From Candidatus Gaiellasilicea maunaloa (lineage in GTDB: Bacteria; Actinomycetota; Thermoleophilia; Gaiellales; Gaiellaceae), in the NCBI GenBank assembly GCA_024330215.1, contig JANDLU010000027.1:1-38934 (forward strand): a stretch of 38,934 nucleotides of DNA, read 5' to 3'. The notes beneath the pieces are model-generated. The model did no database searches, was not told the DNA's origin, and worked only from the letters and a program-made list of their open reading frames with translations. Both the position numbers and the translations under genes were made by a program. The first letter of the stretch is position 1; each line of letters starts with the position of its first letter. Shown one piece after another: positions 1 to 38,934 of this stretch.

Positions 1-116
1 AACGAGATCGGACTTCGCCGCCCAGACAACAACGCCTTCCAAGCGGGATAGGCTCATAGCGCTGATGGGGTTATCAACGGCCGCGTTTGACTCCGAACCT
101 CCTCAGAGCTACATGG

Positions 117-965
117 CTACAAGCCAAGATTTGCCAGGCGGAAACCCAGCGCTTCCTGGCTGACGTCATACCGCCGCGCGAGCCGAGCTAGTGACGTCGT
201 TCTTGCATCCTTTTTGACCATCGCTTCCGGCATCAAGAGTTCAGCGGCGAACTGGTTCGCTGCCCGTTCGTGCTCCCAGTCGTAGCCAGGAACCTCGCCT
301 TCCAAGCCACCGGCGTAGTCGATGAAATGGTGGTCGGCGTGGTGGAGGACGAAGTGCCCGAGTTCGTGCGCGACCGAGAACCGCTGGCGCACGGGAGCTT
401 GATGGCTGTTCACGCCGATGAAGGCGTTCTTGCCGTGCCGCAGGATCAGTGCCGATAGGGCGTTCGGGAACGGGCGCGCGAAGACGGCGACACCGAGCTC
501 CCGTGCGACTACCTGGACATCGACCGGTGGCCGGAGCTTGTTGAGCTTCGTCAGAATCTCCTTTGCCGCAGCCTCGGGTTTTGTCGCCTTAACCGTCACC
601 CGCGCCGGCGGAAGAGGAGCATCTTCAATCTCGTCGATGAACGCGTTGATGGCCGCGGAGAAGTCGGGGAGCTGCAGGTCCGCCACCTCCGCCCGCAGCG
701 TGACGCCGACCGGGCCTCTCTGCTCACGTGCCGGCGCGATGAAGTAGTCGACCTCTTCGCCGAGCTCGCGACTGATCGCGACGAGCTCATCGACGCGCAT
801 CGGCCTTGTCCCTGCTTCAAGGTTCGACACCGCCGCCTGTGAAAGGCCAATCGCCGCTGCCAAATCGACCTGTGAGACACCGCGTGCCTCACGGGCGCGG
901 CGCACACGCCCGCCGATCTGACTCGCCGGCTCGTTAGCCAACAGTCCCGACCGCTTCGATGGCAT
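117..965 (-). CDS. XRE-family HTH regulator fused to ImmA/IrrE-type zinc metallopeptidase
   Basis: A 282-residue protein with two domains. Residues about 17-75 form an XRE/Cro helix-turn-helix (VSQVDLAAAIGLSQAAVSNLE). Residues about 130-280 form an ImmA/IrrE peptidase with the zinc motif H200-E-L-G-H204 and a downstream ERAANQFAAELLMP segment, where E233 is the likely third ligand. Known members of the ImmA/IrrE family cleave or inactivate repressors in mobile elements and stress responses; a fused HTH suggests a self-contained sensor-regulator. The ATG start at 965 lies 71 bases beyond the stop of the E1-like gene on the same strand, so it is probably the last gene of the ubiquitin-like operon. 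It may control that operon or an element carrying it, but that is inference. All catalytic residues are present. Confidence 0.9.
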   Translation of the reverse strand: MPSKRSGLLANEPASQIGGRVRRAREARGVSQVDLAAAIGLSQAAVSNLEAGTRPMRVDELVAISRELGEEVDYFIAPAREQRGPVGVTLRAEVADLQLPDFSAAINAFIDEIEDAPLPPARVTVKATKPEAAAKEILTKLNKLRPPVDVQVVARELGVAVFARPFPNALSALILRHGKNAFIGVNSHQAPVRQRFSVAHELGHFVLHHADHHFIDYAGGLEGEVPGYDWEHERAANQFAAELLMPEAMVKKDARTTSLARLARRYDVSQEALGFRLANLGL

Positions 966-1036
966 GTCCGCGCCGGGCGAGGAGAGAGCGGGTCACCGGC
1001 TCAGGATAACGACACGCCGCGAGCCCGGTCGCTGGA

Positions 1037-2401
1037 CTACAGAGCGACATAGCCAAGATTATCCGCCCCCTCCCACTGCGCCGCCAGCGCAATCCGCGGG
1101 CGCGAGAGGTCGCGCAGTGACAAGTCGAGGATCGTATGACGCCGCTCGTCGTCAGCGTAATAGCGGAGCAACTCGGCGACCGCGACGCTCGAGGCGAAGG
1201 CACCGACGAACGCTGCGTCTATGGCACGACCGGCGACCAAGATCGCTCCGCAGCGATCGCCGAGACGCCGCTCGAGCTCCTGGTACGCCGGCATTTCAAG
1301 GACCGTCTCGTCGAACGTTCCCCGCCGCCCGCCCCACTGTTCCTCGGGTGTCCTTTCGGCGGGGAACGAGTGCAGCCGCGCGTCGAGATAGTCGCCCGAT
1401 CCAGCCCCCAGACCAACGTCGACGATCAGCGACCATCCGGGGTGGCCGAGGAGTGCGCGTGTTTGTGGGTTGTCAACACCCACGAGTGCGATGCGTGGGT
1501 CGTCATCGCCCGCCCGCTCGTGTTCATCGAAGCGCCGCTCATAAAGACGAGTTCGAAACCCGAGCGTCTCGATGGCCGCCGCGACGACGCGCGTCTTCTT
1601 CAGCCCGATGTCGGCTGATGTCGCGAGCAGCGATGTCGCAAGATTCGCGTCGGTCAGCACGTCAACGTCTTGCAGCACGAGCTCGACCTCCGTCGGGTCT
1701 TGGTACGGCAGCCATCCAAGACTCCAGAGGTATGCCTGTCCGAGGTGGCCGAGGCCGAGAAGGTGCAGCTTATTGGGAGCCAGTAACCCGGATGTCTCCG
1801 GTCCGAACCCTGAGGGATTGATCCACTGAATGTCCGGTCGCCACAGAGACAGCCCCTGATCGCGACGTCCGGCTCGAACGTTGCCGCGAATGGCTTGGAA
1901 TGCCTCGGCGACACCGGCAGCCCCGGCGAGAACGCCCGCCGGCGTGAACTCAGGGCGCCGCTGCAAATTCACACCAGGCCGAGCGATAACTCCACCGGCC
2001 CAGCCGGCGTGTGTGACCGTCATACAGAGACCGCGCGTTGGCCACGTCTGTGGCGACGTCCCGAGAACGAGCGTTGGGTAGTCGTCGGACAGCTTCGTAA
2101 CCTGCTCGCAGCCATACGCCACGATCGCCTGGCTCGCTGATCTGCCTCTAACCCACCCGGACTCGAGCTGCTGATCCTGCGTGAGTCTGACGTGGACGCC
2201 GCCCTGGAACGCCCGCGGCGCCGAGTTCAGGATCGTCGCAAACGCGGCTTCGGCGGTCGGGCCTTGGAGTCCATCGCCCCGAACGTCGACCTGCAGGACG
2301 TAACGCGAGAACAGTTCGGCCGCCTCTTCGATTGTCGTTGCATCGCCCGTGTCGAGCGCGAGCTTTTGAATTCGGTCGAGTCGATCGACGTCCGGGATCA
2401 C
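1037..2401 (-). CDS. bilD: E1-like (ThiF/UBA fold) adenylyltransferase, BilD-like
   Basis: A 454-residue protein. The first 200 residues or so form an unrecognised N-terminal region. From about residue 211 there is a ThiF/E1 Rossmann fold: LHLLGLGHLG (G216-x-G218-x-x-G221), a strand ending in the acidic LQDVDVLT, and a later VGVDNPQTR segment. E1 proteins adenylate the C-terminal glycine of a ubiquitin-like protein and usually pass it to a cysteine. C384 in GDRCGAILVAGRAIDAAFVG is a candidate thioester cysteine; C98 and C126 lie in the N-terminal part. The GTG start at 2401 overlaps the stop of the JAB gene by four bases (GTGA), so translation is probably coupled. The neighbours Ubl, E2 and JAB make the E1 role firm. 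The name bilD rests on gene order and domain content, not on alignment. Confidence 0.85.
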   Translation of the reverse strand: MIPDVDRLDRIQKLALDTGDATTIEEAAELFSRYVLQVDVRGDGLQGPTAEAAFATILNSAPRAFQGGVHVRLTQDQQLESGWVRGRSASQAIVAYGCEQVTKLSDDYPTLVLGTSPQTWPTRGLCMTVTHAGWAGGVIARPGVNLQRRPEFTPAGVLAGAAGVAEAFQAIRGNVRAGRRDQGLSLWRPDIQWINPSGFGPETSGLLAPNKLHLLGLGHLGQAYLWSLGWLPYQDPTEVELVLQDVDVLTDANLATSLLATSADIGLKKTRVVAAAIETLGFRTRLYERRFDEHERAGDDDPRIALVGVDNPQTRALLGHPGWSLIVDVGLGAGSGDYLDARLHSFPAERTPEEQWGGRRGTFDETVLEMPAYQELERRLGDRCGAILVAGRAIDAAFVGAFASSVAVAELLRYYADDERRHTILDLSLRDLSRPRIALAAQWEGADNLGYVAL

Positions 2402-2931
2402 CGTGCCCTCCGCTCGATCTTCAGCCGAGCCGCCGCCTCAGTATCGAGCGCCGACTGCCACTGGGTCTCCCCGAGATATTCGTGGACACCGACTTCGTGA
2501 GCGCCGACGTGGCGTTGCGCGAAATCAGGAACGATCAACGCGATGTGACCGCTCTGCGCGAGCATCGGGTGCTCGCGATCAGTCGAGCTCTGAGCGACCC
2601 ACGGCCCAGGATGGGTGTGGACATCGGCCACAACGGCAAGGCCGCGCGCTTCACACTCGTCCCAAAGTCGTCCGTAAGCGAAACCGCCGAAGGAGATGTT
2701 GCCGGTAAGGCTCGCAGGGTCGAGATCGTCGTAGTAGACGACGTCGGCGACCCGCCGCGGCGCACCGTTCACGGGAGCCACGCCTAGCAGGAACGCCCCG
2801 CTCTCGCGTACCCCTTTACCCCGGATCGCGAGCTCGGTGAGAAGCTCATCCCAGAGCGCCGCTTCCACAACCAGGAGCGCGGGCGTCCGCCGCCGGAAGC
2901 GTTCAAGCAGCCTGTTGACGAATCCCGGCAT
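2398..2931 (-). CDS. bilC: JAB/MPN (JAMM) isopeptidase, BilC-like
   Basis: A 177-residue protein that is essentially one MPN/JAB domain. The complete JAMM zinc site is visible: E43 in RESGAF, then H105-T-H107-P followed by S115-x-x-D118 (VHTHPGPWVAQSSTD). Enzymes of this family remove ubiquitin or ubiquitin-like proteins from targets, or trim their precursors. Here the gene follows the E2-like gene with a 29-base overlap (2903-2931) and itself overlaps the E1-like gene by four bases, so all of these are translated from one message. Because the partner ubiquitin-like protein already ends in glycine, this enzyme may act mainly as a deconjugase. No transmembrane segment or extra domain is seen. 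The family is certain; the bilC name is by synteny. Confidence 0.9.
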   Translation of the reverse strand: MPGFVNRLLERFRRRTPALLVVEAALWDELLTELAIRGKGVRESGAFLLGVAPVNGAPRRVADVVYYDDLDPASLTGNISFGGFAYGRLWDECEARGLAVVADVHTHPGPWVAQSSTDREHPMLAQSGHIALIVPDFAQRHVGAHEVGVHEYLGETQWQSALDTEAAARLKIERRAR

Positions 2932-3376
2932 ATCCAGGCTCCCGAAGAACGTCGCGGACGATTCGGAGGTAGTGCGTAATGTCGCGGGTCGGATTCCACG
3001 CGTGGGCAGGGTGCTGCGTTAGCCATCCTTCGTGTCCCGCTAGCGCAAGCCGATCGCACGGAATGTAAAGGGCGTTGCGGTTCCAGCCCAAATTGAAGAC
3101 CTGGCTCACCCGGTCTCCGATCGGCCACATTGCATCCTGTAGTGGCGCGTCAGCTGCCGCGTTCCAGGGCTGCGCCGTCGGCAGCTGCTGTGGGTAGCCG
3201 GAGAGCTCGAATCGCAACGCGACCTCGCCGGGCGCGCTGGCCCGCGGCGGGGCCGTAACTGCGATCACTGCGTGAGGCCAAGCGATCGAAATCAACCGCC
3301 AGTCGCCCCGATCCACGCCCGTCTGAAAGGGCCCCGTGGCGACGTGCCGCCGGAAGCTGCGTTCGTCGGGAAGCAT
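2903..3376 (-). CDS. bilB: E2-like conjugating protein, BilB-like
   Basis: A 157-residue protein with features of the divergent bacterial E2/UBC fold. A strand-rich N-terminal half leads to FELSGYPQQLP, followed by the motif LYIPCDRLALAGHEGW, in which C107 is the probable catalytic cysteine, and a C-terminal helix region with HPAHAWNPTRDITHYL. H115, W118 and W127 look like conserved framework residues. An E2 accepts the ubiquitin-like protein from the E1 as a thioester and transfers it to a target. The ATG follows the stop of the ubiquitin-like gene directly (TAG then ATG, no gap), and the 3' end overlaps the JAB gene by 29 bases. Recognition rests on the cysteine motif and the operon. A sequence-only search might call it hypothetical. 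Confidence 0.8.
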   Translation of the reverse strand: MLPDERSFRRHVATGPFQTGVDRGDWRLISIAWPHAVIAVTAPPRASAPGEVALRFELSGYPQQLPTAQPWNAAADAPLQDAMWPIGDRVSQVFNLGWNRNALYIPCDRLALAGHEGWLTQHPAHAWNPTRDITHYLRIVRDVLREPGYAGIRQQAA

Positions 3377-3844
3377 CTATCCCTGGAACCGATCCTGCAT
3401 AACGAGGTCAAAGGCAGCGGCGCAATCGTCGTTCGCGAACGAGCCGACGTGGCGGGAGAGGTCGGGCTGCTCGGTCGCCCCTTGGACCTGCAGCGTGTGT
3501 TGCGCCTGATCGCTATCGCCGAGCCCGAACCCCTGGCCCTTGGAAACAGCACGAGCGTAGACGGATTCGAGCGTCGCCGCGGACGGCACCTCGTACGACC
3601 TCGTCTCCTGGTTGTAACGCGCGGAGACGGTTACCTTCTTGCAGGTCCCTACGTGGACGTTTGAGCGCTCGCCGACTCCGGCATCCGCCAATGACGCCTC
3701 CGGCGCAAGTGCTTCCTCTTGACCCTCGAGGAACACGTGCGCGTCGGGGTAGCCCGCCAGCCCGGCGAAGTCCCTGACGCTCGTCGACGGGTCCGGATCC
3801 TGGATCTCTACATCTGTACCGCGGGTATGAACAAAGACTTCCAT
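3377..3844 (-). CDS. bilA: Tandem beta-grasp ubiquitin-like modifier, BilA-like
   Basis: A 155-residue protein. The open frame extends upstream to 4018, but the ATG at 3844 is chosen because GGAGGAACC stands just before it and because the upstream 58 residues would overlap the preceding gene. Residues 1-67 form one beta-grasp-like unit (MEVFVHTRG start, a ubiquitin-like LADAGVGERSNVHV turn near the end). Residues 68-155 form a second (KKVTVSARYN start). The protein ends VMQDRFQG with one terminal glycine, the feature needed for activation by an E1. Two fused ubiquitin-like domains recall ISG15 and the BilA proteins of Bil anti-phage systems. E2, JAB and E1 genes follow without gaps. The fold assignment is from pattern and context, and no lysine-rich or membrane region is present. 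Confidence 0.8.
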   Translation of the reverse strand: MEVFVHTRGTDVEIQDPDPSTSVRDFAGLAGYPDAHVFLEGQEEALAPEASLADAGVGERSNVHVGTCKKVTVSARYNQETRSYEVPSAATLESVYARAVSKGQGFGLGDSDQAQHTLQVQGATEQPDLSRHVGSFANDDCAAAFDLVMQDRFQG

Positions 3845-3939
3845 GGTTCCTCCAAGAGGATTGAATGGTCTGGCCCATACTATCAGGATATCAAGCGCCG
3901 CACCGGACTCGCCAGGACCGCTGGCAGTACGGCCGCTTC

Positions 3940-4695
3940 CTACTGGAGTGAGTGGTGGAGCAGCGCTGACCACTCGCCCTCGCGTAGGTCGCGCGAGGGG
4001 AAGGTCGAGGAAGGCCACTCCCAGTCGCTGAACGCTGCGCCCGGTGCAAATGCCGCGAACAGCGTGCCGACCCAGTCAGGCGGGAACGTTGTCCCATCGA
4101 CCGCAACCCACAGCGCCTCGAGATCGTCGGCCGCTTCGACGGTGACCGCAACGCCGTGCTCGCCGCCGATGCGGCCATCGAACGCAACACCGGGGGCGTT
4201 TCGGGCGTCGGTGAGGAGCTGCTGGGCGTCCCCAGAGGCAAGGTCGGCGAAGCGCTCGTCACGTTCGCGGAATAGGTCGTCGTAGTCGTCTGCGGCAGGG
4301 ACGAGCTCGCCAGCGGCGTCGAGTGCGCGGAAGTGGTTGAACGCGTCATCCTCTTCGCCCGACCGATGCCAGCCGTAGGCACACAACCAGATGACTCGCT
4401 GAGTGACCTGATGCCACGTCGCGCCACGGTGGTTGTTGCCGTACGAGACCACCCACATCTCGTGGCCCGAAGTCAACGGGGTCACTTGGCGCGTTCCGGT
4501 CGGGCCTTGCCTCCGCTGGTTAACGAGCGCCGTCACGATCTCGACCGAGCCGTATAGGTCCTCAAGCTCGAAGTTCTCGACCAAGCGACGACCGAGGTCG
4601 TCGCTAAGGCATCGCCGAGTCACTCGCAAGTCGTACTGCGCCGCGATGAAAGAGCCGCGATGAAAGCGCTCCCGGACTGGCGGCATCGCGGACAC
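3940..4695 (-). CDS. Unrecognised 251-residue protein upstream of the ubiquitin-like operon
   Basis: The first codon is GTG at 4695; an ATG four codons in (4686) is an equal candidate, and neither has a clear ribosome site. I do not recognise a family. The N-terminal 150 residues contain paired histidine/tryptophan elements (HEMWVVSYGNNHRGATWHQVTQ, then VIWLCAYGWHRSGEEDDAFNHF) and an acidic DDYDDLFRERDERFADL stretch. The C-terminal 80 residues are rich in W, D and F and end LLHHSLQ. There is no signal peptide or membrane segment. It lies 30 bases after a ribbon-helix-helix-like gene and 95 bases before the ubiquitin-like gene, all on the same strand. Two readings are open: an accessory factor or target of the conjugation system, or the toxin partner of the small upstream protein. 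Confidence 0.7.
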   Translation of the reverse strand: MSAMPPVRERFHRGSFIAAQYDLRVTRRCLSDDLGRRLVENFELEDLYGSVEIVTALVNQRRQGPTGTRQVTPLTSGHEMWVVSYGNNHRGATWHQVTQRVIWLCAYGWHRSGEEDDAFNHFRALDAAGELVPAADDYDDLFRERDERFADLASGDAQQLLTDARNAPGVAFDGRIGGEHGVAVTVEAADDLEALWVAVDGTTFPPDWVGTLFAAFAPGAAFSDWEWPSSTFPSRDLREGEWSALLHHSLQ

Positions 4696-4725
4696 GCGGC
4701 GAGCGTATCCGCGGGTACGGACGAT

Positions 4726-4986
4726 TTACGCGGACTGGGCTGCGGCTGCGGCGGCTTCTGCGCGCGAACGCCGGTTGCGTCCTACGTGCGTCGCCAACCC
4801 GGCGGTGTCGCCGGCTCGGATGTGCGCGGCTGCTTGCTCGAAGTCGGCCGCGATCTCCTCGCGATGCTGGTCCACGAAATCGTGCCAAGCCTGCGTCAGC
4901 ATCTCGCCCGGCGCGCGGCCCTTGAGGGCGCCCACCCGGCGGACGTCTTCGAGAAGATCTTCTGGAATCCGGACTGTCGTCGACAT
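4726..4986 (-). CDS. Small ribbon-helix-helix-like DNA-binding protein (possible antitoxin)
   Basis: An 86-residue protein beginning MSTTVRIPEDLLEDVRRVGALKGR, the usual beta strand plus helix of ribbon-helix-helix (Arc/CopG-type) proteins, with a second helix PGEMLTQAWHDFVDQH. The C-terminal 35 residues are a basic-to-alanine-rich tail (NRRSRAEAAAAAAQSA), which in antitoxins is often the toxin-binding part. The ATG at 4986 is preceded by a strong GAAGGAGG ribosome site. It is the first gene of the minus-strand operon, and an inverted repeat lies in front of it. It probably represses its own promoter. Whether it is an antitoxin for the following 251-residue protein or simply an operon regulator cannot be decided from sequence. 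Confidence 0.75.
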   Translation of the reverse strand: MSTTVRIPEDLLEDVRRVGALKGRAPGEMLTQAWHDFVDQHREEIAADFEQAAAHIRAGDTAGLATHVGRNRRSRAEAAAAAAQSA

Positions 4987-5022
4987 CTCTTTTGGCCTCC
5001 TTCGACGTATCTGGTGTACCCG

Positions 5023-5055
5023 ATCACGTCACAATGTAACACGATACCATGTGAT
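5023..5055 (-). promoter_or_regulatory. Probable operator/promoter region of the accessory operon
   Basis: ATCAC (5023-5027) and GTGAT (5051-5055) form an inverted repeat around an AT-richer core containing TGTTACATTGTGAC on the minus strand. It lies 37-69 bases upstream of the ribbon-helix-helix-like gene, the usual place for an autoregulatory operator. No convincing -35/-10 pair was resolved. Confidence 0.4.
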
Positions 5056-5284
5056 GTCGACACGGCGAGCGTTTTCTTTAGCGCACAATCTTCACCGCAG
5101 ACGAGTCTCTGCAGCGCCTTCTAACGTGGGCCGCCCGCCCCAGCCGCACCGCATCGCGGGGCAAGCTGGCTCCCTGAACCCATCGCGGCGGGCGCACAAC
5201 CACACTGAACGGTACGCCTCGCCGGTGAAATGGCGTGTTTGGATTCCCCAAATCAGGATCGCGGTCGGCTGACCCCTTCACGAC

Positions 5285-5317
5285 GGTGTTCGGCTGGTGT
5301 TCGCCTGGTGTTCGGGC
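5285..5317. repeat. Three tandem 11-bp iterons (GGTGTTCGSCT)
   Basis: GGTGTTCGGCT, GGTGTTCGCCT and GGTGTTCGGGC follow each other without gaps, and a partial GTGTTGCCG unit follows. An 11-bp period places the same face of the helix at each copy. The repeat lies about 50 bp from a tRNA remnant, the position where arm-type integrase or excisionase sites are found in integrating elements. Function is inferred from position only. Confidence 0.6.
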
Positions 5318-5367
5318 GTGTTGCCGAAGCAGACGACACGCACGCCAAAAATGCCTGCTAATCGAGA

Positions 5368-5409
5368 AGCCGACGCGCGGACTCGAACCGCGGACCCCTT
5401 CATTACGAG
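5368..5409 (-). other. 3' half of tRNA-Thr(CGU): probable integration (att) scar
   Basis: On the minus strand the sequence fits tRNA positions 32-73 exactly in spacing: anticodon loop CTCGTAA (5403-5409, anticodon CGT), stem half TGAAG (5398-5402), five-base variable loop (5393-5397), T stem CGCGG / loop TTCGAGT / stem CCGCG (5376-5392), acceptor half CGTCGGC (5369-5375) and discriminator T at 5368. Upstream of the anticodon loop there is no D arm and no GCCGACG acceptor partner, and the pair next to the loop is a C-U mismatch. The gene is therefore broken at the anticodon loop, which is a common crossover point of tyrosine integrases. By the usual polarity the inserted DNA lies on the high-coordinate side; a tandem insertion could put elements on both sides. 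Confidence 0.8.
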
Positions 5410-5417
5410 GGAAGGAC

Positions 5418-5739
5418 GAGTGAGGGACGCGTGTCCACTCGCGGGTCTGCGCGGGCACGTCTTTCCTGGAAACCGAGCCGTTCCTCAGCGCACGGAGTGG
5501 ACGCGGGTACCCGCCTGTGCCCGAGCTGACGTACCCGTTTTGTACCCGCAAGGGGTGCACCGTGACCTTTAGCTGCCCGCGTCGTAGGGGCTTGGCGGAG
5601 CGGTTTGCCAACCGCCTCGTCTTCCTCCCGCTCCTTCACCTCCAGGTCGTCGTGCTCGACCTTGACGCGCGCCGAGTAGGCGGCGAGCTTCACCTTCAGG
5701 TGGCGGCGTGCCTCCGGGGGCGGCTCGCGCAGGAACTCA
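5418..5739. other. Gene-free junction with GTACCCG repeats and coding-like debris
   Basis: No intact gene is seen. GTACCCG occurs at 5507, 5531 and 5542, the first inside the palindrome GCGGGTACCCGC (5503-5514). On the minus strand, 5560-5739 reads as a charged, high-GC3 peptide (DEFLREPPPEARRHLKVKLA and on) without a proper start, and may be the tail of a decayed recombinase or another gene. I cannot identify it. The flanking stretch 5056-5284, between the operator and the iterons, shows nothing recognisable. Confidence 0.45.
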
Positions 5740-5801
5740 TCACTGACTGAACGGGACGGGAATGCTCCAGTCCCGGTGCCCCTGCGGCATCAGCCGCGGC
5801 T

Positions 5802-6737
5802 TCAGGTCGTCCACGTCGTCCCCGTCTTGCCCGCGTTGACGTGCTCGTTGTCGAGCTCCGGGACCGGCTCGGTGTAGTAGGGCATCCGCACTTGACGCGG
5901 CGTCCAACTACCGTCGTCGATGCACCTACGGACGTGCGTGGCGATCTCGTGCATCGTCGCGAACCAGACGTCTTCCTTCGCCTGCATGTACTCGATCAGC
6001 TCGCCGATCGCCTCAAGTCGTGCCAGCCGGCCGGAGACGAACGGATGCCAGGTGGTCGTGAAGAAGCCGCCGTGCTTCCAGCGCGCGTCGAACTCTTCCT
6101 TGAAGACCTGCAAAGCCTGTGACGGCGGCTTCGGCGGGATCAGGTACGCGAGATCCGGGACGTGCGCGTAGTGGGGCCAGTCGTCGAGCGTGATGTCGAT
6201 CGGCAACTCGACGAGTTCGCCCGAATCGCAGGTGACGAGGTACGGCTGGCTGTCGGCCATCAGCGTTGTGTCGTAGAGGTATCCCTCTTGCGCCAGCAAA
6301 TCGGCCGAGTGAATCGTGAAACCTGCCCACGGTCCGCGCCAGCCCGTCGGCTTCGAGCCGGTGAACTCCTCGATCACGGCGGCTGCGCGCTGCAGCCAGT
6401 AGAGCTCACTTTCAGGCGTCTGATCCATCGGGTTCTCATGCAGGTAGCCGTGCGCCGCGATCTCGTGTCCGCTCTCCACGATCGGTGCCACAGCCTGCGG
6501 ATAGCGCTCGATGCACCATGCGGGCACGAAAAACGACTGCTTGATGCCGTAGGTGTCGAAATGCTTGACGATGCGCGGTATTGCGATCTCGTCGTACCGG
6601 AGCCAGGAGATCAACGCCTGCATCGTGTGGGCGCGGTCGGGGTGCATCGGGTGCAGAAACGCGTCGGTGTCCATGTCGAAGTTGATCGAGACCGCGCAGC
6701 GGGCGCCGCTCGGCCAGGGAACCGGGTCAAGAAGCAT
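5802..6737 (-). CDS. Polysaccharide deacetylase / PuuE-type allantoinase-like hydrolase
   Basis: A 311-residue NodB-fold protein. Metal and catalytic signatures are INFDMDTDAF (D21, D23) and H96-x3-H100 in AAHGYLHEN, with a RGPWAG strand and a C-terminal TTTWHPF element. Proteins of this branch include peptidoglycan deacetylases and cofactor-independent allantoinases, both acting on amide bonds. The absence of a signal peptide and the company of amidohydrolase and amino-acid-type transport genes favour a cytoplasmic ureide or cyclic amide substrate. The ATG at 6737 overlaps the preceding LivG gene by 11 bases. The frame closes at 5802, yet another frame continues as a plausible tail (VDDLKPRLMPQGHRDWS, stop at 5740), so a one-base shift near 5820 may have cut about 20 residues. 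A related but truncated copy starts at 38649. Confidence 0.8.
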   Translation of the reverse strand: MLLDPVPWPSGARCAVSINFDMDTDAFLHPMHPDRAHTMQALISWLRYDEIAIPRIVKHFDTYGIKQSFFVPAWCIERYPQAVAPIVESGHEIAAHGYLHENPMDQTPESELYWLQRAAAVIEEFTGSKPTGWRGPWAGFTIHSADLLAQEGYLYDTTLMADSQPYLVTCDSGELVELPIDITLDDWPHYAHVPDLAYLIPPKPPSQALQVFKEEFDARWKHGGFFTTTWHPFVSGRLARLEAIGELIEYMQAKEDVWFATMHEIATHVRRCIDDGSWTPRQVRMPYYTEPVPELDNEHVNAGKTGTTWTT

Positions 6738-7503
6738 CTGGCACCTCCGGAAGTTCGGGAGCCGCCGCGGCGCTGGCGCCGCGCTTCGTCCCGAGATAGG
6801 CGGTAATCACGGCAGGGTCGCGCTGGACTTCGGCGGGCGTCCCCAGGCTGATCGTCTTCCCGTAGTCGAGCACCTGGATTCGCTCGCAGAGGCCCATGAT
6901 CACGCGCATGTCGTGCTCGATCACGAGCACGCCGCAGCCGAACTCGTTGCGGATCTCGCCGATCGCCGTCGTGAGGTCGTCGCTTTCGCCCTCGTTCATG
7001 CCGGCGGCGGGCTCGTCGAGGAGCAGGAAGCTCGGCTTCATCGCGAGTACACGGAGCAGCCCGATCCGACGCTCGTCTCCGTAAGGAAGCGATCCCGCCT
7101 TCTGGTCGGCGCGGTCTCTCAGGTGCATGCGCTCCAGCAACTCGGTCGCGAGCATGCGCGCTTCCTTGCGCGATGCTCCGACGCCGAGCGCGCCGAGCTC
7201 GACGTTCTCGAACGCGGTCAGCTCGCGGAAGAGCCGGATGCCCTGGAAGGTCCGGCCGAGCCCGCGTCGGCCGATCGCGTGCGGCGTCCAGCCGGTGATC
7301 TCGACGTCGTCGAGGAAGACTCTGCCCCCGGTCGGCTCTTGGAAGCCGGTAAGCGCGTTCACCAGGGTGGTCTTGCCGGCGCCGTTCGGGCCGATCAGGC
7401 CGAGGATCTCGCCGTAGCCGAGCGTGAGATCGACGCCGTCCACCGCCTTGACACCGACGAAGTGAACGCTGATGTCCTCCGCCCGGATCTGCGCCGCGCT
7501 CAC
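6727..7503 (-). CDS. livG: Branched-chain amino acid-type ABC transporter ATPase (LivG)
   Basis: A 258-residue ATPase. The frame is open far upstream, but GTG at 7503 is the start because it overlaps the preceding stop by four bases and begins VSAAQIRAEDISVHFVGVKAVDG. Walker A is GPNGAGKTT, the signature region is LPYGDERRIGLLRVLAMKPS, Walker B is FLLLDEPAAGMNEGE, and the switch histidine lies in VIEHDMRVIMGL. The LPYGxxRR form of the signature and the AAGMN sequence are typical of LivG. It energises import together with LivH and the LivM-LivF fusion. The neighbours (nitrilase, D-glutamate cyclase-like, deacetylase) suggest the cargo is an amide or amino acid derivative rather than leucine itself. 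Confidence 0.9.
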   Translation of the reverse strand: MSAAQIRAEDISVHFVGVKAVDGVDLTLGYGEILGLIGPNGAGKTTLVNALTGFQEPTGGRVFLDDVEITGWTPHAIGRRGLGRTFQGIRLFRELTAFENVELGALGVGASRKEARMLATELLERMHLRDRADQKAGSLPYGDERRIGLLRVLAMKPSFLLLDEPAAGMNEGESDDLTTAIGEIRNEFGCGVLVIEHDMRVIMGLCERIQVLDYGKTISLGTPAEVQRDPAVITAYLGTKRGASAAAAPELPEVPDAS

Positions 7504-9323
7504 GCTCTCACTCCCAGGTAGGCCTCGGCGACGTCGGTAGAGGCGAGGAGCTCCTCGCGGGTGCCGGAGGTGACGATGCGCCCGGTGCGGAGCACGTAGG
7601 TGCGGTCCGCGAGCTCGACGGTGGCGGCGGCATTCTGCTCGACGAGGAGGATCGTCGTCCCAGAGTCGCGGAGCTGGGCGAGGGTGTCGAAGACGACGTC
7701 GACCATCAGTGGCGCGAGGCCGAGCGACGGCTCGTCGAGCAGGAGCAGGCGCGGCCGCGAGAGAAGCGCCCGGGCGATCGCCAGCTGCTGCTGCTCCCCC
7801 CCCGAGAGCTTCGCGGCCGAGGAGCGGTAGTAGCGGCGGAGCACCGGGAAGCGCTCGAGCACGTCCTCGACCGTCTCGTCGATCAGCCCCCGATCGCCGA
7901 TAGCGGTCGTGCCGAGCTGGAGGTTCTCGGCGACGGAGAGCGTGCCGAAGATGTGCCTGCCCTCCGGCACGAGCGCGACGCCGCGCCGCACGATGCGCTC
8001 GGGTGTATCGCCGACGAGCGAGCGCCCCTCGAGCTCGACCCGCCCCGACGCTGGCGCGAGGAAGCCCGCGATCGTTGCCAGTGTCGTCGACTTGCCGGCG
8101 CCGTTGGCGCCGATCAGCCCGACCAGCTCGCTCTCCTCGACCTCGAGCGAGATCCCCTGCACTGCGGCGACGTTGCCGTAGTGGACGGTCAGGTTCTCGA
8201 CCGCGAGCAGCGGGGTGTCCGCACGCGAGCCGGTCTCCGTCGCCGCGTCGCGACGCGCGAGCTGTGGGAGCCGGCGAATGGCGCGCTCCGCCATCGTTCG
8301 CGGCCGGAGGCTGCGCCAGCGGAGGAGCCGGCGGATTCGCGTCGGCGCGATCTCCTCCCCGTCGGTGAGCCCTCGTGGCCGGAGCAGCAGCACGGCGAGC
8401 ATCGCCAGTGCGATCGCAACCTGCTGCAGGCCGCGTGTCTCGGGAAAGACGAAGAGCCCGAAGTCCCAGCCGGCCTCGATCCGGAGCAGTCCCTCGGAGA
8501 GCAGCGAGATGAAGATCGTGCCGACCACCGCGCCGGAGAGACTGAGCACGCCCCCAACTACGAGCATCGCCACCGTCGCGAACGTCGTCGCGACGAAGAA
8601 TGCCGCCGGGTTGAACGTGCCGTAGAACTGAGCGAAAAGGCCGCCGCCGATCCCGGTGATAAACGCGCTGAGCACGTAGGCCGCGGTGCGCTCGCGCGTG
8701 ATCCCGATGCCGATCGCCCGCGCGGCCGCTTCGTCCTCGCGCGAGCCGCGTAGGCGCAGCGAGATGCTCGTCTGCTGAAACCACCACGCGATTAGGATCA
8801 CCGCGATCGTCCAGATCAGCGCCGTGTAGGGCGTCGTGCTCGCGGGGACGCCGCCGAGCCCGGTCGAGCCGCCGGTCACCTCGTCGAGGTTCGACGCGAC
8901 GATGTAGACGATGTTCAGGAACGCGAAGGTGCCGAGCGACGCGACGAGGCCGGATAGGCGCATCAGCGGGACCGCGATGACCAGTGCGACGAGGGCCGCG
9001 GCGCCGCCGGCGACGAGCGTTGCGACGATGCTAGGGACCTCGACGTCCGGCATGGTGGGGTAGAGCAGGTTCTTCGTCGTTTCGGGGATTCGCAGCGTGG
9101 CGGCGGTGTACGCGCCGATCGCCATGAAGCCGATCTGGCCGAACGAGAAGACACCCGAGTTGCCGACGAAGACGTAGAGCCCGACGACGAGGATCAGGTT
9201 GATCAGCATCGTCACGACCGTGGTCTGCAGCACGGCCGAGCCGAGTGCCCCTAACATCGTCACAACCGTGACGAGCGCGATCAGGACGACCGGTGTCGAG
9301 TGCCGCTTCAGCGCGCCGCGCAC
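7500..9323 (-). CDS. Fused Liv permease and ATPase (LivM-LivF)
   Basis: A 607-residue fusion starting with GTG at 9323, directly after the LivH stop. Residues 1 to about 325 are a LivM-type permease: many hydrophobic spans, GNSGVFSFGQIGFMAIGAY near the front, the cytoplasmic loop SREDEAAARAIGIGITRERTAAY, and the closing LRPRGL. A basic, low-complexity linker (residues about 325-370, with several RR pairs) leads to a LivF-type ATPase: Walker A GANGAGKST, VPEGRHIF, signature LSGGEQQQLAIARALL, Walker B LLLLDEPSLGLAP, switch VEQNAAATVEL. The VPEGRHIF element marks LivF rather than LivG, and LivG is encoded next. LivM fused to LivG is common, whereas fusion to LivF is less usual. All catalytic motifs are intact. 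Confidence 0.9.
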   Translation of the reverse strand: MRGALKRHSTPVVLIALVTVVTMLGALGSAVLQTTVVTMLINLILVVGLYVFVGNSGVFSFGQIGFMAIGAYTAATLRIPETTKNLLYPTMPDVEVPSIVATLVAGGAAALVALVIAVPLMRLSGLVASLGTFAFLNIVYIVASNLDEVTGGSTGLGGVPASTTPYTALIWTIAVILIAWWFQQTSISLRLRGSREDEAAARAIGIGITRERTAAYVLSAFITGIGGGLFAQFYGTFNPAAFFVATTFATVAMLVVGGVLSLSGAVVGTIFISLLSEGLLRIEAGWDFGLFVFPETRGLQQVAIALAMLAVLLLRPRGLTDGEEIAPTRIRRLLRWRSLRPRTMAERAIRRLPQLARRDAATETGSRADTPLLAVENLTVHYGNVAAVQGISLEVEESELVGLIGANGAGKSTTLATIAGFLAPASGRVELEGRSLVGDTPERIVRRGVALVPEGRHIFGTLSVAENLQLGTTAIGDRGLIDETVEDVLERFPVLRRYYRSSAAKLSGGEQQQLAIARALLSRPRLLLLDEPSLGLAPLMVDVVFDTLAQLRDSGTTILLVEQNAAATVELADRTYVLRTGRIVTSGTREELLASTDVAEAYLGVRA

Positions 9324-10208
9324 TTAGACGCGCTCCACGACCGCGCGAGACGAGATCAGGCCCTGGGGGCGCAGGATCAGCACCAAGACGACGATCGCGA
9401 ACACGAATGCGTCGCGGTACGGCCGGTAGCCGAGCGGGAGCGTCGCTTGCAGCGCCACCGTCAGCGCCCCGAGGACGTACCCGCCGAGCACGGCGCCTGT
9501 GAGGCTGCCGAGACCGCCGACGATCGTCGCGATGAAGGCGGCGAGCACCACCGTAAGTCCCATCGTCGGCGAAACAACGCCGGTCTGCGCGACGAGGATT
9601 AGTGCCGCGACGGCCGCGAGCAACCCACTGAGCGCGAATGCCGTCGCGATCACGGTGTTGGCTCGCACGCCGAGCGCGCGCGCCATGCGGAAGTCCTCCG
9701 CAGCGGCGCGCATCTGGACGCCGAGACGGGTGCGGCCGAGGAACACCACGAGCGCCGCGAGCAACCCCGCGGTCACGGCCACTGTGAAGACGTCGAGCTT
9801 CCGGATCGAGAGCTCACCCACGGTGAAGGACTCGTTCAAACTGCTCAGGATCCCTACGCTCTTCTGCAAGGCCCCGATCAGTACGATGGCGAGGCTCTGC
9901 AGTAGGAAGCTGACGGCGAACGACGTCACGAGCAGCGTGTCGGCGCGCGCTCCCCGCACCGGCCGGAACGCCACCCGTTCCATCACGAGCGCGAACACGA
10001 TCACGATCACGATCATCAGTGTCACGCGCACGATCGTCGAGGGCGCCGACACGAAGACGAGCACGTAGCCGCCCACCATGACCAGCTCGCCGTGCGCGAA
10101 GTTGATCAGGTTCATGATCCCGAAGATCAACCCGATACCGAGCGCGAACAACGCATAGAGGCTGCCGAGCGCCGCGCCGTCGATGACGTACTGAAGGACT
10201 TCTGTCAC
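9324..10208 (-). CDS. livH: Branched-chain amino acid-type ABC permease (LivH)
   Basis: A 294-residue membrane protein with about eight hydrophobic spans. It carries the LivH hallmark LIFGIMNLINFAHGELVMVGGY near the N-terminus, the cytoplasmic coupling region RTRLGVQMRAAAEDFRMARALGVRANTV, and a C-terminal FVFAIVVLVLILRPQGL. The GTG start at 10208 has AGAGAGGT about 5 bases upstream, and the stop abuts the start of the LivM-LivF fusion, so the pair is translated together. It is separated from the binding-protein gene by 58 bases that hold a stem-loop. It forms the translocation pore with the LivM half of the next protein. Confidence 0.92.
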   Translation of the reverse strand: MTEVLQYVIDGAALGSLYALFALGIGLIFGIMNLINFAHGELVMVGGYVLVFVSAPSTIVRVTLMIVIVIVFALVMERVAFRPVRGARADTLLVTSFAVSFLLQSLAIVLIGALQKSVGILSSLNESFTVGELSIRKLDVFTVAVTAGLLAALVVFLGRTRLGVQMRAAAEDFRMARALGVRANTVIATAFALSGLLAAVAALILVAQTGVVSPTMGLTVVLAAFIATIVGGLGSLTGAVLGGYVLGALTVALQATLPLGYRPYRDAFVFAIVVLVLILRPQGLISSRAVVERV

Positions 10209-10229
10209 TCGACCTCTCTCTGGAGAGTG

Positions 10230-10257
10230 TGGGGGCGGCCTGGGCTGACCGCCCCCA
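10230..10257 (-). terminator. Stem-loop between binding-protein and permease genes
   Basis: TGGGGGCGG (10230-10238) pairs perfectly with CCGCCCCCA (10249-10257) around a 10-base loop. No T-run follows on the minus strand, so it is more likely an RNA-stabilising or partial-termination hairpin that raises binding-protein levels over the permease than a full terminator. Confidence 0.55.
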
Positions 10258-10266
10258 TTGGGTTCG

Positions 10267-11517
10267 CTAGGAGCCGAACAGCGGCAGCTGCTTCTTCGCG
10301 GCGCGGACGTCGACCACGCGGTGCTTGCCGTTATTCACCTCGATGATCCGCTCCTCACGGGCGGTGTCGATGTGCTGCTCCGGCGTGAAGGTGAGCGCGA
10401 GGCCGCCAATGTCCTCCTTGTCCCAGGTGTCCATCTCGGCGACCATCGCCGCGCCGTCCGTGGAGTTGGCCTGCTCCATCGCCGTCTTGAAGGTGTACAC
10501 CGCGATGTAGCCGAGGACGGTGAAGTACGACTGCGGCTGCTTGTCCTTCGCGGTGACTTTTTCCACAAACTCGTTGATCCGGTCGCTTGGGTCGTCGCCC
10601 CACACGCTCGCGGACGCCGTGATGTAGAAGCCGCTCAGGTTCGGAATCGAGTCCTCGAACCAGTACGTTCCGTCCATCGCCCCGTTGCTGATGATCGCCG
10701 AGTTCACGTCGGCGTCACGGAGCTGCTTGACTGCGACGGCACCGCCCGGCGGGAAAGAGCAGAGCATGATTAGGTCAGGCTCCTGCCCGAGCGACTTGAT
10801 GCGCGTGACCTGCGCCGCAACCGATGTGTCGTTGTTCTTGAACGTGTCCTCGCCGAGGATCTCCCCGCCGAGCTCCGTCCAGACCTGCTTGAACGACGAG
10901 CACTGATCCTTGTCGTAGTCGGTGACGTCGTCGAGAAGGAGGTACGCGGTCTTGAAGCCCTTCTTCTCGATGCCCCACTCCGCCGCGACCGTCGAGTCGG
11001 TCTGCGCCGCGATGCCGAGCGTGTAGGCCATGTTGCCGATGCCCTGCACGCCGAACTTCGCCGAGCCTGCGCCTGGAGCGATCACGACCTTGCCGGCCTT
11101 CTGCGCCTCGCGGGCGGCGCCGCCGCCGAAGTTGTAGTCCAGCGTAACGATCATCGCGTCGGCGCCCTGCTCAAGCACCTCGAGCCCCGCGCGCGCACCC
11201 TGATTGATGTCCGACTTCGTATCGGCCTTCACCAGCTTCACTTGCCGGCCGAGGATGCCGCCGCTTGCATTGATCTCTTCGATTGCGATCTCGGTGCCTG
11301 CCACCGCCGGCAGGTCGAAGGCCGAGAGCCCGCCCGTCAGGGCGACCGCCGAGCCGATGACGATCGGGTCTTCCGTTGCCGCCTCTGTGCTCTGGCTCGT
11401 GTCGCCGGCATCGTCACCGCTGTCGTCGCCGCCGCAGGCGGCTGAGCCGAGCATCAACGCGAGTGCGGCCATGGCGAGCAGCAGCCACCTTGCATGCAAC
11501 CTCGATCCGCGAATCAT
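10267..11517 (-). CDS. Liv-type substrate-binding lipoprotein (LivK-like)
   Basis: A 416-residue type I periplasmic-binding-fold protein. The ATG at 11517 is chosen for its GGAGGAG ribosome site and because a lipoprotein signal follows at once: a basic start, a hydrophobic run (WLLLAMAALALMLGSAAC) and C28 as the lipid anchor, followed by an acidic GGDDSGDDAGD linker. The mature part has the family pattern: PIVIGSAVALTGGLSAFD, ageneric AIEEINASGGILGRQVKLV, DTKSDINQGARAGLEVLEQGADAMI and a final HRVVDV region. It would capture the solute outside the membrane for the LivH/LivM/LivF/LivG transporter encoded downstream. The ligand-contact residues do not allow me to name the solute; the flanking amidohydrolases suggest an amide, ureide or amino acid derivative. 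Confidence 0.9.
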   Translation of the reverse strand: MIRGSRLHARWLLLAMAALALMLGSAACGGDDSGDDAGDTSQSTEAATEDPIVIGSAVALTGGLSAFDLPAVAGTEIAIEEINASGGILGRQVKLVKADTKSDINQGARAGLEVLEQGADAMIVTLDYNFGGGAAREAQKAGKVVIAPGAGSAKFGVQGIGNMAYTLGIAAQTDSTVAAEWGIEKKGFKTAYLLLDDVTDYDKDQCSSFKQVWTELGGEILGEDTFKNNDTSVAAQVTRIKSLGQEPDLIMLCSFPPGGAVAVKQLRDADVNSAIISNGAMDGTYWFEDSIPNLSGFYITASASVWGDDPSDRINEFVEKVTAKDKQPQSYFTVLGYIAVYTFKTAMEQANSTDGAAMVAEMDTWDKEDIGGLALTFTPEQHIDTAREERIIEVNNGKHRVVDVRAAKKQLPLFGS

Positions 11518-11539
11518 TCGGTGCTCCTCCTGGTGGGGG

Positions 11540-12565
11540 TTAGTGGCCCGGCGACGCAAGGTCGCTCTGACCAATGGACACGATGCTGTGCAACATGTCG
11601 ACGAACGCCCGCTGGGCACGCAGCGCCACACCGTCGTCGCCGAGCGTGGGCCGGCCCGAACTGCCGTCGAACGCGCCGGCATTGACGACGTCCCGGAGCA
11701 TCCGTTCAAGGTCGTCCGCGTCGATCAGCGGTCCGATATCGCCCTTCAGGAAGCAGACCATCGCAGCGACGCCGTAGCCGCCCCAGTTCGAGATCGCGGC
11801 GACGAGGAACTTGTCGGTCGCGACGCTCGCCGCCGATCCAGCGCCGCAGGGGCAAAGGCACTTCTCCCCTGCGGGCATGATCTCCCGCACCGCGTCCTCG
11901 ACCACTCCGAAGCCGACCTCGTTCCCGCCGTCGCCGATGCCCGCGGTGAGGATTCCGCGCTCACGGGCGCCGTCGAAGAGGTATCGCGGGTTCGCATGCA
12001 CGGCCGTGTAGTCGAGCCCGGTCGCCCCGTGGATGACGCCGCTGCGGTTCGGAGCGAGCTTCTCGATCCCGAACACGAGCACGGGCGCGATGCGATCGAG
12101 GAGCTCAGCCGCCTGGGACTTGCATGCCTCGTCGTCCTCGGGCATGGGGATGAAGGTCACCTGGTGGTCGACGTCCGCTTCGCCTTCGCGCCTGAAGTTG
12201 AGTCCGGCTGCCCAACAGGCGGCTCGCACCGGCTCGAAGGCGCGCTCTTCGGTCAGGATGTAGGACACTGCGCCTAGTGCGAAATGGAGTGACCGAGCCA
12301 AGGCTGCGGCCCCAAGCAACCCGTCCACCTCGGCCTTCGGCAGCACCGGCGGACCGCCGGCCCCGGTCAGAATGAGGACGGGATCGCCGGGCTTGATGCG
12401 ATCGACGAGCGCCTGCGCCACGTCGAGGGTAAGAGGCGTTCCACCTGCATGCTCCCGGGCTGCGTCATACAGCCGGTGGATGACCCCCCGGGGGAGATTG
12501 CCCTTGCCCGGGCGCATCTCGACCGTGCAGAGACGGTCGATGTATTCGGCGATGACGGCGGGCAT
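11540..12565 (-). CDS. D-glutamate cyclase-like protein (DUF4392 family)
   Basis: A 341-residue protein with the hallmark GILTAGIGDGGNEVGFG, followed by CLCPCGAGSAASVATDKFLVAAISNWGGYG. This is the DUF4392 pattern found in the C-terminal half of vertebrate mitochondrial D-glutamate cyclase, which converts D-glutamate to 5-oxo-D-proline. The N-terminal half carries LILTGAGGPP and ALARSLHFALGA segments also seen in that family. It starts with ATG directly after the stop of the nitrilase-family gene and is followed 22 bases later by the binding-protein gene. With the oxoprolinase/hydantoinase genes 6 kb away, lactam or 5-oxoproline turnover is an attractive but unproven role. The bacterial members are mostly uncharacterised, so the reaction is inference. 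Confidence 0.75.
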   Translation of the reverse strand: MPAVIAEYIDRLCTVEMRPGKGNLPRGVIHRLYDAAREHAGGTPLTLDVAQALVDRIKPGDPVLILTGAGGPPVLPKAEVDGLLGAAALARSLHFALGAVSYILTEERAFEPVRAACWAAGLNFRREGEADVDHQVTFIPMPEDDEACKSQAAELLDRIAPVLVFGIEKLAPNRSGVIHGATGLDYTAVHANPRYLFDGARERGILTAGIGDGGNEVGFGVVEDAVREIMPAGEKCLCPCGAGSAASVATDKFLVAAISNWGGYGVAAMVCFLKGDIGPLIDADDLERMLRDVVNAGAFDGSSGRPTLGDDGVALRAQRAFVDMLHSIVSIGQSDLASPGH

Positions 12566-13504
12566 CTAGGAGAGGGGGGCGTAGTCGGGAACGGCCGACT
12601 CCGCACCTGCGGGGGTTGCTGGCCGGCTGCCCGGCTCTCCCGGGACGGGCACCCTGGCCACCTCCTGATAGAGGCTCGGGTTGCGGTTCCAGAATGGATG
12701 CAATGCGCCGCGGGCGGCGAAGATCAGGCTGCGGTCGAGCATGACGGTCTGGATTGATTCCTCGCCGCGCGGGGCTTCGGCGAGCACCTCGCCTGAAGGG
12801 CTGTAGAGGCGGCTGCCGCCGAAGAGTTCGAACTCCTTTTGCTTGCCGACGACCGACACGTGCAGATACGGGATGCAGTTCTCGAGCGAGCGGGCGTAGA
12901 GCATGTGGCCCCATCCGTCCTCGAAGCCGCAAACCGCCGCTGACGAGTTGATGATTAGCTCGCAGCCCTTGAGCGCGTAGGTGCGTGCGACCTCTGGGAA
13001 CCAGACGTCGTAGCAGATCTCGACGCCGATCCGACCGTAGCGCGTGTCAAAGACGGGCAACTCATTGCCGGGGCTCCACCAGAGCTTCTCAGCCGCCAAC
13101 TTCGCGCCGCCGTCGACGATGAACGCGGCGACGTGCGTCTTTGAGTAGGTTCCCATCAGGCCCTCCGGCCCAATGAAGAGAACGGAATTGTAGGCGTCGC
13201 CGGGGAACGCACCTTTGTGCGTGGTGGCTCCCATCAGGATGTAGAGGTCGCGTTCGCGCGCGGCGCGGACGAGCGGTTGGACGAACGGATCGTCCTCGCT
13301 CTCGGCGACGGCGTAAAGCGGTGTGTACTCACGCGACTCGTAACCGTTCAGGTAGATCTCGCCGAAGACGAGCACCCTGGCACCTTGCTCGTCGGCCTGC
13401 GCGATCGCGTCGAGCGCTCTCGCGAGGTTGTCCGGCCGGGGGTCATAACCCTCCTTCGCGATATTGGATTCCAACTGACAGATGCCGATCGGGATCTCGT
13501 TCAC
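12566..13504 (-). CDS. Nitrilase-superfamily carbon-nitrogen hydrolase (N-carbamoylase-like)
   Basis: A 312-residue amidohydrolase. The frame continues to 13582, but GTG at 13504 is preferred: GAGGAG precedes it, the promoter lies just upstream, and family homology begins at IPIGICQLESN. The catalytic triad is visible as E49 (VFGEIYLNG), K122 (YSKTHVA) and C164 (VEICYDVWFPE). NSSAAV and HVSVVGKQ segments complete the fold. The family includes N-carbamoyl-amino-acid amidohydrolases, beta-ureidopropionase and other amidases working in the cytoplasm. It is the first gene of a seven-gene operon ending at the deacetylase-like gene, and its stop abuts the next start. Substrate is not deducible beyond an amide, nitrile or carbamoyl group. 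Confidence 0.85.
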   Translation of the reverse strand: MNEIPIGICQLESNIAKEGYDPRPDNLARALDAIAQADEQGARVLVFGEIYLNGYESREYTPLYAVAESEDDPFVQPLVRAARERDLYILMGATTHKGAFPGDAYNSVLFIGPEGLMGTYSKTHVAAFIVDGGAKLAAEKLWWSPGNELPVFDTRYGRIGVEICYDVWFPEVARTYALKGCELIINSSAAVCGFEDGWGHMLYARSLENCIPYLHVSVVGKQKEFELFGGSRLYSPSGEVLAEAPRGEESIQTVMLDRSLIFAARGALHPFWNRNPSLYQEVARVPVPGEPGSRPATPAGAESAVPDYAPLS

Positions 13505-13540
13505 TGCGGACGCTCCTCGTAGGCGTTGGGGAGAGGCGCA

Positions 13541-13569
13541 ACTATAGGGCCAATTGTCCAACCAATCAA
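13541..13569 (-). promoter_or_regulatory. Promoter of the Liv/nitrilase operon with operator in the spacer
   Basis: On the minus strand TTGATT (13564-13569) and TATAGT (13541-13546) are separated by exactly 17 bases, a good sigma70-type match. The spacer region holds ATTG-N6-CAAT (13553-13566), an inverted repeat that would place a bound repressor between the boxes. The divergent GntR/FCD gene starts 28 bases away. A start near 13534 would give a leader of about 30 bases with its own ribosome site. Confidence 0.6.
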
Positions 13570-13596
13570 CATGGACATGCATTAGGCTTGCGCCCC

Positions 13597-14310
13597 ATGT
13601 CAGTCACGCCGTTTCGTCCGATCCAGGGGCGCCGCATCTTCGAGGAAATCCTCGACCAGCTCGAGCAGGCGATACTCGACGGGCACATCTCGGCCGGGGA
13701 CCGTCTCCCTTCTGAGCGCCAACTCGCAGAGCAATTCAACGCGTCTAGGACATCCGTGAGAGAGGCGGTGCGCGTACTCGAGGCACTTGGCGTCGCCAAG
13801 GTCAAGCCCGGGGCGGAGAACGGCGCCGTCCTCGTCGAAAAGCCTGACGACGCGCTTCGGCTCCTGCTCCGCTTTCAGCTTGCCCTTCGGCACATCAGCA
13901 TCGCGAGCGTGATCGAGTTCCGAACAGTGCTCGAGCCGTGGTCTGCGCGCGCGGCGAGCGAGCGGGCGACGGACGACGCGATCAGCCGAATGCAGGCCGT
14001 GCTCGTCGCCATGGGAAATCCGATCGTCGGGCCGGCGGAGTTCCACCAGCTCGACGCGACCTTCCACATCGAGATAGCGCGGGCCGCACAGAACGATCTC
14101 GTGGTCCTCGTGTTGGACGGCGCGCGGACGTCGATCGAGCGGATAATGCTCGACGCGCTGAGCCGTGTCCCCGACTGGCCTGCGACGCGGGTGCGGATCA
14201 GAGACGAGCACGCGCAGATCGTCAACGCAATCGCGAAACGCCGCGCCGAGGACGCGGAGACGCTGATGAAGCGTCACATCCGATCCTTCTACGACGAGAT
14301 CGGGCTCTAG
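13597..14310 (+). CDS. GntR-family regulator, FCD subfamily
   Basis: A 237-residue protein. ATG at 13597 is used because the winged-helix domain follows closely: IFEEILDQLEQAILDGHISAGDRLPSERQLAEQFNASRTSVREAVRVLEALG (about residues 12-65). The rest is an all-helical FCD effector domain, with FRTVLEPWSARAASERATDD, a mid-domain FHQLDATFHIEIARAAQN segment carrying a likely metal-binding histidine and aspartate, and a final DEHAQIVNAIAKRRAEDAETLMKRHI. FCD regulators commonly sense organic acids or amino acid derivatives and repress divergent catabolic operons. Here the divergent operon starts with the nitrilase-family gene, and an inverted repeat lies between them. It resembles the second FCD regulator at 31177-31974 closely in domain layout. 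Confidence 0.92.
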   Translation: MSVTPFRPIQGRRIFEEILDQLEQAILDGHISAGDRLPSERQLAEQFNASRTSVREAVRVLEALGVAKVKPGAENGAVLVEKPDDALRLLLRFQLALRHISIASVIEFRTVLEPWSARAASERATDDAISRMQAVLVAMGNPIVGPAEFHQLDATFHIEIARAAQNDLVVLVLDGARTSIERIMLDALSRVPDWPATRVRIRDEHAQIVNAIAKRRAEDAETLMKRHIRSFYDEIGL

Positions 14311-14314
14311 TTGG

Positions 14315-15679
14315 TTAGGCGCGGATGACCTTGCCGGGATTCAGGATCCCGTTCGGGTCGAAGGACTCCTTCAGTCGAGCGAAGAGCGGGATCAGGTCAC
14401 TGTGCTCCTGCTCGAGGTGATCGATCTTCCCGAGGCCGATGCCGTGCTCGCCCGTGCAGGTTCCCCCGCGCGCGAGTGCCCAGCCGACGATTTCCGTGCT
14501 CAGTCGGTCGACGCGACCGCGCTCGTCCGGGTCCTCTGGGTCGAACATCAGCAGCACGTGATAGTTGCCGTCGCCGGCGTGCGCGACGATCGCCGCATTG
14601 AGGCGGAGGTCGTCGGCCAGCTGCCGGGCGTGCGCAATCGCGCCGGCAAGCTCGCTGACGGGGACACAGACGTCGGTCGCCCTATGCACCTTCCCGGGCG
14701 ACTCGTTCAACAACGCGAAGAGCACGTGGTGGCGCGCCTCCCAGAGGCGGGAGCGCGCCTCGGCCTCGTGCGCTTCGACGAGCTCGATGCAGCCTTCCCA
14801 GTTGGCCACGTCCGCGACCGTGGCCGCGTCACCGGCGACGGCGGCCTTGGTGCCGGCCACCTCGATGAAGAGCGTCGGCGCGGGAGCGAACGCCGAGCCT
14901 TTGTAGGCGTTCACAGCCGCGATCGTGGGAGCGTCGAGAAGCTCGAGTCGCTGAACCCCGACCCCGGCGGCGGCGAGGGTCGCGGCGCACTGGCACGCGC
15001 TGTCGAGCGACGGGAACGAACCTCGCAGCGCGACCGTGTGCTCCGGGATTCCCGCGAGCCTGACCGTGAGCTGCGTGATTACGCCGAGCGTCCCCTCGCT
15101 ACCGACGAAGAGGGATTTGAGGTCGTAGCCGGCCGAGCTCTTGACCGTGCGCGAGCCCGGACGGATCACCGAGCCGTCCGCGAGCACGACCTCGAGCGCG
15201 AGCACGTTCGCGCGCATGCCCCCGTACCGCACCGTCGTCGTACCCGACGCGTTCGTCGCGGCCATGCCGCCGAGCGTGGCGTCGGCGCCAGGGTCCACCG
15301 TGAACCAGAGCCCCTCTCTCGCCGCGACGCGGTTCAGCTCGCTCCGGAGCGTTCCCGCCTGCACGTCCGCCTGCAGATCGGCGGGTCGCAGGGCGAGGAC
15401 GCGGTCGAGCCGCGAGAGGTCGAGCGAGATGCCTCCCGCGACGGGAATCACATGACCCTCGAGCGACGTCCCGGCCCCGAACGCCGTTACGGGAACAACC
15501 TCGGCGTTCGCCCACGCGAGGATCCGCGAAACGTCTTCCGTCGACTCCGCGTAGACCACGGCGTCGGGGTGGCACGGCTCGTGATAGCTCAGGTCGCTGC
15601 TGTGCCCGTCGAGAACCGACGCCCCGGCGCCGAGCTGCGACTCGGGGAGAAAGGCCGCCAGCAGTTTGCGCAACGTCAC
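14315..15679 (-). CDS. FAD-binding D-lactate dehydrogenase / GlcD-type oxidase
   Basis: A 454-residue flavoprotein of the vanillyl-alcohol-oxidase-fold family. The FAD-binding part carries VPVTAFGAGTSLEGHVIP, PGADATLGGMAATNASGTTTVRYG and SSAGYDLKSLFVGSEGTLGVIT. The C-terminal part has the substrate-side AHAGDGNYHVLLMFDPEDP and GTCTGEHGIGLGK, ending FDPNGILNPGKV. This is the pattern of D-lactate dehydrogenase (cytochrome-linked) and glycolate oxidase subunit D. The GTG start at 15679 is the natural one (VTLRKLL). It converges with the GntR gene, with a gap of only four bases, and is divergent from the ornithine cyclodeaminase pseudogene. A D-2-hydroxyacid dehydrogenase gene occurs later in the window, but the exact hydroxyacid is not known. 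Confidence 0.88.
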   Translation of the reverse strand: MTLRKLLAAFLPESQLGAGASVLDGHSSDLSYHEPCHPDAVVYAESTEDVSRILAWANAEVVPVTAFGAGTSLEGHVIPVAGGISLDLSRLDRVLALRPADLQADVQAGTLRSELNRVAAREGLWFTVDPGADATLGGMAATNASGTTTVRYGGMRANVLALEVVLADGSVIRPGSRTVKSSAGYDLKSLFVGSEGTLGVITQLTVRLAGIPEHTVALRGSFPSLDSACQCAATLAAAGVGVQRLELLDAPTIAAVNAYKGSAFAPAPTLFIEVAGTKAAVAGDAATVADVANWEGCIELVEAHEAEARSRLWEARHHVLFALLNESPGKVHRATDVCVPVSELAGAIAHARQLADDLRLNAAIVAHAGDGNYHVLLMFDPEDPDERGRVDRLSTEIVGWALARGGTCTGEHGIGLGKIDHLEQEHSDLIPLFARLKESFDPNGILNPGKVIRA

Positions 15680-15729
15680 GCTAGAAGGCTACGGGTCAAC
15701 TGCTGCCGCGGTGTAGTGTCGCGCGTTCC

Positions 15730-16668
15730 ATGAGACAGCCGATCCTGCTCTCGCACACCGACGTCGAAGCAGTCCTCGACATGCAATGACGCCTTCGAGG
15801 CCGTCGAACACGCGCAAATCCATCTCGGATGCGTTCGACCGTCATGCCGCTGCGAGTCGCGGCCCCAGTCGCCGACGCCGAAGAGATCCCCGTGATGATG
15901 CCGGTGTACCTGCCTCACGAGCGAGCAGCTCGGGTTCAGGAGCGCGTCAAGCCTTCAAGCGCAACCCCCGAGCATGGGCTCCCGCTCGTCGAAAGGCTGA
16001 TCGTGCTCCTGGACCCCACGACCGGCCAGCTGCTCTCGCTGATGGGCGGCGTGCACATCACCACGACGAGGGAGGCCGCCGCATCGGCCGTTGCGACGCG
16101 CGCGCTGGCCAACGCCGACGCGTCGACTCTCGCGCTCGTCGGCGCGCGCGTCCAGGCGGGCAGCGGTCTTGAGGCGATGCTGGCCGTCCGCTCGATCACG
16201 AAGGTCCGAGTCGCTTTGTCACGGGGACCTCGTAGCACTACCCCGACATCTCGATCCAGGCCAGTCGAAGCGGTGGGTGAGGCTGTCGTTGGTGCGGACC
16301 TCGTCTGCACGATCTCAACGCTACAGAGCCCGGTGCTTAGGCTGAAGTGGCTGCAACCCGGCTGCCAGGTGAACGCCGTGAGATCGCACTCACCGCCTGC
16401 TCGTGAGATCGACACCGCCGCGATGGCGCACGCACGCGTCGCAGTCGACAGCCGGGAGGCCGCCCTCGGCGAGTGCGGCGACTGCGTGATCCTAATCGGC
16501 GAGGGGTTGTTCTCGTCCGAGCACGTCTCAGATGCCCGTCATCGGGTGTTGAGTCATAGGGGAAGCCCCCAATGCAGCAAAGCGTTCGTGCGGTCACGTG
16601 GTGATGCTGGAAGGCATCGACTGCATCTTTGAAGCCGCGGCAGCGCCTTCTACGAGAACCCTGCAGTG
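15730..16668 (+). pseudogene. Ornithine cyclodeaminase / mu-crystallin family pseudogene
   Basis: An ATG at 15730 opens MRQPILLSHTDVEAVLDM, the family N-terminus, but the frame stops after 19 codons and resumes one frame over as DAFEAVEHAQIHLG. A third segment from about 15840 continues with LVERLIVLLDPTTGQLLSLMGGVHITTTREAAASAVATRAL, the degenerate NAD motif LALVGARVQAGSG, and later ADLVCTISTLQSPVL, NAVRSHSP and IDTAAMAHARVAVDSREAA. The tail (LEGIDCIFEAAA) appears in yet another frame before the GAF gene. Intact relatives reduce cyclic imines or deaminate ornithine with NAD(P). At least three frame breaks make this a real decayed gene rather than one sequencing slip. Confidence 0.8.
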
Positions 16669-17157
16669 ATGGAGCATTCAAACGAGCGCATTGAGGAGTC
16701 TGAGGACTTGTACGCGGCGTCCCTCGACGTTATCGCCGACGATCTTCGCTCCAAATTGAGGGCCAGCCGGGTCACGATTCGGATTGCGAACGACAAGGGG
16801 GAGTTTCCGGTTGTCGCCGAGGCTCGCCTCCCTGGTGTTCAGACGCTCTTCGGCGTGACAACGATCGACCCACGTGCCGGTGAGACATTTCTCTTCGTCG
16901 AACGTGAGCTGCGACCGGTCGTGCAAGACGACATCTTGCTGGACGAACTCGCACCGCCACCGGGTTTCTCTGTACGTTACGGCGCCCGTGCACAAATGCT
17001 TGCGCCCGTCGTCCGCGGTGGGAGGCTCCTCGGGGTCGTCTCGGTGCATCAGGTCGACGCTCCGCGGCACTGGTCGATATCGGATCTAGCGATCCTTAAG
17101 CTCGCGGCGGAGTCGGCACAATGCGTCGTTGCAGAGGACCGAGACGAGAGCAGCTGA
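16669..17157 (+). CDS. GAF-domain protein
   Basis: A 162-residue protein (the GTG one codon earlier is an equal start). Nearly the whole length is a GAF domain: an N-terminal helix (SLDVIADDLRSKLRASRVTIRI), central strands around FPVVAEARLPGV and LAPVVRGGRLLGVVSVHQ, then WSISDLAILKLAAESAQCVVAED. GAF domains bind small ligands or mediate dimerisation and are normally attached to output domains. None is present here, and the following 450 bases are transposon debris. It could be the surviving sensor part of a regulator such as a PucR- or IclR-like protein, or a free-standing accessory protein. The codon pattern looks intact. It is upstream of and on the same strand as the hydantoinase operon, 456-510 bases away. 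Confidence 0.7.
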   Translation: MEHSNERIEESEDLYAASLDVIADDLRSKLRASRVTIRIANDKGEFPVVAEARLPGVQTLFGVTTIDPRAGETFLFVERELRPVVQDDILLDELAPPPGFSVRYGARAQMLAPVVRGGRLLGVVSVHQVDAPRHWSISDLAILKLAAESAQCVVAEDRDESS

Positions 17158-17189
17158 CCGGACCCGTGCCGTCGGTCCCCTCGCTATGA

Positions 17190-17515
17190 GAGCCGGAGCT
17201 GTCTCCTGTTCCTTCAGTTGCTGGAGGCGGCCGGACTCTTCCAGCCGAGGCCGGGGCGTGACGCCTGATCGTGTTGTTGCTAGTTCTCCAGTCTTCGATC
17301 ACGATCTTCGCCTCGAGCAGCGAATCGACGCTTCGACGGCGAGCAGCTCGTCACCGACGCGGCTCCGGAAGGAATTCCACGAAGGGGGTCTGCCAAGCGA
17401 GCCGTGGCCAGATGTAGGAGCTGCCCGGTGTCGCCGAAACGCACCAGTCGCGGATCGCGTTCGCGGTCAGCCCCGGGTCCGTTGTCCATCCGCACGAGCT
17501 CGGGCGCGCGTGACA
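17190..17515 (-). pseudogene. Relic of an IS3-like DDE transposase (C-terminal half)
   Basis: On the minus strand several frames join to give an rve/DDE integrase core: PELVRMDNGP (second catalytic aspartate), LTANAIRDWCVSATPGSSYI, then LAWQTPFVEF (catalytic glutamate), FRSRVGDELLAVEA, SLLEAKIVIEDWRTSNNT and ALGWKSPAA-like residues. At least three frameshifts are needed, and the N-terminal half and terminal inverted repeats are not seen. It is an old, dead insertion sequence of the IS3 group. The remaining bases between the GAF gene and the amidohydrolase (17158-17613) show nothing else I can name. Confidence 0.75.
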
Positions 17516-17667
17516 GCACGCCTGGCGCCGACGATCCGGGTGTATGACTTATTCTGCCGCGATCTCGCAGCTCGTAGTCTGGAGCCCAGGGCGAATCCTT
17601 CACTGATTGACGGATGAGACGCGGTTTCTTGACTTCCCACGCTCAGCGCTTGAGTCTTGCCAGTGTC

Positions 17668-18942
17668 ATGTCACGGGAATTGACCGAGGTTCCAGCAAAC
17701 GAAACACGCGCGAACCAGGAGTCTCGGTCTGTGTACGCGAGCCTCGCCGATCTGGCGCGGATAGGTGGCGGTGCCGACGGCGGAGTCACGCGCGTTGCCT
17801 GGTCGCCTGAGCTGTTCGACGCCTACGCGTGGGCCGGGGAACGGATGCGCACGATGGGACTTGAGGTAGAGATCGACTCTGCGGGCAACCTGCTCGGGCG
17901 TTGGTCCGCCGGCCCCGTGGGCAGTAGCGCGGTCGTCGTCGGCTCCCACCTCGACACGGTTCCTTCGGGCGGTCGCTTCGACGGCGCCCTCGGCGTCGTC
18001 GCTGCCATCCACGCCGTTCGCGTGCTGAAGGAGGAGGGATTCGAGCCGGATCGTCCGCTCTGGATCGTGGCCTTCATGGACGAGGAGGGGACGCGGTTCA
18101 ACGCGGCCCTATTCGGCAGCCGCGCTTTCACGGGCGAGTCCCTCACAGGCCTCGGCGACCGGATGGGCACGGATGGCGTCTCCCTCCGTGAGGCGATGGC
18201 CGCGGCCGGCTACGAGCTCGATCGCGCCGGGGAGGCGTGCCGCGTCGGTCGGGTCGGCGCGTACCTCGAGCTCCATATCGAGCAGGGGCCGGTGCTCGAG
18301 TCGGAGGGCGTGGAGATCGGCGTCGTCACCTCGATCGTCGGGTTGCGTGGCTACCGCGTGCGGCTGACGGGCGAGGCGAACCACGCCGGTACGACCCCGA
18401 TGGGGCTCCGACGTGACGCGCTCGCCGGCGCGGCGCGGATCGCGCTCGAGCTGCGCGAGGCCGCGCGTGCGCGTGCGGAGACGACCGCGAATGTCGGCAG
18501 GATTGCGGTCGAGCCCGGCGGCGCGAACGTCGTTCCCGGGTTGGCGGACTTCACGATCGACGTGAGGGCGACGACCGTCGAGGGCCTTGGCGAGCTCGAG
18601 CACCTCGTCGTCGAGTCGGTAGCGCGGATCGCGGCGGAGGAGGGTCTCGGTCCCGATGTGCAGCAGACGTTCGCGCTCGATCCGCTCGAGCTCGACCCGG
18701 CGTTGGTTTCCGCGGTCGAGCGGGCCGCAGCAGAGGAGGGCGCGAGCGCGATGCGCCTGCCGAGCGGCGCCGGACACGACGCGATGATCGTCGGCCGTCA
18801 CGTTCCGGCTGCGATGCTCTTCGTGCCGAGCCACCGCGGCATCAGTCATTCGCCCGAGGAGTACAGCTCGCCCGAGCACGTCGAGCTGGGCATGCGAGTC
18901 CTGGCGCGCGTCCTCCGGTCGACCCTGAGAACGGACGGGTGA
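17668..18942 (+). CDS. hyuC: N-carbamoyl-L-amino-acid hydrolase / allantoate amidohydrolase-type M20 enzyme
   Basis: A 424-residue M20-family zinc amidohydrolase if ATG 17668 is used; an in-frame ATG at 17614 would add 18 residues. Metal-site motifs are GSHLDTVPSGGRFDGALGV (H94, D105) and FMDEEGTRF (E139/E140), then HIEQGPVLE and, near the end, PSGAGHDAM. The lid domain shows RLTGEANHAGTTPMGLRRDAL, typical of the carbamoylase/allantoate branch (AmaB, HyuC, AllC). These enzymes remove the carbamoyl group from N-carbamoyl amino acids or split allantoate in the cytoplasm. The next gene starts three bases after its stop and encodes a hydantoinase subunit, which fits ring opening followed by decarbamoylation. 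Stereochemistry and substrate are inferred only from the family. Confidence 0.85.
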   Translation: MSRELTEVPANETRANQESRSVYASLADLARIGGGADGGVTRVAWSPELFDAYAWAGERMRTMGLEVEIDSAGNLLGRWSAGPVGSSAVVVGSHLDTVPSGGRFDGALGVVAAIHAVRVLKEEGFEPDRPLWIVAFMDEEGTRFNAALFGSRAFTGESLTGLGDRMGTDGVSLREAMAAAGYELDRAGEACRVGRVGAYLELHIEQGPVLESEGVEIGVVTSIVGLRGYRVRLTGEANHAGTTPMGLRRDALAGAARIALELREAARARAETTANVGRIAVEPGGANVVPGLADFTIDVRATTVEGLGELEHLVVESVARIAAEEGLGPDVQQTFALDPLELDPALVSAVERAAAEEGASAMRLPSGAGHDAMIVGRHVPAAMLFVPSHRGISHSPEEYSSPEHVELGMRVLARVLRSTLRTDG

Positions 18943-18945
18943 TCC

Positions 18946-21006
18946 ATGCCCGTCGTCGGCGTCGACATCGGTGGGACGTTCACGGACTTTATGCTCTATG
19001 ACGCGGCTTCCGGTGCGGTTCACGTGCACAAGGTGCCGTCGACTCCGGCCGAGCCGGAGAAGGCGATGGTCAGCGGGCTCGCGGAGCTCTGCGCCGCCGC
19101 CGGGCTCGCGCCTAGGGATGTGACCGGTGTCTTCCACGGCACGACTGTCGCGACGAACGCCGTGCTCGAGCATGAGGGGGCGGTGGCGGGGATGATCACG
19201 ACGCGTGGCTTCCGCGACATCGTTCACATCGGCCGTCATCAGAGGCCGCTGCACTACTCGGTGATGCAGGACATACCGTGGCAGGCCCGTCCGTTCGTAC
19301 AACGGCGTCACCGCAAGGTCGTGACCGAGCGGGTCGTGCCGCCGATCGGGGAGGTCCTGACCCCGCTCGACGAAGACGAAGTGCGCGTCGCAGCGCGGGA
19401 GCTGCGCGAGGAGGGGGTCGAGGCCGTCGCCGTCTGCTTTCTCTTCTCGTACTTGAACCCGGAGCACGAGCGCCGCGCGGCGACGATCGTACGGGAGGAG
19501 ATGCCTGGCGCATTCGTCACTACGAGCGCCGACATCTTCCCCCAGTTCCGCGAGTTCGAGCGCTTCACGACTGCAACTATGAGCGCCTTCGTCGGCCCCA
19601 AGACGGGCAGATACCTCGACCGGCTCGCAAGTGCGCTCGACGAGGAGGGGGTCAGCGGCGAGCTGCATGTGATGATGTCGAGCGGCGGTGTGGCCAGTGT
19701 CCGTACGGCGGCCGAGCGGCCTGTGACGCTCCTGCTTTCGGGGCCGGCGGCCGGGATTCTCGGGGGCCAATGGGCCGGCGCGCTCGCCGGTCGGCGACGG
19801 CTGATCACGTTCGATATGGGCGGGACGTCCGCTGACATCGGGATCGTCACCGAGGAAGGAGTCAGCGAAGCTTCGGCCCGCGACACCTGGGTCGGCGGCT
19901 ACCCGCTGCTCGTGCCGATGCTCGACGTACACGCGATCGGCGCCGGCGGCGGTTCGATCGCCTACGTCGACGAGGGCGGCGCCTTCCGTGTTGGCCCCCG
20001 TAGCGCCGGCGCCGTACCCGGTCCCGCCGCGTACGGCCACGGTGGGTCTGAGCCTACGATCAGCGACGCGCACGTCGTGCTCGGCCGCCTCGACCCCGAC
20101 CGCTTCCTCGGAGGCCGGATGAGGCTCGACCGCAACGCCGCCGTTGCCGTCGTCGAGAAGCTCGCCGACCGGCTCGGGCTCGGCCTGCTCGAAGCCGCAG
20201 AGGGGATCCTCACGATCGCCAACTCGAATATGGCTCGCGCGATCCGCTCGCGCACGATCGAGAAGGGTCACGACCCGCGGGAGTTCACGCTCGTCGCTTT
20301 CGGCGGTGCTGGTCCACTCCACGCGGCCGAGGTCGCCGACTCGCTGGAGATACCCGAGGTGCTCGTACCGCCGCACCCGGGCATCACCTCCGCAGGCGGT
20401 CTGCTCACGAGCGACCTGAAGTACGACCAGATGCGTACCGTCTTCCAGCTCCAGGGGAGCGTCGATGCCGATCGGCTCAACCGGGAGCTCGACGGGCTCG
20501 CGGCCGAGCTGCGCGGCTGGTTGGAGCGCGACGGCGTGCCCAGTGAGGAGGTCGTAGTGATCCGCTCGCTCGACTGCCGCTACGTCGGCCAGGGGTACGA
20601 GCTCCGGGTGACGCTCGCCAACGGCCCCTTCACCGAGGAGACGCTCAACCAGTTCCACGTCCTCCACGAGCGCGAGTACGGGAGCGCTTACGCCGACCCG
20701 ATCGAGATCGTGAACGCGCGGGTGACGGCGATCGGCCGACGGCCGACCCTCGATTCGCTGCCGGTTGCAAGCGGGAGCCTCGAGGAGGCGCTCGTCGGCG
20801 AGAACGAGGGGTTCTTTCGGCTCGATGGCAACCTGCAGGCGCTGCGAACGCGGTTCTACGACCGCAGCCTCCTGCCGCTCAACGAGACGCTCGCGGGGCC
20901 TGCGGTCGTCTTCCACCTCGATACCACCACGGTCGTTCCGCCCGGCTGGAACGTGAGGGCGGATCGCCACGGCAACCTGATCCTGACGAACGGAGGAGCC
21001 TCCTGA
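18946..21006 (+). CDS. hyuA: Hydantoinase / oxoprolinase subunit A (ATP-dependent)
   Basis: A 686-residue protein of the N-methylhydantoinase A / 5-oxoprolinase family. The N-terminus VVGVDIGGTFTDFMLYD is the phosphate loop of the actin-like ATPase fold, followed by FHGTTVATNAVLEHEGA and GMITTRGFRDIVHIGR. The middle carries LLSGPAAGILGG, ITFDMGGTSADIGI and DVHAIGAGGGSIA; the later part has FGGAGPLHAAEVAD and RYVGQGYELRV. With subunit B it hydrolyses hydantoins or 5-oxoproline using ATP. It starts three bases after the amidohydrolase stop, and its own last codons overlap the next gene. The full length is normal for subunit A. Whether the ring is hydantoin, N-methylhydantoin or oxoproline cannot be told from sequence. 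Confidence 0.9.
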   Translation: MPVVGVDIGGTFTDFMLYDAASGAVHVHKVPSTPAEPEKAMVSGLAELCAAAGLAPRDVTGVFHGTTVATNAVLEHEGAVAGMITTRGFRDIVHIGRHQRPLHYSVMQDIPWQARPFVQRRHRKVVTERVVPPIGEVLTPLDEDEVRVAARELREEGVEAVAVCFLFSYLNPEHERRAATIVREEMPGAFVTTSADIFPQFREFERFTTATMSAFVGPKTGRYLDRLASALDEEGVSGELHVMMSSGGVASVRTAAERPVTLLLSGPAAGILGGQWAGALAGRRRLITFDMGGTSADIGIVTEEGVSEASARDTWVGGYPLLVPMLDVHAIGAGGGSIAYVDEGGAFRVGPRSAGAVPGPAAYGHGGSEPTISDAHVVLGRLDPDRFLGGRMRLDRNAAVAVVEKLADRLGLGLLEAAEGILTIANSNMARAIRSRTIEKGHDPREFTLVAFGGAGPLHAAEVADSLEIPEVLVPPHPGITSAGGLLTSDLKYDQMRTVFQLQGSVDADRLNRELDGLAAELRGWLERDGVPSEEVVVIRSLDCRYVGQGYELRVTLANGPFTEETLNQFHVLHEREYGSAYADPIEIVNARVTAIGRRPTLDSLPVASGSLEEALVGENEGFFRLDGNLQALRTRFYDRSLLPLNETLAGPAVVFHLDTTTVVPPGWNVRADRHGNLILTNGGAS

Positions 21007-22721
21007 GCACCGTCCAGACCCGCGTCGATCCCGTCACCGCTGCGGTGATCGCCGGCGCGCTCGACTCGATCGCGGTCGAGATGGGCCACAAGCTCGCGCG
21101 CATGGCCTACTCCTCGATCATCCGAGAGTCGGAGGATTTCGGCTGCGTCCTTTGCGACGCGGACGGTCGCCAGCTCTGCGAGTCCTCGCAGTCGACGCCG
21201 CTGCAGTCGGGACCGATCCCCGGCTACATCGCCGGCATCAACCGGCGCTTCGCCGAGCTCGAACACGACTGGAAGCCGGGCGACGTCGTGATCCACAACC
21301 ACTCCTACTACGGCGCTTCGCACCAGCCCGATGTCGGCTTCGTCGTCCCGGTGTTCTACGAAGACGAGCTCATCGGCTTTTCGGCGACCACGGCGCACCA
21401 TCTCGACCTCGGCGCTCTCACGCCGGGGAGCTGCGGAATCGTCGACGCCACCGACGCGTACGCCGAGGGACTCCAGCTCAACGCGATCAAGATCGAGGAG
21501 GAGGGTCGCAGGAACGACTTCATCTGGCAGATCCTTCGCGACAACTGCCGGGCGCCCCAACTCGTCGTCGGCGACATGGAGGCGCAAGTCGCCGCTTGCA
21601 AGATCGGCGCCGGCCGCTTCGTCGAGTTGATCGACCGTTACGGCCTCGAAACGGTCAAGAACGCGAGCGAGGACTTGATGGACTACTCCGACCGAATGCT
21701 GCGGCGGGAGATCGCGCAACTCCCGGACGGCACCTACGAGGCCGAGGGGTTCCTCGACGGTTTCGTCGACCATCCCGATCCGTCGTACAAGAACCTGAAG
21801 GTGAAGGTGGCGGTCAGGGTTGAGGGCTCGGAGATCACCGTCGACCTTACGGGGACCGCACCCCAGGTCGACCTGCCGATCAATATGCCGTTCGTCGGTA
21901 CGGTCGACATCGCGATCTGGGTGACGCTGCGCTCGATCTTGCTCGACGCTTGGACGCACGACCCGGTGCCGACGAACTCGGGGCTCTTCCGTGCGATCTC
22001 GATCGTCGCTCCCGAGGGCTGCATCGCGAACCCGACCTTCCCGGCGCCGACCATCGCCCGCTTCTGCGGCGGCAACATCATCGCCGACACCGTGATGCGC
22101 GCCCTCGCCCCGGTCCTGCCCGATCGTGTCGGCGCAGGGGTCGGCAACCTCAAAGTGGTCGCCTACTCGGGCTTTGGCGGCGGCCAGCACTGGGTGTACA
22201 TGGACATCCAGGAGGGGAGCTACGGCGGCCGGTACGGCAAGGACGGTCTCGATGCCGTGGACACCCTCTACGCGAACACGCGCAACAACCCGATCGAGGA
22301 CATCGAGTCGCATTTCCCGCTGCGTGTGACCCAGTACGAGCTGCTCGCGGACCGGGGTGGTCCGGGCCGGTGGCGGGGCGGGCTCGGCACGACGCGGGAG
22401 ATCGAGTTCCTCGACGACGCCGGCTACTCGCTAGAGGGCGACGGCTCGGTCACGCCGCCCCCGGGTCTCTTCGGCGGGGCGGAAGGAACGCCGGGCGCGG
22501 TTCTGCTCAACCGGGGAACGCGCGGCGTGCTCGAGCTGCCGTCCAAGTTCCCGTACCGGAAGGCGGCGGCCGGGGACCGACTCTGCCTGATCTCGCCCTG
22601 CGGTGGCGGCTACGGCGACCCGCTGGAACGGGACCGCGACGCGGTTCGGGAAGACCTGATCGACGGATACGTGAGCCGGGAATCGGCTCGGACCCACTAC
22701 GGAGCGAAGGAGCTGGAATGA
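21003..22721 (+). CDS. hyuB: Hydantoinase / oxoprolinase subunit B, probable CTG start
   Basis: A 572-residue protein if translation begins at CTG 21003. An in-frame GTG at 21045 exists but would remove DPVTAAVIAGAL, which is the conserved family N-terminus, and it has no ribosome site. CTG 21003 has GGAGGAG about five bases upstream and overlaps the subunit A stop (CTGA), so a rare CTG start is likely. Family motifs follow: MAYSSIIRESEDFGCVL, QSTPLQSGPIPGYI, GDVVIHNHSYYGASHQPDV, VDLTGTAPQVDLPINMP, FCGGNIIADTVMRAL, and the C-terminal GGPGRWRGGLGTTREIEF and ISPCGGGYGDPLERD. It forms the catalytic complex with subunit A. Its stop overlaps the binding-protein start by four bases (ATGA). Confidence 0.9.
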   Translation: MSTVQTRVDPVTAAVIAGALDSIAVEMGHKLARMAYSSIIRESEDFGCVLCDADGRQLCESSQSTPLQSGPIPGYIAGINRRFAELEHDWKPGDVVIHNHSYYGASHQPDVGFVVPVFYEDELIGFSATTAHHLDLGALTPGSCGIVDATDAYAEGLQLNAIKIEEEGRRNDFIWQILRDNCRAPQLVVGDMEAQVAACKIGAGRFVELIDRYGLETVKNASEDLMDYSDRMLRREIAQLPDGTYEAEGFLDGFVDHPDPSYKNLKVKVAVRVEGSEITVDLTGTAPQVDLPINMPFVGTVDIAIWVTLRSILLDAWTHDPVPTNSGLFRAISIVAPEGCIANPTFPAPTIARFCGGNIIADTVMRALAPVLPDRVGAGVGNLKVVAYSGFGGGQHWVYMDIQEGSYGGRYGKDGLDAVDTLYANTRNNPIEDIESHFPLRVTQYELLADRGGPGRWRGGLGTTREIEFLDDAGYSLEGDGSVTPPPGLFGGAEGTPGAVLLNRGTRGVLELPSKFPYRKAAAGDRLCLISPCGGGYGDPLERDRDAVREDLIDGYVSRESARTHYGAKELE

Positions 22722-23827
22722 AGAGACGGGCACTGACCTTGACCGCGCTACTGGCCGTCGCGGCGGTGGCGATTGCCGCCGGAATGGCTGCGACGACCGC
22801 GTCGTGGACCGGGGCGCAGGCGAATCTGAACAGGCACAAGGCGGTGCCGAAGTTCGTCGCGCCAGGCCCGGCATTCAATGCGAAGGCGAGGGCGGGAGGT
22901 AAGACGATCTTCATCATCCCGGCGTCGAGCCAGATCCCCTTCGTCTCGACGATCGCGAACCACATCAAGCGCATCACCGGCCCAGTCGGCGTCAAGGTGA
23001 CGATCTGGCAGAATCAGGGCCAGCCGTCGCAGTGGGTGCAGGGCATGAACGCTGCGGTCGCTCAGCGCGCGAGCGCGATCGTGCTGCTCGCCGGTAACGA
23101 CCCGGCCGGGCTGCAGCCGCAGATCAAGGCTGCGAAGGCGAAGGGGATCCCGACGATCGTCGCCCACCTCTACGACGACAATCAGCCGTCCGCGCCCAAT
23201 GTCGGCGGCCTCGTCAACATCCCCTACAGGATCGCCGGCCAACTGATCGCAGACCAGGCGATCGCGGACACGAAAGGCAAGGCCAACGCGCTCGTCGTCA
23301 CGATCAACCAGGTGAAGTCGACGCTGCCGATGGTGGCGGGGATCCGCGAGGAGTTCCGCAAGTACTGCTCCGGCTGCAAGTTGAAGTTCACCGACGTGAC
23401 GATCGCGGACGTCGCGACGAAGATCCAGCCGAATGTCCAGGCCGCTCTCACGGGCGACCCTGGGATCAACTACGTGATCGCCCTGTACGACAGCGCAGAG
23501 GTGCCGTTTGCGGCGGCGGCGATCCGGGCTGCGGGACGCACTGGCCGGGTCAAGATCTCGACGTTCAATGGGACGCCCGAGATCCTGAAGATGGTGAAGC
23601 AGGGCGACATCGTGACGATGAACGTCGGCGAGAACCTCGAGTGGATCGGCTACGCGATCGCCGACCAGTCGATGCGGATCATGGGCGGTCTGAAGCCCGT
23701 GAAGAACGCCCGCGTGCCGGTGCGCGTGTTCGATAAGACGAACATCGGCCAGGCCGGCCCGAAGTTCACGTCGGGCTGGGGTACGACGTACGTCAGCGGC
23801 TACCGCAAGCTCTGGGGTCTGCGGTAG
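22718..23827 (+). CDS. Ribose-type (CUT2) ABC substrate-binding protein
   Basis: A 369-residue secreted protein. The signal region is MKRRALTLTALLAVAAVAIAAGM, with an alanine-rich cleavage area and no lipobox cysteine. The mature part is a type I periplasmic-binding fold: KTIFIIPASSQIPFVSTIANHIKR, QNQGQPSQWVQGMNAAVAQRASAIVLL, NDPAGLQPQIKAAKAKGIPTIV, a hinge with YRIAGQLIADQAIAD, and VKISTFNGTPEILKMVKQGDI. Ribose-family binding proteins normally carry sugars, but here the gene is translationally coupled to hydantoinase B, so a cyclic amide, ureide or nucleoside-like ligand is more likely. The ATPase gene begins three bases after its stop. CxxC at KYCSGCKLKF is an unusual extra that may form a disulfide. 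Confidence 0.85.
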   Translation: MKRRALTLTALLAVAAVAIAAGMAATTASWTGAQANLNRHKAVPKFVAPGPAFNAKARAGGKTIFIIPASSQIPFVSTIANHIKRITGPVGVKVTIWQNQGQPSQWVQGMNAAVAQRASAIVLLAGNDPAGLQPQIKAAKAKGIPTIVAHLYDDNQPSAPNVGGLVNIPYRIAGQLIADQAIADTKGKANALVVTINQVKSTLPMVAGIREEFRKYCSGCKLKFTDVTIADVATKIQPNVQAALTGDPGINYVIALYDSAEVPFAAAAIRAAGRTGRVKISTFNGTPEILKMVKQGDIVTMNVGENLEWIGYAIADQSMRIMGGLKPVKNARVPVRVFDKTNIGQAGPKFTSGWGTTYVSGYRKLWGLR

Positions 23828-23829
23828 CG

Positions 23830-25392
23830 GTGGAGGAAGTCGCACCTCCGCGACTCGCGCTGCGCAATCTGTCGAAGAGCTTTGGCGGGACGCAGGCGCT
23901 TCGCGGAGTCGATCTGAGCCTGCTCCCCGGGGAGGTCCACGGCCTCCTCGGGGAGAACGGCTCGGGTAAGTCGACGTTGATCAAGATCCTCGCCGGCTTC
24001 CACGGCCCGGATGAGGGAGAGCTGCTGATCGACGGTGAGGCGGTTCGGCTCCCGCTTGCTCCCGGGCAGTTCCGCGAGCTCGGGCTCAGCTTCGTCCACC
24101 AGGATCTCGGTCTGATCGAGTCGCTCAGTGTGCTGGAGAACCTGCGCGTGGCCGAGCTCGCGTCGTCGCGCTCCCGCTTCGGGATCTCCTGGGGGCGCGA
24201 GCGCAGGCGGGCTCGCGAGACCTTTGAGCGCTACGGCCTACGGCTCGATCCGGCGGTGATTGTGGCCGGGCTGAAGCCCGTTGAGCGAGCACTGCTTGCG
24301 ATCGTCCGCGCGATCGAGGAGATCCGCAGCATCGGCGCCGGTCAGGGTGTGCTCGTGCTGGACGAGCCGACGGTCTTCCTGCCGCGGGAGGGGATCGAGG
24401 TGCTGTTCTCGCTCGTTCGCGAAGCGGCGGGGGCGGGGGCGAGCGTTCTTTTCGTCTCGCACGACCTCGACGAGGTGCGCGAGATCACCGACCGGGTAAC
24501 CGTTCTGCGCGACGGCGCGCTCGTCGGCACGGTCGGCACGACGGAGACGAGCGAGACGAGGTTCGTCGAGTTGATCATCGGCCGCCGGCTGGCGAAGCTG
24601 GGTGATGTCGAGCATGCGGACCTGACCGAGCGGCGCGTCGGCGTCGCGGTCGAGGGCGTAAGCGGGTCGATCGTCAACGATGTCTCCTTCCAGATGCACG
24701 AGGGTGAGATCGTCGGTCTGACCGGTCTGATCGGCTCCGGCTTCGAGGAGGTCGTGTACCTGCTCTACGGAGCGCGGTCGGCCCGGGGCGGCAGGCTCGT
24801 GCTCCGCGGCCAGGACATCGAGCTCGCACGCCTGACGCCGAACGCGGCTACGCGTTCCGGGATCGCGCTCATCCCCGCCGATCGAAAGACGGACGGGAGC
24901 GTCGGTTCCCTTCCCGTAGTCGAGAACCTGGCGCTCGCGGTGCTCGACCGCTACTTCAACGGCTTCTCGCTCGAGCTGCGCCGGATGCGGCGCGAGACCC
25001 GGGCGCTGATGCACGAGTTCGACGTCCGGCCGAACGAACCGTCGCTGCTGTATGGCGCGCTTTCGGGCGGCAACCAGCAGAAGGCGCTGCTCGCGAAGTG
25101 GTTCCAGACCGAGCCGAAGCTCCTCCTACTGGACGAGCCGACGCAGGGCGTCGATGTCGGAGCGCGGCAGCAGATCTTCGGGCTCATCCGCACCGCGGTC
25201 GAGGAGCGTGGAATGCACGCGCTCTGCGCGAGCAGCGATTACGAGCAGCTCTCGCTCCTTTGCGACCGCGTGATCGTCTTCGGCCGAGGCCGTGTCTGGC
25301 GGGAGCTCGTGGGCGTTGACGTGACGAAGGAACGGATTATCGAGCAGAGCTACGCAGCCATGGCGGCCGAGGTTGCGGGGGTTGTCGCGTGA
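23830..25392 (+). CDS. Ribose-type ABC transporter ATPase (RbsA-like, two nucleotide-binding domains)
   Basis: A 520-residue double ATPase starting with GTG at 23830. Domain 1 has Walker A GENGSGKST and Walker B GVLVLDEPT, but its signature region reads LKPVERALLAIVRAIEEI rather than LSVGQRQ-type. Domain 2 has the usual weak Walker A (GLIGSGFEE), IPADRKTDGSVGSLPVVENL, a perfect LSGGNQQKALLAKWF signature, and LLLLDEPTQGVDVGARQQ. This layout, with one degenerate site in each half, is that of RbsA/MglA proteins. The gene is three bases after the binding-protein gene and overlaps the permease gene by four bases (GTGA). It powers import of the solute handled by the hydantoinase enzymes upstream. 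Confidence 0.9.
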   Translation: MEEVAPPRLALRNLSKSFGGTQALRGVDLSLLPGEVHGLLGENGSGKSTLIKILAGFHGPDEGELLIDGEAVRLPLAPGQFRELGLSFVHQDLGLIESLSVLENLRVAELASSRSRFGISWGRERRRARETFERYGLRLDPAVIVAGLKPVERALLAIVRAIEEIRSIGAGQGVLVLDEPTVFLPREGIEVLFSLVREAAGAGASVLFVSHDLDEVREITDRVTVLRDGALVGTVGTTETSETRFVELIIGRRLAKLGDVEHADLTERRVGVAVEGVSGSIVNDVSFQMHEGEIVGLTGLIGSGFEEVVYLLYGARSARGGRLVLRGQDIELARLTPNAATRSGIALIPADRKTDGSVGSLPVVENLALAVLDRYFNGFSLELRRMRRETRALMHEFDVRPNEPSLLYGALSGGNQQKALLAKWFQTEPKLLLLDEPTQGVDVGARQQIFGLIRTAVEERGMHALCASSDYEQLSLLCDRVIVFGRGRVWRELVGVDVTKERIIEQSYAAMAAEVAGVVA

Positions 25393-26402
25393 GCGCGGCT
25401 ACCGAGCAGACGAAAGCGGAATCTGCCGGAGGCGTGCGCTCTCGGTCGCTCGCCGCCGACCTCCTCGAGCGGTACGCGCTCCTCGCGGTGTGGGGGATCG
25501 TTGTCGTCGTGTTCGGGATCCTGCGGCCGGACACGTTCCTGACGACGGCGAACTTCTCGACGATCTTCGGTTCGCAGGCGATTCTCGTGGTGTTGACGCT
25601 CGCCCTCCTGCCGCCCCTGATCGCAGGCGATTACGACCTCTCCGTCGCGGCGACCATGGGCCTCTCGGGCATGAGCCTGGCGATCCTCAACGTCAACCAC
25701 GGCTGGTCGATCGGGATGGCGATCGCAGCCGCGCTGGGGGTCGGCTTGCTCGTCGGGATCATCAACGGTGCGATCATCGTGCTGCTCGGGATCGACTCGT
25801 TGATCGTGACGCTCGGCACCTCGACCTTCATTGCCGGAGTGATTCTCTGGATCAGCAACTCGCAGACCATCAGCGGCGTCTCGATCGACCTCATCGACTA
25901 CGTCGTCGTCAAGCAACTCCTCGGGATCCCGCTCGCGTTCTACTACGGGATCGCCGTCGGCTTGGTCATGTTCTATGTCCTCGAGTTCATGCCCGTGGGC
26001 AGGCGGCTGCTCTTCGTCGGACGCGGCCGCAGCGTCGCGCGGCTGAGCGGCATCCGGGTCGTGCGGCTCCGCTGGGGAGCGTTTGTCGCCTCGGGTGTGA
26101 TCAGTGCCTTCGCGGGGGTGCTCTACGCGGGCACGCTCGGCTCCTCCGATCCGACCTCCAGCCTCAGTTTTTTGTTGCCGGCGTTCGCGGCAGCGTTTCT
26201 CGGTGCGACGACGATCCTGCCGGGCCGCTTCAACCCGCTCGGCTCTATCGCCGCCGTCTACTTCCTGGTCACAGGGATCACCGGGCTGCAGCTACTCGGC
26301 GTGCAGACGTTCGTGCAACAGCTCTTCTACGGCGGCGCGCTAGTCCTGGCGGTTGCGCTGTCGCAACTGGCGCGCCGGCGCGACGCCACGGCCACAGGCT
26401 AG
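25389..26402 (+). CDS. Ribose-type ABC transporter permease (RbsC-like)
   Basis: A 337-residue membrane protein starting at GTG 25389 inside the ATPase stop. It has 8-10 hydrophobic spans with family landmarks: TTANFSTIFGSQAILVVLTLALLPPLIAGDYDLSVAA, GIINGAIIVLLGIDSLIVTLGTSTFIAG, the cytoplasmic loop PVGRRLLFVGRGRSVARLSGIRVVRLRW (matching the GGNREAARLSGI loop of RbsC), and FAAAFLGATTILPGRFNPLGS. It forms a homodimeric pore with the RbsA-like ATPase. It is the last gene of the hydantoinase transport operon; a palindrome lies seven bases after its stop and a pseudogene follows. Confidence 0.9.
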   Translation: MSAATEQTKAESAGGVRSRSLAADLLERYALLAVWGIVVVVFGILRPDTFLTTANFSTIFGSQAILVVLTLALLPPLIAGDYDLSVAATMGLSGMSLAILNVNHGWSIGMAIAAALGVGLLVGIINGAIIVLLGIDSLIVTLGTSTFIAGVILWISNSQTISGVSIDLIDYVVVKQLLGIPLAFYYGIAVGLVMFYVLEFMPVGRRLLFVGRGRSVARLSGIRVVRLRWGAFVASGVISAFAGVLYAGTLGSSDPTSSLSFLLPAFAAAFLGATTILPGRFNPLGSIAAVYFLVTGITGLQLLGVQTFVQQLFYGGALVLAVALSQLARRRDATATG

Positions 26403-26408
26403 ATGATT

Positions 26409-26427
26409 GACCATTGATTCAATGGTC
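26409..26427. promoter_or_regulatory. 19-bp perfect palindrome, possible FCD-regulator operator
   Basis: GACCATTGATTCAATGGTC has 9-bp arms around a central T. Its GACCA/TGGTC ends match the TGGTC-T-GACCA operator candidate at 31975-31985. No T-run follows, so a terminator is less likely. It lies between the permease gene and the dead SDR gene. The rest of the gap (26428-26617) shows nothing recognisable. Confidence 0.45.
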
Positions 26428-26617
26428 CTCGTGCTGTGACGACCCGGTGGGGAGGAAAGAGCACGTGTCGCAGTCGGCGGTGTCAGTGGGCCGTCGACCA
26501 GGTTGATGGCTGGAGCGAGTGATGGTCGCGCCGCGCCGAACTGCTGCAGACCTCCGGCTGAACATCTCGTCGTGGGGCGCCTGCCGAGCTCGCGCAGGCG
26601 TTCGTGGAGTTCCTCTC

Positions 26618-27239
26618 GTGCGCGTGCCGGTTGCGATCGTCACGGGAGCTGCCAAGGGCATTGGCCGCGCTTACACCCGGGGACTCGCGAAGGCGGGCAA
26701 CGCGCTTGTCGTTGCGGACATCCCGCGCCCGATGTCGAGGCGGCCGGGGCACGGCGCTCGGGGTCGCCATCGACGTCTCCGGCGGACGCGATGGCCGAGG
26801 CCGCGCTTGACGCCTTCGGACGAATCGACGCCCTCGTCAACAATGCGGTGATTTTTTCTCGATCCGGAGGGAAGCCTTCCACGAGTTGCGCACGGAGGCG
26901 TTGGACGAGGTCTTCGCGGTCAACGTCCGCACCTGGCTCTGCACCCGCGCCGTCGTCCCCGCGATGGAGTGCTGCGATCGTCGGGGTACCCGCGCGCTCG
27001 CGCGGGAGCTCGGGAATGGGACATAGCGGCCAACGCGATCAGCCCGGAATACACCCCGCACGATCCCGGCCATGCGGGCCGGCAGCCCGTAATGGCCGAC
27101 CTGGTCGCCGAGCAGCGCGCCAAACGCGACCAGCTCCCCGAGGACCTGGTCGGGAACCGTCCTCTACGTAATCGGACACGGCTTGGACTCTGTCACAGGA
27201 CAGAACATCCACGTGAACGGCGTTGTCCCTCCCTCTTGA
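26618..27239 (+). pseudogene. Short-chain dehydrogenase/reductase pseudogene
   Basis: From GTG 26618 the sequence begins VRVPVAIVTGAAKGIGRAY, a perfect SDR NAD-binding motif (TGxxxGIG), then LAKAGNALVVADI. The frame then breaks. ALGVAIDVS, DAMAEAALDAFGRIDALVNN (the NNAG-type motif as NNAV) and FHELRTEALDEVFAVNVRTWLCTRAVVPAM appear in different frames. The SYK active-site segment is missing, an apparent deletion. The C-terminus returns as ISPEYTP, ADLVAEQRAKRDQLPEDLVG, then VLYVIGHGLDSVTGQNIHVNG, ending in TGA at 27239. Multiple shifts plus a deletion show a true pseudogene of an SDR oxidoreductase. Confidence 0.85.
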
Positions 27240-27357
27240 TCGATCTCGCATCCTCCCTGACCCAACGCGGCGGCCCGGGCGGGTCGCGTGCTCAAGCGAT
27301 CACTCTGCGAGCCCGACGCCCGACGACTGGCAGCGCAGCTATGCAATTGTTCTCCGG

Positions 27358-28338
27358 ATGACCCAGACCGCGACCGAAGCGCTCCCGCCAGAAGTCTTCG
27401 ACGAGGCGTACCGGCGCGTTGCACCGCTCGTGCACCGAACGCCGCTGCTCCATTCGACGTCGCTCTCGAACGAGACGGGCTACGACGTCTGGCTGAAGGC
27501 GGAGCTCTTCCAGCGGACGGGCTCGTACAAGGTGCGTGGCCCAAGCAACAAGCTGCCGCAGCTGTCGCGGGAGGAGCAGCGGGCAGGCGTGATCTGCTCC
27601 TCGGCTGGCAACCACGCGCAGGGCGTCGCGTACGCGGCCGCGCGACTCGGGATTCCGGCAACCGTTCTGATGGCGAGCAATGCGACGCCCGCGAAGATCG
27701 CGGCGACCAAGAGCTACGGCGCCGAGGTCATCCTCCACGGCACGATCTGGGACGAGGCGAACGCCGAGGCGATTCGCCTCAAGGACGAGCGTGGCCTCAC
27801 GTTCATCCACCCGTTCGACGACCTGGAGTTGATCGCGGGTCAGGGAACGGTTGGACTGGAGATCCTCGAGGACGCTCCCGATGCCCACACGGTCGTCGTC
27901 CCGATCGGCGGCGGCGGCGGGCTGATCTCAGGCATAGCTGCCGCGATCAAGGGACGGCAGCCTGAGGTCAAGGTCGTCGGGGTCGAGTCGACGGGCGCAC
28001 CCGCGATGACGCTGAGCGTCGAGCGCGGCGAGCTGATCACACTCGACGAGAACCACTGCGCGATCGACGGGCTCAAGGTGATGCGCGTCGGCGAGAAGAC
28101 GTTCTCGATCGTCAGCGAGCTCGTCGACAAGCTCGTCACGATCGACGACGAGCGGATCTTCGACGCGGTGTTGTGGACGATGTCTCGCTGCAAGCTGGTC
28201 GTCGAGGGCGCAGCGGCGGCCCCAGTCGCGGCGCTGCTCGAGGGCCGTATCGAGGCGGAGCCTGGCTCGAAGGTCATCTGCGTGCTCAGCGGCGGCAACA
28301 TCGACCTCGAGCATCTGCGCGACCGCTCGCTGAACTAG
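27358..28338 (+). CDS. Threonine/serine dehydratase-type PLP enzyme
   Basis: A 326-residue fold-type II PLP enzyme. ATG 27358 is the first start that gives the normal N-terminus (PEVFDEAYRRVAPLVHRTPLLHSTSLS). The PLP lysine lies in FQRTGSYKVRGPSNKL; the substrate loop is SSAGNHAQGVAYAAARLGIPATVLM; the phosphate-binding glycine loop is VPIGGGGGLISGIAAAI; and the C-terminal SGGNIDLEHL is typical. It lacks the regulatory ACT domains of long IlvA, so it is of the catabolic TdcB or serine-racemase-like size. The expected SFKxRGA sequence is SYKVRGP here, a mild variation. It would make 2-oxobutyrate or pyruvate and ammonia. It is convergent with the dihydroxy-acid dehydratase gene. Confidence 0.88.
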   Translation: MTQTATEALPPEVFDEAYRRVAPLVHRTPLLHSTSLSNETGYDVWLKAELFQRTGSYKVRGPSNKLPQLSREEQRAGVICSSAGNHAQGVAYAAARLGIPATVLMASNATPAKIAATKSYGAEVILHGTIWDEANAEAIRLKDERGLTFIHPFDDLELIAGQGTVGLEILEDAPDAHTVVVPIGGGGGLISGIAAAIKGRQPEVKVVGVESTGAPAMTLSVERGELITLDENHCAIDGLKVMRVGEKTFSIVSELVDKLVTIDDERIFDAVLWTMSRCKLVVEGAAAAPVAALLEGRIEAEPGSKVICVLSGGNIDLEHLRDRSLN

Positions 28339-28417
28339 GTCGACAGGCGAACACGAACCTTGGCACCTTCATACAGGTGGTCCGCGGCTGTCTCGCTTGG
28401 GTCGCGTTCGCATTGTT

Positions 28418-30173
28418 TCAGACAGACGGCAGTTCGTTCCTCCTCTGATACCCGTCAACGGTGACGATGGCGCCGTCCGCGGCAGACGAGACGAGGGCAG
28501 CGTACTTCGCAAGCACACCTCGTGTGTATCGGGGGGGTCGGCCGTACCCACTCCTCGCGGCGTCGTTCCATCTCGTGGGCAGGCACGTCGAGACGGAGCT
28601 CGCGGGCATCGACATCGATGACGATCGTGTCGCCGTCGCGGACGTCGGCGAGCGGGCCTCCATGTGCAGCCTCGGGCGCGACGTGCCCGACCATAAGGCC
28701 GCGCGTAGCACCAGAGAAACGGCCGTCGGTGATGAGTGCGACAGACTCTCCGAGCCCGGCGCCCACGAGCGCGCCCGTCACGTGAAGCATCTCGCGCATA
28801 CCCGGGCCCCCGGACGGGCCTTCATAGCGGATGACGATAACGTCACCGCCCGCAATCGCGTTAGATGTGATCGCCTCGAAGCAGGCTTCCTCCGAGTCGA
28901 ACACGTGCGCAGGTCCGCTGTGGGCGCGGCGCCCGTGTCCCGCGAGCTTCACGACGGCACCCTCCGGAGCAAGGTTTCCGCGGAGAACTGCGATGCTGCC
29001 CGTCGGCTGGAGCGGGCGCACGGGGTCGACGATAACGCGCTGGTCCGGCGTCTCTTCGGCGGTCGCCGCGATTTCGGCGAGCGTCCGCCCGTCCACGTTT
29101 TTAACCCCGACATGAAGATGGCCGGCGTCGAGCAGCTTCCGGGCAAGCACGGCGTAGCCTCCCGCATCGTAGAGGTCGACTGCGGTGAATCGCCCGCCAG
29201 GGCGCAGGTCGGCGATCACGGGAGTTAGCGCCGCAATGCGATCAAAGTCGTCAAGCTCCAGCGGAATGTCCAGCTCGCGCGCGATCGCAATCAGATGAAG
29301 CACGCCGTTCGTGGATCCGCCGCTGGCCTCGAGTACGACGATCGCGTTCTCGATCGCCTCCCTCGTGACGATCATCGACGGACGGGTGTCATCGCGGACA
29401 AGGTCGACGGCAAGCGCTCCTGCGCGCTCGGCCGCGACGCGCTTGGCGGCGTGGACTGCGGGAATCTCGTTCGCACCGGCGGGGCTAAGGCCAAGGAACT
29501 CGAGCAAGGTCGCCATCGTGTTCGCGGTGAACTGGCCTCCGCACGCGCCCGCACCGGGACAGGCGACGTCCTCAAGTTCGCGGACGTCGGCTGCGGACAT
29601 CGTTCCCGCAGCGTGCGCACCGACGGCTTCGAAGACATCCTGAATCGTGACGTCGCGGCCGCGAAAGCGTCCCGGCGCGATGGAACCGTTGTAGAAGACG
29701 AGCCCAGGAATGTCCAGCCGGGACAGCGCGAGCGCCGCGGCCGGGATTGTCTTGTCGCACCCCACGATGCACACCAGGCCGTCGAACAGGTGGCCGCGGA
29801 CAACTAGTTCAATTGAGTCAGCGATCACCTCGCGCGACACGAGCGACGCCCGCATCCCTTCCGAACCCATCGACACGCCATCCGAGACCGCGACGGTGTT
29901 GAACTCGACGGGCGTGGCTCCGGCTTTGCGGATGCCGCGCTTCACGTCCTTGGCGAGCTCTCGTTGGTTTAGGTTGCACGGCATCGTCTCGATCCACGAC
30001 GTAGCGACGCCGATGAGGGGCCGCGCAAGGTCTTCATCGTCGAACCCGACTGCTTTCAGCATCGCGCGCGCGGGAGCGCGGCTGACGCCATCGGTGAGCG
30101 CTCGACTGCGTCGCTTTGCGGGGTCTGACGGTTGGTCGTACGGATCAGCCGCCGTCCCACCGGAACTGCTGTC
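28418..30173 (-). CDS. ilvD: Dihydroxy-acid dehydratase (IlvD/EDD family), frameshifted near the C-terminus
   Basis: About 570-580 residues. Iron-sulfur cysteines and motifs of the IlvD/EDD family are present: [46 protein letters not shown] and [18 protein letters not shown], then [22 protein letters not shown]. The main frame runs into nonsense after REEWVRP, while the neighbouring frame supplies the expected end ([18 protein letters not shown], stop at 28418). The switch falls in a run of seven G at 28531-28537, so a one-base slip or sequencing error is likely. The start is unresolved: no ATG or GTG lies in frame near the expected N-terminus, while an out-of-frame ATG at 30175 sits in the right place, so a second shift is possible. 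It dehydrates dihydroxy acids or sugar acids. Confidence 0.8.
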
Positions 30174-31163
30174 ATGAGCAACCTGTCTCGGGAGCGCAGG
30201 CCGCGAGTCCTTTGCGCGCGACGCCTGCCGGAGCGGACGCTCCGCCGCCTCGCTGAGATGTTCGACCTCGACCTCCACGACAGCGACGCGCCCCTGCCGC
30301 GCGATTTGTTCCTCGCGCGCGCTGATGGAGTGAGCGGCATCCTGGCCACGCTGGCGGATCGCGTCGACTCGGATCTGCTTCAACGCGCCGGGCCCAACTT
30401 ACGAGTGGTCGCAAACTTTGCGGCGGGACTAGACAACGTTGACGTCGAGGCTGCAACGGCTCGCGGAGTGCTCGTGACGAACACGCCTGGAGCCGTAACG
30501 CGTCCCACAGCGGAGCTCGCCGTCGCGCTGACGCTGACGCTTCTCCGGCGTGTCGCAGAAGGCGACCGGCTCCTGCGCGGGCGCGTCGCCTGGGAGTGGG
30601 CGCCGATGTGGATGCTCGGCTCGGGACTGAAAGGCCGCACTCTCGGAATCGTCGGCTTCGGGCGTATTGGCAAGGACGCGGCACGCCTCGCGAGCGCGTT
30701 CGGGATGAACGTCATCTCTACTCGACGACCCGGGCAACTAGCCGACCCGGCATCGGTACCGCTCGACGAGCTCCTCCGCTCAGCCGACGTCGTGAGCCTG
30801 CACTGTCCGCTGACTGTCGAGACGAAGCACCTGATCGGTAGCCGCGAGCTCTCGCTCATGAGGCCGACGGCGATCCTCGTTAACACTTCGCGCGGTCCGG
30901 TCGTCGACGAGCGCGCCCTCGTAGCGGCGCTGCAGGAGCAGCGGATCGCGGGAGCTGCTCTCGATGTCTTCGAGTTCGAGCCCGCCGTCACGGCCGAGCT
31001 GCTCGAGTTAGAGAACGTTGTTCTGACGCCCCATCTCGGCGGTGCGACCTGGGAGGCGCGAGAAGAGATGGGGGCACAATGCGCCGAGGCGCTCGAGGCG
31101 GTTCTCATCGAGGGCGTCCAACCCAAGTACGCCGTCAACGGCGGACGCAGCGGTCGCGCCTGA
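30174..31163 (+). CDS. D-isomer-specific 2-hydroxyacid dehydrogenase
   Basis: A 329-residue NAD(P)-dependent dehydrogenase. ATG 30174 starts [19 protein letters not shown]. The coenzyme fold has [26 protein letters not shown]. The catalytic region includes [14 protein letters not shown], the arginine-bearing [15 protein letters not shown], and the histidine in [17 protein letters not shown] with ALDVFEFEP before it. This fits glyoxylate/hydroxypyruvate reductases and related 2-ketoacid reductases; there is no ACT domain as in long SerA. Its start codon shares the CATG with a possible start of the divergent IlvD-like gene, so the two may be co-regulated. It could interconvert a 2-keto and a D-2-hydroxy acid made by neighbouring enzymes. 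Confidence 0.88.
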
Positions 31164-31176
31164 CCCCCGTCTGAGG

Positions 31177-31974
31177 TCATCGGCTCCCCGGGCGCACGAT
31201 CCCGAGCGGATGCGTACCGAGCGCGCCGATGTCTCCATGGTCATCCCGCATGAGCGTCTCCAGGTAGAAGCCACTGATGTGGCTAGCGATGAGCTCCGCC
31301 GCCCCGTCGGGATCGTGGGCCTCGATCGCGGAGACGATCCGCTCGTGCTCGACGCTGAGACGCGCGCGTGCTAACGGCCAATCGGCGCGACCCGCCATAA
31401 TCAACGCTTGGCGCATGGCGCGCTCGATCGCGCTCCTCGCGCCCTCCAGCACGAGCACGAGCAGCTCGTTGCGGCTCATGCGTGCGATGGCGAGGTGGAG
31501 CTCCGAGTCAAGGACGTGGAAATCCATCGCACCGAGTTCCGATTCGTTCATCGCGTGGACAAGCGCCCGCAGGCCGGCCACGTCCTCGTCGGTCGCATGG
31601 TGTGCCGCAGCGTTTGCCGCCCACGACTCGATCACAATGCGGAACTCGACGAGGCTCGAGATCCTGATCTGCTGGAGCGCAAGCTGGAATCGAAGAACGT
31701 CGCGGAACGCGTTACTCGAGCCCGCGATCGTCATCGCGCCGCGCTCGGAACCCGGGCGCGCGCCAATCACGCCAAGCGCCTCGAGGACGCGCAGCGCTTC
31801 ACGTACCGACGTTCTCGCGACCCCAAACTGCTGCGCGAGCTCGCGCTCTGAAGGAAGTCGATCGCCGGGATTAAGGCGGCCGGCCACGATTGCGTCTTCG
31901 AGTTGACGGACGATCTCCTCGAAGACGCGGCGGTCTTTGATCGGCTGAAACAGGGGCGGACGGTCGATTGCCAC
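31177..31974 (-). CDS. GntR-family regulator, FCD subfamily (second)
   Basis: A 265-residue protein when started at GTG 31974; an in-frame TTG at 31986 would begin inside the promoter and is less likely. The winged helix spans about residues 15-75 (VFEEIVRQLEDAIVAGRLNPGDRLPSERELAQQFGVARTSVREALRVLEALG). The FCD domain follows, with FRIVIESWAANAAAHHATDED, the acidic/histidine segment FHVLDSELHLAIARMSRNE, and HERIVSAIEAHDPDGAAELIASHI. It is clearly paralogous to the regulator at 13597. It is divergent from the ribose-type transporter operon, and a palindrome (31975-31985) lies at its first codon, so autorepression together with repression of the transporter is expected. Confidence 0.92.
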   Translation of the reverse strand: MAIDRPPLFQPIKDRRVFEEIVRQLEDAIVAGRLNPGDRLPSERELAQQFGVARTSVREALRVLEALGVIGARPGSERGAMTIAGSSNAFRDVLRFQLALQQIRISSLVEFRIVIESWAANAAAHHATDEDVAGLRALVHAMNESELGAMDFHVLDSELHLAIARMSRNELLVLVLEGARSAIERAMRQALIMAGRADWPLARARLSVEHERIVSAIEAHDPDGAAELIASHISGFYLETLMRDDHGDIGALGTHPLGIVRPGSR

Positions 31975-31996
31975 TGGTCTGACCAATGACTATACT
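31968..31996 (+). promoter_or_regulatory. Promoter of the second ribose-type operon with an FCD operator in the spacer
   Basis: TTGCCA (31968-31973) and TATACT (31991-31996) are 17 bases apart. The spacer contains the palindrome TGGTC-T-GACCA (31975-31985), matching the FadR-like TGGT-N3-ACCA pattern of FCD regulators. A start about seven bases after TATACT falls at the GTG at 32004, suggesting a leaderless message. The same AT element read backwards (TATAGT, 31989-31994) could serve the divergent regulator. Confidence 0.65.
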
Positions 31997-32003
31997 GCAT
32001 CCC

Positions 32004-33521
32004 GTGACGGGGAGTGAATCCCAAACACTGCTCGACGCGATCGGACTGACCAAGCGGTACGGCGGTCAGGTGGCACTCAACGCGATCGACTTTTCGATTG
32101 CGCCAGGTGAGCTCGTCGCGGTGATCGGCGAGAACGGTGCAGGGAAGTCGACGTTCGCAAAGATCCTTAGCGGTGCGGTCCGCCCGGACGCAGGCGGCCT
32201 CCGCGTTCACGGGAAACCCATTGAGCTGAATGCGCCGCGGGACGCCCTCCGACACGGGATCTCGTACATCCCTCAGGAGCTTGCGTACCTCCCCAACCTG
32301 ACGGTCGCCGAGAACCTGGTCGTAGGCCGGTGGCCGAACCGCGGTGGCCTCACGACCCGCGGGAGAATCCACGCGGAGGCTCGCCGCATCGCGGCGCGTT
32401 TTGGGATCGAGCTCGACATTGGCGCGCAGATCGCCCAGCTGCGTTTGGCCGAACGCCAACTCGTCGAGATCGTCAAGGCGCTCGCTCGAGACGTGAGCGT
32501 GATCGTCCTCGACGAGCCGACCGCTTCGCTGACAAGCGACGAGAGCGACAACCTCTTCCACGTCCTGCGGGGGCTCGCTCAGGAGGGCGTGGGCGTGATC
32601 TTCATCTCGCACCGGCTCGACGAGGTTTTCGACCTCGCTGACCGAATCGTCGTGCTTCGAAACGGGGACGTGGTGGCGAATCTCGAAGCAGCGAAAGCGA
32701 CTTCTCAAGAAGTGATCGCGCACATGCTCGGAGCCGCGGCCGAAGAGTACTACGAGCGACGCGATCGGCAGACCCGTGATGGGACAGTCGCGCTGGCGCT
32801 GCGGAACTGGACGCGCATCGGCCTGCCGAACATTGTCAATTTCACCCTTACGCTGCACCGCGGCGAGGTTCTCGGTCTGTTCGGGCCACGCGGATGCGGG
32901 GCCGACCTGATCGCGGACGGGCTTGCCGGGCGGATCTCTGATTTCGTGGGGGAGATCGAGCTCGCGGGACAGGCTCGCCCGATCTTTCGGAGCACGCGCG
33001 AGGCTCGTGCCGCCGGCCTCGGTTACGTGCCGCCAGAGCGGAAGCGTGAGGGGCTCGTGATGGCGCTTCCCGTCCAGACAAACCTGACGCTACACGTGCT
33101 CTCTTCGGTCTCGCGCTTCGGCTGGATCAACCGCGTGCGCGAGCGGAGGATCGCCGAGGAGTGGCGCGATCGACTCCAGATCCGGCTCCGGAGCGTTCGC
33201 CAGCCCGTCGAGTCGCTGAGCGGGGGCAATCAGCAGAAGGTGCTACTCGGCAGCAGACTGCTGTCCAAGCCGCGAGTCCTCGTCCTCAATGAGCCGACGC
33301 GCGGCGTGGACGTCGGCGCGCGCGCCGAGATCCACCGGTATCTGCGAAACGAAGCGGACGCCGGGGCGGCGATCCTTTGGGTCACCTCGGACGCGGAGGA
33401 GGCCGTACTCGTAAGCGACCGGCTGTTGGTGATGCGCGATGGCGCGATTGTCGGCGAGCTCTCCGGCCCCGCGATGACGCAGACGAACGCCCTGATGCTC
33501 GCGACGAAGGAAGCGGCGTGA
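32004..33521 (+). CDS. Ribose-type ABC transporter ATPase (RbsA-like, second system)
   Basis: A 505-residue double ATPase. ATG 31986 is in frame but lies between the -35 and -10 boxes; GTG 32004 coincides with the predicted transcript start and is preferred, giving a leaderless start VTGSESQTLLDAIGLTKRYGG. Domain 1 has Walker A GENGAGKST, the ribose-family signature LRLAERQLVEIVKALAR, Walker B VIVLDEPTASL and SHRLDEVFDLADR. Domain 2 has a non-P-loop site (GLFGPRGCGADL), VPPERKREGLVMALPVQTNL, the signature LSGGNQQKVLLGSRLL, and LVLNEPTRGVDVGARAEI, where Walker B has N in place of the usual D before EP. It overlaps the permease gene by four bases (GTGA) and powers the second sugar-type importer. 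Confidence 0.9.
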   Translation: MTGSESQTLLDAIGLTKRYGGQVALNAIDFSIAPGELVAVIGENGAGKSTFAKILSGAVRPDAGGLRVHGKPIELNAPRDALRHGISYIPQELAYLPNLTVAENLVVGRWPNRGGLTTRGRIHAEARRIAARFGIELDIGAQIAQLRLAERQLVEIVKALARDVSVIVLDEPTASLTSDESDNLFHVLRGLAQEGVGVIFISHRLDEVFDLADRIVVLRNGDVVANLEAAKATSQEVIAHMLGAAAEEYYERRDRQTRDGTVALALRNWTRIGLPNIVNFTLTLHRGEVLGLFGPRGCGADLIADGLAGRISDFVGEIELAGQARPIFRSTREARAAGLGYVPPERKREGLVMALPVQTNLTLHVLSSVSRFGWINRVRERRIAEEWRDRLQIRLRSVRQPVESLSGGNQQKVLLGSRLLSKPRVLVLNEPTRGVDVGARAEIHRYLRNEADAGAAILWVTSDAEEAVLVSDRLLVMRDGAIVGELSGPAMTQTNALMLATKEAA

Positions 33522-34603
33522 CCGGGATCGAAGGCAGCCCCAGTCCCAAGCGCGTGACGAAGCTTCGGCACGCGCTCTCTCCGGCCGCCGTCTTAGGCCA
33601 GGCATCGCACCTCCTGGGGATCGGCGGGTTCTACCTGGCAATCATCGCGTATTTCGCGTTCGCGGCGCCGTTTTTCTTCACCTCAACAAACGCCGTCAAC
33701 ATCCTCTCGAACGTCTCCGTGATCGGCGTCGTCGCGATAGGCCAAGCGCTCGTCCTCATCGCGGGCGGCTTCGACCTCTCGGTAAGCGGACTCGTCCCGC
33801 TTGGCGGTGTCACGTACACGGTCGCGATCAACGACGACCTCGGGATCCCGGAGGCGACCGCCGTCGCGATCTTGGGTGGCGTCCTTGTCGGGATCCTGAA
33901 CGGGTTCATCATCACGAAAGTCGGAATCAACCCGCTCGTTACGACACTCGGAATGCTTTCGATCACCGGCGGTCTCGCGTTCACGATCTCCGACGGGGTG
34001 ACGATCCCGCTCGAGAATGTGAACGCGGCTCCGCTCGGCGAGGAGTTCGCCGGGATGCCGTTGTACGTCTGGACGCTGATCACGCTGAGCGTGATTGCGT
34101 TTCTCGTCCTTCGTTATACGGTTTACGGTCGGATGTTGTACGCGCTCGGCGGCAACCGCGAAGCGAGTCGGCTCGCCGGGATGCGCGTCGATCTGCTGAC
34201 GATTAGCGTCTATGCCGCGAGCGGTGCCTGCGCCGCCTTCGCCGGCGTCATGATCGTCCACCAGTTGCTCGCCGGCGCACCCGCAGTCGGCGGCGATGCG
34301 GCGCTCGAATCGATCACCGCCGTCATTCTCGGAGGCGCTTCGCTGACCGGTGGAGCCGGCGGCATCCCCGGCACGATGATCGGCGTCCTCATCATCGGCA
34401 CGATCGCCAACGGGCTAGCGCTCATGCAGGTGCCGACCTTCTATCAGGACATCGCCACGGGAGTTCTTCTCCTGCTCGCGGTCACGTTCGGACAGCTCCG
34501 CGTTCTGTTCGGACGACGCACGACACGCGTGCTAGCCGGGATGACAGCGGGCGCCGGGCAGGCTAGGGCGCGATGGCGACGCCGATCTGGAACCAACTCG
34601 TAG
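33518..34603 (+). CDS. Ribose-type ABC transporter permease (RbsC-like, second system)
   Basis: A 361-residue membrane protein starting at GTG 33518 within the ATPase stop; an upstream open stretch is only a shadow of the ATPase. It has about nine hydrophobic spans and the family landmarks FFTSTNAVNILSNVSVIGVVAIGQALVLIAGGFDLSVSG, LNGFIITKVGINPLVTTLG, the coupling loop RTVYGRMLYALGGNREASRLAGMRVD-like region (TVYGRMLYALGGNREA), and GGDAALESITAVILGGASLTGGAGGIPGTMIG. The tail is basic (RARWRRRSGTNS). It pairs with the ATPase just upstream and the lipoprotein just downstream. It resembles RbsC more closely than does the permease at 25389. Confidence 0.92.
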   Translation: MTGIEGSPSPKRVTKLRHALSPAAVLGQASHLLGIGGFYLAIIAYFAFAAPFFFTSTNAVNILSNVSVIGVVAIGQALVLIAGGFDLSVSGLVPLGGVTYTVAINDDLGIPEATAVAILGGVLVGILNGFIITKVGINPLVTTLGMLSITGGLAFTISDGVTIPLENVNAAPLGEEFAGMPLYVWTLITLSVIAFLVLRYTVYGRMLYALGGNREASRLAGMRVDLLTISVYAASGACAAFAGVMIVHQLLAGAPAVGGDAALESITAVILGGASLTGGAGGIPGTMIGVLIIGTIANGLALMQVPTFYQDIATGVLLLLAVTFGQLRVLFGRRTTRVLAGMTAGAGQARARWRRRSGTNS

Positions 34604-34640
34604 TGAGGGACGTTCGGCCCCCAATTAGGAGGTATTCCGC

Positions 34641-35816
34641 ATGAACGTAATACTGCAACGACTCCTGCTCGTTGCCGTTCTCGCCGTTGCACTCGTCGGG
34701 TGCGGAGGGGACGACGACGGAGGCGACACAGGCGCGGAGCCCGCAGTTACCCAGGGCTCAGAGACGACCCAGGGCACAGAGACCTCGCTGGACGATCTCC
34801 ACATCGCCTATGCGAGCGCTTCGGACGCGATCGGCATCTTCAAAGTCGTAGGCGACAACCTGGTCACCGATGCCGAGAAGCTCGGGATGAAGGCAACGCG
34901 TTACGACAACAACCTCGATCCACAGACCGCGATACGGAACGCTGACCTCATGATCCAGGAGAAGCCCGACATCATCATCGACTGGAACGCGATTGTCAGC
35001 GCCGCACCGGCCATTGGAAAGAAGGTCGAGCGTGCCGGCATCCCGTGCCTCTCCGTTAACCAGCAGATTCCGGGTTGCCACTGGTTCAATCTTTCGAACA
35101 GGCAGATGGGCGTCGACGCTGCGGATGTGCTGGTTCCGATGGCGAAGGAACGTGGCTGGAACGCCGACAACACGACGGTCTTCATGGTGATTGCGGCCGC
35201 CAACGGCACCGAGGTGAACGACGGACCGCGGCACTTCTACATCTCGATCGCGGAAGAGCTCGAGGGATTCACTAAAGTCGCACCTGAAGACATCACGCCG
35301 CAGACGACCGTTATAGGCGACCACCACGGCCTTCAGATTGATGGCAAGAGCAGCATCGAGGATGCTTACACCGCTGCGAAGAACGTCATTCAAACGATCC
35401 CGAAAGGGAACAACATCCTCCTCTACGGTTCCGACAGCGACCTCTCCCTAGGAGCCTTCCGCGCACTGAAGGAAGCCGGTCGCGACCAGCAGACGCTGAC
35501 CTGTGGACTAGGCGCCACGCCTGAGGGCCTCAGTCAGTTGAGGACCAATCCTCAGTGGATGTGCGAAGGCGCACTCTTCCTCGAGGACTGGCCGCGTTAC
35601 ATCATCGCCGAGGCCGTCGCGATCCTGAGGGGCGAGACGCCGCCCGATTTGACCCCGGCGCCACAGGTGATGCTGACGAAGGAGACGGTAGACACGTACT
35701 ACGACGGTAACAAGGTAAAGCTGCTGCCGCCCCTCCCAACGGACGCTGAGTACCTGTCGGACACGGGGGTTCTTCAACAGCTCGGACCGCCGGAAATTGA
35801 AGGGCTCGACGACTGA
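34641..35816 (+). CDS. Ribose-type substrate-binding lipoprotein
   Basis: A 391-residue lipoprotein. ATG 34641 is preceded by AGGAGGT. The signal is MNVILQRLLLVAVLAVALVGC with lipobox LVGC (C21), followed by an acidic and threonine-rich linker (GGDDDGGDTGAE, repeated TTQGTET units). The mature part is a type I binding fold: LHIAYASASDAIGIFKVVGDNL, DPQTAIRNADLMIQEKPDIIIDWN, GIPCLSVNQQIPGCHWFNL, ANGTEVNDGPRHF, GNNILLYGSDSDLSLGAFRALKEAG and a TCGLGATPEG segment. It would present the solute to the importer encoded upstream. The ligand is unknown. Downstream genes for a creatinase-like peptidase and an amidase suggest an amide or amidino compound rather than a sugar. Confidence 0.88.
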   Translation: MNVILQRLLLVAVLAVALVGCGGDDDGGDTGAEPAVTQGSETTQGTETSLDDLHIAYASASDAIGIFKVVGDNLVTDAEKLGMKATRYDNNLDPQTAIRNADLMIQEKPDIIIDWNAIVSAAPAIGKKVERAGIPCLSVNQQIPGCHWFNLSNRQMGVDAADVLVPMAKERGWNADNTTVFMVIAAANGTEVNDGPRHFYISIAEELEGFTKVAPEDITPQTTVIGDHHGLQIDGKSSIEDAYTAAKNVIQTIPKGNNILLYGSDSDLSLGAFRALKEAGRDQQTLTCGLGATPEGLSQLRTNPQWMCEGALFLEDWPRYIIAEAVAILRGETPPDLTPAPQVMLTKETVDTYYDGNKVKLLPPLPTDAEYLSDTGVLQQLGPPEIEGLDD

Positions 35817-35848
35817 CCGACTACTGACTGCTGACTACTGACCAATGT

Positions 35849-35887
35849 GGGTGGGGTTCGAGGGTAGCGCCTCGGACCTATCCACCC
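35849..35887 (+). terminator. Stem-loop after the second binding-protein gene
   Basis: GGTTCGAGG (35855-35863) pairs with CCTCGGACC (35870-35878), with one G-U pair and a six-base loop; outer GGGTGG and CCACCC (35849-35854, 35882-35887) can extend it. No T-run follows. It probably stabilises the upstream message or attenuates read-through into the catabolic genes. Just before it, 35817-35844 repeats CTGACTACTGA-like units ending in TGACCAATG. Confidence 0.5.
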
Positions 35888-35912
35888 GCGCCCACGACTA
35901 AGGAGAAGAGCG

Positions 35913-37058
35913 TTGGCTTCCGCAATTCACAGTCGCCGTAGCACGACCGAGCAGCGTTCGCGCCTCGACGCGATCATGGCAAAGCGCGAGCTCGAGGCAA
36001 TAGTGCTGTGCTCGTACCAAGCCGTGTCGTACTTCGGCGGTACGCACATCATGACTCAGGTCTCACTGCCCGACCGTCTCGAGTTCATGGTGCAGCCTCG
36101 CGAGAGTCCCGCGACGATGCTCGTTTGCAACATCGAGACGTCGATGGTGCAGAGCCAGACGGACATTGATGATATCCGGGAGTACGTCGAGTTCGTCGAA
36201 GAGCCTGCGGAAGCGCTCGCTTCCCTGTTGCGCGACCTCGGCCTCGGGTCCGCCCGCGTCGGCGTCGAACTTCGGCGGCTTCCGGTCGCGGCCGGAGACG
36301 ACGTGCGGCGTTCGCTACCCAGTGTCGAGCTCGTCGGGATCGATAACGACGTCGAAGTAGCGCAGTCGAACAAGACCCGCGACGAAATCAAGAGCCTCGA
36401 GGTCGGTGCCGAGGCGACGCTCCAGGCGGTGCTCGCTGCAGCGGCCGCCGCCACGACCGAAACGACAGAGGTCGCGTTCTGTGGGGATGTGTACGCACGA
36501 CTCGCCGCCGCTGGAGGCGTCCCAACGTTTCTCGTTTTCGCTTCGGGTGAACGAACGCTGCAGGCTCACGCCGAAGCCGTCGATGCGCCGTTCGAACCGG
36601 GCGCAATCTGGCGGATCGACGTAGGTGCGCGCTTCGACAACGTCATCAACTCGGACATCGCGCGTACCGGAGTCGTAGGCGAGCCGACGCCTGAGCAAGA
36701 AAGCCTCTTGAGGGCGCTGCGGGCGACTCAGGACGCCGGGTACTCAGTGATCGAGCCCGGTCGACCTGCGTGCGATGTCTTCGAAGCGGTCAAAGCTGAG
36801 TTCGGCCGTCAAGGCCTCGACTTTTGGATGCCCCACGTCGGTCACGGGCTCGGCATCGGATTGCACGAGGCGCCGCTTCTTGAACCCGCAAACGACACGC
36901 CGCTCGAGGTCGGGATGGTGCTGAACGTTGAGCCGATGGCACGCATCTACGACCGCAAGGAGTGCTACCACGTCGAAGATCTGGCGGAGGTCACCGAAGA
37001 TGGTTTTCGGTTGCTCACGCAACCGCAGGACTCGCTCATCCGGATCCCGACGCAATGA
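35913..37058 (+). CDS. M24-family metallohydrolase (creatinase / Xaa-Pro aminopeptidase-like)
   Basis: A 381-residue pita-bread-fold enzyme starting with TTG at 35913 after AAGGAGAAG. The N-terminal creatinase-type domain (residues 1 to about 150) is followed by the catalytic domain. All five metal ligands of aminopeptidases are visible: D236 (WRIDVGA), D248 (NSDIART), H311 (VGHGLGIGLHE), E340 (LNVEPM) and E359 (LAEVTEDG). Creatinase itself lacks a complete metal set, so a metal-dependent peptidase or amidohydrolase is more likely than true creatinase. Its stop overlaps the next small gene by four bases (ATGA). The context of an importer and amidase suggests hydrolysis of an imported amide or dipeptide-like compound. 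Confidence 0.85.
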   Translation: MASAIHSRRSTTEQRSRLDAIMAKRELEAIVLCSYQAVSYFGGTHIMTQVSLPDRLEFMVQPRESPATMLVCNIETSMVQSQTDIDDIREYVEFVEEPAEALASLLRDLGLGSARVGVELRRLPVAAGDDVRRSLPSVELVGIDNDVEVAQSNKTRDEIKSLEVGAEATLQAVLAAAAAATTETTEVAFCGDVYARLAAAGGVPTFLVFASGERTLQAHAEAVDAPFEPGAIWRIDVGARFDNVINSDIARTGVVGEPTPEQESLLRALRATQDAGYSVIEPGRPACDVFEAVKAEFGRQGLDFWMPHVGHGLGIGLHEAPLLEPANDTPLEVGMVLNVEPMARIYDRKECYHVEDLAEVTEDGFRLLTQPQDSLIRIPTQ

Positions 37059-37243
37059 CCGACGGCATCCACGAGGAGCTTGTCGAAGCGGCGGCACGCG
37101 TCGCCGATATCGAGATCCCGACCTTAGACTTCCCCTTGCTCACGGCTGCGTTTGCGAATCAACTGGCTGCGATAGCTGCTCTCGACGCGGTCAATGCCTC
37201 GGAGCTCGAACCTGCCACGACCCTCGACCCGCGCTGGCGATGA
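37055..37243 (+). CDS. Small GatC/AtzG-like amidase partner
   Basis: A 62-residue protein wedged between the M24 gene and the amidase with four-base overlaps on both sides (ATGA twice), so it is clearly translated. It is predicted mostly helical (LTAAFANQLAAIAALDAVN) and ends PATTLDPRWR. This resembles the short AtzG/DUF4089-type proteins that bind amidases such as AtzE, with the usual proline-rich xFDPRW-type tail, and more distantly GatC. It probably wraps around and stabilises the next amidase. It is too short for a firm family call by eye. Confidence 0.7.
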   Translation: MTDGIHEELVEAAARVADIEIPTLDFPLLTAAFANQLAAIAALDAVNASELEPATTLDPRWR

Positions 37244-38652
37244 GCGATCTGCACTGGCTCACGATCCGTGAGGCGGGCGAACGGTTGGAAGCCAGGGACG
37301 CCAGCGCAAGCGAGCTGCTCGACGCCGTCCTCGCGCGTATCGCGGAGACCGAGCCCCACGTGCACGCCTTCGTCACCGTCATGGAAGATAGCGCCCGCGC
37401 TGAGGCGGAGGCCGCCGATCGCCGCGCTGGGGCCGGCGAGCGGCTTGGGCCGCTCGACGGAATCCCGATCGGCGTCAAGGACCTTTGCCACACGAAGGGC
37501 GTCGTGACGTCCGCCGGATCGAAAGTGCTTGAGGGGTTCGTCCCGAAACAAGACGCCGTCGTCGTTGAGCGGCTGCGGACGGGTGGTGCCGTGATCGTCG
37601 GGAAGACCGTAACCCACGAATTCGCTTATGGACAAGACATCCCGCCGACGCGCAACTCGTGGGATCACCGCTGCTACCCCGGTGGATCGAGCGCTGGATC
37701 AGGCGTGTCGGTTGCGGTCGGTTCGGCGTTCGGTGCCATCGGCACCGACACCGGTGGCTCGATCCGCGTACCGGCTTCGGTGAACGGGATCGTCGGGCTG
37801 AAACCGACCGCCGGGCGCGTAAGCCGCCGCGGCGTCGTGCCGATGAGCCCGACGCTTGACACTGTTGGTCCGCTGGCGCGCACTGTCGAAGACTGCGCGC
37901 TGATTCTGAACGTCATCGCTGGGGGCGACGACGCCACCGTCATCGATGAGCCCGTCCCCGACTATGCGTCGGGGCTCACTGAGCGGCTCGACGGTCTCCG
38001 CGTCGGCGTGGAGCGTTCGTACTTCTTCTACGAGGGCGTCCGTGACGACGTCCGCGCGGCGGCGGAGGAGGCAATCGACACGCTCGGACAGCAGGGCGCC
38101 AAGGTCGTTGAAGTGCCGATGATCGACCACATCGAGCTCGCGTCTGCCGTCGGGATCACCGTTCTGGTGGCAGACACGAGTGAGTGGCACCGAACGTTTC
38201 TTCGCGAACATGGCGATCTCTACGTCCAGGCCACGCGGATCATGCTCCAGCTCGGCGAGCTCGTGCCGGCAACTGCATATGTAAGGGCGCAGAAGGTGCG
38301 TTCGCTCGTCCGCGACGGACTCCGGAACGCATTCGAGCAGCATGAGATCGACGCTCTCGTGGCGCCTACCATTCCGCTCACGACGATGCCCGTCGAGATG
38401 CTCTCGGTCGATCTCACGGGTACGGGCGAAACCGCGTTGTCCGGCTTCCTGCACCACTGTTTCCTCGCCAACGTCACCGGCGTCCCGGCGATGACGGTGC
38501 CGATCGGATTCAGTGATGAGTTGCTTCCGATCGGCCTGCAGCTCTACGGGCGACCCTTTGGCGAGGCAGCGCTCTTCCGTATCGCGCACGCGTACCAGGA
38601 AGCGACGGACTGGCATCGCCGGCACCCCGAAGTCGGTCGCGTCGTCGCGTGA
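37240..38652 (+). CDS. Amidase-signature enzyme (GatA/AtzE-like)
   Basis: A 470-residue amidase. ATG 37240 overlaps the stop of the small partner gene; the longer open frame upstream is a shadow. The Ser-cisSer-Lys triad is complete: K80 (IGVKDLCHTKG), S150 (YPGGSSAGSG) and S174 (GTDTGGSIRVPAS), with the S150 to S174 spacing of 24 seen in characterised amidases. VGLKPTAGRVSRRGVVPMSPTLDTVGPLARTVEDCAL is the standard following segment. A tRNA-dependent GatA role is unlikely, because GatB is absent and the genes are in a transport/catabolic operon; a biuret-, ureide- or small-amide hydrolase fits better. It overlaps the next, truncated gene by four bases. Confidence 0.88.
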   Translation: MSDLHWLTIREAGERLEARDASASELLDAVLARIAETEPHVHAFVTVMEDSARAEAEAADRRAGAGERLGPLDGIPIGVKDLCHTKGVVTSAGSKVLEGFVPKQDAVVVERLRTGGAVIVGKTVTHEFAYGQDIPPTRNSWDHRCYPGGSSAGSGVSVAVGSAFGAIGTDTGGSIRVPASVNGIVGLKPTAGRVSRRGVVPMSPTLDTVGPLARTVEDCALILNVIAGGDDATVIDEPVPDYASGLTERLDGLRVGVERSYFFYEGVRDDVRAAAEEAIDTLGQQGAKVVEVPMIDHIELASAVGITVLVADTSEWHRTFLREHGDLYVQATRIMLQLGELVPATAYVRAQKVRSLVRDGLRNAFEQHEIDALVAPTIPLTTMPVEMLSVDLTGTGETALSGFLHHCFLANVTGVPAMTVPIGFSDELLPIGLQLYGRPFGEAALFRIAHAYQEATDWHRRHPEVGRVVA

Positions 38653-38891
38653 CGGATCAGATCCGACCGTTGCTGGACGACCCGGTTCCTTGGCCCGGCG
38701 GAGCGCGGTGTGCCGTGTCGATCAGCTTCGACATGGACTCCGACGCGTGCCTCCACCCCATGTATCCGAACCGCGCACACCTATCAGGCCTCATCTCATG
38801 GCTCCGCTACGACGAAATCGCGGTTCCGCGGATCGTCCGGCTGTTTGAGGACTACGAGATCAAGCAGACGTTCTTAGTAGTGCTTTGTTAG
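38649..38891 (+). pseudogene. Truncated second polysaccharide deacetylase / PuuE-like gene
   Basis: GTG 38649 overlaps the amidase stop. The 80-residue product matches the N-terminus of the deacetylase-like protein at 5802-6737 almost throughout: DDPVPWPGGARCAVSISFDMDSDA against LLDPVPWPSGARCAVSINFDMDTDA, and SWLRYDEIAVPRIVRLFEDYEIKQTF against the equivalent stretch. Similarity stops abruptly near 38876: where the first copy reads FFVPAWC, this one reads FLVVLC and stops at 38891. The AHGxxxH metal site and the rest of the domain (about 230 residues) are missing. The gene is therefore either genuinely cut by a rearrangement or joined wrongly in the assembly. Nothing is recognised in the last 43 bases. 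Confidence 0.75.
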
Positions 38892-38934
38892 TCATTCTCG
38901 TTGGGGGAAGAGGACGAGCTGGTCGAGGTCGACG

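Follow-up and report, generated by a model that had tools for sequence, protein, structure and literature searches.

Evidence for a complete BilABCD operon with a linked HTH-M78 gene in the high-GC bacterium Candidatus Gaiellasilicea maunaloa

Do four tightly packed genes of Candidatus Gaiellasilicea maunaloa form a bacterial ubiquitin-like conjugation system of the Bil type, and would such a system serve in defence against phage? The whole stretch of DNA that was analysed (38,934 nucleotides, hereafter the window) carries on its minus strand, between positions 1037 and 3844, four genes encoding BilA, BilB, BilC and BilD (Table 1). The extent and strand of this operon, and the overlapping or abutting of its stops and starts, agreed with what had been proposed in a first-pass annotation made from the letters of the window. 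The stop of bilA abuts the start of bilB, while the overlaps between bilB and bilC and between bilC and bilD measure 29 nt and 4 nt, respectively. Good ribosome-binding sites were found ahead of bilA and bilD, and because the site at the ATG of bilA (position 3844) is strong, a longer frame opening with GTG at position 4018 is unlikely to mark the start of this gene, which we would place at the ATG. No operator-like inverted repeat or palindrome was found before bilA, and a promoter scan gave results at chance level. Profile searches, which the first-pass annotation had suggested as a check, produced near full-length PADLOC matches, far beyond chance, for all four proteins. In Pfam the four proteins matched DUF7665 (BilB) and, below threshold, JAB and ThiF, with nothing more, so that a general library would miss the operon.

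Table 1. Features of the Bil locus and its surroundings (positions in the window)
Feature	Position	Strand	Description	Match or observation
bilA	3377-3844	-	Tandem ubiquitin-like modifier, 155 aa	PADLOC BilA 2.5e-32
bilB	2903-3376	-	E2-like conjugating enzyme, 157 aa	PADLOC BilB 2.2e-57; Pfam DUF7665 6e-48
bilC	2398-2931	-	JAMM/Prok-JAB isopeptidase, 177 aa	PADLOC BilC 7.1e-60
bilD	1037-2401	-	E1-like adenylyltransferase, 454 aa, GTG start	PADLOC BilD 2e-137
HTH-M78 gene	117-965	-	HTH-ImmA/IrrE (M78) metallopeptidase, HELGH, CapH/CapP-like	Pfam M78 1e-23, HTH_3 1e-13; PADLOC capP 1e-31, capH 2e-9
251-aa protein gene	3940-4695	-	Unknown family, second gene of RHH-like pair	Homologues beside Bil in L026, without Bil in L106/G305
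86-aa protein gene	4726-4986	-	RHH-like, antitoxin-like, first gene of pair	Similar small ORF before the 251-aa homologue in L026 and L106, by eye
tRNA-Thr(CGT) 3' end	5368-5407	-	Attachment-site scar, 40 nt	40/40 identical to intact tRNA on contig C2

Structure prediction, another check put forward at that stage, bore out the double beta-grasp modifier and the E2-like protein that had been read from the sequence. AlphaFold2 models were made for BilA and BilB using alignments of relatives as input (pLDDT 95 and 96, respectively). The BilA model shows two beta-grasp domains, and its best Foldseek matches were linear di-ubiquitin (3e-10), FAT10 and ISG15; domain 1 matched ubiquitin, and domain 2 could be aligned with BilA of 8tyx (Z 10.3, rmsd 3.5 over 82 residues). 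The chain ends in ...DRFQG, with an invariant terminal glycine (Gly155) that is kept in 87 of 87 relatives and closes the chain in 69 of them, window included. BilB has an E2 fold in the model, with the Bil E2 8tz0_C from a Bil E1-E2-Ubl complex as best structure match (Z 11.7, rmsd 3.2, 129 residues), followed by eukaryotic E2s, and the solved Bil structures are distant in sequence (about 12-16% identity for the E2). The catalytic Cys107 is present in the motif YIPCDR, as annotated, and an E2 cysteine occurs in 76 of 88 relatives. In BilC the zinc site of a JAMM isopeptidase is full (E43, H105, H107, S115 and D118), its His, Ser and Asp residues being invariant in all 91 relatives (91/91), and the BilC profile matched 8tyx DUB(BilC) in the PDB (1e-4). 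The E1-like identity of BilD was likewise upheld by profile matches to 8tyz E1(BilD) (8e-7), ThiF and UBA3, and by an ATP site made up of GLGHLG (G216/G218/G221), D245, K269 and D310; C384, conserved in 92/92 relatives, is presumed to be the thioester cysteine.

The BilABCD identity first proposed is supported by the domain set, the gene order, the active sites and the profile matches, and the locus is in all likelihood a complete BilABCD defence operon belonging to the known Bil family. It has in common with the known systems (PADLOC models; 8tyx, 8tyz and 8tz0) the gene order, the folds, the catalytic residues and a tandem-Ubl modifier with a terminal Gly, and it differs from them in having an HTH-M78 gene after bilD, in lacking a three-gene module found in most relatives, and in being far in sequence from the solved members. 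The E1, E2 and JAMM logic is common to the CBASS, Bub and Bil families, and Bub and Bil are related (PMC13373217), both of which would suit a reading of the four genes as the Cap2/Cap3 accessory genes of type II CBASS or as a multiubiquitin (Bub) operon. Such an assignment is extremely unlikely in view of the strong matches of all four genes to Bil models, of E1 and E2 being separate genes, of Pfam reporting neither a multiubiquitin nor a DUF6527 domain in any of the proteins, and of the outcome of a search of the whole genome with the SMODS domain, in which no CD-NTase was found. The last of these argues against type II CBASS, as had been concluded earlier; with Cap2/Cap3 the window shares the E1/E2/JAMM chemistry, but it has a modifier of its own. 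Bub operons (multiubiquitin, E1, DUF6527) resemble the window in being a bacterial ubiquitin-like pathway, and one of them (L124) carries the Bil-type three-gene module, but their modifier and peptidase are unlike those of the window.

Profiles grown from the window proteins recovered BilA, BilB, BilC and BilD in 87, 88, 92 and 93 loci, respectively. The four genes, which had been taken as a unit, were found together in the order A-B-C-D in all readable relatives (about 90 loci), a few 'ACBD' strings being artefacts of ORF starts. Relatives of BilD were found on 35 plasmids and in bacterial genomes, where 80 loci spanning at least six phyla were kept, and none was found in the phage collection searched; no relative found shares more than about 45% identity with the window E1. 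Among 101 genomes around the host, BilD was present in one, namely the host's own. Searches bearing on the phylum of the host detected neither WhiB nor a Pup ligase. The distribution is thus sporadic, and because the spread over plasmids and many phyla goes with presence in 1/101 near genomes, the system is probably moving horizontally.

The description of the operon as four genes holds in that Bil is complete, but it overlooked a linked HTH-M78 gene, which follows bilD on the same strand and encodes a single fused chain of 282 aa. The same position downstream of bilD is occupied in the sister locus L026, and in seven other surveyed loci HTH plus M78 lie divergently upstream of Bil. When M78 matches bearing HExxH were counted, 74 lay no more than 1.5 kb from Bil (258 kb searched), against one at a greater distance (869 kb searched), the 74 not being independent events, since the surveyed loci are interrelated and the profile was iterated from the window's own protein. 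Judging from this linkage, the HTH-M78 gene very probably belongs to the Bil locus. Its product resembles CapH + CapP in combining an HTH repressor domain with an M78 (ImmA/IrrE) protease bearing HExxH beside an immune operon, and differs in that the two are fused and their gene follows the operon in the same orientation; because they form one chain and not two separate proteins, it is called CapH/CapP-like here. Of 544 Bub operons, 219 have CapW or CapH+CapP beside them, regulators that are responsive to DNA damage, and CapH+CapP regulate other immune operons (PMC13373217). By analogy, the HTH-M78 protein may have a similar role in Bil, and its synteny points to a probable ssDNA-responsive regulator of the operon, although fused HTH-M78 proteins occur in unrelated contexts too, which counts against this role.

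In about 65 relatives a three-gene module lies upstream of bilA (for example L009:1513-6417). Directly upstream of bilA, 64 surveyed loci encode a protein of some 1,120 aa, which bears HExxH in 63 of them and reads M78-UvrD-PD-(D/E)XK according to Pfam (two examples, in one of which the M78 match was just under the cut-off). Ahead of this helicase-nuclease come a sigma-r4-like gene, found in 67 loci, and another of unknown family, found in 66 loci (221 aa in L009). The same module stands ahead of the multiubiquitin/ThiF/DUF6527 operon of L124 (a Rhizobium plasmid; positions 8120-12955), and in L123 (a Pseudomonas plasmid) it lies beside an IS element, without an annotated Ubl operon. It is absent from the 38.9 kb of the window, in which the side upstream of bilA is complete; the left flank ends with the contig, 116 bp past the HTH-M78 gene. 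Across the survey, Bil was almost always accompanied by an M78 protease.

The operon had also been placed beside an integration scar. The scar is real; by its polarity, however, Bil lies outside the marked element and is not bracketed by it. The 3' end of tRNA-Thr(CGT) occurs in five copies in the genome, one being the intact tRNA and one having a single mismatch, with further copies on contigs C2, C14 and C152. For the pair on C2, the DNA separating the intact gene from the fragment is on the 5' side of the latter. Applying this polarity to the window scar puts the element side above position 5408 and Bil outside, an argument by convention since no integrase was identified. The flank of the C152 scar is related to that of the window (183 bp, 88%), and on its element side are genes for QatA, QatC and type I R-M together with one that is pAgo-like. 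The tRNA-Thr scars are defence-associated in this genome, and the window scar is no proof that Bil arrived with an element.

Membership of the Bil family and the defence genes at the equivalent tRNA-Thr scar together suggest an anti-phage role for the operon. Characterised Bil systems are described as protecting against phage (Millman, Hor and Chambers, as cited in PMC13373217 and PMC11354881), and Bil tags proteins with a ubiquitin-like modifier much as human cells use ISG15. In the window, BilD (E1) would adenylate the C-terminal Gly of BilA and take BilA onto C384, from which BilB (E2) would accept it on C107 and transfer it to a target; by analogy with the characterised systems, this target would be a phage structural protein and virion assembly would be spoiled. 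BilC (JAMM) would strip BilA from wrong targets and, since BilA already ends on Gly, should not be required for its maturation. The HTH-M78 protein would probably restrain the operon until its protease is switched on, either by DNA damage or by replicating phage. The linkage of DNA-damage-type M78 regulators to almost all Bil loci, together with the helicase-nuclease upstream in most Bil relatives, would also fit a conjugation system acting mainly in the host response to stress (DNA damage) and not in phage defence, and the border between immune and stress functions is blurred, an anti-phage role not being established for Bub operons (PMC13373217). We consider a main role in the stress response unlikely given the phage protection ascribed to characterised Bil systems, the sporadic and often plasmid-borne spread of Bil, and the other defence genes adjoining the equivalent scar in the same genome, and defence against phage is the preferred reading.

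A quick tree of BilD placed the window as sister to L026 (an Actinomycetes MAG; SH-aLRT 93) within a nine-row clade (99) that is mainly actinomycetotal, with one member from Chloroflexota. The catalytic Cys of the E2 is missing in six of the eight clade members with readable BilB (L048 has the tree label C by default, its contig ending before bilB). Where the window has YIPCDR, the Cys-less proteins have YAPFDR, YAPWDR, YAAWDR or YAAYDR, and two of the six are without any Cys; all six retain the E1 Cys, the JAMM site and the Gly of BilA, while the window and L026 retain the E2 cysteine. Altogether, the catalytic Cys was replaced by W, F, L, Y or A in the BilB of 12 loci (L006, L007, L008, L015, L022, L033, L034, L076, L088, L090, L094 and L122), mostly in the actinobacterial clade, and all 12 keep the E1 Cys, the JAMM site and the BilA Gly. 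L122, an actinobacterial locus on an Amnibacterium plasmid from outside the survey, has YIAADR in BilB, an intact E1 CG, a complete JAMM site and a divergent HTH-M78 gene. A Cys-to-Ser change in the E2 of L028, a low-coverage near-copy of L030, was left out as a real loss. Because two further Cys-less sets, L006/L076 and the long-branch pair L007/L008, fall in other parts of the tree, the E2 cysteine has probably been lost more than once.

With the E2 cysteine gone in most clade members and the locus situated at a contig end, the operon might be thought to be decayed or silent. This is very unlikely for the window, in which none of the four bil frames is interrupted, the catalytic residues are complete, the coding GC shows a normal pattern over codon positions and the ribosome-binding sites are good. 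A tentative reading, possible though doubtful, is that the Actinomycetota/Chloroflexota Bil clade is self-controlled through HTH-M78, with an E2-like protein that would mostly be a Cys-less adaptor and an E1, its own Cys always kept, that would pass on the modifier with no thioester on E2. The window and L026 would then be members still having the E2 Cys, and an M78 protease, joined either to a helicase-nuclease or to HTH, would be a regular part of Bil. The window contributes an intact Bil operon of high-GC origin, set in a clade that is mostly without the E2 cysteine, and its comparison with the Cys-less neighbours offers a test of whether bacterial ubiquitin-like conjugation can dispense with the E2 thioester.

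The genes for the 251-aa and 86-aa proteins upstream of bilA were considered as a fifth Bil component and rejected, since a homologue occurs in a genome without a Bil match and the pair recurs at a single other Bil locus of the survey; the two genes are probably an independent neighbour of Bil. Toxin-antitoxin-like pairs of this kind (RHH-like plus about 250 aa) were seen with and without Bil, at window positions 3940-4986, L026:4398-5138 and L106:1146-2211. At the opposite end of the locus, positions 5-55 of the window are identical (51 bp) to the contig ends G000:C64:1-51 and G000:C152:19358-19408. This overlap was rejected as a contig link or shared element end because the three continuations are unrelated (one is cysteine desulfurase-like by eye), and it is probably an assembly, library or technical end artefact. 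Finally, related sequences that are polysaccharide-deacetylase-like by eye (60-73% protein identity) were found on the element side of the window scar (5802-6737), at the far end of the window (38673-38882) and, interrupted by stop codons, close to the scar of C152 (G000:C152:44-773).
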